A DNA stretch of 64,000 bases from Luteolibacter sp. SL250 (GTDB lineage: Bacteria > Verrucomicrobiota > Verrucomicrobiia > Verrucomicrobiales > Akkermansiaceae). The DNA lies in contig NZ_CP113054.1 in NCBI RefSeq assembly GCF_026625605.1, positions 3,038,001-3,102,000 of the forward strand, given 5' to 3'. Both the position numbers and the translations under genes were made by a program. This document shows positions 1 to 64,000 of the stretch, in pieces; within the stretch, counting starts at the first letter, position 1; every line of letters starts with the position of its first letter. The notes below the pieces were generated by a model. That model did no database searches, was not told the DNA's origin, and saw only the letters and a list, made by a program, of their open reading frames with translations.

Positions 1-1330
1 CCAGCGGGATCTTCTTCTTCGCGGAGCGGAACTCCGGATCATGCAGCAGTTCATGCAGCGGCACCGCGACCTTCTGGTTGTTCGCCAGCTCGATGCCGAC
101 AGTGTCCTTGCCCGGGATGGGAGCCAGGATGTTGATGCGCTCCGCACGGGTGGCGCGGGCGATGTCCGCCTCAAGCTGGGAAATGCGCGAGACCCTCAGA
201 CCGGTGGAGGGATAAATCTCGTAGCGGGTGATCGTGGGGCCACGGGTGATGTCGCCCGGGCTGACCTCGATGCCGAACGCCTTGAGCGTTTCCACGATGG
301 TGCGCTGGGTATCCAGCATCTCCTCCCGGTGGTCCTCCGTGGACTCCTCCATCTCGACCGCGTCCAGCAGGTCGAAGCCCGGAAGCTCGTAGTCCTCGAA
401 TTCGTTGACGGAAAGGAACTGGTGCCCGGAGGGCTTCTTGCGCTCAAAGGGCTTCGCCCCAGGCTGCATCGACTCCACGCCCGCCCTGCGCTGGGAGGCG
501 TCGATGATCTGGGGAGTGGGGGTTTCCCGCAGGCCGAGCATGGGCTGTGGATCCGGCTCCGGCACCTTCGCATCCGCAGCGACCTTCGCCGCCTCACGGT
601 CCTTTCGGCGCTGCTCCCGCTGCCGTTCCCGCTCCGCCAGCATCTCCGCCTCGCGAGCGGCGATCTTTCCGGCCTCCCCACGCTGCATCCGCCATTCCGC
701 GTGGCGCTTCCGGAGCTGGTGGTAGCAGGCTTTGACGAACCGGATGGGGTGCTGGCCGGTCAGCAGCAACAACGAAACCAAATAAGCGCCGAGCGAGACG
801 ATGATGGTTCCCGCACGCGCGATCACCATCGAGAGGACGCCGACAGGCTTTCCATCCTCCCCCACCCCGCCAAGAAGTTTACCGATCACCCCGCCGGGTC
901 CGGGCAGATGGCAGCGCGCCGCCCATTCGTCGAAGAAAATATTGGAAGCCGCCAGGAACGCGGCGCCGGAGACCAACAGTACCGCGAAACCAATCACCGG
1001 ACGCGGCCACAGCTTTCCATCAAAAGCGACCTTCACGACGCCGAACCAGATCAACCCCACCGGCAGCAGGTAGCTGGCCGCGCCGAACAGGATGATCTGG
1101 AGAAAGCCGAGCAGTCCTCCCACCGGTCCGATGAGATTCGTCCCGTCGCCGCCGTTCTTATCCGCGAATGCCTCAAGGAACCACCGTGGCGGCAGGTCCG
1201 ATGGCGAGTAAGATACCAACGACAACAGCAGCAACAGACCAAGGAATATCAGAACGATGCCAGTGATCTCGTTCGACCACTTGCTCGGCTCCGGCTGCTC
1301 ACCTCGCTTTTTATTCTCGCTGCTTCCCAT
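1..1330 (-). CDS. ftsK: DNA translocase FtsK, N-terminal part (cut by window edge)
   Basis: FtsK/SpoIIIE is the septal DNA pump that clears chromosome dimers at division. Reading leftward from the ATG at 1330, about 443 codons are present: MGSSENKKRG, four hydrophobic membrane segments (about residues 18-40, 62-95, 100-118 and 150-180), a charged Arg/Glu-rich linker, then the start of the FtsK alpha domain with GPTITRYEIYPSTGLRVSRI and PIPGKDTVGIE. This order is diagnostic of the family. The RecA-like motor and gamma domain lie beyond position 1. GGAACC before the ATG may serve as ribosome binding site. The linker between membrane part and motor is short for the family. Confidence 0.9.
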   Translation of the reverse strand, partial: MGSSENKKRGEQPEPSKWSNEITGIVLIFLGLLLLLSLVSYSPSDLPPRWFLEAFADKNGGDGTNLIGPVGGLLGFLQIILFGAASYLLPVGLIWFGVVKVAFDGKLWPRPVIGFAVLLVSGAAFLAASNIFFDEWAARCHLPGPGGVIGKLLGGVGEDGKPVGVLSMVIARAGTIIVSLGAYLVSLLLLTGQHPIRFVKACYHQLRKRHAEWRMQRGEAGKIAAREAEMLAERERQREQRRKDREAAKVAADAKVPEPDPQPMLGLRETPTPQIIDASQRRAGVESMQPGAKPFERKKPSGHQFLSVNEFEDYELPGFDLLDAVEMEESTEDHREEMLDTQRTIVETLKAFGIEVSPGDITRGPTITRYEIYPSTGLRVSRISQLEADIARATRAERINILAPIPGKDTVGIELANNQKVAVPLHELLHDPEFRSAKKKIPL

Positions 1331-1703
1331 GGGGGGTTCCTGCGGGAATCATCCCCCGATACCCGGCATCCCGCAAGATTGTTTTACCGGGGCTGGAATT
1401 CAGGAAAACCTAAGCGATTTGCCCAGAAACGGCAGTCGTCGAACGAGCGAGCGCATCCACCCCATCCGGCCTGGTGCCTGTGATCGGCGGCTGATCGCGG
1501 AAGTGATGGAAAGCGCCATGTGAGGGTCAGAAAAGATCGTCTGTGTTTTCATAGCGGTCGGGATTGCCAACCGGACATCGCTTGAACCATGCCAATCCCC
1601 CGGCCCAGCAGGCAGAGGCAGTTATCTAACAGAACCTCCGGGATGGAATGTCATTCCGCGCCGTGCGGCGTTCAATTTGCACGGCGGGGAATGCCCGGGG
1701 GGG
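1331..1703. other. Intergenic stretch between ftsK and the secreted-protein gene
   Basis: This 373-base stretch has no convincing gene; short open frames here lack family features. It holds a strong hairpin at 1652-1693 just beyond the stop codon of the upstream minus-strand gene, and presumably the ftsK promoter nearer 1331, although no clear -35/-10 pair could be picked out. Confidence 0.6.
1652..1693 (-). terminator. Strong hairpin after the secreted-protein gene
   Basis: Arms at 1652-1666 and 1679-1693 pair over 14 of 15 positions around a 12-nt loop, 10 bases beyond the stop of the minus-strand gene ending at 1704. No U-run follows, so it is a factor-independent terminator only by position and stem strength; an mRNA-stabilising hairpin is equally possible. 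Confidence 0.5.
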
Positions 1704-4367
1704 TCAGGGCTGGATTACCTTCACCCGGTAGAAGCGCTTGTCACCGACCAACGGCCCGGGGTTCGGGTCCGACACGGTGATGATGTCACCGGCAGGTCCG
1801 GTGTTTGCGACGGTATAGTCCAGACCAGCATCCCACTGGCTGAGATTCGAACTGAACTCAACGACGTAGCTGATCCCGCGGGCAACGGCTTCCTTCGACC
1901 GGTACACCGCCACCTCAATGCGGGGGCTGGTGGAGGAGTCGAAAAACGAAACCGGAACCCCAGGCTCGGGAGAACCGTCATAGAGCGGGGATGACGGCAC
2001 CTTCGGCAGGGGCTTCTGCCCCGGTGTCAGGCCAAAAGCGAACTCCAGCAGGTTCCCATAGCCGTTCCCATCCGGGTCTTCCAGATGTCCGCCCGCCGCA
2101 CCTTCATACGGCCTGCCGTTGTCCACAAGCCAACGCTGCGTGGCCGTGAAAGTCCCGCTGGCGGGACGAACCTCCACCGAAAGCAGGATGAAATCCTGCT
2201 CCCCACCCCGCCGTGCGATGATGCCCAGTTCAACAGTGCCCACCTGTCCCGCCTGGAATGCCCCGCTGAACTGCCCGGTGGCAGCATCAAACGAAACACC
2301 CCCGGGAAACCCGGTCTGGCCCGCCCAGTAGGTCTCCCAGGTGATGCCGGCCCCGGTGCCCGTCGCCTGATAGGTGAACGGCTGCCCGACGGTGGCTGTC
2401 ACCCGTTCGACGCTGGTGATGAACAATGGCGCATCCACCGCCGCGGGACTGATGGTGAAAGTGACGGCAAGCGGATCGCCCGCCCCTGTATTGTTGCGTG
2501 CCGTGAAGATGACATTGAACGTCCCCGGCACCTTCGGTTTCCCCATGACCAATCCCGTCACCAGATCCAGGGTCAATCCCGCCGGCAGTCCAGACACTTC
2601 CAGGACACCGGATGATTTCGACACCGCGAAGAAGATGTCCTGCCCTACGGTGCCCTCCGCCTGGGTTTCACCGAACAGCATCGGCACCGTTGGAACATAG
2701 TCATCATCATCGATGGCCAACATCACCTCCGTCGTGCCGTCAGCCACCGCGCCGGTGAAATTCCCGAGCAGAACCTTCACCGTCTTGGCAGGGTCCTGCG
2801 CGTAGTCGTTCAGCACGGGAAGACGCACCGTTTTTTCCCCGGCCTCACCCGCGGCCCAACTGACCACCGTCGTCACTCCCGCTTTGAAATCCTGCCCCTC
2901 CACCGCTGTGCCTCCTGCCGCCAGAGTCGCACGGACGCTGGCAGCACCGGTGGTACCCAATGTCCGCCTCACCTTGAATTCCACGTAGCCCAGCGCCTCG
3001 GATCCCTGTCCGTAGGGCGGGACCTCCACCCGGATGCGTCCCGTGTTCGGCTGGTTCCTCAAAACAAAGAATCCCACCCCCCGCTGATCGTGATAACTGC
3101 AGAGCAGATCGAGGTTCGAGTTGATGGAGATGGCGGACGGTTGGTAACCTTCATGGTCATAACCCGCGTCCGAGGCATCGAAAGGCGCATACAACTTGTA
3201 GGACGGCGCCATCTCATCCCGAACCCGTGTGATCCCGTAGTCAGCCACCGTGCTGCTTCGCCGCGCCAGCGCCAGAACTCCATCCTCATCCAACCCGAGC
3301 AGATGGCCGTTCCGCGACATGGTCACACGGCTGGCAGGCAGGTAAGGACCACTCTGAAGGAAGCGGAAACCAGAGACCGTCCGCAGCTCGTTGAATCTGT
3401 TCGCCCAGACCACCGTGGCGTGGTGGGTTCCATCAACATAGTTGCTCATCGCCCGGTAGGGTCCGTGCGCAAGAGGCGGACCTCCCAAAGCCTGTGCATA
3501 CGGATAGTCCGGAGTCGGCTGATAGATCCCTGCCAGAGCGGGAATCCTGGTCTGACTGGCGGAGCTGAAAGTCGCGGACGAAACCGGCGCGTCATAGTAG
3601 AACATCAGCTCCGGGGGATTGAGATCCGCAACCCCGCCGATCAGATAACCGTCACGGTCCAGCGCCTGGGGAGAACCCAGCGTACGGGCGAAATCCAGAT
3701 CAAACCAACGCCCGGAATTCGCCGTCGCTGTACCCTTCCACATCACCGGCGGTGCATAGAAAAACGGCCAATCGGACGTGTAGCCCAGCACCGTCCCATC
3801 GTCGGAGATATCCGTCACTCCTGCCGAGAATTCCTCGTTCCGGCCCGTCTCCCCGTTGTAGTCGGCGAAGACATATCCGCCCAGCGTGGAGGCGGAAATC
3901 ACCGGTTGCGCGAGCGTTTCCAGATCCGCGTCCACTTTGTACCGGACGATCCGATGAATGTTCCTCGACCCTCCACCCCAGGCCAGGATCGACTGGCGGG
4001 CGGGTGCCGCCAGGTAAAACGTCCCGCCCTCCACATTGCTGATCCGCACGATCCCGGTTGAGTTCCCCTCCGCTGGTGAAAGCGTTGCCGTCACCCCGCC
4101 CTGCGCAGGTGTGATCTTCCGCATCACGCCGTCCTTGAACACGAAAATTCCCCGCGCTTCCTCCACTCCCGAAGATTGAGCCGTATAACGCACCCACGTT
4201 CCGGCGACGATCCCGGAATCATTGAAGTCATGGATCTGGTATGTCTCCGTTGCCAACGCGGGCATGAAGGAAGAGGACACCACATAGTTGGGCGGCGTCT
4301 GGGCCTCGGCGACCCCGGTGGTTGCTAACAGACTAACCACTGCGGAAATCATCCGATGAGTTTTCAT
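1704..4367 (-). CDS. Large secreted protein: HAF-like repeats, Calx-beta, two putative Ig domains, shared C-terminal module
   Basis: An 887-residue exported protein. The start chosen is MKTHRMISAVVSLLATTGVAEAQ, a clean Sec signal peptide; a longer in-frame start 22 codons upstream would bury it. The N-terminal half has repeats such as HDFNDSGIVAGTW and DRDGYLIGG, resembling HAF-type beta-propeller repeats. A Calx-beta domain follows (GYVEFKVRRT ... VEGQDFKAG ... MLAIDDDD), then two He_PIG-type Ig domains (GLPAGLTLDLVTGLVMGKP; GGVSFDAATGQFSGAF). The last about 130 residues begin DPDGNGYGNLLEFAFG and end KRFYRVKV, a module also seen in two other proteins here. No enzymatic motif is visible; surface or matrix function is an inference. 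Confidence 0.75.
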   Translation of the reverse strand: MKTHRMISAVVSLLATTGVAEAQTPPNYVVSSSFMPALATETYQIHDFNDSGIVAGTWVRYTAQSSGVEEARGIFVFKDGVMRKITPAQGGVTATLSPAEGNSTGIVRISNVEGGTFYLAAPARQSILAWGGGSRNIHRIVRYKVDADLETLAQPVISASTLGGYVFADYNGETGRNEEFSAGVTDISDDGTVLGYTSDWPFFYAPPVMWKGTATANSGRWFDLDFARTLGSPQALDRDGYLIGGVADLNPPELMFYYDAPVSSATFSSASQTRIPALAGIYQPTPDYPYAQALGGPPLAHGPYRAMSNYVDGTHHATVVWANRFNELRTVSGFRFLQSGPYLPASRVTMSRNGHLLGLDEDGVLALARRSSTVADYGITRVRDEMAPSYKLYAPFDASDAGYDHEGYQPSAISINSNLDLLCSYHDQRGVGFFVLRNQPNTGRIRVEVPPYGQGSEALGYVEFKVRRTLGTTGAASVRATLAAGGTAVEGQDFKAGVTTVVSWAAGEAGEKTVRLPVLNDYAQDPAKTVKVLLGNFTGAVADGTTEVMLAIDDDDYVPTVPMLFGETQAEGTVGQDIFFAVSKSSGVLEVSGLPAGLTLDLVTGLVMGKPKVPGTFNVIFTARNNTGAGDPLAVTFTISPAAVDAPLFITSVERVTATVGQPFTYQATGTGAGITWETYWAGQTGFPGGVSFDAATGQFSGAFQAGQVGTVELGIIARRGGEQDFILLSVEVRPASGTFTATQRWLVDNGRPYEGAAGGHLEDPDGNGYGNLLEFAFGLTPGQKPLPKVPSSPLYDGSPEPGVPVSFFDSSTSPRIEVAVYRSKEAVARGISYVVEFSSNLSQWDAGLDYTVANTGPAGDIITVSDPNPGPLVGDKRFYRVKVIQP

Positions 4368-4470
4368 GGCGGGAGGAGCTAAGATGTTGGAAACACCTGA
4401 ATGGTGAGATATACCAACGACCCCGTCGAGCATTTTGCAATACCTCCGCCGAAATGCGTATGGATACTAC

Positions 4471-5277
4471 TCACCCCGGTTTTACATCACACCATCCCGC
4501 CGACCACTTCACCCGCAGCCCCACCTGATAAAGGTCGGTCAGATTTCCGGAGGTGAGCACGGATTTCTTGTCTCCGTCCGCGAAGACTCCGCCGTCCTTC
4601 AGCAGCACCGCCCGGTTGATCCCCGGCGGGATCTCGCCGGGATGATGGGTCACCAGCAGCAGCGTCTTACCCGCCTCCAGCAGCTTGCAGAGCGTCGCCG
4701 TCAGTTGCATCGCCGCGGCGAAATCGAGGGCCGTGGACGGCTCATCCAGCACCAGCACCTCCGGCTGGTGCACCAGCGAACGGGCGATGAGGAACCTGCG
4801 CCGCTCACCGGAGGACAACGCGCCGAACTCCCGCTTCGCCAGCGCGGTGATGCCCATCAGCTCCATCGCCTCCGCCGCGCGTTCCTTCTCCGTCTTTGAG
4901 AATTTCATCCAGCGCGTCTTTCCATACGCACCACGCAGGGAAGAAAGCACGGCGTCCTCCGCAATCTCCTCCGGATGAAAGCGCGCGACCTCTTCCGGCA
5001 TCACCACCCCGATCTTGTGCCGCAGATCCTCCAGCGACCACAGATCCTCTCCGAACAGGCGACAGATCGCACCGCTACCCCACTCCGGCCGCAGCTCTCC
5101 GGTCAGCACTTTCAGCAGCGTGCTCTTGCCCGCTCCGTTCGGTCCCAGGATGGCCACGCTCTCCCCCTCCCTCAGCACCAGGGAGAAATCTTTCAGCGCC
5201 CGAGTTTCCCCACGCCAGACCGTCGCGTCCTGAATCTCAAGTATGGGATTGTCCACAAGCCGATCCCGCGCCATCAA
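4471..5277 (-). CDS. ABC transporter ATP-binding protein
   Basis: A 268-residue single ABC ATPase domain. Walker A is GPNGAGKST (about residues 45-53), the signature is LSSGERRRFLIARS, Walker B is VLVLDEPS with D-loop STALD, and the H-loop His is in LLVTHH. The signature has SSGE rather than the usual SGGQ, as in ModF/YlmA-like stand-alone ATPases. No permease or binding protein sits nearby, so the substrate cannot be named. It diverges from the LacI-type regulator gene over a 78-base region that holds two dyads, so it may share that regulator. Confidence 0.8.
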   Translation of the reverse strand: MMARDRLVDNPILEIQDATVWRGETRALKDFSLVLREGESVAILGPNGAGKSTLLKVLTGELRPEWGSGAICRLFGEDLWSLEDLRHKIGVVMPEEVARFHPEEIAEDAVLSSLRGAYGKTRWMKFSKTEKERAAEAMELMGITALAKREFGALSSGERRRFLIARSLVHQPEVLVLDEPSTALDFAAAMQLTATLCKLLEAGKTLLLVTHHPGEIPPGINRAVLLKDGGVFADGDKKSVLTSGNLTDLYQVGLRVKWSAGWCDVKPG

Positions 5278-5287
5278 ACGTGCGTTG

Positions 5288-5316
5288 GCAAGCAGGCATG
5301 CACTTTCTTTGCTTGC
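5288..5316. promoter_or_regulatory. GCAAGC / GCTTGC inverted repeat in divergent promoter region
   Basis: GCAAGC at 5288-5293 and GCTTGC at 5311-5316 form a dyad with a 17-base spacer between the ABC ATPase gene and the LacI-type gene. It may be an operator or part of overlapping promoters. Confidence 0.3.
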
Positions 5317-5325
5317 CCTTACGAG

Positions 5326-5337
5326 ATTGCACGCAAT
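5326..5337 (+). promoter_or_regulatory. Candidate LacI-family operator (ATTGC-AC-GCAAT)
   Basis: A perfect 5+5 dyad around a 2-base centre lies 18 bases before the LacI-type start codon. The core TTGC-NN-GCAATA recurs at 8396 before the last gene of the same catabolic block. The paired occurrence suggests a specific site, and the position suits autorepression. Confidence 0.45.
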
Positions 5338-5355
5338 AATTCAACCCAACCTGAC

Positions 5356-6336
5356 ATGGTAACGATCTATGACATCGCTGAAAAGGCCGGAGTTTCCGGC
5401 TCCACGGTTTCCCGCGCGCTCAATGGCTCGCGGCTCGTGAGCGATGAAGTGCGGGAACGTATCCAACACATCGCCAAAGACCTTGGTTTCGAGAAACGAA
5501 ACGTGCGCCGCCACCGCCAGCGCACCATCCTCAACATCCGCCTGGTCCTGCCGCACCACGATTCCCCGGAGCGCGGATTGTTCTATGATCTGACACAGCT
5601 CATCGACGGCCTGCGCAAGGGCTTCGCGCCAACGGCGATCAACATTCTGAGCGACCTGGGAGGACCGTCTTTCGTTCCCTTCCCGCACAAGAAGGGCGGG
5701 GACACGGATGCCTTCGTCTTCGCCTTCCACCTGCCTTCGCCGGAGGTGCTGCAGGCTCTGATAGGGCGGAACATCCCATTTGTCATCCTCAACCGGGCAA
5801 CGCCCGGTCTGCCGTGCATTTCCTCCGACCACGGCGGCGGGATGGCGGAGCTGGTGGAGCACTTGGGGAAAGCCCCCATCAAGCCGTGCCTGATCACCAT
5901 CGACGGGCTCAACGAAGTCTTCGTGGAACGCCGCGAGGGCTTGGCCACCACGCTGGCGGCAAAGGGCATCCCGTTTTCTGATGCGGACATCCACCATTTC
6001 AAGAACACCGCCGCGCTGACCGGGGAGGGACTGGCCCCCATCGCGGAGAAATATGACACGCTTTTCTGCATCAACGACATCGTCGGCTCCGTGGTACTCT
6101 CCGAGCTGGCCCGGATGGGCATCCCGGTGCCGGAGCGTTGCCAGGTGACCGGCTTCGATGATTCCCCGCTGCGCCGCATCACCCGGCCGCTGCTGACCAC
6201 CGTGGCCATGCCCGTCTTCGAGTTCGGCCGCCGTGCCGGACAGCGGCTTGCGGCGGAGGTCATAGAGGGTGCCGTGAATGTCCCTCTGGAGCGCCTCCAC
6301 GGCTCCCTGCTCATCGGGGAATCCACCCGCCGTTGA
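5356..6336 (+). CDS. LacI-family transcriptional regulator
   Basis: A 326-residue regulator. The start at 5356 puts the LacI helix-turn-helix at the extreme N-terminus as the family requires: MVTIYDIAEKAGVSGSTVSR (residues 1-20), then the hinge region VSDEVRERIQHIAKDLGF. Residues about 60-326 are the periplasmic-binding-protein-like sensor domain, with the C-terminal signature GFDDSPLRRITRPLLTTVAMP. An earlier in-frame ATG would add 127 residues overlapping the divergent ABC gene and is rejected. The next gene starts 22 bases after the stop, so it likely controls the isomerase/dehydrogenase pair in response to a sugar or derivative. Confidence 0.88.
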   Translation: MVTIYDIAEKAGVSGSTVSRALNGSRLVSDEVRERIQHIAKDLGFEKRNVRRHRQRTILNIRLVLPHHDSPERGLFYDLTQLIDGLRKGFAPTAINILSDLGGPSFVPFPHKKGGDTDAFVFAFHLPSPEVLQALIGRNIPFVILNRATPGLPCISSDHGGGMAELVEHLGKAPIKPCLITIDGLNEVFVERREGLATTLAAKGIPFSDADIHHFKNTAALTGEGLAPIAEKYDTLFCINDIVGSVVLSELARMGIPVPERCQVTGFDDSPLRRITRPLLTTVAMPVFEFGRRAGQRLAAEVIEGAVNVPLERLHGSLLIGESTRR

Positions 6337-6358
6337 AGCCCGGCTTTCCATCAAACCC

Positions 6359-7174
6359 ATGACATCCGACCAACTCGCCATCCACACGTTCACCACCAAG
6401 CCGTGGTCGATCGACGAGTGCATTGAGAACTACGCCCGCCACGGCTTCGGCGGCATCTCCATCTGGCGGGAAACCGTCGAAGGTGAGGACCTCGCCCGCG
6501 TTTCCCGCAGGCTGAAGGACAGCGGCCTGAAACCCGTCTCCTACGTCCGTGGCGGCTTCTTCACCGGCACCACCGCGGAAGCCCGCCGTCAGGCCATCGA
6601 CAACAACCTCCGGATCATCCGGGACTCGGAGACGCTCGGGTTGCCGATGATCGTGCTGGTCTGCGGTGCCACCCCCGGCCAGTCCCCGCGTGAGAACCTT
6701 TCACAGATCCAGGACAGCATCGCCGCCATCCTCCCCGCTGCGGAGAATGCGGGTATCCGGCTGGCCATCGAGCCGCTGCACCCCATGTATGCCGGTGACC
6801 GCTGCGCCGTCGCCACCATGGCGGATGCCAACGACCTGTGCGAGGCGCTCAACCATCCGCTCCTCGGCGTGGCGGCGGACGTCTATCACATCTGGTGGGA
6901 CTCGAAGCTGGAGCAGGAAATCACCCGTTGTGCCGCCGCGGACCGTCTCTTCGCTTTCCACGTCTGCGACTTCAAGGCGGACCTGGAGCACCCGCTGCTC
7001 GACCGCGAGCTGCCCGGCCAGGGCCTCGGCACCTGCGCCCGCGTCAACGATCTGGTGAAAGCCGCGGGCTTCTCCGGCATGACCGAGGTCGAAATTTTCT
7101 CCCGCAGATACTGGACCGAGAACCAGCACCAGTTCCTCGAAAAAATCAAAGCCGCCTGCGCCCCACTCCGATAA
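6359..7174 (+). CDS. Sugar phosphate isomerase/epimerase, TIM-barrel (AP endonuclease 2-like)
   Basis: A 271-residue xylose-isomerase-like TIM barrel. Metal-site strands are recognisable: AIEPLHPMYAGDR (Glu), VAADVYHIWWD (Asp/His), FHVCDF (His) and MTEVEIFS (Glu). The start MTSDQLAIHTF is chosen because it immediately precedes strand 1; the upstream in-frame ATG overlaps the regulator gene. It lies 22 bases after the LacI-type gene and 29 bases before a Gfo/Idh/MocA dehydrogenase. That pairing is common in inositol, keto-sugar and rare-sugar catabolism. The substrate is not deducible. Confidence 0.8.
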   Translation: MTSDQLAIHTFTTKPWSIDECIENYARHGFGGISIWRETVEGEDLARVSRRLKDSGLKPVSYVRGGFFTGTTAEARRQAIDNNLRIIRDSETLGLPMIVLVCGATPGQSPRENLSQIQDSIAAILPAAENAGIRLAIEPLHPMYAGDRCAVATMADANDLCEALNHPLLGVAADVYHIWWDSKLEQEITRCAAADRLFAFHVCDFKADLEHPLLDRELPGQGLGTCARVNDLVKAAGFSGMTEVEIFSRRYWTENQHQFLEKIKAACAPLR

Positions 7175-7203
7175 GCAATCTTCAATCATCCATACCTCAA
7201 ACC

Positions 7204-8346
7204 ATGAAACCCATCGGCATCATCCTCAACGGCGTCACCGGACGCATGGGCACCAACCAGCACCTCGTGCGTTCCATCCTGGCCATCCGCCAGCAGGGCG
7301 GACTCCGCATCGGGGATGAAACCTACATGCCCGAGCCGATCCTCACCGGCCGCAATGAATACAAGCTGGCCGAGCTGGCGAAGAAACACGGCGTGGAGAA
7401 ATACACCACCGACCTGGACTCCGTGCTGGCGGATCCTTTCTACCAGATTTTCTTCGATGCCTCCGGCACCCCTTACCGCATCGGCTTCCTTGAGAAAGCC
7501 ATCGCCGCGGGCAAGCACATCTACTGTGAGAAGCCCACGTCGGATTCCGCATCGGAAGCGTTCCGCATCGCTGAAGTCGCGGAGAAGGCAGGCGTGAAGA
7601 ACGGCACCGTGCAGGACAAGCTGTGGCTGCCGGGCCTCCGCAAGTTCCAACTGCTGAAGGAGCAGGGCTTCTTCGGCGAGATCCTCTCCGTCCGCGGGGA
7701 GTTCGGCTACTGGGTCTTCACCGGCGACTACGAGGGCCAGCCGATCCAGCGCCCCAGCTGGAACTACCGCTCCGAAGATGGCGGCGGCATGATCGTGGAC
7801 ATGCACTGCCACTGGCGCTACGTCATCGACAATCTTTTCGGCAACGTGACCCGCGTCTTCTGCAAGGCGGCGACCCACATCCCGCAACGCTTCGACGAAC
7901 AAGGCAAGCCGTTCAAGTGCACCGCCGACGACTCCGCCTACGCGATCTTCGAGACGGACACCGGCATCACCTGCCAGTTCAACTCCTCCTGGAACGTCCG
8001 CGTCCGCCGCGACGACCTCCTCACCATGCAGGTGGACGGCACCAAGGGATCCGCCATCGTCGGCCTGCGCAAGTGCTGGGCGCAGCATGAGAGCGTCACC
8101 CCGCGCCCGGTGTGGAATCCGGACATCGACAGCCCCATCAACTACTACGACCGCTGGACGGAAGTGCCGGACCAGATGAACTTTGAGAACGCCTTCAAGA
8201 TCCAGTGGGAGCTGTTCCTCAAGCACGTCGTCGCGGACGAGCCGTTCCGCTGGACGCTGCGTGAAGGCGCCAAAGGCGTCGAGCTGGCCGAGCTGAGCTG
8301 GAAGTCCCACGAGGAAGGCCGCTGGATCGACGTTCCGGTGCGCTGA
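7204..8346 (+). CDS. Gfo/Idh/MocA-family oxidoreductase
   Basis: A 380-residue NAD(P)-dependent sugar dehydrogenase-like protein. The N-terminal Rossmann fold contains ILNGVTGRMG (residues 7-16, a variant of the dinucleotide loop), and the family hallmark EKP is in YCEKPTSDSASEAF. The C-terminal alpha/beta domain has GGGMIVDMHCHWRYVIDNLFG with the usual catalytic His region. The start at 7204 gives a normal family length; a longer in-frame start lies inside the isomerase gene. It is probably co-transcribed with the two genes before it and is followed by a good intrinsic terminator. Confidence 0.85.
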   Translation: MKPIGIILNGVTGRMGTNQHLVRSILAIRQQGGLRIGDETYMPEPILTGRNEYKLAELAKKHGVEKYTTDLDSVLADPFYQIFFDASGTPYRIGFLEKAIAAGKHIYCEKPTSDSASEAFRIAEVAEKAGVKNGTVQDKLWLPGLRKFQLLKEQGFFGEILSVRGEFGYWVFTGDYEGQPIQRPSWNYRSEDGGGMIVDMHCHWRYVIDNLFGNVTRVFCKAATHIPQRFDEQGKPFKCTADDSAYAIFETDTGITCQFNSSWNVRVRRDDLLTMQVDGTKGSAIVGLRKCWAQHESVTPRPVWNPDIDSPINYYDRWTEVPDQMNFENAFKIQWELFLKHVVADEPFRWTLREGAKGVELAELSWKSHEEGRWIDVPVR

Positions 8347-8363
8347 GACCAGCCCCCGTAAGC

Positions 8364-8397
8364 CCGCCCGGTGCATCGACACGCCGGGCGGTTTGTT
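8364..8397 (+). terminator. Intrinsic terminator after the oxidoreductase gene
   Basis: CCGCCCGG (8364-8371) pairs with CCGGGCGG (8384-8391) around a 12-nt loop, followed by TTTGTT. It starts 17 bases after the stop codon and separates the regulator/isomerase/dehydrogenase unit from the next gene. Confidence 0.75.
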
Positions 8398-8406
8398 GCC
8401 CGCAAT
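8395..8406 (+). promoter_or_regulatory. Second TTGC-NN-GCAATA site, before the PVC-type dehydrogenase gene
   Basis: TTGCCCGCAATA at 8396-8407 matches the site at 5327-5338 in 11 of 12 bases. It lies about 50 bases before the start codon at 8456, right where the previous terminator ends. It suggests that the LacI-type protein also controls this gene. Confidence 0.45.
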
Positions 8407-8455
8407 ATTACCCGCTTGTCGCACGTAAAAACCCACCCACACTTTCCCGCAACCC

Positions 8456-10762
8456 ATGCTCCGTTACATTTCCGCCGCTGCATTGATCCCGACCCTCGCC
8501 TTCGCGCAGAGCGGGGATAAGAAAGACCATGCCAACATGGACCCGGTGGTCCCGGCGGAACTCATCCCTCCGGCCCCCGTCCTGCCCGTTGACCAGGCAT
8601 GGAAGCTGTTCAAGACCGCTCCCGGGTTCGTGATCGAGGCATTCGCCGCGGAACCCACCGTCGATAAGCCGGTCGCGCTGGACTACGATGCCGCCGGACG
8701 CCTGTGGATCTGCGAAATGCAGGGCTACATGCCGGATATCGACGGCAAGGGTGAGGACATCCCACAGGGACGCATCGTCGTCGTCGAGGACACCGACCAG
8801 GATGGCAAGGCGGACAAGCGCACCGTCTTCCTCGACAAGCTGAACCTGCCGCGTGCGGTGGCGGTGTTCCCGGATGGCATCCTTTTCACCGACAACGAAA
8901 ACCTCCTGTGGATCAAACGGGATGGCCTCAAGCCGGTGGGGAAAGCCGAAGTCGCCGCGCCTGATTTCATCGAGGCGGGCAACGTGGAGCACAAGAGCAA
9001 CGGCCTGATCCACGGCCTGGACAACTGGCTCTACAACGCGAAGTCGGGCAAGCGTGTCCGCCGCATCAATGGCAAGTGGATGGTTGAGAACACCATCTTC
9101 CGCGGCCAGTGGGGCATCGCGAAGGACAACTACGGCCGCCTTTTCCACAACCACAACTCCGCCTTCCTCTTCGGCGACAACGTCGCTCCCAACCTGCTCC
9201 AGGGGAATCCCGGCGTCACCACCAAGATCGGCGAGTTCAGTGCCGTCGGCCCGAACGCGACCTGGCCGATCCGTGTGACCCCCGGCGTCAACCGCGCCTA
9301 CATCTCCAAGAAGAACGGCTACGGCTCCGACACTCTGAATCCTGAGACGCACAAGCTCATCAACTGCACCGCCGCGGCGGGTATGACCGTCTACCGCGGC
9401 AGCAACTTCCCGAAGGAATGGGCGAACCGCGCGCTGGTCACCGAGTCCTGCGTCCAGCTTGTGAAAGCCATCGAAATCAAGGACGATGGCAGTGGCAAGC
9501 TGACCGGCAGCCATCCCTACGGAAAGGAAGAGTGGCTGGCCTCCACCGACGAGCGCTTCCGCCCGGTGAGCATCTACAACGCGCCGGATGGCAGCGTGAT
9601 CATCGTGGACATGTATCACGGCATCATCCAGCACAAGACCTTCGTCACCTCCTACCTGCGCGAGCAATACGTGAGCCGCGGACTGGACGGCCCGGCCCAT
9701 GGCCAAGGCCGCCTCTACCGCGTGTGGTCGAAGGACGGCAAGCTGGAAGCCTACGAAGACCTCTCCAAGAAGACCGGTCCCGAACTGGTCGCCCTGCTGG
9801 GCCATGCGAACGGCTGGCACCGAGATACCGCACAGCGCGTGCTGGTGGACCGCGCCGATGCTTCCGTCGCCTCTCAACTGGTGGCGGTCGTCGCGAAGAA
9901 TGACAACCCGCTGGCCCGCATCCACGCGCTGTGGACGTTGGAAGGTCTGGGCAAACTCGATGCCGCCGTGATCGAGCCGCTGCTTTCCGCGAAGGATCCG
10001 AAGATCGTCATTTCCGGACTGTGGGCCGCCTCCAAGCTGCCGGAAGCGGAGCTTGCGAAGCTCTCCCCCATCCTCCTGAAACTGGAGCCTGCCACCGAGG
10101 AGATGAAGCCCTACATCGCGCGGGTTCTCGGGCCGCTGGCCACCCCCGCCGCGTGGGAAAAGCTCACCGACCTGATCGTGAAGTCACAGAAGAACCCGCT
10201 GGTGCTCGGCGCCGCGTTCTCCGGACTCGACCACCACGAACTCAAGTTCAAGGCGGCCGCTGGCGACAAGATCAAGCACAAGGATTTCCTCGGCTGGCTG
10301 GACAAGGGTGCCTCCAACGCCCCTGCGAAGAAGACCGCCGGCGAGCTGCTGACCGGTCCTGACAGGGAAGCATTCGTCCGCGGCAAGAAGCTCTACAACG
10401 GCGAGGCCGCCTGCTTCGGCTGCCACGGTCTGGCCGGTGAAGGCGTGCCCAACCTCGGCCCGCCCCTTGATGGTTCCGAGTGGGTCACCGGGGATGTCAG
10501 TATCTTCGGCAAGATCCTGCTCCACGGCCTGACCGGCCCCATCAAGGTACATGGTAAGGTCTATGTCTCCCCTGCGGACATGCCCGGACTGTTCCAGAAC
10601 CCCGCCATGACCGACGCCGCGCTCGCGGACATCGCCACCTATGTGCGCAACGAATGGTCGAACGCCGCCGCCCCGGTGAAGGCGGAGGAGTTCGCGAAGA
10701 TCCGCGAAGCGACCAAGGACCGCAACGGCAAGCCCTACACCGAGGCAGAGCTGAGGAAGTAA
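8456..10762 (+). CDS. PVC-type membrane-bound dehydrogenase: beta-propeller, HEAT region and terminal cytochrome c
   Basis: A 768-residue exported redox protein. A signal peptide (MLRYISAAALIPTLAFAQ) leads to a sugar-dehydrogenase-like beta-propeller (FVIEAFAAEPTVDKPVALDY, YDAAGRLWICEMQGY, NGLIHGLDNWLY, VIIVDMYHGIIQHKTF), the TIGR02604-type putative membrane-bound dehydrogenase typical of Planctomycetes and Verrucomicrobia. An alpha-helical HEAT-like stretch follows (about residues 450-610). The C-terminal cytochrome c has CFGCH at residues 653-657 and a likely axial Met in ADMPGL. It would oxidise a sugar or polyol in the periplasm and pass electrons to heme c. The upstream operator-like site ties it to the preceding sugar genes. 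Confidence 0.85.
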   Translation: MLRYISAAALIPTLAFAQSGDKKDHANMDPVVPAELIPPAPVLPVDQAWKLFKTAPGFVIEAFAAEPTVDKPVALDYDAAGRLWICEMQGYMPDIDGKGEDIPQGRIVVVEDTDQDGKADKRTVFLDKLNLPRAVAVFPDGILFTDNENLLWIKRDGLKPVGKAEVAAPDFIEAGNVEHKSNGLIHGLDNWLYNAKSGKRVRRINGKWMVENTIFRGQWGIAKDNYGRLFHNHNSAFLFGDNVAPNLLQGNPGVTTKIGEFSAVGPNATWPIRVTPGVNRAYISKKNGYGSDTLNPETHKLINCTAAAGMTVYRGSNFPKEWANRALVTESCVQLVKAIEIKDDGSGKLTGSHPYGKEEWLASTDERFRPVSIYNAPDGSVIIVDMYHGIIQHKTFVTSYLREQYVSRGLDGPAHGQGRLYRVWSKDGKLEAYEDLSKKTGPELVALLGHANGWHRDTAQRVLVDRADASVASQLVAVVAKNDNPLARIHALWTLEGLGKLDAAVIEPLLSAKDPKIVISGLWAASKLPEAELAKLSPILLKLEPATEEMKPYIARVLGPLATPAAWEKLTDLIVKSQKNPLVLGAAFSGLDHHELKFKAAAGDKIKHKDFLGWLDKGASNAPAKKTAGELLTGPDREAFVRGKKLYNGEAACFGCHGLAGEGVPNLGPPLDGSEWVTGDVSIFGKILLHGLTGPIKVHGKVYVSPADMPGLFQNPAMTDAALADIATYVRNEWSNAAAPVKAEEFAKIREATKDRNGKPYTEAELRK

Positions 10763-10789
10763 GTCGCCATCTTCCCATCGGTTCCCGCG

Positions 10790-10816
10790 CTGCCATGAAA
10801 TCCGCTTTCATGGCAG
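10790..10816 (+). terminator. Perfect 11-bp stem after the dehydrogenase gene
   Basis: CTGCCATGAAA (10790-10800) and TTTCATGGCAG (10806-10816) form a perfect stem with a 5-nt loop, 27 bases after the stop codon. No U-tract follows, so termination is inferred from position and stem only. Confidence 0.5.
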
Positions 10817-10880
10817 TTCGGACACTTCTGTATTCCGGCGAAAACACTTGGCTGCCAGCGCTTTCCTGAGATCCAGCCGC

Positions 10881-13076
10881 ATGCCATTTCGCGCCGGATT
10901 CGTCCTGCTTTGGGTATGCCTTTTCCAAGGCATGCTGCATGCCCGGTGGCTCGGCATGGACCAGCTCGGGATCGACGTGTTCCTCTACGAGAGTGATTCC
11001 AACCAGATCACCCGCTACGACATCTCCGCAGGAGCGTCCAAGCCGCGCGTGGAGTTGCCGGACGGACGACCGCAGATGACGGCGGCCTGCGCGGATGAAG
11101 GCGGCCTGCTCGTCGCCTTTGGTTCCTCCGTCTACCGCTATGATCCCGAAGGAGGGAACGAGAGTCTGATTTTCCAAGGATCTTCCACCGTGGAGCATAT
11201 CCTCACCGATGGAAATCTGGTCTTCATCAGCGAGTGGAGATACAACGGGATCTTCCTCATCTGTCTGGACCGGAACACCCTCGCCACGCTTGGCACCTGG
11301 CAGAACACCAGCGGCACCTTCACCGCACCGGCCATCTCCAGGTCCACGAACGGCCTGATCTTCACCCGCTACAGCTCCAGCTACCACACCGTGCTGACCT
11401 ACGGCGACGACGGCACGTTCACCGAACCGGGCCTGCCATCCAACACCAGCGCCCGCAGTCCCGGGACGTGGCTGTGGCCGGACGGCAGCCGCTACATGGA
11501 CACCACCGGCACCGTCCGAGGCACCAGCCATCCCTACCCCATGGACGGGAGCATCAACCGGACGATCTCCCGTGCCGCCATCATCCCGGGGCGTGGTGTG
11601 GTGGTCATCAGCGACGATGTGGTTGCCGCCTACTCGGAGGACTTCAAGCTGGTCGAACAGATCGCTATCACCAACCGCACGCCCGAGCGGTTGGCCGTCC
11701 ATGATGGGAAACTTGCCATCTTCCACACCACGGGAACTCCCACTCTCGTGACGCTGGACGCCCTGTTCGGTCCCGCACCGGCCACCCCGCCGGATCCAGC
11801 CACCCTCACCTATCTCCCGGACCGCATCTTCCGGTCGAACAACGGCGTCATCCATCTCTTCAGCGCCACCCACAAGGCGATCTTCCGCTGGGATCCAGCC
11901 ACCCAGTCCTACCTCACCACCATCCCCCTGCTGGGTCCTTCGGTGGTGGCCTACTCACCGGCCCACGATGCCATCTATACCGGCTACTCGTCCCGCGTCG
12001 TGCGCAGGATCGATGCCAGTGCCGTGGAGCCCCGCGAGGAAGTGTTCAGCCGTCTGACCTACCCGCCGCTGGAGATGGTGGCGACCGGCGACCACCTGTT
12101 CACCGCCGCCGACGACTGGGGCCGCACACCGCGCGGCGAGTACGGCTACTACGAAATCCTGGGGCCGGACGGCGCCTCCCTCTCGCGGAACAGCACGATG
12201 AACTACGAAACGAAGTTCTACTGGAATGACGTTAATCGGGAGCTGTATTTCACCACCCTGAAAAACTCCTCGTCCGGCCTCAACGCCTATCCGGTGACGT
12301 CATCCGGAGACATCGACAGATTCAACTACCGCGGCAGCGGCTGGGCCTATCCATCCGACAACTTCCACTATGCCGATCCTGTTCTGCCATCACCGGACGG
12401 CTCCCGGCTGGTGCTTGGGTCCGGGCTGGTCGTCTTCCGGCCGGATCTGCAGAGACTCTCCTACCAGGTCGGTCCATTCCGTGACGGTGCATGGGACGGG
12501 GACAACCTGATCCTCTTGAACGACTACTACGCCACCTCCGTGAGCATCCGCTCCGGCCCCACCCTGGCCTACGTCAGGAGTGAGTCGCTCCCGGGCAGTC
12601 CGCTGAAGATCGCGCCCCTCGGGAATGGCCACCAATTCGTGGCGACCAACAACGGCGGCGGGGTTTCGCTCCACGTGCTGGATGCCAGCCTGAAGGTCGT
12701 CCCACCCACGACGCTCGATACTCCCGCAGCGCCGACCGTGAAACTCAACTACAGCCTGAAGCTGGAACTCACCTGGAAGGACGTGACCGGAGAGGACCAC
12801 TTCCGGGTCAGCCGCCGCACGCTGCCGGATGAGGGGTGGCAGACCCTCACCACCGTCAAGGGACTGACCTACACGGACAATTATCCCGTTTCAGGAAATA
12901 TCTATGAATACCGGGTGACGGCATTGAACGGCGCGCTCGAGTCCCCGCCCTCCGCAGCGGCGGCCTTCCACTACGGTCCGCCTCCCGCACCGGTGGCCAC
13001 CGCCGTGCTGGAGTCCTCCACCTCCGCCCGCATCTCATGGCAACCGGTTCCGGAAGCCACCAGCTACTCCGTCTAA
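10881..13076 (+). CDS. Secreted beta-propeller/FnIII protein, 5' part (ends at an in-frame TAA)
   Basis: This is the first 731 codons of what looks like one 1,365-residue exported protein. MPFRAGFVLLWVCLFQGMLHA is a signal peptide, so the start at 10881 is preferred over the in-frame ATG 33 bases upstream. A long propeller-like region (residues about 25-610) is followed by one complete FnIII domain (LELTWKDVTGEDHFRVSRR ... YEYRVTALNG) and half of a second (SARISWQPVPEATSYSV). There the frame meets TAA at 13074-13076. The next codons in the same frame continue the FnIII fold (YAYYAEPEYF ... STYYFFVRASG), so the stop is a point nonsense change, readthrough codon or sequencing error. Confidence 0.7.
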   Translation: MPFRAGFVLLWVCLFQGMLHARWLGMDQLGIDVFLYESDSNQITRYDISAGASKPRVELPDGRPQMTAACADEGGLLVAFGSSVYRYDPEGGNESLIFQGSSTVEHILTDGNLVFISEWRYNGIFLICLDRNTLATLGTWQNTSGTFTAPAISRSTNGLIFTRYSSSYHTVLTYGDDGTFTEPGLPSNTSARSPGTWLWPDGSRYMDTTGTVRGTSHPYPMDGSINRTISRAAIIPGRGVVVISDDVVAAYSEDFKLVEQIAITNRTPERLAVHDGKLAIFHTTGTPTLVTLDALFGPAPATPPDPATLTYLPDRIFRSNNGVIHLFSATHKAIFRWDPATQSYLTTIPLLGPSVVAYSPAHDAIYTGYSSRVVRRIDASAVEPREEVFSRLTYPPLEMVATGDHLFTAADDWGRTPRGEYGYYEILGPDGASLSRNSTMNYETKFYWNDVNRELYFTTLKNSSSGLNAYPVTSSGDIDRFNYRGSGWAYPSDNFHYADPVLPSPDGSRLVLGSGLVVFRPDLQRLSYQVGPFRDGAWDGDNLILLNDYYATSVSIRSGPTLAYVRSESLPGSPLKIAPLGNGHQFVATNNGGGVSLHVLDASLKVVPPTTLDTPAAPTVKLNYSLKLELTWKDVTGEDHFRVSRRTLPDEGWQTLTTVKGLTYTDNYPVSGNIYEYRVTALNGALESPPSAAAAFHYGPPPAPVATAVLESSTSARISWQPVPEATSYSV

Positions 13077-14978
13077 TATGCCTATTACGCGGAGCCAGAA
13101 TACTTCTGGGAGCTGAAACGCGACATCCCCGCCACGCAGACCTCTCACCTCCAGCACAACCTCTCACCCGGGAGCACCTATTATTTCTTCGTCCGGGCCA
13201 GCGGCCCGTTGGGCATCTCCCCGTTGTCCGCCGCCACCGCACCGGTCGCCGTCCCACAGATCCCGCCGTCCGCGCCTCTCATTCAGCCAAGTGGCAACCC
13301 TGAACCGGACCAGGTCACGTTTTCCCTTGGTTGGCATTTCCGTGCGGAAGGATACCGGCTGGAGCGGCGGATCTCCGGGACGGAAGCCTGGGCGACCGCG
13401 GCGGAAACCAGCTCCAGATTCCAGAGCCAGCTCACCGACCGGACGGTGGAGCCTTCGACCACCTACGAATACCGGATGATCGGTTACAATTCCGCCGGGG
13501 ACTCCCCGCCGTCGGAAACACTTGTCATCACCATCCCCGAGCTGCTGCCACCGGAGGTCCCTAGCTTCCAGCCCGCTGTTTCCGGGCGCATCCTCCCCGG
13601 TCCAGCCGTGCAACTGCTGTGGTACGAGGCCCGCTACACCGACGGCTACCGCATCGAGCGCCGAACGGACGACTCCCCATGGGAGTTCCTCGCGGAAACG
13701 GACGACGATCCATCCCAGACCTACCAGCAATCGTGGACGGACACCACACCGACCGCAGGTATCCACTATACCTACCGTATTTCAGCGTTCAATGTGAAGG
13801 GCACCGTCGAGATGGGCACCCTGCGGATCGAAGCGGCGGAGACCTTCGTCCTGTTCGCCGATGACTTCGAACCTTCCGCGGATTCCTCCGTGTGGGAGTC
13901 CCTCAGTGGTGCCACCACCGTGGAAGACACGCCCGGAAACCACGTCCTGCGCGTGGATGGCACGGCCACCCGGATAGTCATCGCCCGCAACGTCGATCTG
14001 TCCCTGGGCGGGGCCATCGAGTTCAAGTTCCGGGGCACCGCCGGCTCGACCGTACCCGTCCATCTGGAGATCGAATGGATGGGTTATTGGACGCCGATCC
14101 TCACCATTGCCCCCACCTCCGAAGGATTCACGGAATGGAACACCTACCGCTTTGAAGCGGACGTCACCGTCATCGGATTCCTGCCCATGGGCCGGTTGCG
14201 TTTCAGCACCCTAGAAGACGGACCGGCATGGGAAGTCGATGATCTCCAGGTCACCGGGGTGGTCCCCCGTGAAGTGCCCGCTCCCGTCAGCGGGCTTTCC
14301 CAGCTCGACTACGGCATTGGCTCCATCGGACTGGATCCCTACAACATCACCCTGACCTGGCAACCGGTCTATGGCGCCACCCACTACATCGTGGAACGCC
14401 GGACCGCCGGAACCCCATGGACCAAGCTTCCCGAGGAGATGCTGAGCTTGTGGTTCATGGGGCCGACCTATTGGGACAGCACCCAACCGGCGACCGAATA
14501 CTTCTACCGGGTGACCGCATGGAATCCTGCAGGCCCCTCCGCACCCTCCCCTGAATTGCGGGTGCTGACCCCTTCGGCATGGCAGGCATGGAGAGCCGTC
14601 ATCTCACCGGAAACCGAGCCGTTGGCGGATATGGGCACCGGCATCCCGAACCTGCGCTTCGCGTTCAACATCGTCCAGTATATCCCCCCATTTCCTTCAA
14701 CCGACTATGATTTCACCGGCCTCCCCGTGATCGCGCGCGACCCCACCTCCGGGCGGCTGCGCGTGAACTATGTGCGCCGGAAAGCGGAACTCCAGCCGGG
14801 CATCGACTACATCGTCGAGTTCAGCAGCGACTGCAAAACGTGGATTCCCGGTGGCCGTGAGATCGAGATCATCCACGGCTACGGCATGGAAAGGGTCATC
14901 TGCGAGGACAATGCGGTTCCAGACGAGGAAACCACCGGCAAACGCTTCGCCCGGGTGCGCGTGGTCCTCCACGAATGA
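13077..14978 (+). pseudogene. 3' part of the split FnIII protein (same frame, downstream of the TAA)
   Basis: The frame is unchanged from the upstream part. It completes the interrupted FnIII domain, then adds two more FnIII domains (GYRLERRISGTEAW ... YEYRMIGYNSAG; GYRIERRTDDSPWEF ... YRISAFNVKG), a laminin-G/CBM-like sandwich (LFADDFEPSADSSVWESL ... WEVDDLQVTGV), another FnIII (ATHYIVERRTAGTPW ... YRVTAWNPAG), and the C-terminal module (YIVEFSSDCKTW ... KRFARVRVV) shared with two other proteins here. The only internal start of note is a TTG at 13209 inside a domain, with no signal peptide, so independent function is unlikely. Confidence 0.65.
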
Positions 14979-14997
14979 AATCCACCGCAGAGGCAGA

Positions 14998-17475
14998 TCA
15001 ATACACCCGCCTGACGGAGTGGCTGAAGTAGTGCTGGGTGAGCAGGTCGGACAGCTCCTCCAGCCTGCCGCCGAAAGTCTCCAGTTCATCCGTGGTCCGC
15101 GGGCCGGATTTCGCGAACGGCTCATCCAACAAGGCGAGCCGCGCGACGATCCGCGGGAACATCCCGCTGTTGGGATCTCCCGGGAAGTTTCCGGACTCTG
15201 TCTGGAGGATGGCGATCTGGTGGGCAACCGAGCGGGGGTTCGTCTGGTCCATGAACAGCAGCTCGCAGACGGCGTCCCAGCGCGGTTTGGAAAAATGCCG
15301 GCGCCTGTAGGTCATCACGCTGTCACAGATTTCCAGCAGCGGCTCCAGGAATTGGGAATCTTCCTCGTCTTTCTCTCCGGCTGCGGCGACCTGCAGCAAC
15401 GCGAGTGTTCCCAAGGCCCGCTCCAGGCGGCGGCCCACCTCGAGGAATCTCCATCCCTGCCCCCGCGTCATGTTCTCCGCCTGCATGCCCGCAAACGCGG
15501 ACAGATGGAGGATGAGCTGGTCGAGGGTCACCGAAAGTTCCCGTGCCTGCGGAGGACTCGGCGGCGGATGGACGATGCCGTCAAGGCGGTTGAAAAATCG
15601 CCACGTGTCATCAGAGAGCCGGTCGCGGGCTGCGGCGGCATTTGAAAGCAACCCGCGCACCAACGGCGGCAGGCCGACTCCGCTGTTCGAACCATGCACC
15701 AGATCGATCAATGCACCCAGCAGGCCGAACGCCTTCGTCTTCTTCCTCGCCGGAGCCATCCCGACGGCATCCAGCAAGATGAGGCACGCTTCCAGTTGCT
15801 CCTGCTGGAGCCTTCCCGCCTCCCCCACGAGGTGCTTCATGGTTACCCTCAGCAGGCGCGTGGCCAGCTCGATGCGCTCCGCATACCTGCCAACCCAGAA
15901 TAGTTCCTCGGCGATCCTGCTGGGGACCTCCGCCGCAGCGGGATGGCGGCGGACTGCGGCAGGTCCCTCCAGCTTTCTGGCCTTCGTCTTGCCGGAATCA
16001 TTCGCGCTCTCAAGGATCCACACATCCTTGGTGGAACCGGCATGGATCGGCCATAGCTGGGGTGACTGGCCGGACTTGCCCACCCTGCCCAGTCCTCCCG
16101 GCAACGTCACCGGAGCACCGGATGAATTCAGTGTGAACCCGCGCATGACCACTGGCCTGGAGGCAAGGCTGCGGCCGTCCAGGGATGGTGCCACGCTGGG
16201 CGTGACATCAAGCTGGGCGACGAAATCGTAGGGACGCTCCTCGATGATGGAGAGCCAGTGCTTCCTCGCGTTGGGGGACAGCGCCGACCAGCGCACCGGC
16301 AGCAGCGGCTCGTCCAGTGAGGCGGAAAGCAGCACGTAGCGGCTGAAATTTTCCATCACCTTCGCGCGGATCTCCGGCTGCCCGAGCCACCATGTTTCCA
16401 CGAAAGGGAGTTTCAGATCCTCCCCCAGCCACTTGCGGCAGATCTGCGGGAGGAAAGGCAGCAATGCGGGGGATGAGGCCAGCCCCGTCCCCGGAGCGTT
16501 CGCCAGTGCGAGGTTGCCACTCCGCCATGCCTCCACGATGCCGGGAACCCCGCCCCTGCCCATGGTCCAGAACTCCAGCGGGTCGATCACATCGTCACCC
16601 AGCCGGTTGGCCACGCAGTCGATGCGACGCAAGCCTCCAAGCGTCTTCAGATAAAGCCGTTTTTCCCGCACGGTGAGATCCGCCCCCTCCACCAGAGGGA
16701 AGCCCAGCAGACGCGCCTTGTAGGCATGCTCGAAATAGGATGGATGGCGGAATCCGGCGGTGAGGAACACCACGTTCGGCATTTCCCCGCGCGGCATCGA
16801 AAGCTCCTGCAGCGTCGCCCTTTCCGCGTCGAAGAAGGGACGCAGCCTCGCCACCCGCGAGCTCTCATAGGAGTCCGACAGGACGTTGGACGTCACACTG
16901 CGGTTTTCCAGCACCTGCCCGAGGCCCTGGGCGCCCTGGATCTGGTCGTTGAGAATCTTCCATGTCCCGTCCGGCATCCGCACCAGATCACTGGAAAAGC
17001 CGACGAGGAACTTCCCTCCCTGCGGCTGCACGCCCCGGATCTGCGGTTGGTAGGAGCGGTTCGAGTGGATGAGGTCCGGCGGAATCAGGCCCTCCGCCAT
17101 CAGTTTCTGAGGGCCGTAGAGGTCGGCGACCACCATCTCCAGCAGGCGCATGCGCTGCACCAGTCCCGCGGAAATCTTGTCCCACTCCTCCCGCCGGATC
17201 ATCAGCGGCACGGGATCGATGACATAGGGCTGCCCGGTGCCGCCGACGTCGCTGTACACGTTGAAAGTGGTTCCCAGGTCATCCAGCATCCGGTCTGCGG
17301 TCGCGCTGAGGTTGGCCCTGTCAGCCGAAGTCATTGTCTGGAGCTTCGCGGAGATCTCCTCCCAGCCCGGACGCACCGTCCCATCCGGCGCGGTCATTTC
17401 ATCCCACGCGGCATCCACCGCCCCGCCTGTGGACGGAGGGGTGTTCGCCGGGACGGATCGACTGCGCTGGAGCAT
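14998..17475 (-). CDS. Circularly permuted type 2 ATP-grasp protein fused to alpha-E domain
   Basis: An 825-residue two-part protein. The N-terminal about 480 residues match the circularly permuted ATP-grasp (DUF404/DUF407) family: FNVYSDVGGTGQPYVIDPVP, LEMVVADLYGPQ, LVGFSSDLVRMPDGTWKILN, NVVFLTAGFRHPSYFEHAYKA, LANAPGTGLASSPALLPFLP. The C-terminal about 300 residues are the helical alpha-E (DUF403) domain (SRIAEELFWVGRYAERIE, WRFLEVGRRLERALG, NPRSVAHQIAILQ). ATP-grasp enzymes of this class are predicted to form amide bonds, making or tagging a small peptide. It lies 25 bases downstream of the transglutaminase gene on the same strand, the partner expected in this conserved but unassigned cluster. 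Confidence 0.82.
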   Translation of the reverse strand: MLQRSRSVPANTPPSTGGAVDAAWDEMTAPDGTVRPGWEEISAKLQTMTSADRANLSATADRMLDDLGTTFNVYSDVGGTGQPYVIDPVPLMIRREEWDKISAGLVQRMRLLEMVVADLYGPQKLMAEGLIPPDLIHSNRSYQPQIRGVQPQGGKFLVGFSSDLVRMPDGTWKILNDQIQGAQGLGQVLENRSVTSNVLSDSYESSRVARLRPFFDAERATLQELSMPRGEMPNVVFLTAGFRHPSYFEHAYKARLLGFPLVEGADLTVREKRLYLKTLGGLRRIDCVANRLGDDVIDPLEFWTMGRGGVPGIVEAWRSGNLALANAPGTGLASSPALLPFLPQICRKWLGEDLKLPFVETWWLGQPEIRAKVMENFSRYVLLSASLDEPLLPVRWSALSPNARKHWLSIIEERPYDFVAQLDVTPSVAPSLDGRSLASRPVVMRGFTLNSSGAPVTLPGGLGRVGKSGQSPQLWPIHAGSTKDVWILESANDSGKTKARKLEGPAAVRRHPAAAEVPSRIAEELFWVGRYAERIELATRLLRVTMKHLVGEAGRLQQEQLEACLILLDAVGMAPARKKTKAFGLLGALIDLVHGSNSGVGLPPLVRGLLSNAAAARDRLSDDTWRFFNRLDGIVHPPPSPPQARELSVTLDQLILHLSAFAGMQAENMTRGQGWRFLEVGRRLERALGTLALLQVAAAGEKDEEDSQFLEPLLEICDSVMTYRRRHFSKPRWDAVCELLFMDQTNPRSVAHQIAILQTESGNFPGDPNSGMFPRIVARLALLDEPFAKSGPRTTDELETFGGRLEELSDLLTQHYFSHSVRRVY

Positions 17476-17500
17476 GGAGTGGCGTTGGTCCTGAAACCGC

Positions 17501-20500
17501 TCACAGGCTTGCCGGAATCATCCGCAAGTCCAGCGTGAATGGGAAATCAGGGCTCTCCGGAACCTCCTTCGGGACGATTTTCCCGCCTGTATGGCCGTGG
17601 CGGAAGAAGCGGGCGAGCCGTCTGGCCTCCGCCTCGAAGGCATTGACCGGGAACGTAGTATGATTCCGACCGCCCGGGTGCGCGACATGGTAGGTGCAGC
17701 CTCCGAGGGATCGGTCGTTCCAGGTATCGAGCAGGTCGAACACCAGTGGCGCGTGCGGCGGGATCGACGGGTGGAGGCAGTTCGGCGGTTGCCAGGCGCG
17801 GTAGCGGACGGCGGCCACGAATTCCCCCTGGGTTCCCGTCGGTTGCAGCGGCACCTTGTAGCCATTGCACGCCATCACATGGCGCTCTCCGGTCAGGCCG
17901 CGGACCCGCACCTGCATGCGCTCCAGGGAGCTGTCCACATATCGGACCGTGCCTCCAGGCGTGCCGTCTTCGCCCAGAACATGCCATGGCTCGATGGCGT
18001 GGCGCAGTTCCACATCCACCCCGTCCTGCACGAAGTCGCCGATCTTCGGGAACCGGAACTCCAGGTGCGGGGCGAACCATTCGTCATCGATGGCATAGCC
18101 ACCCGCCCGCAGATGGGACAGCACGTCCTTGAAGTCCTGCCAGATGAAATGCGGCATCATCCAGCGGTCATGGATCTCACTGTCCCAGCGGACCAACGGC
18201 TTCTCGTAGGGATCTTTCCAGAACTTCGCCACCAGCGCGCGCAGCACCAGGTGCTGGGCGAGGCTCATCTGCGAATGTGGCGGCATCTCGAAGTTGCGCA
18301 TCTCCAGCAGCCCCAAGCGGCCGGTGGCACTGTCCGGACTGTAGAGCTTGTCGATGCAGAACTCGGCCCGGTGCGTGTTCCCCGTCGAGTCGATGAGCAG
18401 GTTCCGGAAGGCACGATCCACCTGCCATGGCAGCGGCGTCGTTCCCTCCAGCGTCTTGAAAGCGATCTCCAGCTCGTGGATCGAGTCGTTCCGTGCCTCA
18501 TCGATCCGCGGTGCCTGTGAGGTCGGCCCGACGAACATGCCGGAGAACAGGAAACTCAGGGAAGGATGGTGGTTCCAGAAGGTCACCATGCTCCGCAGCA
18601 GATCCGGGCGGCGGAGCAGCGGACTGTCCGAGGGTGTCTCCCCACCGATGATGATGTGGTTCCCACCGCCGGTGCCGCTGTGGCGGCCATCCAGCATGAA
18701 CTTCTCCGTGCCCAGACGGCAGAGGTGCGCCTCATCGTAGAGCGTTTTGGTATTGAAGACCAGTTCGTCCCATGAGGCGGATGGCTGGAGGTTCACCTCC
18801 AGCACCCCCGGGTCCGGTGTCACGCCCACCTTCTGGATCCGCGGATCATAGGACGGCGGCGTGCCTTCCAGGATGATGGGCGTGCCCAGCTTGCCGGCGG
18901 TGTGCTCCAGCACGGCGATGAGATTGAGGAAATCCTCCGTCTTTTCCACCGGCGGCAGGAATACATGCAGGCGGCCATGCCGGGCCTCGAAGCAGATCGC
19001 CTTGCGGATGACCCAGGAAGCGGACTGCTGGTCTTCGGGACGTTGCTCCCACGGCCGGTGCTTCGGCAGTGGTGGCAGTTCGCCCTGTTTCGTTTCAAGT
19101 GCCGCATCCAGCCCGCCACCCGGATAAACGGGAGGCGACGGGAATGAAGGAATGGGATCCGCCAATTTCCTCGACTGGTGGAGCACCGTCGTTTCGCGGT
19201 GGGTGGAAAGCTTCGGGAGGTCCCTGGTGGGATCTTCCGGAACGAAATAGGGAAAGTCCTTCTCAGCAACCCATGGCAGGGAATCGAGCGGCAGGCGGTA
19301 GCCGACAGGCGAATCCCCCGGCAGCAGGTAGAGCGTCTCGTCACGGAGGAACCATGGTCCGCTCACCCAGCGTTTGCCCTCCGGGGTGTCCGTGTTTTCC
19401 AACGGCAGCACCCACCCGACGACCTCATCCAGACCTTTGTTGAAAACACGGGCCAGACGCTCCCGCTCCAGCTTGTCCTTCAGGTTCGATTTCAGCGGGT
19501 CAACATTGGTCGGGAGCCTGCGCTCCTTCCACAGGTAGTAGAAGGCGTCCTCATAGGCGGGGATCATCCAGTTGGGATCCGCACCCAGCGCCAGCGCCAG
19601 CTCGGTGCCGAAGTGCTTCGCGGTGTCCTCATTGAAGCCGTAATCCTTCGACTCATCCGCGATCAGGCTGCCGTCTTCCCATATCGGTTCGCCGTCTTTC
19701 CGCCAGTAGCAGGACAGCGCCCAGCGCGGCAGTTGCTCGCCCGGATACCATTTGCCCTGGCCATAGAAAAGAAGCCCGCCCGGGGCGAAATGCCCGCGCA
19801 GCCGCTTGATCAGTTGGTCCGCCAGGATGCGCTTCGTCGGTCCCAGCGCGGCGTTGTTCCACTCATCCCCATCGAAGTCATCGACGGAGATGAAGGTCGG
19901 CTCTCCGCCCATGGTCAGTCGCACATCCATCTTGTCCAGATCCCGGTCGATGGCCCGCCCACTTTCCAGGATGCGTTCCCACTGTTCCTCGCGGTAGGGC
20001 AATGTCGTGCGCGGGGATTCGAAGATCCGTGTGACGGACATCTCGTGTTCCATCGTGGACTCCACCGGCGCGGTGCCGCCGGTGACCGGTGCCGCGCTGG
20101 ATGGCTCCGGTGAACAGGCCAGCGGCAGGTGCCCCTCCCCGGCCAGCAGGCCAGAGGTCGGATCAAGGCCTATCCAGCCCGCCCCTGGCAGATACACCTC
20201 CGTCCACGCGTGCAGGTCGGTGAAATCCACCTCCGCACCGCTGGGGCCGTCGAGGGACTTCACATCCGCCTTGAGCTGGATCAGGTAGCCGGAGACGAAG
20301 CGCGCCGCGAGGCCGAGATGGCGGAGAATCTGCACCAGCAACCATGCGGAGTCCCGGCAGGATCCGGACTCGATCTCCAGCGTCTGCTCCGGTGCTTGCA
20401 CGCCCGGCTCCATCCGGATGTTGTAGTTGATGTCGCGCTGCAGGTCCGCATTGATCGCCACCAGCAGGTCGATGGTGCTTTCCTTGCGCCCCCGGTATTT

Positions 20501-20896
20501 CGCGATCCGGGCGGCCAGCAGCGGCCCGGGTTCTTCGACCTTGAGGAACGGGGCCAGCTCCGTTTTGACACCCGGGTCGTATTTGAAAGGAAACTTCTCC
20601 GCCTCCGGCTCCAGGAAGAAATCGAAGGGGTTCTGGACGGACATCTCCACCACCAGATCCACCTCGATGTCCAGCCGGTCACGCGGTTCCATGAACACCA
20701 GCCGCGCCAAGTAGTTCCCCTGCGGATCCTGCTGCCAGTTGATGAACGGAGCCTCCGGCCCGACCTTGAAGCTGTAGGAAAGGATCCGTGACCGGCAGTG
20801 CGGTGCAGGTCTCAGCCGGACGACATGGGGTCCGTGCTCCACCGGCTTGTCGTATTCATAGCTGGTGCGGTGGTGCAGGGCGACATGGATGGACAT
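17501..20896 (-). CDS. Transglutaminase-like protein with DUF2126
   Basis: An 1,131-residue protein. The bacterial transglutaminase N-terminal domain (HHRTSYEYDKPVEHGPHVVR) is followed by a transglutaminase core with Cys180 in ESGSCRDSAWLLVQILRHLG, His229 in TDLHAWTEVYLPG and Asp245 in WIGLDPTSG, a complete Cys-His-Asp triad. From about residue 325 a long DUF2126 region runs to the end (LTMGGEPTFISVDDFDGDEW, GGNHIIIGGETPSDSPLLRR, RNLLIDSTGNTHRAEFCIDK). It has no signal peptide, so it is probably cytoplasmic. It heads a two-gene unit with the ATP-grasp/alpha-E protein. Gene-neighbourhood studies of ATP-grasp amidoligases predict that such pairs build and process a peptide; the product is unknown. 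Confidence 0.85.
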   Translation of the reverse strand: MSIHVALHHRTSYEYDKPVEHGPHVVRLRPAPHCRSRILSYSFKVGPEAPFINWQQDPQGNYLARLVFMEPRDRLDIEVDLVVEMSVQNPFDFFLEPEAEKFPFKYDPGVKTELAPFLKVEEPGPLLAARIAKYRGRKESTIDLLVAINADLQRDINYNIRMEPGVQAPEQTLEIESGSCRDSAWLLVQILRHLGLAARFVSGYLIQLKADVKSLDGPSGAEVDFTDLHAWTEVYLPGAGWIGLDPTSGLLAGEGHLPLACSPEPSSAAPVTGGTAPVESTMEHEMSVTRIFESPRTTLPYREEQWERILESGRAIDRDLDKMDVRLTMGGEPTFISVDDFDGDEWNNAALGPTKRILADQLIKRLRGHFAPGGLLFYGQGKWYPGEQLPRWALSCYWRKDGEPIWEDGSLIADESKDYGFNEDTAKHFGTELALALGADPNWMIPAYEDAFYYLWKERRLPTNVDPLKSNLKDKLERERLARVFNKGLDEVVGWVLPLENTDTPEGKRWVSGPWFLRDETLYLLPGDSPVGYRLPLDSLPWVAEKDFPYFVPEDPTRDLPKLSTHRETTVLHQSRKLADPIPSFPSPPVYPGGGLDAALETKQGELPPLPKHRPWEQRPEDQQSASWVIRKAICFEARHGRLHVFLPPVEKTEDFLNLIAVLEHTAGKLGTPIILEGTPPSYDPRIQKVGVTPDPGVLEVNLQPSASWDELVFNTKTLYDEAHLCRLGTEKFMLDGRHSGTGGGNHIIIGGETPSDSPLLRRPDLLRSMVTFWNHHPSLSFLFSGMFVGPTSQAPRIDEARNDSIHELEIAFKTLEGTTPLPWQVDRAFRNLLIDSTGNTHRAEFCIDKLYSPDSATGRLGLLEMRNFEMPPHSQMSLAQHLVLRALVAKFWKDPYEKPLVRWDSEIHDRWMMPHFIWQDFKDVLSHLRAGGYAIDDEWFAPHLEFRFPKIGDFVQDGVDVELRHAIEPWHVLGEDGTPGGTVRYVDSSLERMQVRVRGLTGERHVMACNGYKVPLQPTGTQGEFVAAVRYRAWQPPNCLHPSIPPHAPLVFDLLDTWNDRSLGGCTYHVAHPGGRNHTTFPVNAFEAEARRLARFFRHGHTGGKIVPKEVPESPDFPFTLDLRMIPASL

Positions 20897-21009
20897 AAAG
20901 TGAAGGGCGCTGGAGCGTTAAAATACGCATAAATCCATAGCATCCCGCATGCCAGAGCAAGCGTGCAACCCCTCGGGGTTCAGAAACTTTCGTCACCGGC
21001 AGGCCACCC

Positions 21010-22559
<1,550 letters not shown>

Positions 22560-22603
22560 TTCATGAGGCGGGGCCGGTGACCGCCGCCCCATCATTGTCC
22601 ATC

Positions 22604-22635
22604 AAAAGGCGCTCCCTCACCGGAGCGCCTTTTTC
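22604..22635. terminator. Bidirectional intrinsic terminator between leuB and the PEP-CTERM gene
   Basis: GGCGCTCC (22608-22615) and GGAGCGCC (22622-22629) form the stem, flanked by AAAA on the left and TTTTT on the right. Genes on both sides converge on it. Confidence 0.85.
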
Positions 22636-22647
22636 TTTGTCCGGAAA

Positions 22648-23463
22648 TTATTTCCGGCGTCGACCAAGCAGAAGCCCCCCTCCGAGGGCACCCAGAATCG
22701 CCACACCTGGTTCAGGCACGTATTCCACGGTCAGGAATGGCCGGTAATACGAATCCGGCGTGATTCCATCACCTGGGACGGTGTCAGTCGCATCATCGCT
22801 GTGGAAGAAAAACACCCGGCGGCTCCCATCCCCTTCATAGGTGGCCGACATCTTCATGAGCATGTCGAGGGTGTTGCCACCTTCAAATGCAGCTTGGGCC
22901 GCCGCGACAAAAGCCGAAGAAGTGGAGAAGGTATAGAGGACTTCGTCCACGGTTCCTGGATCTGCGGAAACCGTCGAAAGGATCAGGGAATTGTAGTCGC
23001 CCCCGTTCGCCGTCCATGGAGTTCCCGATTGTGCGGCGTTCCACCTTACCCCTCCGTCCACATCATTGGAACCGTTCACGTTGCCGGTTCCTTCTACAAA
23101 AGGACGGGTCAACTGGTGCAGATTGAAATCCACGGCTCCATCCACCGAATTGGTATCGTTTCGCTCTCCACGGATGGTCAGGGAAATCGAGGTGATGGTC
23201 GAACCGGCGGGAATATCCGCCAGCGAGAAACCAAACACGGTTCTGAGGTTCGCTCCGGAAAGTGACCCGACCAGCCCATAGGTACCCGCACCATAGTTGT
23301 TGCTTGGAAAGTCGCTGCGGATCGTCGCCATCGAGGATACGTATCCGGTTGCCGGCGAAACACCCTGCTGCAAGATGAGGGATGCCGCACCTGCCGCCAT
23401 CGGCAATAGAGTGGCTACGGTTCCAATGAGCATGGTTTTTGATCTGATGGGACGGATTGTCAT
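22648..23463 (-). CDS. PEP-CTERM sorting domain protein with DNRLRE-like domain
   Basis: A 271-residue exported protein with signal peptide (MLIGTVATLLPMAAGAAS, preceded by MTIRPIRSKT). The body is a beta-sandwich of the DNRLRE/disaggregatase-like kind (YVSSMATIRSDFPSNNYGAG ... FGFSLADIPAGSTITSISLT). It ends with the sorting signal VPEPGVAILGALGGGLLLGR and basic RRK, the substrate tag of exosortase. No exosortase gene lies in the window. It probably ends up on the surface or in the exopolysaccharide matrix. Confidence 0.85.
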   Translation of the reverse strand: MTIRPIRSKTMLIGTVATLLPMAAGAASLILQQGVSPATGYVSSMATIRSDFPSNNYGAGTYGLVGSLSGANLRTVFGFSLADIPAGSTITSISLTIRGERNDTNSVDGAVDFNLHQLTRPFVEGTGNVNGSNDVDGGVRWNAAQSGTPWTANGGDYNSLILSTVSADPGTVDEVLYTFSTSSAFVAAAQAAFEGGNTLDMLMKMSATYEGDGSRRVFFFHSDDATDTVPGDGITPDSYYRPFLTVEYVPEPGVAILGALGGGLLLGRRRK

Positions 23464-23609
23464 AAATCCGAGTGATCCCTCCCCTGACCCGGTGGGTCAA
23501 TTTCGAACCACCCGCACTAACCGAACAGGCAGTATCCTCCACAATCCGGGCACCGGGAAACGCGGCGATCTGGATTGGACGTTTTGCTCCAGCCAAGCAT
23601 GCTGCCCGC

Positions 23610-26207
23610 GTGCAGTTGCCCGTCTTCGAAATCGCCGATGCCCTCAAAGCGGCTGTCGGTCCGGAAAAGTCCCGCGTTCTCCTGAAAGCCCCCACCGGCT
23701 CGGGGAAATCCACCTCCGTTCCCGGCATGGTCGCGGAGGCCGTGCCCGCGGGCAGGATCATCGTGATCGAGCCACGGCGGATGGCGGCGCGGTTGCTCGC
23801 CACCTGGGTGGCCAAACAGCGGAACACCCCCGTGGGGCACGAAACAGGCTATGCGGTGCGCTTCGACACGAAATACCGCAACGACACCCGCATCCTCTAC
23901 ATGACGGATGGTGTCTTCCAGCGTTGGATCCAGGATGAGCCGGACCTGCCGGGAGTGGCCGCCGTCATTTTCGATGAGTTCCACGAACGCAGGCTGGCGG
24001 TGGACATTTCCCTCGCCCGTTGCCTGGACCTCCAGGACGGACCGAGGCCGGACCTGAAGGTCATCGTCATGTCCGCCACGCTGGAGACGGGGAACCTCGC
24101 GGAATACATGAACCCCGTCACCTCGCTGGAAGCCGGTGGCCGCACCTACCCGGTGGAGGTCAAATACCGCCCCGACCGGCCGCAGCAGAACAATCGCACC
24201 GGCGGCCCGCCCCGCGAGGTCCCCGTCTGGGAGCGGATGGTGAAGGTCTGCATGGAGGCCATAACCATGGATGACGCCGGAAACATCCTGATGTTCCTGC
24301 CCGGCACCCATGAGATCCGGAAAACCATCGAGTTGCTGGAATCCGGCTCCGCCACCCGTGGATGGGACGTCTTTCCCCTCTACTCCGCCCTGCCTCCGGC
24401 GGCGCAGGAGGCCGCCATCGCTCCGGGGCCGAAGCCGAAGATCATCGTCGCCACCAACGTGGCGGAAACCTCCCTCACCATCGCCGGTGTCCGCACGGTG
24501 ATCGACTCCGGCTTCGCCCGAATCGCCTCCTTCGAGGCCAGACGGGGCATCAACACCCTGCTCATCCGGAAGATCGCCCGCGCCGCCGCGGAGCAGCGTG
24601 CCGGCCGCGCCGGACGGACGGCCCCCGGACGATGCTTCCGCCTGTGGTCGGAAGCGGACCACGCGAAGCGCGCCGAGTTCGAATCGCCCGAGGTCCACCG
24701 GGTGGAACTCGCGGAGGCATTCCTGTTGCTCAAGGCGTCCGGCGTGGACGACCTGCGCGGCTTCCGCTGGCTGGATGCCCCCACCCCGGATTCCCATGAC
24801 CGTGCCGAGCGGCTGCTCCATGACCTTTCCGCCACGGACACCACCGGCCACTTGACGGACGAGGGTCGGAAGATGGCATCGCTGCCACTCGAACCCCGCT
24901 TCGCGCGCCTCCTGCTGGCCGGGATGGAGCACGGGTGTGTCGCGGAGACCGCCTTCATCGCCTCCGCCGTCCAGGGGGAAGGCATCTTCACCAACAAGCG
25001 TGGTGGTGTTTCCCGGAAGGACTTCATCTATCCGGATGACGACACCGACTTCGCCGGGGAGTACCGAGCCTTTGACGCCGCCGCCGGGATGAACTTCGAC
25101 CCGCAGCGCTGCGTGCAACTGGGCGTCCTCGCCCGGGGTGCGCGGGAAACCGCCCAGTCGCTCGACCGGTTGCTTTCACTGGCCAAGAACTTCGGCTGGC
25201 CGGTGGGCCGCATCGATTTCGAGAAGAACCATGAGGCGATCGGCAAGGCGATGCTCGCCGCCTTCAGCGACCAGCTCGCCATCCGCTTCTCGCAGGGAAC
25301 GCTCGCCTGCCGTCTGGTGGGCAACCGCAGGGGAAAGCTCGACGAGGATTCCTGCGTGAAGAACGCGCCCGCCTTCGTCGCGGCGGAGATCACGGAGGTG
25401 GAAGCCCGCGAGGTCATCACCCACCTGAAGCGTGCCACCGCCATCGACCCCGCGTGGCTGGCGGAACTTTTCCCGGAGGATCTTTCGGAGACGGACGGAG
25501 CCGCGTTTGACGAAACCCGCCGACGGGTCGTTTCCCGGAAGCAGACCGTCTTCCGCGATCTGGTGCTGGAGTCGAAGGAGTCCGACCACAACGTCAATCT
25601 CGACAAGGCCGCGGAGATCCTGGCCGCCCGCGTCCTCTCCGGAGAGCTGATCCTTAAAAACTGGGATGATCAGGTGGAGCAGTGGACCACCCGCCTGAAG
25701 TTCCTCTCCTCCACCCTGCCGGAACTCGGCATGCCGACATGGACGGATGAGGACAAGGCGGACGCGATCGCGCAGATCTGCCATGGCCACGTCGCCTACA
25801 AGGACATCAAGGAGGCGAATCCATGGCCCGTGCTGAAGGAGTGGCTGAGCCATGCCCAGCGCATGGCCCTGGATTCCTACTGCCCGGAGCGCATCACCCT
25901 GCCGAACGGCCAGAGCGCTAAGGTCACCTATCAGCCGGGGAAGGATCCGTTCATCTCCGTCCGCGTTTCCCACCTCTTCGGCGTCTGGGAAACACCGGCC
26001 ATCTGCAATGGCCGCATGCCCCTGCTGGTCCACATCCTCACTCCCGGCCAGAAGCCATGGAACATGACGAAGGACCTGAAGAACTTCTGGGCCAGCGGCT
26101 ATTTCCAGATGAAAAAGGACGTGGCCGGACGCTACCCGCGCCATCCATGGCCTGATGACCCGAAGACGTATGTCCCGCAACCGAGGAACGACCGCCGCCG
26201 GGACTGA
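23610..26207 (+). CDS. hrpB: ATP-dependent helicase HrpB
   Basis: A DEAH/RHA-type helicase of about 865 residues when started at the GTG at 23610 (LPVFEIADALKAAV), which matches the usual HrpB N-terminus. An in-frame ATG at 23472 would add 46 low-complexity residues across the divergent promoter region. Motifs in order are Walker A APTGSGKST, IEPRRMAARLLA, the DEXH box DEFHERRLAVD, MSATLETG, FLPGTHEIR, ATNVAETSLTIAGV and EQRAGRAGRTAPG. The C-terminal HrpB domain ends with WPDDPKTYVPQPRNDRR, typical of the family. Its substrate in bacteria is unsettled. Confidence 0.9.
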   Translation: MQLPVFEIADALKAAVGPEKSRVLLKAPTGSGKSTSVPGMVAEAVPAGRIIVIEPRRMAARLLATWVAKQRNTPVGHETGYAVRFDTKYRNDTRILYMTDGVFQRWIQDEPDLPGVAAVIFDEFHERRLAVDISLARCLDLQDGPRPDLKVIVMSATLETGNLAEYMNPVTSLEAGGRTYPVEVKYRPDRPQQNNRTGGPPREVPVWERMVKVCMEAITMDDAGNILMFLPGTHEIRKTIELLESGSATRGWDVFPLYSALPPAAQEAAIAPGPKPKIIVATNVAETSLTIAGVRTVIDSGFARIASFEARRGINTLLIRKIARAAAEQRAGRAGRTAPGRCFRLWSEADHAKRAEFESPEVHRVELAEAFLLLKASGVDDLRGFRWLDAPTPDSHDRAERLLHDLSATDTTGHLTDEGRKMASLPLEPRFARLLLAGMEHGCVAETAFIASAVQGEGIFTNKRGGVSRKDFIYPDDDTDFAGEYRAFDAAAGMNFDPQRCVQLGVLARGARETAQSLDRLLSLAKNFGWPVGRIDFEKNHEAIGKAMLAAFSDQLAIRFSQGTLACRLVGNRRGKLDEDSCVKNAPAFVAAEITEVEAREVITHLKRATAIDPAWLAELFPEDLSETDGAAFDETRRRVVSRKQTVFRDLVLESKESDHNVNLDKAAEILAARVLSGELILKNWDDQVEQWTTRLKFLSSTLPELGMPTWTDEDKADAIAQICHGHVAYKDIKEANPWPVLKEWLSHAQRMALDSYCPERITLPNGQSAKVTYQPGKDPFISVRVSHLFGVWETPAICNGRMPLLVHILTPGQKPWNMTKDLKNFWASGYFQMKKDVAGRYPRHPWPDDPKTYVPQPRNDRRRD

Positions 26208-26295
26208 CTCAAGGACCGGCATGCCCGACTTTTCCTGAGTTCTTCGGTTGATCCCGGGCCGAAAACACAAGAATCTCCGACCACTCCATCCCCGC

Positions 26296-26856
26296 ATGTG
26301 GCGTCTCATCTTCATCATCTCCATCCTGCCCATCGTCGCCGCCATCGTCGCCCGCTGGTACTTCGGCCTCCGTGTGCTCTCAAAGGACGGACGGCAGCCC
26401 TGCACGGTGGACCCCATCCGCTGGCAGGTCTATCTGGGGGACAAGCCGGCGCTTGAGACACCCTCCGCCCCGGCCGTGGAGCTGGGAAAGGTCCTGCGTC
26501 TCGCCGCCCTGGAAGACTGGAAAACCAGGGAGCCGAAGAAGGCGGCCTCCCGGGAAAGCGCACGCAAGTTCGGCCTCGCCGTACCCCCACTGGCTCTCGT
26601 CATCGCGGTCTTCGCGCTGCTCGTGGCGAAAATCCCGTTCCTTGGTGCGGTGGCCATCCTTTTTGCTTCGACCGCGCTTTCCGCCGCATTCGGACTTCTC
26701 AGCCTGGGCGGTGAGCTGCGCGCCATCGCCGTGACCACGCGGAAGCTCCGCGAATCCCGCTCCTTCATGCGCCGTGACGATGAGGAGGCGGTCGCCAGTT
26801 GTGCCGTCGCCCATGCCTGGTCGGAGTCCATCCCGCCCATCCTCCGCGTCTTCTGA
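26296..26856 (+). CDS. Hypothetical membrane protein
   Basis: A 186-residue protein with no family recognised. Starting at 26296 puts a membrane segment first (MWRLIFIISILPIVAAIVA). After a charged middle part (about residues 35-90) two further hydrophobic segments follow (PPLALVIAVFALLVAKIPF and GAVAILFASTALSAAFGLLS), then a short hydrophilic tail. An in-frame ATG 48 bases upstream would add a basic leader. It ends 14 bases before the S10 peptidase gene and may be co-transcribed with it. Confidence 0.6.
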   Translation: MWRLIFIISILPIVAAIVARWYFGLRVLSKDGRQPCTVDPIRWQVYLGDKPALETPSAPAVELGKVLRLAALEDWKTREPKKAASRESARKFGLAVPPLALVIAVFALLVAKIPFLGAVAILFASTALSAAFGLLSLGGELRAIAVTTRKLRESRSFMRRDDEEAVASCAVAHAWSESIPPILRVF

Positions 26857-26870
26857 CATCCTGCTCCCCT

Positions 26871-28370
26871 ATGAAACCCGCGCTTTTCCTGCTACTGTCC
26901 ACCTCGCTTTCGTTCGCCCAGCCGGAGGCGGAGAAGAAGAAAGAGGGAGCCCCGCCGAAAGAAGCGCCCGAAAAGGCCATCCCGAAGGATCCTGTCACCC
27001 GGGAAGATGCCGTGACCATCGACGGCAAGCGCATCCCCTACCGGGCCACCACCGGGAAGCTCCAGCTCAAGAAGGACGACGGCACACCCCGCGCCTCCAT
27101 CTTCCATGTTTCCTATGAACGGACTGATGTGAAGGACACCACGACCCGCCCGGTCGTCTTCTGTTTCAACGGGGGGCCAGGTTCGTCCGCCGTCTGGCTC
27201 CACCTCGGCGGCATCGGTCCGCGCCGTGTGGAGTTGCCGGGAGATGGCACCGCGGCCCCCGTCCCACCGGTGAAGGTCATCGGAAATGAATACAGCATCC
27301 TCGATGTGGCGGACCTGGTCTTCATCGATCCGGTGACGACCGGATACAGCCGCGCGGAGAAGGACACGAAGGACAAGGAGTTCCATGGTGTGGACGAGGA
27401 TGTCGAGTCCGTGGGTGACTTCATCCGTCGCTGGGTCACGGAGCATGGCCGCTGGGCATCCCCAAAATATCTGCTGGGGGAATCCTACGGCGGAGTGCGT
27501 GCGGCGGGCCTCTCCGACCACCTCCAGTCACGCTATGGCATGTCACTCAACGGCGTGGTCATGCTCTCCACGTTGCTGGATTTCCGCACCATCCGTTCCT
27601 CGCAGGGGGATGATCTTTCCTACTCCGTCTTCCTGCCTGCCTTCACCGGCACCGCCCACCACCACAAAAAGATCACCGGTGACCGCGACCAGCTCATCGC
27701 CGAAAGTTCCCGTTTCGCCTTCGACGAGTACGCCGCGGCGCTCATCAAGGGATCATCCCTCGAAGATGCTTCTGCCAAGACAGTCGCGGAAAAGCTGGCA
27801 TCCCTGACAGGTGTTCCTGCGAAGGTGTGGCTCGAAAAGAAACTGCGTATCAGCCCGTCCGAATTCCGCAGCGAGCTTCTGCGCGCGGAGCGCAAGATCG
27901 TCGGCCGCTTCGATGCCCGCGTCGCATGGGACGGTGCTGACGTCACCGCCGCCTACGCGGACCAGGACCCGTCCTACTCGCTCGCCTATGGCGCATTCTC
28001 CACCGGAATGCTGGCCTATCTTGGCAACGACCTGGGATGGAAGGAAGACCAGCCGTACGAGATCCTCACGTCGAAAGTCCAGCCGTGGAGATGGGGGACG
28101 GACAACGAAGTTCTCAACCTTAGTGGAAAGCTGGTGGAGGCCGTGCGGGACAATCCGCACCTGCGCATTCTGGTGATGTGCGGACGCACCGACCTGGCGA
28201 CTCCACCGGAGGGCATGGCCTACTCCGTGCGCCAGATGCTGGACCTGCCTGAGCCCCTGCGGAAAAACATCTCCTTCACCCACTATGATGCGGGACACAT
28301 GTTCTACCTGAATCCTCCCGATCTGGTGAAGTGCCGGGTGGATCTCGTCAAATTCCTCACCCCCCGTTGA
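26871..28370 (+). CDS. S10 family serine carboxypeptidase-like protein
   Basis: A 499-residue exported peptidase-like protein. A short signal peptide (MKPALFLLLSTSLSFAQ) justifies the start at 26871; a Lys/Glu/Pro-rich linker follows. The alpha/beta-hydrolase fold has the oxyanion region FCFNGGPGSSAVWLHLGGIG, nucleophile Ser205 in LLGESYGGVRAAG, Asp441 in VMCGRTDLATPP and His476 in HYDAGHMFY, the full S10 triad. It would cleave C-terminal residues of peptides in the periplasm or outside. A DUF4870 gene follows 3 bases after its stop. Confidence 0.85.
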   Translation: MKPALFLLLSTSLSFAQPEAEKKKEGAPPKEAPEKAIPKDPVTREDAVTIDGKRIPYRATTGKLQLKKDDGTPRASIFHVSYERTDVKDTTTRPVVFCFNGGPGSSAVWLHLGGIGPRRVELPGDGTAAPVPPVKVIGNEYSILDVADLVFIDPVTTGYSRAEKDTKDKEFHGVDEDVESVGDFIRRWVTEHGRWASPKYLLGESYGGVRAAGLSDHLQSRYGMSLNGVVMLSTLLDFRTIRSSQGDDLSYSVFLPAFTGTAHHHKKITGDRDQLIAESSRFAFDEYAAALIKGSSLEDASAKTVAEKLASLTGVPAKVWLEKKLRISPSEFRSELLRAERKIVGRFDARVAWDGADVTAAYADQDPSYSLAYGAFSTGMLAYLGNDLGWKEDQPYEILTSKVQPWRWGTDNEVLNLSGKLVEAVRDNPHLRILVMCGRTDLATPPEGMAYSVRQMLDLPEPLRKNISFTHYDAGHMFYLNPPDLVKCRVDLVKFLTPR

Positions 28371-28373
28371 GCC

Positions 28374-28835
28374 GTGGATACCTCACCCGATTCCCACCAT
28401 CCCGCCGCGCCTGCACCGCCTCCCATGCCACAGGCGGCTCCCCCGCCCATGCCCATGCAAATCCACCCCGCCCATGGATATGGCCACCCACCGGCCATCA
28501 CCCCAGACGAACGGAACATGGCCATGCTGTGCCACCTGCTTTCCATCCTAACCGGTTTCATCGGGCCGCTGATCCTCTGGCTCGTGAAGAAGGACGAATC
28601 CCCATTCATCAACCATCACGGGCGTGAGGCGCTGAACTTCCAGATCACGATCTTCTTCGCCTATCTGGCTCTCTTCGGACTGACGATGGTATTGATGATC
28701 GTCTTCATCGGGGTGCTGCTCATTCCGCTCCTGATCGCCCTGCCGCTGCTGGCATTGGTCGCGGAGATCATGGCCTGCATGGCGGCCAACCGCGGGGAGT
28801 GGCACCGCTATCCCTGCTGCCTCCGCCTTTTCTGA
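28374..28835 (+). CDS. DUF4870-type membrane protein
   Basis: A 153-residue protein starting at a GTG 3 bases after the peptidase stop. The first about 42 residues are Pro/His/Met-rich and likely disordered. The rest matches DUF4870 (YtzG/TM2-like): ERNMAMLCHLLSILTGFIGP, LILWLVKKDESPFINHHGRE, ALNFQITIFFAYLALFGLTM, then two more hydrophobic stretches. Its function is unknown. Tight spacing suggests translation coupled to the peptidase. Confidence 0.75.
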   Translation: MDTSPDSHHPAAPAPPPMPQAAPPPMPMQIHPAHGYGHPPAITPDERNMAMLCHLLSILTGFIGPLILWLVKKDESPFINHHGREALNFQITIFFAYLALFGLTMVLMIVFIGVLLIPLLIALPLLALVAEIMACMAANRGEWHRYPCCLRLF

Positions 28836-28923
28836 GCGGAGACCGGTGGTGGGCGCAACATGCCCGCCATTCATGGCCGCCGGGAATATCCTTCACGGAC
28901 TTTCCCATCATCCGGTGTTGGCA

Positions 28924-28938
28924 TGGCAGGCGTTCCGC
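28924..28938 (+). promoter_or_regulatory. Candidate sigma-54 type promoter before the porin gene
   Basis: TGGCAGGCGTTCCGC has GG and GC dinucleotides at the -24/-12 spacing (GG-N10-GC), 20 bases before the ATG at 28959. The -24 half TGGCA fits well and the -12 half CCGC only partly. Similar elements precede other genes of the nitrate island, but GG-N10-GC is a weak signal in GC-rich DNA. Confidence 0.25.
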
Positions 28939-28958
28939 TTTGTGGGGTGGTGATTTCC

Positions 28959-30167
28959 ATGCACCACTCCATGAAAGACAAAGTCGCACTGCTGCTGCTC
29001 GCCACGCCCCTCCTCCACGCAGGAACACCCGCATCACCGCCGGTGGAAACCGTGAAGGAGGAACCCTGGATCAAACCCCTGGTCGATATCCGCGCCCGCT
29101 ATGAATTCGGCGACACGGATGGCCTCGAACCCTCCCACGCATTCACCATTCGTGAACGCGTCGGTTTCAAAACCAAAGCCTTCGCCGGGTTCAGCGCCCT
29201 CATCGAGGGTGAGTTCACCCAGGCCATCGTGGATGACTACACCAGCGGCGATGCGGGGGCTGATCCCATCACACCCGGCAACACCGTCATCAGCGACCCG
29301 GAATCCAACGAACTCAACCAGGCGTATCTCCAGTATGCCCAGTTCGAAACCACCGTCCGCCTCGGGCGCCAGAGGATCATCTATGACAACGCCGCGTTCA
29401 TCGGCAATGTCGGCTGGAGGCAGAATGAACAGACCTTCGACGCGCTGTCCGTCACCAGCACCTGGCTCGACGGCCTGACTTTCAACTACGCCTACGCCAA
29501 CCGGGTGAACCGCATTTTCGGATCCGAGGCCATCGGCACGAACCAGGATGTCACCGGGGAGATCCACATGCTCAACCTGTCCTACACCGGCATCAAGGGA
29601 GTCACGCTTGGAGCCTATGGATATTTCATGGACTTCGATGCGCCCGACGGCTGGGACAATGATACCTTTGGTTTCACCGCGAAGGGAACGCTCGCAGGCC
29701 TGCTCCTCTACGGTGAGTTCGCCTGGCAGAACGAGGCCGGAGCCGCCAATGACGACGACGCGCTCTACGCCCACATCACCGCGACCAAGACCTTCGGCAA
29801 GCAATCCGTGACCCTCGGCATGGAGCATCTGGGAGCCGGTTTCCAGACTCCGCTGGCCACCGTCCACGCCTTCAACGGCTTTGCGGATGTCTTCATCGGC
29901 CAACGGATCGGCGGGACATTGCCTGGCCTCACGGATATCTATGTTTCCCATACCACCCCCATCTTCTGGGGTGTGAAATGGACGAACACCCTCCACGCTT
30001 ACGGAGACAACGAGGTGTCCACCGCCCTCGGCTGGGAGTACAACTCCGTGCTGGCGAGGAAGTTCAACGACAACTTCAGCGCAATCATCGAAATCTCACA
30101 CTTCGAAAGCGAAAGTGCGCTCCCTACCACGACCCGGGCCTCGCTCGGCGTGACTTACACATTCTGA
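28959..30167 (+). CDS. Outer-membrane porin (alginate-export-like beta-barrel)
   Basis: A 402-residue beta-barrel with signal peptide (MKDKVALLLLATPLLHAG; the start could also be the ATG at 28971). Alternating strands rich in aromatics and the C-terminal phenylalanine (SLGVTYTF) are typical of porins. The segment YLQYAQFETTVRLGRQRIIY followed by NVGWRQNEQTFDA resembles the alginate-export/OprB-like barrel family. It sits at the left edge of the nitrate genes, upstream of the LysR gene and convergent with it, so it could admit nitrate or nitrite to the periplasm. That role is inferred from position only. Confidence 0.75.
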   Translation: MHHSMKDKVALLLLATPLLHAGTPASPPVETVKEEPWIKPLVDIRARYEFGDTDGLEPSHAFTIRERVGFKTKAFAGFSALIEGEFTQAIVDDYTSGDAGADPITPGNTVISDPESNELNQAYLQYAQFETTVRLGRQRIIYDNAAFIGNVGWRQNEQTFDALSVTSTWLDGLTFNYAYANRVNRIFGSEAIGTNQDVTGEIHMLNLSYTGIKGVTLGAYGYFMDFDAPDGWDNDTFGFTAKGTLAGLLLYGEFAWQNEAGAANDDDALYAHITATKTFGKQSVTLGMEHLGAGFQTPLATVHAFNGFADVFIGQRIGGTLPGLTDIYVSHTTPIFWGVKWTNTLHAYGDNEVSTALGWEYNSVLARKFNDNFSAIIEISHFESESALPTTTRASLGVTYTF

Positions 30168-30202
30168 TCGGATAAACTGGTAATTGGCTGACTCAATTGG
30201 GG

Positions 30203-30232
30203 GAGCAGGGTGCGTTCATTCGCACCCTGCTC
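30203..30232. terminator. Bidirectional hairpin between porin and LysR genes
   Basis: GAGCAGGGTGCG (30203-30214) and CGCACCCTGCTC (30221-30232) form a perfect 12-bp stem with a 6-nt loop, 35 bases after the porin stop and 20 beyond the LysR stop on the other strand. No long U-tract, but the placement between convergent genes supports termination. Confidence 0.65.
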
Positions 30233-30252
30233 ATCGCCGTTTCCGGAATCCC

Positions 30253-31173
30253 TTATTTGGAAAGATTCGTGTGCATGGCGGCGAACGCCATTTCACACAG
30301 ACCGATGAATGCCTCCTCGACCAGGCTTGGCTCCCGGTTGGAGGAGTGGAACACCCCCCATTCCCGCTCGATCCCCGGCTCGGGAATCTCCACCGCGCGC
30401 AAGGTTCCGTCCTCGATCTCACGGGCTGCGATCCATGGAGCGACGATGCCGACACCGACACCGAGCCGTGCCATCTCCTTGATGGCTGCCATGTCGCCCA
30501 GCACCAGCGGCTTCTTTCCCCGCCCACCTTTTTTCTCAAACCATTCCTCAATCAACCGGTGCGTCTCCGTGGCCTTCGCGTAGATGATGAACTGTTGTTC
30601 CGTCAGGGTTGCCAGCACCGCGTTGGTGTCATTCACCCACGGGTGGAACGGGGAAACCACGAACGCCAGGCGGTCCGTGAACATGTGGCGGTAGCCATCA
30701 TCACTCCGTCCACGGGGCTTCAGGCCGATGACAAGATCAAGTTCCACGTCGGACAGGCGGTCCAGCAGGACGGTGGTGTCCCCCGCTTCGATCACCGGCT
30801 CGCAACGGGGAAAGCAGTCGCGGAATTCACGGAGAACACTGGGCACGAGGAAGGTGCAGAGACTGTGCGGCGCGCCGATCCGGATGCGGGTCTGCCCCCA
30901 TTTCCGCAAACCGTCCAGGTCGCGGCTCGCCTGGTCGAGTTCAAAGATCACCCGCTTGCAGCGCTTCAGGAGCAACTCACCTTCCACAGTCAGGGCAACG
31001 CGCTTTCCGCTGCGGTCCAGCAGCTTGCACATGAGCTGTTCCTCCAGTGTCCTCAGCGAGTGGCTGACGGCTGACTGCGTCACGAAGAGCCTCCTCGCCG
31101 CAAGGGTGAAACTCCCTTCCTCAACCACCGCCACGAAGGCCCTCAACTGTCGCAGATCCGGAACCCAGTCCAT
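30253..31173 (-). CDS. LysR-family transcriptional regulator
   Basis: A 306-residue LysR-type regulator. The winged helix-turn-helix is at residues about 6-65 (LRQLRAFVAVVEEGSFTLAA, RRLFVTQSAVSHSLRTLEEQ), followed by the linker and effector-binding domain (IRIGAPHSLCTFLVPSVLRE ... MARLGVGVGIVAPWIA). It diverges from the NasS-like/narK genes over a 97-base region. An ATGAATCGGACTCAT dyad with a T-N11-A spacing, the LysR box, lies 8 bases upstream of its own start, and a near-copy lies before narK. It is probably the local regulator of nitrate uptake and possibly autoregulated, sensing a nitrogen or sulfur metabolite. Confidence 0.85.
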   Translation of the reverse strand: MDWVPDLRQLRAFVAVVEEGSFTLAARRLFVTQSAVSHSLRTLEEQLMCKLLDRSGKRVALTVEGELLLKRCKRVIFELDQASRDLDGLRKWGQTRIRIGAPHSLCTFLVPSVLREFRDCFPRCEPVIEAGDTTVLLDRLSDVELDLVIGLKPRGRSDDGYRHMFTDRLAFVVSPFHPWVNDTNAVLATLTEQQFIIYAKATETHRLIEEWFEKKGGRGKKPLVLGDMAAIKEMARLGVGVGIVAPWIAAREIEDGTLRAVEIPEPGIEREWGVFHSSNREPSLVEEAFIGLCEMAFAAMHTNLSK

Positions 31174-31180
31174 AAAGTCA

Positions 31181-31195
31181 ATGAATCGGACTCAT
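31181..31195. promoter_or_regulatory. Candidate LysR box between LysR and NasS-like genes
   Basis: ATGAATCGGACTCAT is an imperfect 7-1-7 dyad with T-N11-A spacing. A 14-of-15 copy is at 32318-32332, and a wider dyad with the same half-site is at 35343-35361. Confidence 0.5.
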
Positions 31196-31226
31196 CGCGA
31201 GTCCCCGGGCAAATCAGCAGCGCTTA

Positions 31227-31248
31227 TGCCAAATCGCGGAAATTGGCA
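31227..31248 (+). promoter_or_regulatory. TGCCAA ... TTGGCA dyad upstream of the NasS-like gene
   Basis: Arms TGCCAA (31227-31232) and TTGGCA (31243-31248) flank a core containing CGCGGAAA. The related stretch at 32365-32383 upstream of narK has TGCCAA, CGCGGAAA and TTGG in the same order, so the two promoters share a larger block. Confidence 0.45.
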
Positions 31249-31258
31249 CTGATTCCGC
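31244..31258 (+). promoter_or_regulatory. Candidate sigma-54 type promoter of the NasS-like gene
   Basis: TGGCACTGATTCCGC has an intact TGGCAC -24 half and GC at the correct -12 spacing. A start about 12 bases on would fall almost at the ATG at 31271, giving an extremely short leader, which argues for caution. No sigma-54 activator lies in the window. Confidence 0.3.
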
Positions 31259-31270
31259 TTATCCACCGAT

Positions 31271-32317
31271 ATGAACTCCGCCACACGGCAATTCACGCCC
31301 CGCACCAACGCCATCCGGCTGGGTTATGTCCCTCTGAGCGACTGCGCCCCGATTGCCGTGGCAAAGGAAACGGGGATCTTCGAGCGCAACGGACTGAATG
31401 TCCAGTTGTCCCGTGAACTCGGCTGGGCATCCGTCCGCGACAAGATCTTCTACGGCAACCTCGATGCCTCCCAGTCCATCGCCGGACTAGCGTTCGCGCT
31501 GGGCCTGGGTTTCTCCAGCCTCAAGTGCGAGGTCGCCGTGCCAATGATCCTCAATCTCCACGGCAACGCCATCACGCTTTCCCGGGATCTGCCACCGGAC
31601 ATCATCGGCCACGGCGAGGGTCTGCGTCCCTATATCACGCACTCGTGGAAGAAAAATCGGCCGCTGACCCTGGCAGCCACCCACCGGTGCTCGTCCCACC
31701 ACATCCTGCTCCAAAGCTGGCTGAAGCGCCACGGCATCAATCCGAACGAAGACGCCGAGATCATCTTCCTCCCCCCGTCGCTGATGCCACGCCAGCTCAA
31801 GGCCGGCCACATCGACGGTTATTGCGTGGGCGAGCCATGGAACTCCGAATCGATCCTCTCCGGCATCGGCTGGTCCCCGGCCACTTCCTCCGAACTGTCC
31901 CACGGACATCCGGAAAAGGTGCTGCTTCTTTCCGGAAACTTCCTCCGGGAAAACCATGATGAATCCCTCCTTCTGGTGAGCTCACTGCTGGAGGCATGCT
32001 CGCTGTGCCAGGATCCCTATTTCCGCCCGGAACTGATCCGCATCCTTGCCCAGAAGAACTACACGGGCGCCTCACCCCAAGTGCTGGAAAACAGCCTTTG
32101 CGGTAACTTCGATTCGGGCATCGGCACCTCCGCAACGAATTCATTCCACCTTTTCTCCGGGGACAGCGTCAACTGCCCCACCGTGGACAAAGCGTCATGG
32201 ATCCTCGCCGGCCTGCGAGCCACCGGCGCCTTTTCCGAAGGGACCACCGGATCCATTTCGCGCATCTACCGGGAAGACCTCTATCACGCCGCGGCCTTGC
32301 TTCCCAGGTCGGCATGA
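31271..32317 (+). CDS. NrtA/NasS-like nitrate-binding protein without signal peptide
   Basis: A 348-residue member of the NrtA/CmpA solute-binding family: IRLGYVPLSDCAPIAVAKET, GIFERNGLNVQLSRELGWAS, LKAGHIDGYCVGEPWNSESI. The motif VGEPWN is shared with the exported NrtA at 35489. It has no signal peptide or lipobox: the N-terminus is MNSATRQFTPRTNA, leading straight into the first strand. That is the hallmark of NasS, the cytoplasmic nitrate/nitrite sensor that in Paracoccus and Azotobacter works through the antiterminator NasT. No NasT (ANTAR protein) is in the window, so the partner here may differ. It starts the unit leading into narK. Confidence 0.8.
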   Translation: MNSATRQFTPRTNAIRLGYVPLSDCAPIAVAKETGIFERNGLNVQLSRELGWASVRDKIFYGNLDASQSIAGLAFALGLGFSSLKCEVAVPMILNLHGNAITLSRDLPPDIIGHGEGLRPYITHSWKKNRPLTLAATHRCSSHHILLQSWLKRHGINPNEDAEIIFLPPSLMPRQLKAGHIDGYCVGEPWNSESILSGIGWSPATSSELSHGHPEKVLLLSGNFLRENHDESLLLVSSLLEACSLCQDPYFRPELIRILAQKNYTGASPQVLENSLCGNFDSGIGTSATNSFHLFSGDSVNCPTVDKASWILAGLRATGAFSEGTTGSISRIYREDLYHAAALLPRSA

Positions 32318-32332
32318 ATGAACCGGACTCAT
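32318..32332 (+). promoter_or_regulatory. Candidate LysR box upstream of narK
   Basis: ATGAACCGGACTCAT starts on the base after the NasS-like stop codon, about 90 bases before the narK start. It differs from the site at 31181-31195 by one base and keeps the T-N11-A spacing. Confidence 0.5.
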
Positions 32333-32380
32333 GGAACCCATGATGCGGAAATGAGCCTGGCGCATGCCAACGCGGAAAAT

Positions 32381-32395
32381 TGGTCCGTCCTTTGC
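32381..32395 (+). promoter_or_regulatory. Candidate sigma-54 type promoter of narK
   Basis: TGGTCCGTCCTTTGC keeps GG-N10-GC with a perfect -12 half (TTGC) and five of seven bases of the -24 half. It lies 21 bases before the narK start at 32416 and directly follows the CGCGGAAA/TTGG block shared with the NasS-like promoter. Confidence 0.35.
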
Positions 32396-32415
32396 TGGAA
32401 CGAATGGCAGCACCA

Positions 32416-33621
32416 ATGAAACTCAGCGATCTGAAATCTTCCGGGCACTGGCCGACCCTGCTCACGGCATTCCTCTACTTCGATTTCTCCTTCATGGTCT
32501 GGACGCTCCTCGGCGCCCTCGGACCACAAATCGCGGAAACCCTCGGGCTCACCGCAGGCCAGAAAGGGATGATGGTCGCAGTTCCCATCCTCGGCGGCGC
32601 GGTCCTCCGTCTTGCCCTCGGACTTCTGGTGGACCGCATCGGAGCGAAAACCACCGGCATCATCGCCCAGATCGTGGTGATGGCAGCCCTCACCGGAGGC
32701 TGGATCTTCGGACTGAAAAACTTCGAGGCCACGCTGGTGTTCGGATTTGTGCTCGGTGTAGCTGGTGCTTCGTTCGCCGTGGCACTGCCACAGGCGGGGC
32801 GTTGGTATCCACCGAACATGCAGGGGGTGGTTCTCGGCCTGGCGGGTGCGGGAAATGTCGGCGTGGTGCTGGACAGTCTCATCGCCCCACGGCTGGCGTC
32901 TGTCTACGGCTGGCAGGCGGTGTTCGGTTTCGCGCTCATCCCTGCGGTCATCACTTTCGCGGTCTATGCATTCTTCTCAAAGGACGCACCCGGTGCCGTG
33001 GTGAAGAAAAAGCTGTCGGACTACGTCCGGCTCCTGAAGGAAAAGGACGCCCACTGGTTCTGTTTCTACTACACGGTTTCCTTCGGTGGTTTCGTCGGAC
33101 TGGCCAGCTACTACAACCTCTACTTCCGTTCCGAGTTTGGTCTGTCCGCTGTCCACGCCGGTGACTTCGCGGCGGCCTGCACCTTCGTCGGCGCCATCGC
33201 CCGCCCCATTGGCGGAGCAATCTCCGACCGCATCGGCGGCATCCGCTCCATGATCGTTCTCTACTGTGTGGCAGGCGGACTCCTGCTGGTGGGCGCCGGC
33301 ATCCATTCCTTCTGGACGAACCTGATCATCTTCCTGGGTGTCAGCGCGGCGCTAGGCATGTGCAACGGCTCCATCTTCCAGCTCCTGCCACAACGCTTCG
33401 GCAAGGATATGGGCGTGATGACCGGACTGGTCGGATGCGGTGGCGGCATCGGTGGTTTCTACCTCGCCAGCTCACTCGGACTTTCCAAGCAGGCCTTCGG
33501 ATCCTGCTCGATCGGGTTCGTTGCATTCTCCGTCCTCTGCTTCGTGGCGGTCACCGGGCTGATCTTGGTGAAGACCCGCTGGCGCACCACCTGGGGAACG
33601 TTGACCGACGCCCGGATCTGA
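32416..33621 (+). CDS. narK: Nitrate/nitrite transporter, MFS (NarK/NasA type)
   Basis: A 401-residue, 12-segment major facilitator protein. Nitrate-transporter features are present: FSFMVWTLLGALGPQI in helix 1, the MFS loop GLLVDRIGAKTTG, and the Gly-rich nitrate signatures GLAGAGNVGVVLDSLIAPRL and GLVGCGGGIGGFYLASSLG, the NNP-family motifs in helices 5 and 11. The start MKLSDLKSSGHWPTLL is preferred; an ATG at 32404 adds four residues. It would carry nitrate in and/or nitrite out across the inner membrane. The PP2C-kinase gene follows 28 bases after its stop. Confidence 0.9.
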   Translation: MKLSDLKSSGHWPTLLTAFLYFDFSFMVWTLLGALGPQIAETLGLTAGQKGMMVAVPILGGAVLRLALGLLVDRIGAKTTGIIAQIVVMAALTGGWIFGLKNFEATLVFGFVLGVAGASFAVALPQAGRWYPPNMQGVVLGLAGAGNVGVVLDSLIAPRLASVYGWQAVFGFALIPAVITFAVYAFFSKDAPGAVVKKKLSDYVRLLKEKDAHWFCFYYTVSFGGFVGLASYYNLYFRSEFGLSAVHAGDFAAACTFVGAIARPIGGAISDRIGGIRSMIVLYCVAGGLLLVGAGIHSFWTNLIIFLGVSAALGMCNGSIFQLLPQRFGKDMGVMTGLVGCGGGIGGFYLASSLGLSKQAFGSCSIGFVAFSVLCFVAVTGLILVKTRWRTTWGTLTDARI

Positions 33622-33649
33622 ACTTCACTGGCACCATCCACGCCACCAC

Positions 33650-35281
33650 TTGAAGATCCGCCACAGCTCGCACGCCCTGCCCCGGGACGAAGGGCATCCC
33701 TCATCGGATGCCGTCGCCGTCACGGAGTGGGGCGAAGGCTTTCTGACTGCCCTCGCTGACGGAGCGGGCACGGATCCCGCCGCCAGGGATGCCGCGAAAA
33801 AGGCGGTTTCCATGGTGTCCGCCCACTACCGGACGCACCCTCTGGTATGGACACCCGGCAAGGCGCTTCGGGAAACCGTGCGGTTGATCAACCGCACGCT
33901 CTGGAATGAATCCCACGCACGATTCGACCGGCCAGAAATGGTCTGCACGCTGGTGGTTGCCCTCTATGACCAGGGCTTCCTCACCTGCCTTGGCATCGGG
34001 GACTCCCGCATTTATCTTCTGCGGGATGGTGTCATCACGCAGCTCACCACGGACGATATCGAGCCGGGCGCCCCGCTGCGGCTGACCCGTGCGCTTGGCG
34101 CGGTGGAAACCCTGAACCCGACCACCACGAAGTTGAATCTGCAGGAAGGGGACTCCCTCCTGCTTTGCTCCGACGGCATCCACCACCATCTCAATGACGC
34201 GGAAATCTCCGCCGCCATCATGAGCCATGGCTCCGCCCGCCTGCTGGCGAAGCAAGCCAACGAAGAATCCCCCGACGAATCCCGTGACGACTGCGCGGCC
34301 ATCCACCTGGTCGTTGATTCGCTCGGCTGGACGGCACGCCGGGAGGACCAGCAACTTCCCATACCCGACCAACTCGCCACCGGGCAGAAGCACGACGGAT
34401 GGACCCTCACCCGCTCCTTCGGAGCAAACGACCGCTGCTGGCTGGCCGAACGCGAAGGATGCCGGCAGGTGATGAAGTTCGCCCCTCGTGAAGGGAATGA
34501 TGACCTGCAGATCAAACAGGCCTTTCTGAAGGAGACCTGGAACGCCATCCGTTTCGCGGCGGACACCCCATTTGTGAAAGCATGGGAAAACCCCACCCGC
34601 ACCTCCCTCTATTACATCATGGAGTTCGTGGATGCACCCGGCCTGGAGTCCCTGCTGAGGCAGAGGAGGCTCCAGGTGGATGAGGCGGTGCAGCTCGGCC
34701 GCTTCCTTGCGGAGTCCTCCATCCTCCTGCTCCGGCAGGATCTTGTCCACGGGGACATCAAGCCGGAGAACATCCTCATTGGATCCGCCTATGATTCGGT
34801 GTTCTTCAAGCTGATCGACCTCGGATCAAGCTGTGAGATCTTTTCCCGCACCTCGCGGGCGGGCACCGCCACCTATCTGGCGCCGGAGCGTTTCAGCAAT
34901 GCCCCTGTGACAGAACGGACGGAAGTATTCTCCATCGGCGTGACCCTTTACCAGGCCCTCACCGGGCAACTTCCTTTCGGTGCCATCGAGCGCTTCCAAA
35001 CCCCTGCATTCCGCGAGCCGAAGCCTCCATCATCCCTGAACCCGATGATCCCCCCGTGGCTGGATGCCGTCATCCTCCGCGCATGTTCCATCCGCGCGGA
35101 ACGCAGACACCAGCATTTCAGCGAACTGGCGTTCGAGCTTGCGAACCCGGGAAAAGTCCGTCCATGGCACGCCGCCGACACCGCCCTTTTCCACCGACAC
35201 CCGGTGCTTTTCTGGAAGGTTTCCGCCATCTTGCTTGTGGCGCTTTCATTGTTCCTCGCATACCAGCTCTTGTCCTCCTGA
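33650..35281 (+). CDS. Bifunctional PP2C phosphatase / protein kinase with C-terminal membrane anchor
   Basis: A 543-residue fusion starting at TTG. Residues about 1-225 are a PP2C phosphatase: ADGAG, ETVRLINRTLWN, CLGIGDSRIYLLRDG, LCSDGIHHHL and SRDDCAAIH supply the metal Asp residues. Residues about 250-510 are a eukaryotic-type kinase: Lys276 in QVMKFA, HGDIKPEN with the catalytic Asp at 369, DLG (390-392) in place of DFG, and GTATYLAPERF. A single membrane segment closes the protein (VSAILLVALSLFLAYQLL). Fusions of this kind are known beside nitrate transport genes. It could phosphorylate and dephosphorylate the NarK or Nrt proteins; no target is shown by sequence. It has no RHGDVKP-type arginine before the catalytic Asp. 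Confidence 0.85.
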   Translation: MKIRHSSHALPRDEGHPSSDAVAVTEWGEGFLTALADGAGTDPAARDAAKKAVSMVSAHYRTHPLVWTPGKALRETVRLINRTLWNESHARFDRPEMVCTLVVALYDQGFLTCLGIGDSRIYLLRDGVITQLTTDDIEPGAPLRLTRALGAVETLNPTTTKLNLQEGDSLLLCSDGIHHHLNDAEISAAIMSHGSARLLAKQANEESPDESRDDCAAIHLVVDSLGWTARREDQQLPIPDQLATGQKHDGWTLTRSFGANDRCWLAEREGCRQVMKFAPREGNDDLQIKQAFLKETWNAIRFAADTPFVKAWENPTRTSLYYIMEFVDAPGLESLLRQRRLQVDEAVQLGRFLAESSILLLRQDLVHGDIKPENILIGSAYDSVFFKLIDLGSSCEIFSRTSRAGTATYLAPERFSNAPVTERTEVFSIGVTLYQALTGQLPFGAIERFQTPAFREPKPPSSLNPMIPPWLDAVILRACSIRAERRHQHFSELAFELANPGKVRPWHAADTALFHRHPVLFWKVSAILLVALSLFLAYQLLSS

Positions 35282-35342
35282 GCCGGATTCAGGGCATTTT
35301 CCGCGATTCATGAGGGAAATGCATATCCGGCACCCGGGCGAA

Positions 35343-35361
35343 ATGAATCCCATCGATTCAT
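35343..35361 (+). promoter_or_regulatory. Perfect ATGAATC / GATTCAT dyad upstream of nrtA
   Basis: Arms at 35343-35349 and 35355-35361 around five bases, in the 207-base gap before nrtA. The half-site is the same as in the candidate LysR boxes at 31181 and 32318, but the spacing is four bases wider, so binding by the same protein is uncertain. Confidence 0.4.
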
Positions 35362-35436
35362 GGCTGATTTCCATGAGGTGACTTCAGCAAATCCATGAAA
35401 ACGCCGCTCATGCATTCATGGCACAAGTTGGCACGC

Positions 35437-35451
35437 TGGCCCTCCACGCGC
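35437..35451 (+). promoter_or_regulatory. Weak GG-N10-GC element before nrtA
   Basis: TGGCCCTCCACGCGC has the spacing of a -24/-12 promoter but poor matches elsewhere. A perfect -24 half TGGCACG just upstream (35429-35435) lacks its -12 partner. Listed only because the other island promoters show similar elements. Confidence 0.2.
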
Positions 35452-35488
35452 TTTATCAGATCAGGACGCCCACACGTCCTGACAAACC

Positions 35489-36775
35489 ATGAATCCAATC
35501 CGCCCTTACTCACGCCGCGACTTCCTCGCCAGTTCCGCGAAGACCACCGCCCTCGGACTCCTTGCCTCCGGTCTCCCGTCCGGATGGGCGGGTGCCCAGA
35601 CCACCAGCGATGCCCCGGAATCCCCCGATGTGAACTTCGGCATCATCGCCCTCACCGACTGTTCGCCCATCGTCATCGCCCATGAAAAGGGCATCTTCGC
35701 GAAGTACGGCATCCGCAGTAAAGTGACGAAAGGCGCGAGCTGGGCCGCCATCCGCGACTCCCTGGCAAACGGGGACATCCAGGCGACCCACATGCTCATC
35801 GGCATGCCGATCGCCTCCACGATGGGCCTCGGTGGTGCGCCGAAAAAGCCGATGGTCATCCCATGGCTGCTCAACCGCAACGGCCAGTCCATCAGCCTCG
35901 CCAACTCCCTGAAAGGAAAAGTCGCCGCGGACCCCAAGGCACTGAAGCCCTTTGTGGACAAGGCGAAGGCCAACGGCCATCCGATGACCTTCGCCATGAC
36001 CTTCCCGCCGGGCACCCACGCCATCTGGATCCGCTACTGGCTGGCGGCAGGAGGCATCAACCCCGGCGATGCCGGTGGAGCGGGGGCGGACATCTCCCTC
36101 ATCACCATCCCGCCGCCGCAGATGGTGGCCAACATGAAGGTCGGCAAGATGGACGGCTTCTGCGTCGGTGAGCCATGGAATGCGAAAACCATCACGGATG
36201 ACATCGGCTTCACCGCCATCAACACCCAGCAAATCTGGAAAGACCACCCTGAGAAAGTCTGCGCTTTCACGGAGGAGTTCGCGGAAAAGAATCCCAAAAC
36301 CGTGAAGGCCGTCCTCAAGGCGCTGCACGAAGCGTCCGTCTGGCTCGACAAGATGGACAACCGGGTGGAACAGGCGAAGATCGTCAGCGCCCCCACTTAC
36401 ATCAACTGCCCGCCGGAACAGATCCTCCAGCGCCTGCAGGGCAAGTATGACATGGGCGACGGACGGAAGTTCCGGGATCCGGACTACATGATCTTCAGTG
36501 ACCGGAACTGCAACTACCCGCAGCCGAAGTATGCCAAGTGGTGGCTCACGCAGCTCCGCCGCTGGGGCTTCACCGATGGCGCTCCGGACTATGAGGCGGT
36601 GGCCAAACAGGTCATGCGGACGGACATCTATGAGGAAGCCATGAAGGAGATCGGCTACTCCCACGGCGGACTCAACAACGACGCCGAGACCCTCTTCGAC
36701 GGCAGCAAGTTCGATCCGGCCGGTGACCTGGACGCCTACGCCAAATCCTTCTCCGTCTCCACCCTGAAAGGCTGA
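35489..36775 (+). CDS. nrtA: Nitrate ABC transporter substrate-binding protein with Tat signal
   Basis: A 428-residue NrtA/CmpA-family protein. The leader has a twin-arginine motif (YSRRDFLASSAKTTALGLLA, then SGWAGAQ), so it should be exported folded by Tat rather than as the lipoprotein common in cyanobacteria. Binding-protein signatures follow: NFGIIALTDCSPIVIAHEKG, IFAKYGIRSKVTKGASWAAI, FAMTFPPGTHAIWIRYWLAA and KMDGFCVGEPWNAK. It leads the operon nrtA-nrtB-ATPase-ATPase-nirA and captures nitrate or nitrite in the periplasm. Its signal-less relative lies 4 kb upstream. Confidence 0.92.
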   Translation: MNPIRPYSRRDFLASSAKTTALGLLASGLPSGWAGAQTTSDAPESPDVNFGIIALTDCSPIVIAHEKGIFAKYGIRSKVTKGASWAAIRDSLANGDIQATHMLIGMPIASTMGLGGAPKKPMVIPWLLNRNGQSISLANSLKGKVAADPKALKPFVDKAKANGHPMTFAMTFPPGTHAIWIRYWLAAGGINPGDAGGAGADISLITIPPPQMVANMKVGKMDGFCVGEPWNAKTITDDIGFTAINTQQIWKDHPEKVCAFTEEFAEKNPKTVKAVLKALHEASVWLDKMDNRVEQAKIVSAPTYINCPPEQILQRLQGKYDMGDGRKFRDPDYMIFSDRNCNYPQPKYAKWWLTQLRRWGFTDGAPDYEAVAKQVMRTDIYEEAMKEIGYSHGGLNNDAETLFDGSKFDPAGDLDAYAKSFSVSTLKG

Positions 36776-36847
36776 GCGGGACATCCCCGGGGGCGGGCAC
36801 TCCTGCCCCCGGCCAGCGTCCCGAGCCACTGATACCTCCATATTCCC

Positions 36848-37723
36848 ATGAAACGCTTCAAACTGGACACCATTGTTCTTCCACTCATCGCGATCCTCAT
36901 CTGCATCGGCGGATGGTCGCTCATCGCGGGAAAATCCACCACCACCACTTCAGTGGATGACTGGGGTGACAAGGTCACCAAGACGGAACGGCATGGCATT
37001 TCGGCCGATCTTCCCTCCCCCGCCGAAACCTGGAAAGCCAGCAAGCCCTACATCGTGGAACCCTTCGCCAAACGCGGGGAGCTCGACCAAGGCATCCTCC
37101 GTTTCACCTGGCTTTCCCTGAAGCTCGTCGCCCAGGGATACTTCCTGGCATTGGTCATCGGCACCCCCATCGGCTTCCTCCTCGGACTGTCGAAGCGCTT
37201 CACGAAGGCCTTCGACCCCATCATCCAGATCCTGCGACCGGTCTCTCCCCTCGCCTGGCTGCCCCTCGGCATGGTGCTGTTCAGCGGCATGAAGATCCTC
37301 GGTTCCGACGGGCGGGTGAGCTTCGGCACTTCGGACGCGGCCGCGCTCTTCACCATCGCCATCTGTGCCATGTGGCCGACAGTCCTCAACACCGCCGTCG
37401 GTGTCCGCGCGGTTCCGCAGGACTACCTGAACGTGGCGAAGGTTCTGAAGCTGTCCCGGACAAAGACGCTCTTCAAGATCCTCATCCCATCCGCGCTGCC
37501 CTACATGTTCACCGGCTTCCGCCTTTCCCTCGGCATCGCATGGCTGGTCATCGTGGCGGTGGAGATGCTGATCGGAAAGCCAGGCGTCGGCGGCTTCCTC
37601 TGGCAGCAATACAACGCGAACTCCTTCGCCCACATCATCCTGTCGATCCTCACCATCGGCCTCATCGGCTTCATCCTGGACCGCGCCATGAGTCTCATCG
37701 AGGGCCGCTTCCGCACCGCCTGA
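36848..37723 (+). CDS. nrtB: Nitrate ABC transporter permease
   Basis: A 291-residue binding-protein-dependent permease. A first membrane segment (IVLPLIAILICIGGWSLIAG) and a periplasmic loop precede the core BPD_transp_1 fold, with the EAA-type coupling loop TAVGVRAVPQDYLNVAKVLK and LFKILIPSALPYMFTGFRLS. It matches NrtB/TauC/SsuC permeases. It starts 72 bases after nrtA and its partner ATPases follow, so it forms the membrane channel of the nitrate importer. Confidence 0.92.
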   Translation: MKRFKLDTIVLPLIAILICIGGWSLIAGKSTTTTSVDDWGDKVTKTERHGISADLPSPAETWKASKPYIVEPFAKRGELDQGILRFTWLSLKLVAQGYFLALVIGTPIGFLLGLSKRFTKAFDPIIQILRPVSPLAWLPLGMVLFSGMKILGSDGRVSFGTSDAAALFTIAICAMWPTVLNTAVGVRAVPQDYLNVAKVLKLSRTKTLFKILIPSALPYMFTGFRLSLGIAWLVIVAVEMLIGKPGVGGFLWQQYNANSFAHIILSILTIGLIGFILDRAMSLIEGRFRTA

Positions 37724-37784
37724 CCGGCAACTCCCGACTCATCCAACCGGGCGGCGGGAGGGCCGCCCAAATCCCCACTCATCC

Positions 37785-38696
37785 ATGACACCCATTCTCG
37801 AACTCAAAGGCATCCACAAGTTCTTCGGCGGGACAAGCGTCCTTTCCGACGTCAACCTCACCGTCAACGAAGGTGACTTCGTGTCGATCATCGGCTACTC
37901 CGGCACCGGGAAGTCCACCCTCATCAACGTCATCGCCGGCCTGCTCAAGCCGGACACCGGTGACGCCATGATGGACGGCGGAACAATCACCGGCCCCGGT
38001 CCGGAGCGCGGCATCGTTTTCCAGAACTACTCGCTGCTGCCATGGCTCACCGTTTCGGAAAACATCCGTCTGGCGGTGGACCAGCTCTACCCCCGGATGA
38101 CTCCGGCGGAACGGTCCGCGCATGTCCGCAAGCATGTGGAAATGGTGAAGCTCGGCCACGCCGCGGACAAATACCCCAAGGAACTTTCCGGCGGCATGCG
38201 CCAGCGGGTTTCCGTCGCCCGTACCCTCGCCTCGAACCCGCGGATCCTCCTGCTGGATGAACCCCTGTCCGCTCTCGACGCACTCACCCGCGCCACCCTC
38301 CAGGATGAAATCGCCGAGATCTGGCAGAACAACAAGACCACCGTCATCTGGATCACCAATGATCCGGATGAGGCCCTGCTGGTGGCGGACCGCGTGATCC
38401 CGCTGATCCCGGCCACCGGTGGCGCGACCCTCGGAGCGGAGATCCCGGTGGATCTCCCCCGCCCCCGCGACCGGCGTGAGCTTTTGAAACAGGCGGATTT
38501 CAAATCCCTGAAACTCCAACTCATCAATACCCTGCTGGACGCCCGGAAAAGCAGTGCTCCCGTCCTCACGAAAAAGCTCTCCCCACCGGACATCCTGCCG
38601 GAGGACCTCGGAGTGAAGCGCAACCTCGGCATGGGCGGCAGGAAGACCCCACGCCGCCGCTCCCAGCTCAACCGTGAGGAAATCTCCGTTTCCTGA
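37785..38696 (+). CDS. nrtC: Nitrate ABC transporter ATP-binding protein (first of two)
   Basis: A 303-residue ABC ATPase. Walker A GYSGTGKST, Q-loop FQNYSLLPWLTV, signature LSGGMRQRVSVARTLA, Walker B ILLLDEPLSALD. The H-loop position reads ITNDPDEALL, with Asn where most ATPases have His (compare THDVDEA in the next gene), so this subunit may be catalytically weaker. The C-terminal about 60 residues form a basic extension (GMGGRKTPRRRSQLNREE) and lack the NrtA-like domain fused to cyanobacterial NrtC. Its first 21 coding bases match those of the next ATPase gene in 20 positions. Confidence 0.85.
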   Translation: MTPILELKGIHKFFGGTSVLSDVNLTVNEGDFVSIIGYSGTGKSTLINVIAGLLKPDTGDAMMDGGTITGPGPERGIVFQNYSLLPWLTVSENIRLAVDQLYPRMTPAERSAHVRKHVEMVKLGHAADKYPKELSGGMRQRVSVARTLASNPRILLLDEPLSALDALTRATLQDEIAEIWQNNKTTVIWITNDPDEALLVADRVIPLIPATGGATLGAEIPVDLPRPRDRRELLKQADFKSLKLQLINTLLDARKSSAPVLTKKLSPPDILPEDLGVKRNLGMGGRKTPRRRSQLNREEISVS

Positions 38697-38747
38697 TCTC
38701 CAGCCCCCTCCGTCCTCCCCAAAAGCCAAACTCCGCCAATCAGCCCT

Positions 38748-39617
38748 ATGACACCCATCCTCGAACTCTTCCAACTCTCGAAATCCTATCCCGCCCCGGG
38801 CGGAAAGGAAGCGGTCATCGTAAAGGAATTCAACCTCAACCTGGAAGGCGGCGAATTCGTTACCATCATCGGTCACTCCGGCTGCGGGAAATCAACGGTC
38901 CTCTCGATGGTCGCCGGCCTGACCTCCTCCTCCGGGGGCGCGATGATCCTCGGCGGACGGGAAACCAACGAAGCGGGTCCGGACCGCGGGGTGGTCTTCC
39001 AGTCACCCTGCCTGCTGCCATGGATGACCGCGTTTGAGAACGTGATGCTCGGTGTGAACCAGGTGTATTTCACCGCACCCATGGCGGAACGGAAGGAACT
39101 GGCGGAGTATTACCTCTCCGTCGTCGGCCTGGGCAGTGCCATGGACAAGTATCCCGGAGAGCTTTCCCAAGGGATGCGCCAGAGGGTCGGCATCGCCCGT
39201 GCCTTCGCCCTCCAGCCGAAGATGCTGCTGCTGGACGAGCCGTTCGGCATGCTCGATTCGCTCACCAAAATGGAGCTGCAGGAGGTGCTTCTGGAACTTT
39301 GGAGGCGGAACCAGCTCACCACCCTGATGGTCACCCACGATGTGGATGAGGCGATCTTCCTTTCCGACCGGGTGGTGATGATGACCGACGGGCCGGAGGC
39401 GGAGGTCGGTGACATCCTGCATATCCCCTTTGAGCGCCCGCGCAACCGCGCCGCCATCCTCGCGGATCCCCGCTACGCGGAATACCGCAACCATCTGCTC
39501 GATTTCCTCAACAACCGCTCCCACATCCGCCCCAGCAAGCTGGCGGGCGCCCAGGCGCTCCAGACCCAGCCAATGCGGGCAGCGGCCTCCGCAGGCCTCG
39601 CCACCCAACCCCATTGA
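38748..39617 (+). CDS. nrtD: Nitrate ABC transporter ATP-binding protein (second of two)
   Basis: A 289-residue ABC ATPase. Walker [11 protein letters not shown]-loop [20 protein letters not shown], signature [18 protein letters not shown] (SQG in place of SGG), Walker [18 protein letters not shown]-loop His in [15 protein letters not shown]. It keeps the switch His that the neighbouring ATPase lacks. Together they would form an asymmetric NrtCD pair as in cyanobacterial nitrate importers. Both proteins start MTPILEL. The nitrite reductase gene follows after about 120 bases. Confidence 0.87.
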
Positions 39618-39737
39618 CCCACCCCATGACTGCCATTCATCTGATCCATGATCCGGAAGATGCGCCGTTCATACCCCGGCATGCGGCATCCGCATGCCAA
39701 GTGCTTTCATGAGATCCAGCCCAACCACCGGCAAAAC

Positions 39738-41510
39738 ATGGTCAACATCGAAAATTCCGGCTTCACCGAAGACCAAACCACCTACCTGACCGGTTTCGTC
39801 TCCGGCCTCCTCCAAGCCCGCAGCCTCCCGCTGCCCTTTCTCGGTCAGGACGCGTCCAGCCGCTTCACGCACCAGCCGGAAGAGGCCATCGAAACCGTTC
39901 ATGGCACGCCCATCGACGATCTCTGCAAGGAAGAGCGTATCAAATACGAAAAGCACGGCCTCGACTGCTTCGACACCATCCTGGCCAACGCGGCCACCAA
40001 TGAGTTTCCCAAGGACGGAGACGTCTTCCGCTACAAGTTCCACGGGCTTTTCTTCGTCACCCCAGCCCAGGAGTCACTCATGCTCCGCTGCCGCATCGCG
40101 GGTGGTGCCCTCAGCAGCCACCAGTTCCGCGGACTGGCGGAAATCGCTGAAGATTGGGGTCCCGGGCATGTCGATCTCACCACCCGCGCCAACGTCCAGG
40201 TCCGGGAAATCATGCCGAAAGACGCTCCTGACGTCCTCAACAAGCTCATCGACCTGGGTCTCACCTCCCAAGGATCAGGTGCGGACAACATCCGCAACAT
40301 CACCGCCACGCCAACCACCGGCTTCGACCCGGAGGAACTCATCGACGTGATGCCCTACGCGAAGGCGATGCACCACTACATCCTGAAGAACCGGGATCTC
40401 TACGGCCTGCCCAGGAAGTTCAACATTTCCTACGACTCCGGTGGCCGCGTTTCCGTCTGCGCGGACACCAACGACATCGGCTTCTACGCGGTGCGCGTCG
40501 CTCCGGGCGAGCATGCCGTGGAACCGGGCATCTATTTCCGCATGCAGCTCTGTGGCATCACCGGGCACCAGCAGTTCGCCACGGACTGCGGCGTGTTGCT
40601 GACCCCGGCCGAAAGCCTGCCGGTGGCAGCCGCCCTGATCCGGGTCTTCATCGAGAACGGCGACCGCACCAACCGCAAGAAGGCCCGCCTCAAGTATCTC
40701 GTTGATGAGTGGGGCATCCCCAAGACCCTCAACGAGATCTCCAAGAAGCTCACCTTCCCGCTCCGCTTCCTGCCGCTGGAACAGTGCGAGCCTTCCCTGC
40801 CGAAATCCAAGCACGGACACCTGGGCATCCACTCCCAGACGGACGGGAAAAACTACCTGGGCGTCCTCACCCCGGTGGGCAGGATCACCGTCCCCCAGAT
40901 GCACGCCCTGGCGTACATCGCCGACAAGTATGGCAGGGGGGAGATCCGCCTCACGGTCTGGCAGAACCTGATCATCCCCGGTATCCCGGACGAAAACCTC
41001 CACGCCGCCACCGCCGCGGTGCTGGCCACCGGGTTCGACTACCGGAACAACCCCGTCACCGGCGGGCTCATCGCCTGCACCGGCAGCCGCGGTTGCAAAT
41101 ATGCCGCCGCGGACACCAAGGGGAACGCCATCGCACTTGGAGACCATCTGGCCGGGGCCGTCACCCTCGACGTGCCGGTGAATATCCACCTCACGGGCTG
41201 CCAGCACTCCTGCGCCCAGCACTACATCGGTGACATCGGCATGATGGGCGCACGGGTGAAGATGGAGGATGGGTCGACGGTGGACGGCTACAACATCGTC
41301 CTCGGTGGAGGGGTGGATGACACCCAGGCCATCGCCCGGGAGGTCTGGAAATCCATTCCATTCACCGACATCCCGCCGCTCATCGAGCAGCTTCTGGTCG
41401 CCTATCTGCGCGAGAGGGAAAATGACGAATCCTTCGCAAATTTCACCAACCGCCACACCCCGGACGAACTCCGCGAGCTTTCCCGCCCCGACAAGATCGC
41501 CGCCGCCTGA
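39738..41510 (+). CDS. nirA: NirA-family ferredoxin-type nitrite reductase
   Basis: A 590-residue siroheme/[4Fe-4S] reductase. The siroheme-cluster ligands are Cys447 and Cys453 (CTGSRGC) and Cys488 and Cys492 (CQHSC). Both ferrodoxin-type halves are present ([40 protein letters not shown]), along with [15 protein letters not shown] and [18 protein letters not shown]. The start [13 protein letters not shown] at 39738 is chosen; an upstream ATG would add 30 residues of spacer. It would reduce nitrite to ammonium with six electrons from ferredoxin or flavodoxin. The gene 36 bases on encodes a flavodoxin domain, a plausible donor. Sulfite reductase is the main alternative, but the context favours nitrite. 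Confidence 0.9.
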
Positions 41511-41546
41511 ACCGGGCCGGCAGACCGGACCGCCACCTATCACCGT

Positions 41547-42134
41547 ATGCTCACCATCCCCGACAACGCTCCGTTCACAGGCACCCAGAAAATGTGGCTG
41601 AAAGGCTTCCTGGCCGGCATCGCCGCAGGCCTCCCGCAAGCTGGAGCCTCCATCCCGGCGGCTCCCGCCGCGGAAGCGCCGAAATCCGGGCTGCCCGTCA
41701 CCATCCTGTGGGGTTCCCAGACTGGAACCGCCGAGACCTACGCCAAGAAACTGGCGAAAGCCCTCACCGCCCAGGGGCACGCACCGACCATCATGGACAT
41801 GGCGGATGCCACCGTGGGCCTGTTTTCAACCGTGAAGCACCTGGCGATCCTCACCTCCACCTACGGAGATGGCGAGCCACCGGACAACGCCCTCGACCTG
41901 CACACCTCGCTTCACGCGGAGACACCTGCGCTGGCGGATCTCAGCTTCACCGTCTTCGCCCTCGGCGACAGCAACTATCCGGAATTCTGCAAGTGCGGCC
42001 ATGACTTCCAGAACCGGCTAACGGCACTCGGAGCGAAACCGCTGCTTCCGATCATGACGTCGGATGTCGATCACGACCTCCCATTCAAGGAGTGGTCCGC
42101 CAGCCTCCTCTCATCGCTTGTTCCCGCCCACTGA
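41547..42134 (+). CDS. Stand-alone flavodoxin-like domain protein
   Basis: A 195-residue protein whose residues about 50-190 match the FMN-binding domain of sulfite reductase flavoprotein (CysJ) and P450 reductase: phosphate loop WGSQTGTAETYAKKLAKAL, STYGDGEPPDNALDL, and LGDSNYPEFCKCGHDFQNRL. The NADPH/FAD half of CysJ is absent, so it must get electrons from elsewhere. The first about 45 residues resemble the linker that precedes this domain in CysJ-type fusions (KMWLKGFLAGIAAGL). Placed between nirA and the DmsBC-like gene, it is a likely one-electron carrier for nitrite or nitrate reduction. Confidence 0.82.
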   Translation: MLTIPDNAPFTGTQKMWLKGFLAGIAAGLPQAGASIPAAPAAEAPKSGLPVTILWGSQTGTAETYAKKLAKALTAQGHAPTIMDMADATVGLFSTVKHLAILTSTYGDGEPPDNALDLHTSLHAETPALADLSFTVFALGDSNYPEFCKCGHDFQNRLTALGAKPLLPIMTSDVDHDLPFKEWSASLLSSLVPAH

Positions 42135-42161
42135 ATCACTCCCGGCATTCCACCGTCTTCC

Positions 42162-43832
42162 GTGTACCAGACCATCCAGCGCATCCCAGCCATCAAGCGG
42201 GCGAAAGCCATGCCCAAGGTGGAGGCTCCGCAGGAATTCACGCTCATCGACCAATTGCTGGCTGAGCAGAAGCAGCTCCAGACGCCGGTGGCGAAGTTCT
42301 CTGAGGTCCACCACCGGAAAAATCCGGATCTGGCGGACCACTACCGCTCGCTGATCCCGCTCACAAAACCGGGGGTCGGGGAGCAATACGCTTTCGAGGT
42401 CTCACTGGACCGCTGCACCGGCTGCAAGGCCTGCGTGTCCGCGTGCCATTCCATGAACGGTCTGGATGAGGATGAAGCATGGCGGGACATTGGCATGCTC
42501 CATGGGGGGGAGCGGAACCGGACATGGCAGCAGACCATCACCACCGCCTGCCACCACTGCGCGGATCCCGGGTGCCTCGGCGGCTGCCCGGTGGGCGCTT
42601 ATGAAAAGGAGAAGGACACCGGCATCGTCCGCCATCTGGACGACCAATGCATCGGCTGTTCCTACTGCATCCTGAAGTGCCCCTACGATGTACCGAAGTA
42701 CTCGAAGAAAAGGGGCATCGTCCGCAAGTGCGACATGTGCCACCAGCGGCTGGCGGAGGGAGAGGCACCGGCCTGTGTCCAGGCATGCCCGACGGAGGCC
42801 ATCCGCATCGTCACCGTGGCCAGCAACCAGCCCGCCCATTTCCTGCCCGGTGCGCCGGATCCATCGGTCACACGCCCCACCACCAGCTATGTCGGCAGGG
42901 ACATCCCCGAAAGCGCGCTCGCAGCGGACCGGGAGGCACTCACACCCCAGCACGCACACTGGCCGCTGGTCATCATGCTCACCCTCACCCAGGTCGGACT
43001 CGGCCTGCTGGCGGCTCCCCTTCTCGGTCTGGCTCCATCCAGCGGACCGGTGGTCAGCCTCGGAAGCCCCCCCGTCATCAACCTGAAAGCGCTGGAAACG
43101 CTCGTCTTCACCCCGACCGCCTCTTCCTTCGTCCTTCTCGCCGCGCTCGGGATTTTCTTCGCCGGCATGGGGGCAAGCATCCTCCACCTCGGCCAACCGC
43201 TGAAGGCGTGGCGCTTCTTCCTCGGGCTGCGGACTTCATGGCTATCACGGGAAATCCTGGCCTTCTCCCTGTTCGCACCCATCCCCATCCTTCTCGCGGC
43301 GCTGCATTTCTCACCGGAGTTCCCCTTCAAGTCCCTCATCCATCAAGTTACCGTCTGGTCGGCCTTTCCTGTCGGGCTGGCGGCGGTATTCACCAGTGTG
43401 ATGATCTACGTGGACACCCACCGGAGTTCGTGGAGATTCCCCATCACCGCCAGCCGCTTCTTCGGAACGGTGCTGGTGTTCGCCGCGCTCTCCCTGCAAC
43501 TGGCGGCTCCATCCCCACTCCACGCCATCCTCACGCTCACCGCCATCTGCCTGAAATTGATTCCCGAGGCCCGGATGCTCCGCCACGCGGAGGATCCCGA
43601 CGCGGCCTGGACCCCGGACCGCCACACCGCCCTGCTCCAGCTCCATCCCCTGGGTCCGTTTCTCCGCGCCCGCCACCTTCTGGCACTGACCGCCGCCTTC
43701 GTGGCGTTCATCAATCCTTGGGCTGCCCTCCCCCTTCTCATCCTGTCAGAAATCCTGGAACGGCAGCTCTTTTTCCAATCGGTGTACGCGCCGAAGATGC
43801 CCGGAAACTTCGGGCCTGGAGGGCATCATTAG
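42162..43832 (+). CDS. Fused DmsB-DmsC-like protein: four [4Fe-4S] ferredoxin domain plus membrane anchor
   Basis: A 556-residue fusion starting at GTG. Residues about 80-235 carry four Cys-rich clusters (CTGCKACVSACHSMNG, CHHCADPGCLGGCPVG, CIGCSYCILKCPYDVP, CDMCHQRLAEGEAPACVQAC), as in DmsB. Residues about 265-545 are an eight-segment DmsC/NrfD-like anchor (ASILHLGQPLKAWRFFLGLR, LSREILAFSLFAPIPILLAA). In DMSO reductase these parts oxidise quinol and pass electrons to a molybdoenzyme. Here the only molybdoenzyme nearby is the nitrate reductase gene 2 kb on, so this protein probably feeds it. Fusion of the two subunits is known elsewhere but is not the usual nitrate assimilation partner. Confidence 0.85.
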   Translation: MYQTIQRIPAIKRAKAMPKVEAPQEFTLIDQLLAEQKQLQTPVAKFSEVHHRKNPDLADHYRSLIPLTKPGVGEQYAFEVSLDRCTGCKACVSACHSMNGLDEDEAWRDIGMLHGGERNRTWQQTITTACHHCADPGCLGGCPVGAYEKEKDTGIVRHLDDQCIGCSYCILKCPYDVPKYSKKRGIVRKCDMCHQRLAEGEAPACVQACPTEAIRIVTVASNQPAHFLPGAPDPSVTRPTTSYVGRDIPESALAADREALTPQHAHWPLVIMLTLTQVGLGLLAAPLLGLAPSSGPVVSLGSPPVINLKALETLVFTPTASSFVLLAALGIFFAGMGASILHLGQPLKAWRFFLGLRTSWLSREILAFSLFAPIPILLAALHFSPEFPFKSLIHQVTVWSAFPVGLAAVFTSVMIYVDTHRSSWRFPITASRFFGTVLVFAALSLQLAAPSPLHAILTLTAICLKLIPEARMLRHAEDPDAAWTPDRHTALLQLHPLGPFLRARHLLALTAAFVAFINPWAALPLLILSEILERQLFFQSVYAPKMPGNFGPGGHH

Positions 43833-43956
43833 GAAGGGGCGTGAGCCTGACCGTTCATCTGGTCGCCATAGGGTCTCCGTTTCCTGATTCCCTCCCTCTT
43901 CCGCCAGGGCAATCGGACCGAACGATTTGGGATAGCTCCTATTCTGATCGATTCAC

Positions 43957-43985
43957 TTGCCATCGCCAAAGTATCACTTTAGTAT
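43957..43985 (+). promoter_or_regulatory. Sigma-70-like promoter of the toxin-antitoxin pair
   Basis: TTGCCA (43957-43962), a 17-base spacer and TAGTAT (43980-43985). A start about seven bases on would fall on the antitoxin ATG at 43992, implying a leaderless transcript. Confidence 0.5.
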
Positions 43986-43991
43986 CACTTT
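43970..43991 (+). repeat. Tandem 11-bp repeat overlapping the antitoxin promoter
   Basis: AGTATCACTTT occurs twice back to back at 43970-43980 and 43981-43991, ending on the base before the antitoxin ATG and covering the -10 element. It is a natural candidate operator for autoregulation by the antitoxin or the complex. Confidence 0.6.
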
Positions 43992-44249
43992 ATGCGAACG
44001 GAGCTTGTGACGACACTAAAGCGAAAAGCCACTGAACTGATATCAGAGGTATCCGCCGCCCATGAACCGCTGTTGATCACCCAGCACGGGCTTCCCGCCG
44101 CCTACCTGGTCGATGTGGAAACCTACGAAACCATGGAATCCAGACTCAAACTCCTGGAGGGAATCGCCAAGGGAGAGAAGGCCATTTCCGAGGGAAGGAT
44201 TGTTTCCCACGAAGAAGCAAAAATCCGGATGTCCAGATGGCTCGATTGA
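43992..44249 (+). CDS. Type II antitoxin, Phd/YefM family
   Basis: An 85-residue protein with the Phd/YefM N-terminal DNA-binding fold (KRKATELISEVSAAHEPLLI, TQHGLPAAYLVDVETYETME) and a charged C-terminal tail that would wrap the toxin (ISEGRIVSHEEAKIRMSRWL). The stop codon overlaps the toxin start by 13 bases, the usual coupled layout. A tandem 11-bp repeat covers its promoter. The pair sits inside the nitrate cluster between the DmsBC-like gene and the metallophosphoesterase gene, so it is probably a later insertion. Confidence 0.85.
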   Translation: MRTELVTTLKRKATELISEVSAAHEPLLITQHGLPAAYLVDVETYETMESRLKLLEGIAKGEKAISEGRIVSHEEAKIRMSRWLD

Positions 44250-44545
44250 TTTGGACCGAACCCGCTTTGGAGGATCTTGGCCAGATCGCGGACTACATCG
44301 CCTTGGACGATCCCGTTGCGGCCAAGCGGCTGGTTCGCAAGGTATTTTCAAAGGCTGCACTCTTGCAGGATTTTCCCGAAATGTGCGCGGTGCCCCACGA
44401 TCTTCCCGATTCGAGATACCGCCACCTGATTGTGCGTCCTCTCCGGATCTTCCACCGCATTCAGGATGAGACCGTTTTCATCGTCTATGTAATGAGATCG
44501 GAAAGACTTCTAAGGCTTTCCGATCTCGAAGATCATGATCCGTAA
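44237..44545 (+). CDS. Type II toxin, RelE/ParE family
   Basis: A 102-residue ParE/RelE-fold toxin: RLIWTEPALEDLGQIADYIA (helix 1), DDPVAAKRLVRKVFSKAALL, and the C-terminal beta-sheet YRHLIVRPLRIFHRIQDET followed by VFIVYVMRSERLLR. The Pro/Arg pattern RPLRIFHR is shared with ParE toxins that poison DNA gyrase and with RelE ribonucleases, so the target cannot be decided here. ATG lies inside the antitoxin gene. The next gene starts 53 bases on. Confidence 0.85.
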   Translation: MARLIWTEPALEDLGQIADYIALDDPVAAKRLVRKVFSKAALLQDFPEMCAVPHDLPDSRYRHLIVRPLRIFHRIQDETVFIVYVMRSERLLRLSDLEDHDP

Positions 44546-44598
44546 CACCGACACCCACGGGTGGACACACTGCGGATGGCTGCTAGCTTGCTGCCAAC

Positions 44599-45768
44599 GT
44601 GTCACCTGTCCTCGTCATCCTCCTGCTGATCCCCCTCATTTCCATGGCTTGGCTTTTCTGGGCCTTGCGGCGGTTGCGTCGGCTGGAAGTCCACCCTGCC
44701 ATCACCACCGTGATGGCGGCCAGTGTGATCGGTATCCTCTGCTGTTTCATCTGGATCGTGCTGGCGAGACAGGAAATCGCACCCAAGGTCCCCGGCGGGC
44801 CGTATTCACTGGTCCTGCTGTGGGGGCTGTTCGCGCTGCCGCTCATCGCCCTGCCGAGCATGATCGGGTGGGCGTTCTTCAAGATCTCCAAGGCAATCAC
44901 CGGCAGGAACAAAGCCGCGGAAACCTCCCCGCCGACGGACCCCACCCGCCGCCGCGTGCTGGGCGCGGTCGCCGTCAGCCTGCCGGTCGTTGCGACGTTC
45001 GGGACCGCCGCCATCAGCATCCCGCAGCGGACCCGTTTCCGTATCCGCGACATTACGGTCCCCATCAAGGACCTGCCCGCCGATCTCCACGGGCTGCGGA
45101 TCGCCCATCTCAGTGACACCCATGTGGGCAAGTTCACCCACGGGAAGCTCCTCCACGAACTGGCGGACGCCACCAACCAACTGAAGGCCGACCTAGTACT
45201 GATGACCGGCGACCTCATCGACCAGTCCATCAACGATCTCCCCGAGGCTCTCGACATGATGGCACGCATCGATCCCCGGTCCGGCCTTTATCTGATCGAG
45301 GGCAACCACGACCTTTTCCAAGGTCCGGAGAAGTTCGCGAAAGGCGTCCTCGACCGGGGGTTCAACCTTCTCCGGGATGAAAACGCGGTGGTGACCACCA
45401 AGGGCCACCCCATCGAGCTGCTGGGCATCCGCTGGCACGGACGGAACAAACCCATCGATCCCCACGTGGATGAGGTCTCCAACAACCGGAATCCGGAGGC
45501 GCTGCCCATCCTTCTCGCCCACCACCCCCATGCCTTCGACCGCGCGGCGGAGCTGGGTATTCCGCTCACACTGGCCGGGCACACCCACGGCGGCCAACTG
45601 ATGGTCACCCCGGATATCGGGCCTGGGCCGATGCTCTACAAATACTGGTCCGGACTCTACCGGAAGCCGGGAGCCAGCCTGGTGGTCAGCAACGGTGCCG
45701 GAAACTGGTTTCCTCTCCGATCCGCCGCTCCCGCGGAGATCGTCCACATCAAACTTATCCGGACCTGA
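44599..45768 (+). CDS. Membrane-anchored metallophosphoesterase (YkuE-like)
   Basis: A 389-residue protein starting at GTG. Three N-terminal membrane segments (about residues 3-22, 38-57 and 70-95) are followed by a fourth hydrophobic stretch (LGAVAVSLPVVATFGTAA) after the motif TRRR. The calcineurin-like domain (about residues 155-389) has all metal motifs: LSDTHVGKF, MTGDLID, EGNHD, LLAHHPHAF and GHTHGG. YkuE-type enzymes act on phospholipid-related substrates such as UDP-diacylglucosamine, but no substrate is evident here. It lies between the toxin gene and nitrate reductase. A role in nitrate assimilation is not obvious. Confidence 0.82.
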   Translation: MSPVLVILLLIPLISMAWLFWALRRLRRLEVHPAITTVMAASVIGILCCFIWIVLARQEIAPKVPGGPYSLVLLWGLFALPLIALPSMIGWAFFKISKAITGRNKAAETSPPTDPTRRRVLGAVAVSLPVVATFGTAAISIPQRTRFRIRDITVPIKDLPADLHGLRIAHLSDTHVGKFTHGKLLHELADATNQLKADLVLMTGDLIDQSINDLPEALDMMARIDPRSGLYLIEGNHDLFQGPEKFAKGVLDRGFNLLRDENAVVTTKGHPIELLGIRWHGRNKPIDPHVDEVSNNRNPEALPILLAHHPHAFDRAAELGIPLTLAGHTHGGQLMVTPDIGPGPMLYKYWSGLYRKPGASLVVSNGAGNWFPLRSAAPAEIVHIKLIRT

Positions 45769-45862
45769 CGCGGTGGCATCACTCCGGTTCATCACCGCAA
45801 TGAACCCCATTTCGGACAGAAAAGAGGCCCGCTGGATCCCTAGCACGCTTTCTGCTGGATGA

Positions 45863-48067
45863 ATGGTAGTGCTGACGCGTCTTCTCAAACGCCACACGGG
45901 TCCCCTGACCCGTGATCTGGTGCTCGAACCCGGGAACTTCGGGCTCGGCAAAGTCCCAGCGCGCCTGAAGCCGGCGTCCACCACGACCTCCATCTGCGGC
46001 TACTGCGCCACCGGCTGCCAGTTGAAGCTCCACCTGGATGAGAACGGCCGCGCGATCAACCTGAGCCCCCAGGCCCACTACCCGGTCAATCTCGGGATGG
46101 CCTGCCCGAAAGGCTGGCAGGCGCTTGATCCGCTGGATTCCCCGGATCGGGCCACCACCCCGCTGCTCCGTGACGCCTCCGGCAAACTCCAGGAAACCGA
46201 CTGGCCCACCGCCCTCGCCACATTCACAGAACGCTTCAAGGCCATCAAGGAACAGCACGGCCACGAGTCTGTGGCGTTCCTCTCCACAGGCCAGATCCCC
46301 TTCGAGGAGATGGCCTTCCTCGGCTGCCTGTTCAAATTCGGGATGGGCTTCCTCCATTGTGACGCGAACACCCGCCAGTGCATGGCCACAGCGGTCGCCG
46401 CCTACAAACAGTCGTTCGGATTCGATGCGCCACCCGCGACCTACGCGGATTTCGAGGAATCCGATGTCATCATCCTGGTGGGCGCGAACCTTTGCATCGC
46501 CCACCCGATCCTCTGGCAGCGCGTGATGCGCAACACACGGTCCCCCGAGATCATCGTGATCGATCCACGCGCCACGGAGACGGCACAGGCAGCGACCCGC
46601 CACGTTTCCCTGAAACCCAAGGGGGATCTCGCGCTGCTATACTCCCTGGCCCATTGCATCCTGCGGGACGGGCGGACCGATCCGACATCCATCGCCAATA
46701 CCGAAGGCATCAACGAGTTCAGACAGTTCGTCGCGGACTACCCACCGCACGCGGTTGTGGAGAAAACGGGCCTGACGGTGGAGCAGATCGAGTCTCTCGC
46801 GCGGACCGTTTCGGAACCCGGCAAACGGGTTTCGTGGTGGTGGACCATGGGGGTGAACCAATCCCATGAGGGCGTCCGCACCGCCCAGGCGATGATCAAT
46901 CTCTGCCTGATCACGGGGAACATCGGGAAGCCGGGCACTGGTGCCAACTCCATCACCGGACAGTGCAACGCGATGGGTTCGCGGCTGTTCTCGAACACCA
47001 CCTCACTGGTCGGTGGTCATGATTTCAGCGTTCCCGCCCACCGTGAAAAAGTTGCTTCCCAGTTGGGGATCCCCCTCGAGAACATTCCCAGCGAGTACTC
47101 CCTCGCTTACGACCAGATTCTCGCCGCCGCCGAGGAAGGGAAGATCAAAGGACTCTGGATCGTTGCCACCAATCCCTTTCACTCCTGGATTGATTCCGGT
47201 CGCCTGGCCCGGCTCCGGGAGAAGCTGGACTTTCTGGTCGTCCAGGACATGTACCACACCACGGAAAGCGCGAAAGAGGCGGACCTGCTCCTGCCCGCCG
47301 CTTCGTGGGGGGAAAAGGCCGGCTGCTTCATCAATTCCGAACGCCGGATTGGCACGATCAAGCCCTTCCGCCAGGCTCCCGGACAGGCGCTGTCAGATTT
47401 CCGGATCTTCCGTCTGATCGCCGAGACTTGGGGCTGTGGTGAGCTGTTTTCCCGTTGGACGGACCCGGAATCCGTATTCCACATCCTGAGGGATCTCACC
47501 AAAGACCGCCCCTGTGACATCACTGGAATCGAGGGATATTCCCACCTCGACGAACATGGGGGCATCCAGTGGCCATTCCCGGCAGACGGAAATCCTCGTC
47601 CCGTGCGTGAGCGGCGACTGTTCGAGGACGGTCTGTTTTACACCCCCAGCGGCAAGGCAAACCTCTTGTTCTCTGCTCCCGCAGCCCTCCCGGAGCCAAC
47701 CGACTTCCAGTTTCCCTTCACGCTCCTGACCGGTCGAGGGACCAGCAGCCAGTGGCACACCCAGTCCAGAACCGGAAAATCCGACATTCTGCGAAAGCTC
47801 TATCCAAGTGATGTCTACGTGGAGATGCATCCGGATGATGCCCGCAAGTTCCGCCTGAAAAACGACGATCCCGTGCAGGTGGAATCCCGGAGAGGCTTGA
47901 TTGAAGCGTTCGTTTATATCGCTCCCACCGTTCAATCCGGCCACGTTTTCATCCCGATGCACTATCCGGAGGTCAACCGGCTCACCCATTCCTCATTCGA
48001 TCCTCACTCCCGCCAGCCCAACTACAAGAATTGTGCGGTCAGGCTCAGGAAGGGGAAGCAGGCCTAG
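45863..48067 (+). CDS. nasA: Assimilatory nitrate reductase catalytic subunit (molybdopterin)
   Basis: A 734-residue bis-MGD molybdoenzyme of the NarB/NasA type. The N-terminal [4Fe-4S] ligands are Cys45, Cys48, Cys52 and Cys81 (CGYCATGC ... ACPKGW). Cys173 in [17 protein letters not shown] is the expected Mo ligand. Further signatures include [54 protein letters not shown] and the C-terminal dinucleotide-binding domain ([12 protein letters not shown]). No signal peptide and no flavin, [2Fe-2S] or NADH domain, so it is cytoplasmic and depends on a separate donor, perhaps the DmsBC-like or flavodoxin protein. It converges with the lipoate ligase-like gene with an 18-base gap. Confidence 0.92.
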
Positions 48068-48085
48068 CTCAAAAGATCCAAGTCG

Positions 48086-48760
48086 TCAGCGTCGCCGGGT
48101 CCAGGCGTCATTTCCAAATCGATCCCCGACCTTCCAACGGATCACCTCCGTCGGAGGTTCGAGCTCAATCGACTCCCAAGAAGCCGATAACGCTCCCGAT
48201 AATCGATGAGAACGATCGATTGAATCACCTCCTTTACACCGTCCCAAGACAGATCCCTGATGCAGCAGTCCATCTTTGGTCCGCCTTTGTCCGGCTCCTG
48301 CGATCTTGTTTCCAACAGAGTCCACGACATCGGAAGTCACCGGCCTCTCGAAACATACACCTCCCAATTCCGGAGCATTTGAAACGGACGAAACCAATTT
48401 GAAACTATCGTTCAAAACCAAAGAAAGCACCTCATGAACCAATCGGTAGCTTTCTAAAGCACGAATTCGAAACAATTCTTCCGTTTTTGGAATTACCAAA
48501 GAATAGGTCCAATCATGCTGATGATCAACGATTCCGCCACCAGTCGGACGGCGAACCAATTGACGATCCGGCAAATTATCAATCGCTTGATTCAAGCAAC
48601 AAAAACATCCAAGACTCCCCCACACTCCATCCCATTCGTAGACCCGTAGCACCGGCCCTCCAATTGTTTCAAGCAGCCATTCATCCACCGCCATGTTTTC
48701 CGGACCTGATCGAGGAACCGGATCCAACCATAGTTTCAAACTTTTCAACAAAGGATCCAT
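48086..48760 (-). CDS. Lipoate-protein ligase A-like protein, low GC
   Basis: A 224-residue member of the LplA/LipM/biotin-ligase fold. The start MDPLLKSLKLWLDPVP at 48760 keeps it clear of tRNA-Leu; an in-frame ATG farther up lies inside the tRNA. Family motifs are MAVDEWLLE, RVYEWDGVWGSLGCF, VRRPTGGGIVDHQHDWTYSL and the lysine-bearing block GNKIAGAGQRRTKDGLLHQG. It would attach lipoate or octanoate to a lipoyl domain. The DNA is AT-richer than its neighbours: about 40 percent GC over 48361-48480 by hand count. It begins 22 bases after the 3' end of tRNA-Leu on the same strand, suggesting acquisition beside a tRNA. Confidence 0.75.
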   Translation of the reverse strand: MDPLLKSLKLWLDPVPRSGPENMAVDEWLLETIGGPVLRVYEWDGVWGSLGCFCCLNQAIDNLPDRQLVRRPTGGGIVDHQHDWTYSLVIPKTEELFRIRALESYRLVHEVLSLVLNDSFKLVSSVSNAPELGGVCFERPVTSDVVDSVGNKIAGAGQRRTKDGLLHQGSVLGRCKGGDSIDRSHRLSGALSASWESIELEPPTEVIRWKVGDRFGNDAWTRRR

Positions 48761-48782
48761 CCGCACGGTATTACCAGAAATG

Positions 48783-48865
48783 TGCCGTCGGGGGGACTCG
48801 AACCCCCACGATCTTGCGATCAACAGATTTTAAGTCTGCGGCGTCTACCATTCCGCCACGACGGC
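48783..48865 (-). tRNA. tRNA-Leu (anticodon UAA)
   Basis: Read leftward, the acceptor strand GCCGTCG (from 48865) pairs with CGACGGC at 48784-48790, with A as discriminator at 48783. The anticodon loop is ACTTAAAAT with UAA, the T-loop is GGTTCGAGTCC, and there is a long variable arm, as expected for tRNA-Leu. CCA is not encoded. Confidence 0.93.
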
Positions 48866-49053
48866 ATTGCATCTGACCAGAGGTGCCGGTCTCAGCGCGT
48901 CCCGTCTATCGGCCTGCCAGCGGAGTGGCAAGGTGATTTCCGGAGATCGCCCGATACCCCAGGCATCGCCCTTCGGTCCCATTCCAAACAATTTTCCCGA
49001 ACTTTGATAGAAGGCACCCGGATGCGGAGTATTGGTCCATGTCGCAAGACAAG

Positions 49054-49115
49054 GCGGCCCGCGTGAGATACTTCCTGGTTTTGGGTTTTTCCAGGATGGT
49101 GATCAGGCGGGCCGC
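49054..49115. repeat. Nested inverted repeat between tRNA-Leu and the C39-like gene
   Basis: Outer arms GCGGCCCGC (49054-49062) and GCGGGCCGC (49107-49115) enclose inner arms TCCTGG and CCAGGA. A T-rich tail (TTCTCTTTTT) follows on the plus strand. It could be a terminator or a small structured RNA; no promoter was identified. The minus-strand gene stops 17 bases to the right. Confidence 0.4.
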
Positions 49116-49132
49116 TTCTCTTTTTCCGGGAC

Positions 49133-49948
49133 TCACCGACAGACTATCGCGGCGGATACCGTCAGCAGGGACACCTCCCCTTTGGCTACCCTGCTTTTTC
49201 CGACCAACGCCTGCGGGAAATCCGCCTCCAGACTGGGGGACAGGATGGGATCGGCCCGACCATCTGCAGCGACCAACTCGCGCCCGGAAACCGCGACCCG
49301 TCCCTCGCACCGGCGTCCTCCCCAGGGATCGATGTAGGTGACCGGAAAGAAGGCCGCCCCTTTCTCCAGCTTCCGGGGAATGGAAATGACGGTCACAAAA
49401 TGGGCCTCGATCACCAGCCAGGTGCCCTTCCGCTTCACGAACCGGCGGATGCCCACTACCGGAGGGAAGCCCTTTGCCAGCGACTTCTCCAGCCTGCGAT
49501 GGACCCTCTCCAACAGGTCCGCATGGTCCTCGTTGGGCTTCGTCACCATGACTTCATATTCCAGATCCGGGAGGAATGGTCCTCCAACCATCTCATTGGC
49601 CATGTCGCAGAGGTCCGCGATGTTGACTCCCGCCTTCGACCACCGGGGACGTCCCCCAAGCGATTTCGAGGGGCGCATGCCGATCTCCAGAATGATCTTC
49701 CGCAGCCGTTGGCGGTCATTCTCCCCGTCCACAGCATCCGCGGCCTTCCGCCATCCCTCACCGCCGAAGCGGAAGGCGGAGAGCAAGGCCGCCGGTCCGC
49801 AGGCGTTCCCGGCGATGGCGAGCTGGTTGACCGGTGTTGCTCCGGGATGCGGAGCCTCACGCATCGGCTGGGCAGACAGACCCGCTGCGGAAAGCAGCAG
49901 CGCCAGGCTACCAGCCCTGAGACGGTGTGTGGGTTTCAACCCGGACAT
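49133..49948 (-). CDS. Secreted protein resembling a C39/papain-like peptidase
   Basis: A 271-residue exported protein (signal MSGLKPTHRLRAGSLALLLS ending SAQ). A candidate catalytic Cys lies in IAGNACGPAALLSAFRFGG, a His in VIEAHFVTVISIP, and an Asp in VTYIDPWGGRRCEG, in the order and spacing of C39-like or papain-like peptidases. The family match is by motif only. The start overlaps the end of the S8 protease gene by 41 bases, so the two are probably translated together. It could process peptides with the protease, or be an inactive relative. Confidence 0.6.
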   Translation of the reverse strand: MSGLKPTHRLRAGSLALLLSAAGLSAQPMREAPHPGATPVNQLAIAGNACGPAALLSAFRFGGEGWRKAADAVDGENDRQRLRKIILEIGMRPSKSLGGRPRWSKAGVNIADLCDMANEMVGGPFLPDLEYEVMVTKPNEDHADLLERVHRRLEKSLAKGFPPVVGIRRFVKRKGTWLVIEAHFVTVISIPRKLEKGAAFFPVTYIDPWGGRRCEGRVAVSGRELVAADGRADPILSPSLEADFPQALVGKSRVAKGEVSLLTVSAAIVCR

Positions 49949-51494
49949 TGTTACCCGGCCGGAGGTCCTGCTGGCCACCGGAAACTGTGACGGTGGTTTC
50001 AAAGTCGGCGCTTCCGCCCCGGATCCTGCCCATGGGCACGGAAAACGTCTGGATTCCGCCGACCTTGAGCGATGTCGAGTTGAAGTATCTGATCCCGCTC
50101 GGCCCCTTGACCGTGACCGCGGTGTTGACCAGCGGCTCGGTCCCCCGGTTCTGGATGGTCACCTGCATCTGGTCCGGTTTCGCGGGGTCCACCCAATAGG
50201 AGGCGAACGCCGCATCATGGATGCCAGGGGTTCCGGACGCCAGTATCCTTTCTGCGTTCGGTGTTCCATTTCCGGTGATCTGATCGTACCCCGGCTGCCC
50301 GGTTTCATCCAGGTTCTTCAGAATGATGTCCCATGCCTGGAGATTGGTGACGCCCATCTGCTGCATGACGCCCGCAATCATCCCCGCCACGATCGGTCCG
50401 CTGAAGGAGGTCCCGCTGACCGCCGCCGCACCGTCCTCCGTCCACGCCGCATTCAGGCCGTAGCCGGGTGCCACCAGGTCGATCCCCATGCCCGTGTTTG
50501 AAAAGGCCAGCACCTGCCCCGCTTTGTCCACAGCCCCCACCGCGATGACGCCGTCGTAGGCCGCCGGCATCAACACCTGGTTGCTCCCGGAGTTGCCGGT
50601 GGGTGCGACGATCAGCACACCCGCATCCCGCGCCATCGCCACCACGCTCCTCAGCAATGCGCTGTCCCCGGTGCTGCCGAGGGAAATGTTGATGATGACC
50701 GCTCCGGCATCCATCGCCGCCAGAATGCCCTCCGCGATCCTGAAACTGTCCGAGTATCCGTGTTCATCCGCCACCTGGAGCGAGATCACGGTGGATCCGG
50801 GAGCGACGCCCGGCAGTTGCAGGGTATTTCCCAGAATCATGGAAGCCACCGCCGTGCCATGGCCATTCGGGTCACCCGCCTGACCGATGGGAATGACCTG
50901 CCCGCCGAAGGCAGGGTGCGGGCTCACGCCGGTATCCAGCACCGCGATCCGAACTCCCTGCCCCCATGATGAATGATCCCCGGAAATGCCCAGCCATTCC
51001 AGGAGCGCACTGCCCATCGGCACAGCGCCCGGTTGTGCGGAAACGGATTCACTTTCCGGAAAGGTGGCGGAAAAAATCAGCCCGATCTCCTCACTTCCGT
51101 CCAGCAATGCGGCGAGGTCCTCATAGTTGAGGAAGCCAATCCTCAGCACGGACAAGCGGTCGAGGCGGCCCATCACGTTCACCTTGCCAGCCGCACGGGC
51201 GAGGAATGCCTCCATCGCCGCCCGGTTGGCAAAGACCAAGGTGCGTTGTCCAACAAGGGCCCCCGCCTCCTGCGCCTCCCGGTCAGCTTGGAATGCAGGC
51301 CTTGTTCGTTTCCGGAACTCCGGGTCCGGGTTGATCATCTCATGGGGTTGTCTGGGCCTGGAGGACTTCCCGCTTCCGGCAGCCTCGGCGTCCTTCTTTG
51401 GCGGGATTGCGGTACGCGCGATCAGATAGCCTCCCACCGCAGTCAGCAGGAAGCCGGTCACAAAGATCAGAGGACGCCAGCGCATCACCTGCAT
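49908..51494 (-). CDS. Subtilisin-like S8 serine protease
   Basis: A 528-residue membrane-tethered or exported protease. The N-terminus has a hydrophobic segment (PLIFVTGFLLTAVGGYLIA) that could be an uncleaved anchor. The S8 triad is complete: Asp187 in AVLDTGVSPHP, His212 in NGHGTAVASMI and Ser363 in SGTSFSGPIVAG, with the oxyanion Asn in APTGNSGSN. The C-terminal about 100 residues resemble a CARDB-like domain (VTIQNRGTEPLVNTAVTV). The start MQVMRWRPL was chosen; ATGs at 51521 and 51569 are possible. It is divergent from kup and coupled to the C39-like gene. Confidence 0.85.
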   Translation of the reverse strand: MQVMRWRPLIFVTGFLLTAVGGYLIARTAIPPKKDAEAAGSGKSSRPRQPHEMINPDPEFRKRTRPAFQADREAQEAGALVGQRTLVFANRAAMEAFLARAAGKVNVMGRLDRLSVLRIGFLNYEDLAALLDGSEEIGLIFSATFPESESVSAQPGAVPMGSALLEWLGISGDHSSWGQGVRIAVLDTGVSPHPAFGGQVIPIGQAGDPNGHGTAVASMILGNTLQLPGVAPGSTVISLQVADEHGYSDSFRIAEGILAAMDAGAVIINISLGSTGDSALLRSVVAMARDAGVLIVAPTGNSGSNQVLMPAAYDGVIAVGAVDKAGQVLAFSNTGMGIDLVAPGYGLNAAWTEDGAAAVSGTSFSGPIVAGMIAGVMQQMGVTNLQAWDIILKNLDETGQPGYDQITGNGTPNAERILASGTPGIHDAAFASYWVDPAKPDQMQVTIQNRGTEPLVNTAVTVKGPSGIRYFNSTSLKVGGIQTFSVPMGRIRGGSADFETTVTVSGGQQDLRPGNNVRVETHTPSQGW

Positions 51495-51647
51495 TGAACC
51501 CCGGATCCGGTGGAACGGCATCAAAAAGTTTCCGGAATGCTCGGACGGGAGGATGAAGAACTCAAACACCCGCTTGATCCGTTTTTTCTTTCCGGAAAGG
51601 AGGGGAAACGCTTTCTAATTCCGCCGCGGGTCATCCTCCCGCGAACG

Positions 51648-53549
51648 ATGAATGCTTCTCCCGGCGGCCGCGCCGCGAATCCACGGATCGCCGGTGCGGC
51701 TTTGGCCGCGCTTGGCATTGTCTTCGGCGATATTGGCACCAGCCCGCTCTACGCGTTCCGTGAGTGTTTCGCAGGTCCCCATGCCCATGCCGTTGCAATG
51801 ACGCCTCACAACCTGACCGGAGCAGCTTCGTTGGTGGTGTGGTCGCTGTTGCTGGTGGTTTCGGTGAAGTATCTCTTCATCATCCTGCGGCTGGATAACA
51901 AAGGGGAAGGCGGAATCCTCTCCCTGTCCGCGTTGATCCGGTCCGCTTCCCGACGTCTGGGCGGTGCGGATCCGAAGGCGGTGCTGCTGCTGGGATTGGC
52001 GGGTGCCGCCCTCATCTATGCGGACGGCATGCTCACGCCGGCGATTTCCGTCCTTTCCGCCGTGGAGGGCCTGACGGTGAGCGCGCCCACGCTCCAGCAC
52101 TGGGTGGTCCCCATCTCTGTCACGCTGCTGGCCGGAGTTTTCGCGATCCAGAAGAAAGGCACTGAGATCGTCGGCAAGCTGTTCGGCCCGGTGGTGTTGT
52201 TGTGGTTCACCGCGCTGGGCTTGCTCGGCATCCGGATGATCCTCGCCCACCCGCAGGTCCTTTCCGCGCTGAGCCCCCTGGAGGGCTTTTCCTTTCTGGT
52301 CCGGGAGTGGAAACACTCCCTGCCCCTGCTGGCCGCCGTATTCCTCGCGGTGACCGGGGGGGAGGCACTCTATGCGGATCTGGGCCATTTCGGCAAACGG
52401 CCGATCCGGGTCGCCTGGTTCAGTGTCGTGCTTCCCGGTCTGGTCCTCAACTACCTCGGCCAGGCTGCGTTGCTGGTGGAGGATCCCACCGCCATCCGCA
52501 GCCCGTTTTTCCTGATGGCTCCGGAGATGCTGCGCTTCCCGCTCACCTTGCTCGCCACCGCGGCGGCCATCATCGCCAGCCAGGCTCTGATTTCCGGAGC
52601 CTTCTCGCTGACCACCCAGGCGGTCCAGCTCGGAGTGCTGCCACGTTTCCGCATCCTACACACCTCGGACGAGGAAGTCGGTCAGGTCTATGTTCCCGCG
52701 ATCAATTGGTTCCTCGCCGCAGCCTGCATCATCCTGGTGGTGGAGTTCGGCTCCTCATCCGCCCTCGCCGGCGCGTACGGCATCGCCATCGCGCTGACGA
52801 TGACCATCACCTCCCTGCTTTTCTTCTCCGCCGCACGTGCGGTGTGGGGCTGGTCACTGGTGAAGGCGGGCCTGATCACTGTCGTCTTCCTCGCGGTGGA
52901 CGGAGCTTTCCTGCTGGCGAACGCCTCCAAGATCATCCACGGGGGCTGGCTGCCACTGATCATCGCCTCCAGCTTCATGGGGCTGATGCTCATCTGGATC
53001 CGTGGCCGCCGCCTGTTGTGGGCACGCATCCAGCGGGACTCCCTGCCAGTAGACATGCTGCTGCGGGATCTGGGCAAAGGGAAGATCCACCGGGTGTCCG
53101 GCACCGCCATCTACATGACCGGAGGCGGCAACATCGTACCCGGCGCGATGCTCCATAACCTGAAGCACAACCAGGTGCTGCACGAGCGGATCGTCCTCCT
53201 GCATGTCGTCACCCTGGACCAACCGTATGCTCCGCCGGAGGAATCCCTCACCCATGCGGAGCTGGGCCACGGTCTCCACCGTGTGGTGCTGCGCTTCGGG
53301 TTCGCCGATGAGCCTGACGTTCCAACCGCCCTCAAGAAATACCTGCCGGAATCGATCCGCTTCCAGCCCGGAAAGGCGACCTATTTCCTTGGACGGGAAA
53401 CCTACGGGGTCGGAAAGAAGGCGAATCTCCTCGACCGCATCCGGCTTTCGATCTTTGCGACGATGGCGCGGAACGCCTCTCCGGCCACCGCTTACTTCAA
53501 GCTACCTCCGGGCCGGGTGGTGGAACTGGGTGCCCAGCTCACCCTCTGA
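51648..53549 (+). CDS. kup: KUP-family potassium transporter
   Basis: A 633-residue potassium uptake protein. The family block ALGIVFGDIGTSPLYAFREC starts about residue 22; about 12 membrane segments follow, with DNKGEGGILSLSALI, YADGMLTPAISVLSAVEGL and GTEIVGKLFGPVVLLWF. The C-terminal about 150 residues are the soluble cytoplasmic domain (TAIYMTGGGNIVPGAMLHNL). The start at 51648 gives the standard N-terminus; an in-frame ATG at 51510 overlaps the divergent protease. It converges with the ECF sigma gene 9 bases on, with no terminator hairpin seen. Confidence 0.93.
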   Translation: MNASPGGRAANPRIAGAALAALGIVFGDIGTSPLYAFRECFAGPHAHAVAMTPHNLTGAASLVVWSLLLVVSVKYLFIILRLDNKGEGGILSLSALIRSASRRLGGADPKAVLLLGLAGAALIYADGMLTPAISVLSAVEGLTVSAPTLQHWVVPISVTLLAGVFAIQKKGTEIVGKLFGPVVLLWFTALGLLGIRMILAHPQVLSALSPLEGFSFLVREWKHSLPLLAAVFLAVTGGEALYADLGHFGKRPIRVAWFSVVLPGLVLNYLGQAALLVEDPTAIRSPFFLMAPEMLRFPLTLLATAAAIIASQALISGAFSLTTQAVQLGVLPRFRILHTSDEEVGQVYVPAINWFLAAACIILVVEFGSSSALAGAYGIAIALTMTITSLLFFSAARAVWGWSLVKAGLITVVFLAVDGAFLLANASKIIHGGWLPLIIASSFMGLMLIWIRGRRLLWARIQRDSLPVDMLLRDLGKGKIHRVSGTAIYMTGGGNIVPGAMLHNLKHNQVLHERIVLLHVVTLDQPYAPPEESLTHAELGHGLHRVVLRFGFADEPDVPTALKKYLPESIRFQPGKATYFLGRETYGVGKKANLLDRIRLSIFATMARNASPATAYFKLPPGRVVELGAQLTL

Positions 53550-53558
53550 CCGCAGGCA

Positions 53559-54272
53559 TCAACGGAACGCCCCCATCAGTGCGGACAACTCTTCTTCAAC
53601 CATCGCCGGATGGACCAGGGTTGAGGAGATCTCCTGCTTGAGAAGCTCCCGATAGCGTTTCCGCAGGCGGTGGACCCTCACGCGGACCGCTCCCGCCTCC
53701 ATATCCAGCAAGCGGGCGGCGTCTTCATAGGGCATTCCGGCCTCCTTGCCGGTCAGGTGGCCTTTCAACACGCCGAATTCCTCCGCTCTTCCGGAGTGGG
53801 AAAATTCATCCTCCAGCAGCGAGAGGACGCGCGCCAGCAAAGTCAGGGCCCACTCGCGGTCGAATTCCTCATCAGGCGTCCTGCCATCACCGCAGGCGAT
53901 GGCGAAGCGGGAGTCCGCACTCTCCCAGTCCAGCGAGAGATGGGCGATGCCGCCGCCACGCTTCAGAGCCCGTTCCCTGTCCCTGGCGTTCGAAAGGAAG
54001 TTCTTCACCGTCGCCAGCAGGAAGCCCCGGAACTTTCCTTGCTCCTGATCAAGTTGCCCGAACGCCCGACGGTCAAGCAACGCGGCGAAGAACGCCTGCG
54101 TGAGATCCTCCGCATCCTCCTTCGAACGACCGTGGCGGCGGATGAAGGAGTAGATGGGAAACCAGTAGGTTTCACAGAGAGCGGCAAGCGCCGTCTCCGC
54201 TTCCGCCGAGCCGTGAAGCCCCGCGTTCATCACGAGAGTCCACCGCGTGGTGGCGAAACGGCCGTCACTCAT
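53559..54272 (-). CDS. ECF RNA polymerase sigma factor
   Basis: A 237-residue sigma factor. Region 2 covers about residues 30-100 (YWFPIYSFIRRHGRSKEDAE, DLTQAFFAALLDRRAFGQLD, GKFRGFLLATVKNFLSNARD) and region 4 about residues 165-225 (MPYEDAARLLDMEAGAVRVR, VHRLRKRYRELL). The start MSDGRFATTRWTLVMNA is typical of the ECF group linked to protein kinases in Planctomycetes and Verrucomicrobia. Its start overlaps the stop of the PH-like gene by 8 bases, making it the third gene of a kinase / PH-like / sigma operon. The kinase may control its activity. Confidence 0.88.
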   Translation of the reverse strand: MSDGRFATTRWTLVMNAGLHGSAEAETALAALCETYWFPIYSFIRRHGRSKEDAEDLTQAFFAALLDRRAFGQLDQEQGKFRGFLLATVKNFLSNARDRERALKRGGGIAHLSLDWESADSRFAIACGDGRTPDEEFDREWALTLLARVLSLLEDEFSHSGRAEEFGVLKGHLTGKEAGMPYEDAARLLDMEAGAVRVRVHRLRKRYRELLKQEISSTLVHPAMVEEELSALMGAFR

Positions 54273-54753
54273 GGCGTGGTTGCCTTTCCTCCAAGGTGGC
54301 GATGAATTCCGAAGGCCGGTCCGGGGAGATGACGATGGTTTTACGACCGATTTTCAGCGCCACCATGTCCTGCGTGTTGGTGGCAAAGAGGCGGAACATC
54401 CCGCAGGTCCGGCTCCAGTACCAACCGGTGAAGGAGAAAATCCCGCCGTTTCCACAGAGCCTCAAGCAGCCTTTCATGATCTCCGGTTCGCGTTCCGCCG
54501 ACGTCAGTCCGGCGAGTGGAATGCCCGTTTCCCAGAACAGCCGCCGCACCATGACCTTGCCGGGCTCGATGCGGTAGCCGCACACCATGAACGGCAGTGC
54601 GGTGAACGGGAGAAGGAGCGGCAGCCAGAAGCGGAGGAGTCCATGGTGCCCCCGCTGCCATGAGTGGATGGCGACGCCCAGACAGATCAGGGTGGCCACG
54701 GTTGAAATGAGGATCAGCGGGCGGCCCCAGTTTGCTTTGAAGGAAGGGTTCAT
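54265..54753 (-). CDS. Small membrane protein with bacterial PH-like domain
   Basis: A 162-residue protein. Two N-terminal hydrophobic segments (LILISTVATLICLGVAIHSW; FWLPLLLPFTALPFMVCG) are followed by a soluble part (YRIEPGKVMVRRLFWETGIP ... KTIVISPDRPSEFIATLEE) that resembles bacterial PH-like domains. Assignment is by pattern only. It overlaps the kinase stop by 4 bases (ATGA) and the sigma factor start by 8 bases, so the three are tightly coupled. It may link membrane state to the kinase or sigma factor. Confidence 0.65.
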   Translation of the reverse strand: MNPSFKANWGRPLILISTVATLICLGVAIHSWQRGHHGLLRFWLPLLLPFTALPFMVCGYRIEPGKVMVRRLFWETGIPLAGLTSAEREPEIMKGCLRLCGNGGIFSFTGWYWSRTCGMFRLFATNTQDMVALKIGRKTIVISPDRPSEFIATLEERQPRHE

Positions 54754-57700
54754 CGGATGAAGTAGCCCATGGGTTTCCAGACGCCGTTCTCCTTGGCCAT
54801 GGTCACGGTCTCGACGGCCTTCTTCTTGTTCTCGAAATCGGTTTCGAACTGCCAGATCCGGTATTCGCCATCCGGCATGCCGGGGAGGACCGTCCGTTCG
54901 TCCATCTTCTTCGGCAGACGGGTGATCAAAGCCCCCAGCGGCTCACGGAAGGTTTTCATGGTGAGCTGCCACTGTTCCACCGTTGCGGAATCCCGGGCGA
55001 CCTGGAAGAGGTCGGCGTAACTCTCATCATACATGCGGGCGTCGATCTTCGTCAGCCACAGCCAGGCCTCCGCCGCCTGCGGACGTAGTCTAAGGTATGG
55101 GAAGCTCATCATCAGGTCGATCGCCTTGTTCTCGCTCAGATTCGTGATCTGGAGCTTGTTACCGAGCGGCCCCTGGACGACCAGCGGAGTATAGTGGATC
55201 TCACCATCAATCAGAATCGCCAGCCGCAATCCGCCGTCAGTATTGCGGGTGGCTTCCGCCAATCTCCTACCCCCCACCTTGTCCAGAGTGATCTCCAGTC
55301 CATCACCCATCCCTTCGAACTTCGCCGGCTCGGCCTGACGGACGTTCAAACCGCTGACAATGATCTCCGGAGATACACCGACTTCCACGACATGATCCCC
55401 CTCGCTGGAGTTCACCGTGACTTTCATCTTCACCGCTGACGGATCTCCCGGTGTCACCTTGCGAATCTCCAGCCGATTTTCTTTTGGCAGATTCCCTGCC
55501 TTGATCACACGCGAGATCTCTATTTGGAGTTCATCGCCGGAGAGTTCCTCCATTTCTTCGAGCACGCGCAGCCTGCGATGGGCGGCAAAAATATCCGGAT
55601 TCTGCGGCGAGAGATCCTTCATCAACGTGCTGAGTTCCTGCATCTGGCCGGGGCGCATCTGTTTCGCCAGCTCGCGTGTCGATCCCCCCGGAATGCCGGG
55701 ATTCTGGCGGAGGAACTCCTCCACTTTCGTCCCATACGCGGCCCTCTTTGCATGCCCCGGTTGATACATCGCCTCCAGTTCCGCGCCTTCCAACATCAGA
55801 TCTAAATAGCGGTGTTCCGGAGTGGCGGCCGATTTTTCACCGAAAGCGAGATTGTATGCACCCGCTTTCCCACAACCGTCCACAATCTCCATCATCCTCT
55901 CATACTTGACGGATTGGTCCGCATGGATGGTCACGCGGAGATCGCTCTTCCGTGCCACCCACCCGGCGAGTTTCGAGGTCAACTCGGCCAACTCGAGGGT
56001 TTCGCCATTCATGCGAATCGTTCCGTCCTCCCGGACCTCCAGTGATACGCTCTCCGGCAATGGGGCATCCGCCGTTGGAGGCACAATGGTCTCCGATTCT
56101 GAAACCGGGATCGGGACTGGCGTTGCAGGCGTCGGCTGAACAAGCAGCACCCGCGGTGTGGAGGGTTCGCGCTTCTCCGGTCGGGACACGAACTGGGTGT
56201 AGACGAACGCGAAGATGAAAGTCGGCACGGCAACCAGCACGATGGTGAGAATGCCCCGTCTGCGATCCTGACGCCTCATCTCCCCGCCCCGGGTGAGATT
56301 CCGCTGCACCCACATCGGAACGCCAAACCCCACCAGGAAAACGAAGGCCATGAGCGCCGTGAGAATCCAACCGACATGGTTGAGCATGGCAGGTCCCCAT
56401 GGACGGAAGAATGCCCTCGCCTCCGGATCATTCGCGTTGGATCCCAGCGCATGTACTCCGAATGCGCTGCCGGCGAAGCTGTAGTAACCCAGCGCCGCCC
56501 CCCCGACCGCGACCGGTGCCACGGCCATGCCACCGAGCGCACCGACAAGTCCGGCGGACAAGCCACCGAACGCGAAAAGGCCCGTGGCGAAACCACCGAA
56601 TGAAATGACACCCGTCGCAAACCCACCCATCGCGATGAAACCAAAAGCCGTTCCACCGATGGCCAGCACGCCCCGCGCCCTGCCTCCGATGGCGATGATC
56701 CCTTTGGCAATCCTTTCCTGCCCTGTTTCCGGATCCGGCCCGGAGGTGACGTGCAGCAGCGGCAGTCCGAAAAGCGTGGCCTTCGAGCGGTGGTCCAGGT
56801 TCCACGGATTTGAGGCCGCAGCTTGCGGCGCCATGGACGGATGTAATCCCTCCACCTGGGTCTTCATGATGCTGGCCTGCTGGAAGCGCAGTTCCGGCTT
56901 TGCCTGCAGGGCACGCAGAACCACTTCATCCAGCCGCACGTCGAGCCTGACCTTCGAGGACGGTGCCTCCAGGGCCTTGTCCGGAAGCTGTCCGGTGAGC
57001 ATCTGGTAAAACACCACACCGAGCGCATAGATGTCCGCCCGGTGGTCCACCCTCCCAGGGGAGGAAAGCTGCTCCGGAGCCATATAGGAAGGGGTACCCA
57101 TCACTTTCCCGATCTCCGTGAGGTGGAATGAGCCTCCGGTGGCCGATGTGGCGGACGCTTCGTCCGCGGACTCCGCGAGCTTCGCCAGACCGAAGTCCGC
57201 CACTTTCACGCGGCCCAGCCGGTCGAGCAGAATGTTCTCCGGCTTGATGTCGCGGTGGATGATGCCGTGGTCGTGCGCATACTGGAGGGCGTCACAGATC
57301 TGCGGGACGATGGCCAATGCCTCCCGTGGTGAAATGCGGCCATGCTCCAGCAGATCGCGCAGACTCGCCCCGTCCACATACTCCATCAGGATGAAATGGA
57401 GGCCCCCGGCCTGGCCGAACTCGTGCAGCGTAACGATGCCCGGGTGGTTCAGCTTTGCCAGGGCCTTCGCCTCGCGGGCAAAGCGGTCGGAGAAGCCGGG
57501 CCGCCCGCCGATCTCCGGCGGCAGGATCTTCAGCGCAACGGTGCGATCCAGTTCCAACTGCCGGACCTCATACACCGCCCCCATGCCTCCGCGGCCGATG
57601 AGACGCTGGATGGAGAACCGGGGGAACAGTGATGCAAGTTCGCCGATGGTGGGTGGATCGAACGTGCCTTTCCCTCCCTCCGTATGGGTGTCCCCCGCTC

Positions 57701-57800
57701 CCTGCATGAGGAGATCCACCGGATCGAACCCCGCGAGCGGATCATCAGGCCGGGAATCGCCCCCTGGCTGCTGTTGTGGATGTGTTGCCATACTCTCCAC
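54750..57800 (-). CDS. Membrane Ser/Thr protein kinase with decapeptide repeat and ExbD/TolR-like domain
   Basis: A 1,016-residue multidomain kinase. Residues about 62-315 are a Pkn2-type kinase with all core motifs: GRGGMGAVYEV, Lys91 in VALKIL, HRDIKPEN (182-189), ADFGLAK (201-207) and GTPSYMAPEQ. Residues about 368-452 hold eight copies of a Gly-rich ten-residue unit (for example IAIGGRARGV, LAIGGTAFGF). Two membrane segments follow (about 475-498, 516-536), then an ExbD/TolR-like domain (about 584-653; TIHADQSVKYERMMEIVDGC). The C-terminal about 350 residues are unassigned. ATG at 57791 is an alternative start. It heads the operon with the PH-like and ECF sigma genes, so it may sense an envelope signal and act on the sigma factor. 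Confidence 0.85.
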   Translation of the reverse strand: MESMATHPQQQPGGDSRPDDPLAGFDPVDLLMQGAGDTHTEGGKGTFDPPTIGELASLFPRFSIQRLIGRGGMGAVYEVRQLELDRTVALKILPPEIGGRPGFSDRFAREAKALAKLNHPGIVTLHEFGQAGGLHFILMEYVDGASLRDLLEHGRISPREALAIVPQICDALQYAHDHGIIHRDIKPENILLDRLGRVKVADFGLAKLAESADEASATSATGGSFHLTEIGKVMGTPSYMAPEQLSSPGRVDHRADIYALGVVFYQMLTGQLPDKALEAPSSKVRLDVRLDEVVLRALQAKPELRFQQASIMKTQVEGLHPSMAPQAAASNPWNLDHRSKATLFGLPLLHVTSGPDPETGQERIAKGIIAIGGRARGVLAIGGTAFGFIAMGGFATGVISFGGFATGLFAFGGLSAGLVGALGGMAVAPVAVGGAALGYYSFAGSAFGVHALGSNANDPEARAFFRPWGPAMLNHVGWILTALMAFVFLVGFGVPMWVQRNLTRGGEMRRQDRRRGILTIVLVAVPTFIFAFVYTQFVSRPEKREPSTPRVLLVQPTPATPVPIPVSESETIVPPTADAPLPESVSLEVREDGTIRMNGETLELAELTSKLAGWVARKSDLRVTIHADQSVKYERMMEIVDGCGKAGAYNLAFGEKSAATPEHRYLDLMLEGAELEAMYQPGHAKRAAYGTKVEEFLRQNPGIPGGSTRELAKQMRPGQMQELSTLMKDLSPQNPDIFAAHRRLRVLEEMEELSGDELQIEISRVIKAGNLPKENRLEIRKVTPGDPSAVKMKVTVNSSEGDHVVEVGVSPEIIVSGLNVRQAEPAKFEGMGDGLEITLDKVGGRRLAEATRNTDGGLRLAILIDGEIHYTPLVVQGPLGNKLQITNLSENKAIDLMMSFPYLRLRPQAAEAWLWLTKIDARMYDESYADLFQVARDSATVEQWQLTMKTFREPLGALITRLPKKMDERTVLPGMPDGEYRIWQFETDFENKKKAVETVTMAKENGVWKPMGYFIR

Positions 57801-57889
57801 AGAAGAAAGTCCACGGAATCGTTACAGGGTTTCACGAAAAAAGCGCGGGGCGGTGAAAATTTCCGCCATCCAGCCATCGAATTCGTGGC

Positions 57890-60817
57890 TTGAAGGATGG
57901 AGCCGTTGGGATTGAATGGCAGCTTCAGAGAACCCACCGTGAAACTCCGCCACCCATCCACCGGTTCCGGGATGTGGCCGGCCGTGCAACGATGCATCGC
58001 CGTGCTTTCCGTCGCCGGCGTCAGTCATGGCGCCATCATCGATACGGATGTCTGCGTCTATGGAGGCGCGGCCGTGACACCACCGGCCGCGCCTCCATCA
58101 TCGATACGGATGTCTGCGTCTATGGAGGCGCGGCCGGTGGTGTCACGGCCGCCGTGCAGGTGAAACGGATGGGGAAGTCCGTGGTGCTGCTGAACTTCAA
58201 CAACCACCTGGGCGGCCTGAGCTCCTCCGGACTCGGACAGACTGACATCGGCAGTTTTGGAAATGACTACATCCAGGGACTGTCACGGGAGTTCTACACC
58301 CGTGTCGGCGCGAAATACGGAGCCTCCGGCGCCAGGTTCACCTTTGAGCCGAAGCGGGCTGAGCAGGTCTTCGATGAAATGGCGGCGGATGCCGGGGTGC
58401 CGGTCCACCATTTCTCCCGGATCGAAAGCGTGGTGATGAATGGCCAAAGGATCGTCTCCGTCACCATGGACAACGGGAATGTCTTCCGGGCGACGATGTT
58501 CATCGACGCGTCCTACGAGGGTGACCTGCTGAAGAAAGCCGGTGTGAGCTACACGGTGGGACGGGAAGCGAACGCCACCTATGGTGAAACGATCAATGGA
58601 ATCCAGCGCAACACTTCCGGCCATCAGTTCGACCGCGCGGTGAGCGCCTACGTCGTCCCGAACGATCCCTCCAGCGGCCTGCTGCCAGGCGTGAACCCGA
58701 ATCCCAGCGGGGCGAATGGCACCGCGGATGGCCTGATCCAGGCCTACTGCTTCCGCATGTGCCTGACGAACGTCCCGGCGAACCGGGTGATGATCACGAA
58801 ACCGGAAGGCTACAATGAAGCGGAGTATGAGATCCTTTTCCGCTGGATCGAGTCGAACCCGGCCACGTTCACCCGCACGCGGTTCTTCAAGTGGGACGGC
58901 ATGCCGAATGGAAAAACGGACTCGAACAATGACGGTGCCGTATCCTGCGACTACATCGGCGGGAACAACAACTACGTCGAGGCGGACTATGCCACCCGGG
59001 AGCAAGTGGTGAGGGAGCATGAACGATGGCAGCGGGGGCTGGTCTGGACGATCCAGAACCACCCGCGCGTGCCGGAGAACATCCGCACCGCCAACGCCGC
59101 CTGGGGCCTGCCGCTCGACGAGTTCCCCGACAACAACCATTGGCCCTATCAGCTCTACATCCGCGAGGCCCGGCGCATGATTTCCGACTATGTGATGACG
59201 GAGAAACACTGCACCGCGGTGGAGGTCGCGCCGGACTCCATCGGCCTGGCGGCCTACACGATGGACTCCCACAACACGCAGCGCTACGTGAATGCCAGCG
59301 GCCATGTCCGCAACGAAGGGGACGTCCAGATCAATGTCAAAGGTCCCTATCCCATCTCCTACCGGGCGATCGTGCCGAAGGTGGGCGAGTGCGAAAATCT
59401 GCTGGTCCCCTGGTGCCTGTCCGCCAGCCACGTTTCGTTCGGCTCCTTCCGGATGGAGCCGGTTTTCATGATGACCGGCCAGTCGGCCGCGACCGCCGCA
59501 TGCTTCGCCATCGATGACGGCGTCTCCGTCCAGCAGGTATCCTACCCGAAGCTGCGGGCGCAATTGCTGGCGGACAAGATGAAGCTCACCGTGGCCAGCA
59601 CGGAACCGGTGGGCGGCATCATCGTGGACAATGCGGATGCCACCGGGGTGACGACCACCGGCGAGTGGCTGGCCAGCAGTGCCAGCACCGGCGCGCACAA
59701 CGGCAGCTACCTCCACGACAACAACACGGGCAAGGGCACGAAGTCCGTCCGCTACACACCCACCCTGCCGGAGCCAGGAAAGTATGAGATATTCCTCCGC
59801 TGGGCGGAAAATGGAAACCGGGCAACGAATGTGCCGGTGGACATCAATCTGCCCGCCGGCACCACCACCGTGTCCGTCAACCAGAAGACCAACGGCGGTG
59901 CCTGGAACTCCCTCGGCGAGCATACCTTCAACCAAGGATTCTCCGAAACGGCGGGCAGCGTGACCATCCGCACGAGCGGGACGTTGATCGATGTGAACAA
60001 CGGCTATGTCATCGCGGATGCGGTGCGCTTCGTCCACCGGGACGGCACCGTCCCGGAGCCCGATGTCCGGGTGTCACTGTGGGGGGCGAACACCACTACG
60101 GCGGAGCCCTACGGCCCCGGCGCACCCGTCGGGCAGATCGTTCTCAGCCGGACGCAGTCAACCACCCAGCCGCTGACCGTCCAGCTCGCCGTCTCCGGAG
60201 ATGCCACCCCTGGTTCCGACTATACGGCCCTACCAGCCACGGCGACTTTCCCCGCCGGAGCGGCGACGGTTTCGCTCCCCATCTCCCCGCTGGCCGACAC
60301 CTTGGCGGAGGGCACGGAGTCCGTCGGCGTGGCGCTTGCTCCGGGTGCAGGCTACCTCGCGGATACCACCGTCCAATCCGCCAGTGTGGCCATTCATGAC
60401 AGGCCGTTTGATGATTGGCGGCATTCGAAATTCAACGCCGCCCATCTCAATGATCCCTCCATTTCCGGAGATCTGGCCGACCCGGACGGCGATGGATTGA
60501 ACAATCTGCTGGAGTTCGTTTCCGGGAGTGAGCCGCAGGCTGGAGACCCGACTCCACCGGGCACCCGCGGCAGCATCGTCATCGGAGCCGCGGGCTACCA
60601 GACACTCACCTTCCGCAGGCGGATATCTCCGGACATCTCCTGTGTCGCGGAGGTATCGCCGGATTTGGTGGACTGGCGATCCGACCCCGGTGCGGTGGAA
60701 CTGACGACCATGGAGGACGATGGACGAATGAGGACGATCCAGGCAAGGGACCTGACTCCGGAGACGGCGGCAGGGAAACGCTTCATCCGGCTGCGCGTGG
60801 TGCGGGCGCAGAACTGA
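57890..60817 (+). CDS. FAD-dependent oxidoreductase with golvesin-like, Calx-beta and shared C-terminal modules; 5' end disrupted
   Basis: The frame is good from about 58096 to 60817: the FAD site IIDTDVCVYGGAAGGVTAAV, LNFNNHLGGLSSSGLGQTDI, a FAD_oxidored core to about residue 570, a golvesin/xanthan-lyase-like domain (PEPGKYEIFLRWAENGNRAT ... VIADAVRFVH), a Calx-beta domain (TVQLAVSGDATPGSDYTALP), then the DPDGDGLNNLLEF ... KRFIRLRVV module. The first about 69 residues in this frame are Arg-rich and unlike a leader. The true leader (MWPAVQRCIAVLSVAGVSHG, from 57972) is in another frame, shifted by a 62-base duplication at 58033-58136. Removing it would join leader and FAD domain exactly. So this may be a recent pseudogene or an assembly error. 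Confidence 0.65.
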   Translation: MKDGAVGIEWQLQRTHRETPPPIHRFRDVAGRATMHRRAFRRRRQSWRHHRYGCLRLWRRGRDTTGRASIIDTDVCVYGGAAGGVTAAVQVKRMGKSVVLLNFNNHLGGLSSSGLGQTDIGSFGNDYIQGLSREFYTRVGAKYGASGARFTFEPKRAEQVFDEMAADAGVPVHHFSRIESVVMNGQRIVSVTMDNGNVFRATMFIDASYEGDLLKKAGVSYTVGREANATYGETINGIQRNTSGHQFDRAVSAYVVPNDPSSGLLPGVNPNPSGANGTADGLIQAYCFRMCLTNVPANRVMITKPEGYNEAEYEILFRWIESNPATFTRTRFFKWDGMPNGKTDSNNDGAVSCDYIGGNNNYVEADYATREQVVREHERWQRGLVWTIQNHPRVPENIRTANAAWGLPLDEFPDNNHWPYQLYIREARRMISDYVMTEKHCTAVEVAPDSIGLAAYTMDSHNTQRYVNASGHVRNEGDVQINVKGPYPISYRAIVPKVGECENLLVPWCLSASHVSFGSFRMEPVFMMTGQSAATAACFAIDDGVSVQQVSYPKLRAQLLADKMKLTVASTEPVGGIIVDNADATGVTTTGEWLASSASTGAHNGSYLHDNNTGKGTKSVRYTPTLPEPGKYEIFLRWAENGNRATNVPVDINLPAGTTTVSVNQKTNGGAWNSLGEHTFNQGFSETAGSVTIRTSGTLIDVNNGYVIADAVRFVHRDGTVPEPDVRVSLWGANTTTAEPYGPGAPVGQIVLSRTQSTTQPLTVQLAVSGDATPGSDYTALPATATFPAGAATVSLPISPLADTLAEGTESVGVALAPGAGYLADTTVQSASVAIHDRPFDDWRHSKFNAAHLNDPSISGDLADPDGDGLNNLLEFVSGSEPQAGDPTPPGTRGSIVIGAAGYQTLTFRRRISPDISCVAEVSPDLVDWRSDPGAVELTTMEDDGRMRTIQARDLTPETAAGKRFIRLRVVRAQN
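57939..58074 (+). pseudogene. Displaced signal peptide and first strand of the FAD oxidoreductase
   Basis: In this frame a GTG at 57939 or ATG at 57972 opens a signal peptide (MWPAVQRCIAVLSVAGVSHG) running straight into AIIDTDVCVYGGAA, the first copy of the FAD-binding strand. The frame then enters the fold-back insert and ends in nonsense. It is the natural 5' end of the oxidoreductase, separated from the rest by the duplication. Confidence 0.6.
58033..58145 (+). repeat. Fold-back duplication: 42-bp direct repeat with inverted spacer
   Basis: A 42-base segment at 58033-58074 recurs exactly at 58095-58136, offset by 62 bases. The spacer region 58075-58096 is the exact reverse complement of 58124-58145 downstream of copy two. 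So the sequence runs forward, switches strand for 22 bases, then restarts. The 62-base insert changes the reading frame. Confidence 0.9.
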
Positions 60818-60878
60818 GGTGGAGCCGGATGGCACGAAGCATGCGGGTCGGGACGCGAACCCCAATCCAACTGAAACC

Positions 60879-61037
60879 ATGAAACCAAAAAAAACCGAAC
60901 ACCAGGACAGCGCCCCTCCAGCCCCCACCTCTCCGGCGAATGTCGCCCCCAAGCAGCGCCGCACGGCACAGGATGTCCGCCGGGACAATGTGCGCAGCGA
61001 CATCGGCAACGACGATCCGAAGATCCTCGGACGCTGA
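60879..61037 (+). CDS. Small disordered hypothetical protein
   Basis: A 52-residue frame starting MKPKKTEHQDSAPPAPTSPA, Pro/Ala-rich then charged (RRTAQDVRRDNVRSDIGNDD), with no family recognised. It lies between the oxidoreductase and PEP-CTERM genes. Codon pattern and length do not exclude a chance frame; an in-frame ATG at 60819 would add 20 residues. Confidence 0.4.
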   Translation: MKPKKTEHQDSAPPAPTSPANVAPKQRRTAQDVRRDNVRSDIGNDDPKILGR

Positions 61038-61159
61038 ACGGGGTGCGCTTTGCCGTCCACCGACATGCGCTTTGCCATGGGGAAAACCCGAGAACCCCAT
61101 GGCGGGTGCCCACAGCCTTCTTGACCCCGGTCGAGCGCCCCTCCATAAATCAGTAAGCC

Positions 61160-62005
61160 ATGAAAAACCCATTTCCCCCCTGCCTTTGGCTGGCGCTCAC
61201 CGCGGTATTCCTGCCATCCACCGCCCAAGCGGTGCTGGTATTCGCCTCGGACTTCAATACGACGCCGGATCCCACGCCCGGATTTGCGAACAATCCCGTG
61301 GGTGGGAATACCGCAGGCTACACCGACACGAGTCCCAACGGAACCCGCGCCATCATGATCTCCGATGTCTCCACCTCCAACGGTGGCTCGGCGGTGCTCG
61401 ACATGGATGCGCTGCCCGCTTTCAGCACGGCGCTGCCGGGCCAGAATGAACTCCGCATCAGCGCGGACTTCGCCGTCACCTCCCTGGGCAGCGCCGCACA
61501 AAACACAAACTCCCTGCCCCGCATGCTGTTGCGCAGCACCGCCACGAACGGTGATACCGTCACCGCACAGACGCTGACGCTCGGTTTTGGAAGAAACGCC
61601 AGCGATACCCTGATCCTCTATGCCGCCCGCTCGGAGAATGCGGCACCCAACCATAGTTCCGCGGTCGTTCTCGCGGAGTTCGGCACCTACTCCGCGACGG
61701 CCGCGGACAATGACACGGACTACTCCTTCATTTCGTTCGTCATCAGCTACACACAGGGTTCCAGCCAGTTCAACATCAGCGCCTTCAATGGGCTGAACCT
61801 CATCGGCAGCGGCACCGTGACCGGTTTCAGTTCCAGCCTTACCTTCACCCAGACCACCACCGCTTTCCTAGCCGCTGTGGGCAACACCAGCACTTCCGTG
61901 CTCTACCTCGACAACGTCCGGGTCGAGACCGTGCCGGAGCCGACAGCGGCCGCGCTCGCATCGCTGGCATTGATCGGTCTCGTCCACCGGCGGAGACGCC
62001 GGTGA
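61160..62005 (+). CDS. PEP-CTERM sorting domain protein
   Basis: A 281-residue exported protein with signal peptide (MKNPFPPCLWLALTAVFLPS ... AQA), a beta-rich, Ser/Thr/Asn-rich body (LVFASDFNTTPDPTPGFANN; MLLRSTATNGDTVT), and the exosortase tag VPEPTAAALASLALIGLVH followed by five arginines. Weak resemblance to concanavalin-like sandwiches is possible but not assigned. No exosortase is in the window. It converges with the small lipoprotein gene at 62037. Confidence 0.85.
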   Translation: MKNPFPPCLWLALTAVFLPSTAQAVLVFASDFNTTPDPTPGFANNPVGGNTAGYTDTSPNGTRAIMISDVSTSNGGSAVLDMDALPAFSTALPGQNELRISADFAVTSLGSAAQNTNSLPRMLLRSTATNGDTVTAQTLTLGFGRNASDTLILYAARSENAAPNHSSAVVLAEFGTYSATAADNDTDYSFISFVISYTQGSSQFNISAFNGLNLIGSGTVTGFSSSLTFTQTTTAFLAAVGNTSTSVLYLDNVRVETVPEPTAAALASLALIGLVHRRRRR

Positions 62006-62036
62006 AGGAAGGAGCAGGGCTCCATCCGCACGCCCT

Positions 62037-62381
62037 CTAGCGATTAAAATCCAGTTCCGCTTCCTTTTGCCGGATCGTGCGGGACACTTCATCCCGCCTG
62101 CGCTCGGCGTCCCGCAGTTCATCCCGCGCATCCATCCACTTTGTCCGCGCCTCCGGGATCACCGCCGCATACTCCGGCTCCTCCGGGCGGCTTGCGTGCT
62201 TCTCATAGGTGGCGACATCGTCTTTCAGACTGGTGATTCTCAGTTCCAAAGAAGCCACTTCCGCCTTTGCGAAGGCGATCTCCCGCTCGGCGGCGGCCCG
62301 TTTTGCGGCAGCCTGCGGATCGCCACAGGAGGACAGGGCGAGCAGCAATAATCCGAGAGCGGTGGACCGGAGGAGGGTCAT
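62037..62381 (-). CDS. Small coiled-coil lipoprotein
   Basis: A 114-residue protein. The start MTLLRSTALGLLLLALSSCG at 62381 gives a type II signal peptide with lipobox LSSC; an upstream in-frame ATG would spoil it. The mature part is almost entirely charged coiled coil (AAAKRAAAEREIAFAKAEVA ... ARDELRDAERRRDEVSRTIR). Function is unknown; a periplasmic spacer or scaffold is possible. Confidence 0.7.
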   Translation of the reverse strand: MTLLRSTALGLLLLALSSCGDPQAAAKRAAAEREIAFAKAEVASLELRITSLKDDVATYEKHASRPEEPEYAAVIPEARTKWMDARDELRDAERRRDEVSRTIRQKEAELDFNR

Positions 62382-62628
62382 CCACTGATCCCAAAGGTCG
62401 GGCGTGGGAAAGTCCACAAGGATCAGACAAAAATACCCAGAAAGGAGGGTGGACATTGCGGCGAGCCGCTATGTCTGCTGCGCTCCCATTCCTGTCCACC
62501 GGCGGCATTGGCGAGTCAGGAAGGAGCACCGATTGGGTATCGACTTCGCCTTTGCAGTAAATCCCATGCTGCTTCCCAATTTGGTCCAGATAATTGGTCC
62601 TGCCCTTCTTTCATCTCCACGCAGGCAC

Positions 62629-62653
62629 AAAAAAACCTCCTGAAAAGGAGGTT
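62629..62653 (-). terminator. Intrinsic terminator of tRNA-Pro
   Basis: Read leftward, AACCTCC (62653-62647) pairs with GGAGGTT (62640-62634) around six bases, followed by a run of Ts. It begins seven bases after the encoded CCA of tRNA-Pro. Confidence 0.88.
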
Positions 62654-62659
62654 GTTAAG

Positions 62660-62736
62660 TGGTCGGGGCGGCCAGATTCGAACTGACGACATCCTGCTCC
62701 CAAAGCAGGCGCTCTACCAGGCTGAGCTACGCCCCG
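62660..62736 (-). tRNA. tRNA-Pro (anticodon UGG)
   Basis: Read leftward, the acceptor strand CGGGGCG (from 62736) pairs with CGCCCCG at 62664-62670. The D-arm is GCTCAGCCTGGTAGAGC, the anticodon loop CTTTGGGAG contains UGG, and the T-loop is GTTCGAATC. The 3' CCA is encoded (62660-62662). An intrinsic terminator follows. Confidence 0.95.
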
Positions 62737-62881
62737 CGACCGGGCGCGCACCGTTGCTGATTCGGGCAACCAGATCAAGAAATACTTACACAGATTTGAA
62801 ATTTCTCTCCATCCCGCTTCCCGCCGTCGTTCTTTCGGTTGGATATCCCCCCGGCATCCATGGCAGAACGTCCCGGTACCG

Positions 62882-63082
62882 ATGAAGCCGACCGCCCTTT
62901 CGCTGATGATCATCCTGTCATGCGGCTGCCTCCAGCTACCGCCATCGACCGGTGAAGGCATCCGCAAGCCTTTCCTGGATGCCGTTGCCCGGCCCCACCG
63001 GATCGAGGCCTACCAGCGGCAGGGCAAATCCCGTGCGGAGGCCGAACGCCTGGCCGAACGGGATGAAACGAGGACCAAATGA
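62882..63082 (+). CDS. Small lipoprotein
   Basis: A 66-residue protein with an N-terminal type II signal peptide (MKPTALSLMIILSCGCLQLP; lipobox around LSCGC). The short mature part is charged (HRIEAYQRQGKSRAEAERLA). No family was recognised. It lies between tRNA-Pro (opposite strand) and the thiC leader. Confidence 0.6.
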   Translation: MKPTALSLMIILSCGCLQLPPSTGEGIRKPFLDAVARPHRIEAYQRQGKSRAEAERLAERDETRTK

Positions 63083-63159
63083 GGCTGACTGCCGTCCCTT
63101 CCTCCCCCTCCAGCGCTTTCTTGACACAAAGAACGGCATCCTCCAGCGTTTCCCCACAT

Positions 63160-63255
63160 ACGACAGGGGTGCTCCTCGATCATGGAGCCGAGATTTTCCG
63201 ATGCGCGGGATAGACCCTCCGAACCTGACGCGGGTCACGCCGCCGTAGGAAGTCG
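63160..63255 (+). promoter_or_regulatory. TPP riboswitch (THI element) upstream of thiC
   Basis: P1 arms CGAC (63161-63164) and GTCG (63252-63255) enclose the conserved blocks ACAGGGGTGC, CCGAGA (usual CTGAGA), ACCCTCCGAACCTGA and GCCGCCGTAGGA, in the order of the thiamine pyrophosphate aptamer. It senses TPP and controls the downstream thiC. A TTGACA hexamer at 63121 may be the -35 element. Confidence 0.92.
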
Positions 63256-63278
63256 AGCCCATCCCTCTTCTCTCTTCC

Positions 63279-63313
63279 GGCCACGTTTTCCGCAAACGTG
63301 GCCATTTTCATTT
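63279..63313 (+). terminator. Riboswitch-controlled terminator in the thiC leader
   Basis: GGCCACGTTT (63279-63288) and AAACGTGGCC (63294-63303) form a perfect 10-bp stem with a 5-nt loop, then ATTTTCATTT. It lies 24 bases after the TPP aptamer and 63 before the thiC start, so TPP probably acts by transcription termination. Confidence 0.8.
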
Positions 63314-63375
63314 CCTACCGCCTCACAAGTCTTCCTGAAAACTGAACACTGAAAACCAGCAAACTTTCTTCTCCC

Positions 63376-64000
63376 ATGATCTCCACCGACGAATCCACCG
63401 GCACCCCGGCTCCTGACGCATCCACCGTGAAACACGACGCCTCCCGCGCCCCCCTGCCCCGCTCCACCCGGGTCTATGTCCAGGGCGAGCTGTTCCCGGA
63501 GGTGCAGGTCCCCATGCGCGAGATCTCCCTTTCCGACACGAAGTCCTTCAACGGCAAGATCGAGCCGAACGCGCCGGTCCGCGTCTATGATTGTTCCGGC
63601 CCGTGGGGCGATCCCGCCTTCACCGGCACCGTCGAGGAAGGCCTGCCCGCCCTCCGACGCGAGTGGATCCTGAAGCGCGGCGACGTCGAGGCCTACGAGG
63701 GCCGCCCGGTGAAGCCGCAGGACAACGGCTACCTGACGGAAAAGCACGTCGAGTTCGCCTCGAAATCGGAGCGCGCCAACAAGTTCGTCGAGTTCCCCGG
63801 CCTCACGGCCGACCGCCGCCAGCCGCTGCGCGCCACCGGCAAGGCCGTCACCCAGCTCGCCTACGCCCGCGCCGGCGTCATCACCCCGGAGATGGAATAC
63901 GTCGCCATCCGGGAAAACATGCGCCGCGCCCAGATGGCGGACATGAAGGATGACATCCTCCGCAACCACTTGGACAAGCAGCACAACGGATCCCACCAGT
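63376..64000 (+). CDS. thiC: Phosphomethylpyrimidine synthase ThiC, N-terminal part (cut by window edge)
   Basis: The first 208 codons of ThiC, the radical SAM enzyme that makes the thiamine pyrimidine from aminoimidazole ribotide. The ThiC-associated N-terminal domain is clear: STRVYVQGELFPEVQVPMRE, VRVYDCSGPWGDPAFTGTVE, EGLPALRREWILKRGDVEAY, then the start of the core (TQLAYARAGVITPEMEYVAI, RENMRRAQ). The radical-SAM CX2CX4C cluster lies beyond 64000. A TPP riboswitch and terminator precede it, confirming the assignment. Confidence 0.95.
   Translation, partial: MISTDESTGTPAPDASTVKHDASRAPLPRSTRVYVQGELFPEVQVPMREISLSDTKSFNGKIEPNAPVRVYDCSGPWGDPAFTGTVEEGLPALRREWILKRGDVEAYEGRPVKPQDNGYLTEKHVEFASKSERANKFVEFPGLTADRRQPLRATGKAVTQLAYARAGVITPEMEYVAIRENMRRAQMADMKDDILRNHLDKQHNGSHQ

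Follow-up and report, generated by a model that had tools for sequence, protein, structure and literature searches.

Here, we report that a gene for a secreted FAD-dependent oxidoreductase in Luteolibacter sp. SL250 carries, in its 5′ part, a small inverted triplication that was probably made by one replication template-switch event. The insert lies in a 64,000-nt stretch of the genome, all of which was analysed (hereafter, the window; positions refer to it unless stated otherwise), and it is probably a real, recent-looking, gene-inactivating template-switch scar. In such a scar, a single replication error would combine duplication, inversion and frameshift.

Results

Architecture of the insert

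Sequence comparison bore out a 42-bp exact direct repeat around a 20-base spacer, which had been reported in the preliminary description. The two copies are identical at 42/42 positions, their starts are 62 nt apart, and the net gain is 62 bases, or 2 modulo 3 (Table 1). An exact inverted copy of downstream sequence had also been reported; the inverted match stood, although its length did not, as the pair extends over 31 nt instead of 22 nt, with 23 nt separating the arms. A core of 15 nt is found twice in forward orientation (58060-58074 and 58122-58136) and once inverted (58084-58098). Both junction matches, of 7 nt and 4 nt, end sharply, with no complementary base further outward. By comparison, first-order Markov copies of the window (n = 20) had direct repeats within 200 nt of at most 14 nt and inverted pairs of at most 15 nt. 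The segment 58060-58160 is predicted to fold at −51.6 kcal/mol as single-stranded DNA (z −8.9) and at −82.8 kcal/mol as RNA (z −8.8). A promoter scan returned one consensus match at the insert, at 58074-58101, against a shuffle mean of 0.1.

Table 1 Features of the oxidoreductase gene and its insert, in window coordinates
Feature	Position	Strand	Remark
Nominal ORF in the FAD frame, 975 aa from TTG 57890	57890-60817	+	First ~69 residues are leader DNA read out of frame
Leader frame: GTG start, KLRHPSTGSGMWPAVQRCIAVLSVAGVSHGA segment, first IIDTDVCVYGGAA, frameshifted tail, TGA 58161-58163	57939-58163	+	
FAD-dependent oxidoreductase body	58097-60817	+	Profile matches
Direct-repeat copy 1, 42 nt	58033-58074	+	Sequence comparison
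Direct-repeat copy 2, 42 nt, FAD-domain frame	58095-58136	+	Sequence comparison
Spacer, 20 bases	58075-58094	none	Belongs to the inverted copy
Inverted 31-nt copy of 58122-58152	58068-58098	−	Putative product of backward synthesis
Template arm, putatively copied backwards	58122-58152	+	Over DNA encoding the dinucleotide-binding loop YGGAAGGVTAA
Junction microhomology, 7 nt, GCGGCCG	58068-58074 with 58146-58152	none	
Junction microhomology, 4 nt, CCAT	58095-58098 with 58122-58125	none	

The insert separates the leader from the FAD domain

We read the reading frames from the sequence as it stands, with no in silico deletion. The signal peptide and the FAD domain are out of frame with each other, as had been claimed: copy 1 (58035) shares the frame of GTG 57939, from which copy 2 (58097) departs by 2. 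In copy 1 the leader frame encodes IIDTDVCVYGGAA, beyond which it diverges until its TGA; the FAD frame reads IIDTDVCVYGGAAGGVTAA across copy 2. The KLRHPSTGSGMWPAVQRCIAVLSVAGVSHGA segment resembles a signal peptide, with GTG 57939 as the putative start and a putative cleavage site. Hydropathy peaks at 2.27 in the leader frame, compared with −0.39 in the FAD frame upstream of copy 2, and the latter is arginine-rich just upstream of that copy. Over 57939-58074, the codon score of the leader frame was +9.5 against −20.7 and −17.9, the last being that of the FAD frame, which scored +37.4 past the insert. Once copy 1 was omitted, the margin of the leader frame was small (+2.1, compared with −11.4 and −5.9 for the other plus-strand frames and +0.6 for the best minus-strand frame). 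The FAD frame upstream of the insert looks non-coding. It is nonetheless open back to TTG 57890, so that automatic annotation may call one long leaderless gene.

Downstream of the insert, the body comprises 906 codons with no internal stops. Its domains are FAD_oxidored (residues 5-490, a match spanning the full profile), Golvesin_C (508-646) and a Calx-beta-like domain (681-768) that scores below its cut-off. An NCBIfam scan of the body matched no family, and the literature on Golvesin/FAD enzymes in the source phylum offered nothing useful by titles and abstract starts. Translation of the leader would yield a short dead-end peptide and leave the FAD domain without a signal peptide; probably the gene is inactive, or its product fails to reach its normal location. 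A restart at a GTG that overlaps the leader-frame TGA in the FAD frame was rejected as a rescue of the enzyme, because its product would omit the GGxxGG loop. Loss of the secreted enzyme is likely and is perhaps tolerable, since the family has further members in the genome: 21 matches to the oxidoreductase protein were found in it, the gene itself included.

Homologous loci lack the insert

At least one match to the oxidoreductase protein was present in 59 of the 61 genus genomes examined. A DNA search of 73 genus genomes gave matches in 27, the source genome included; those in the other genomes cover parts of the gene at 63-73% identity, so that no near relative is at hand by which to date the insert. 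A second collection yielded 17 homologous loci, from genera of Verrucomicrobia, Planctomycetes and Bacteroidota and one of Capsulimonadaceae.

After removal of 2 rows beginning beyond residue 12 and 8 duplicates, 78 tblastn rows left 68 homologous starts, 13 of them from the source genome; the join and motif analyses accepted starts up to residue 8 (n = 67). The FAD strand continues upstream in a single open frame in all 68 starts. At the G+C of this DNA, an open join is by itself weak evidence, the FAD frame of the interrupted gene being open upstream too. An in-frame hydrophobic peak of at least 1.5 was found in 61/68 starts, compared with 22/136 off-frame readings. The seven starts without a strong in-frame peak were those from L037, L038, L041, L043, L044, L046 and L047, and several of these have a long upstream frame in place of a leader. 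No direct repeat of at least 15 nt within 300 nt was found at any of the 67 homologous joins. Because the homologues examined lack the insert, it is a derived state, gained in the source lineage, as judged against distant homologues.

A proposed single-event mechanism

The earlier reading of the insert as a template-switch signature agrees with its structure: a switch in two steps predicts the forward-reverse-forward order, the exact copies and the short junctional microhomology (7 and 4 nt). This structure suggests an origin during DNA replication. On the numbering of the intact copy downstream, a nascent minus strand moving leftwards would reach 58095, where its last 4 bases would fold back onto its own sequence at 58122-58125. 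The folded strand would then use itself as template for 27 nt, up to 58152, and its new 3′ end, the 7-nt CGGCCGC, would realign with the top strand at 58130-58136, from which normal synthesis would restart. On this scheme, 35 nt would be synthesized twice, and 27 + 35 = 62 would account for every inserted base. The identical sequence would arise by the mirror-image route, in which the nascent plus strand switches between strands; this route is equally compatible.

Across 40 stretches of the genome, GC skew changes to positive near 0.3 Mb and back to negative near 2.9 Mb, although the signal is noisy: 2/22 stretches of the positive arm and 3/18 of the negative arm have the opposite sign. In the window the skew is −0.09. 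If these changes mark the origin and terminus, a fork at 3.1 Mb would head to lower coordinates, placing the fold-back on the leading strand and the gene head-on to the fork. The dnaA gene lies at G000:C1:1058328-1059677 (1.06 Mb), distant from the skew change near 0.3 Mb.

Rarity of the scar and a possible artefactual origin

The identity of all 42 + 31 repeat positions, together with a body free of further lesions, points to a recent event or else to an artefact. Fold-back chimeras arise by the same chemistry, and such a chimera, formed by amplification or end repair, could have entered the consensus; the intact 906-codon body fits a recent event and fits an assembly error as well. We consider an assembly or library artefact, an alternative that the preliminary description had left standing, unlikely. 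The genome is one contig of 4.92 Mb with 98.88% completeness, a chimera would have to outnumber normal reads, and overlaps of 4 and 7 nt at the junctions would be below what an assembler's own join needs.

Systematic scans point the same way. With strict thresholds (direct repeat at least 18 nt, inverted at least 15 nt), none of 20 stretches gave a match. Relaxing both thresholds to 12 gave 4 matches in 0.8 Mb of the source genome, 1 match in G004 and 3 in G050, both of them further single-contig genus genomes sampled over 0.4 Mb, and 1 match in two 0.8-Mb Markov copies. The relaxed counts are higher in real DNA than in Markov copies, indicating that short chance-like or repeat-derived cases exist. 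No second scar with both repeats at least 20 nt, as might be expected to recur with an artefact, was found in the 0.8 Mb of the source genome (40 stretches of 20 kb) or in the 0.4 Mb each of G004 and G050. The rarity of the scar argues against a systematic assembly fault; a single event gives no rate. The insert may instead be a minority variant in a mixed population.

Two other kinds of inverted repeat were seen in the genome. One is a dispersed family of the GGAGCGCGGACTTCAGTCCGC type, REP- or MITE-like, with arms of 21-25 nt and loops of 28-30 nt (L082:18481, L096:2170, L097:3880 and, as a variant, L096:15000); three of its four copies lie at 3.9-4.2 Mb. The other has TAAGGAGGGAGGACA-type arms and loops of 11-93 nt (L089:18498, L095:3894 and L095:9017).

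Inverted repeats at the GGxxGG loop and the question of a switch

In segments homologous to the GGxxGG-loop region of the gene (window 58116-58181), an inverted repeat of at least 7 nt was found in 15/67, compared with 7.7% of 2320 gene-body control windows. The motif segments have a G+C of 0.67 compared with 0.59 in the controls; in 40 composition-matched shuffles of these segments, 6.75 of 67 on average, and at most 14, held such a repeat, and in 40 shuffles of codon order the average was 6.3 and the highest count 13. This is a modest excess among segments that share ancestry, and the loop is a possible seed for template switching.

In principle, slippage could remove and restore the 62 bases and so toggle the leader, making the insert a maintained switch between on and off or between secreted and cytosolic forms. 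Repeats of 42 bp that flank a hairpin lend themselves well to slippage, both frames are open, and an inverted triplication on an E. coli plasmid reverts to the original sequence, about half by day 4 and roughly level afterwards (PMC13334657). Reversion of the present insert by slippage between its 42-bp repeats is plausible. A maintained switch is nevertheless very improbable: loss would be easy and re-creation hard, so that the two directions are not symmetric, and the FAD frame looks non-coding upstream of the insert. Furthermore, the 67 related joins and motif segments held no comparable repeat element of the kind expected of a programmed invertible or phase-variable switch, the joins having no direct repeat as noted above and the longest inverted repeat in the segments being 10 nt.

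An origin in two steps, in which 62 bp would first be duplicated in tandem and a 9-nt loop flanked by the 7-nt inverted repeats GCGGCCG/CGGCCGC would then be inverted, is scarcely credible: the downstream copy does have this 7-nt inverted repeat around a 9-nt loop, but the route requires two events and a coincidence, and it is disfavoured by the four bases before copy 2, predicted to be CGTG and in fact GCCT, which extend the inverted match, and by the inverted length, 23 nt from loop inversion compared with the 31 nt seen.

SbcCD and persistence of the scar

The SbcD model TIGR00619 did not pass its cut-off in the source genome and passed it in 1/73 genus genomes, with matches at E 0.001 or better in 42/73; 8/14 control genomes pass the cut-off, and a divergent SbcD would be missed. 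The weak match to this model in the source genome (22.9 bits) fell in a 389-aa ORF at 44599-45768, which resembles a membrane metallophosphoesterase. The SbcC model, a poor test that 1/14 controls pass, matched at 26.1 bits in a 1260-aa ORF, presumably SMC-like. The SbcD C-terminal domain (SbcD_C) had no match in the source genome and was found in 6/14 controls, and AAA_23 gave 12 matches, 4 over the cut-off, the best of which alone was inspected. Canonical SbcCD, the hairpin nuclease, thus went undetected by models of limited reach, a circumstance that may help the scar persist.

On E. coli plasmids, strains without sbcC, sbcD or rep retained the inverted triplication to day 15 (PMC13334657). 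By extension, hairpin scars in a lineage without canonical SbcCD would go uncleaved, and secreted-enzyme genes would be kept in off-states that revert slowly, with the GC-rich GGxxGG loop as a natural seed of such scars because its Gly/Ala codons tend to be self-complementary. We regard this extension as distinctly unlikely; if its link to missing SbcCD were true, it would predict which bacteria retain such scars.

Discussion

The insert is a bacterial example, perfect to the base, of a class of small mutations known from yeast and cancer genomes and, at the kilobase scale, from E. coli. It also carries a warning for annotation: a gene caller may predict a single long ORF here, with a meaningless basic N-terminus that conceals the loss of the secretion signal. 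Among the titles and abstract starts surveyed, no sub-100-bp inverted triplication in bacteria was apparent, although one may have been published.

Among the closest likenesses, and one that the preliminary description did not draw, are the small inverted triplications (SIT, DUP/IN/DUP) described in PMC13334657, which share the forward-inverted-forward order and for which a fold-back or 3′-flap origin was proposed, comparable to the fold-back suggested here. The present insert has the architecture of 42 nt, 31 inverted nt and 42 nt around a threefold 15-nt core, with reverse-complementary microhomology at both junctions, as a two-switch origin requires. Its junctions of 7 and 4 nt compare with a median of 6 bp in that report, and its spacers, 23 and 9 nt by our own reading, with a median of 30 bp; its sizes of 42/31/42 are below the medians of 148/160/148, and both 42 and 31 are inside the reported ranges (PMC13334657). 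Those triplications came from yeast and cancer genomes, with their loss tested on plasmids in E. coli and yeast, whereas the present one lies in a bacterial genome.

A two-switch fold-back model was likewise put forward for palindrome-mediated insertions in rad27 yeast, one of which, of 66 bp, combines palindrome expansion with a short duplication (PMC5677150). That insertion was seen against a known parent, in a eukaryote without Rad27. Inverted triplications in lac amplifications of starving E. coli are bacterial too, and their authors infer two inverted template switches with junction microhomology of 3-30 bp (PMC3161906); however, these were selected amplifications on an F′ plasmid, and the inverted duplications embedded in them measure 5.2 to 42.6 kb, compared with 31 nt in one gene here. 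Quasipalindrome-associated template-switch mutations in E. coli similarly use the nascent strand as template at an inverted repeat, but they improve an existing quasipalindrome (PMC7202029), whereas the present event created a new 31-nt arm and a 42-nt duplication. Quasipalindrome correction, which leaves no flanking duplication, was rejected because the 42-nt duplication accompanies the inverted copy. Taken together, the architecture of the insert matches the published description of small inverted triplications, a type of mutation already described in other organisms.
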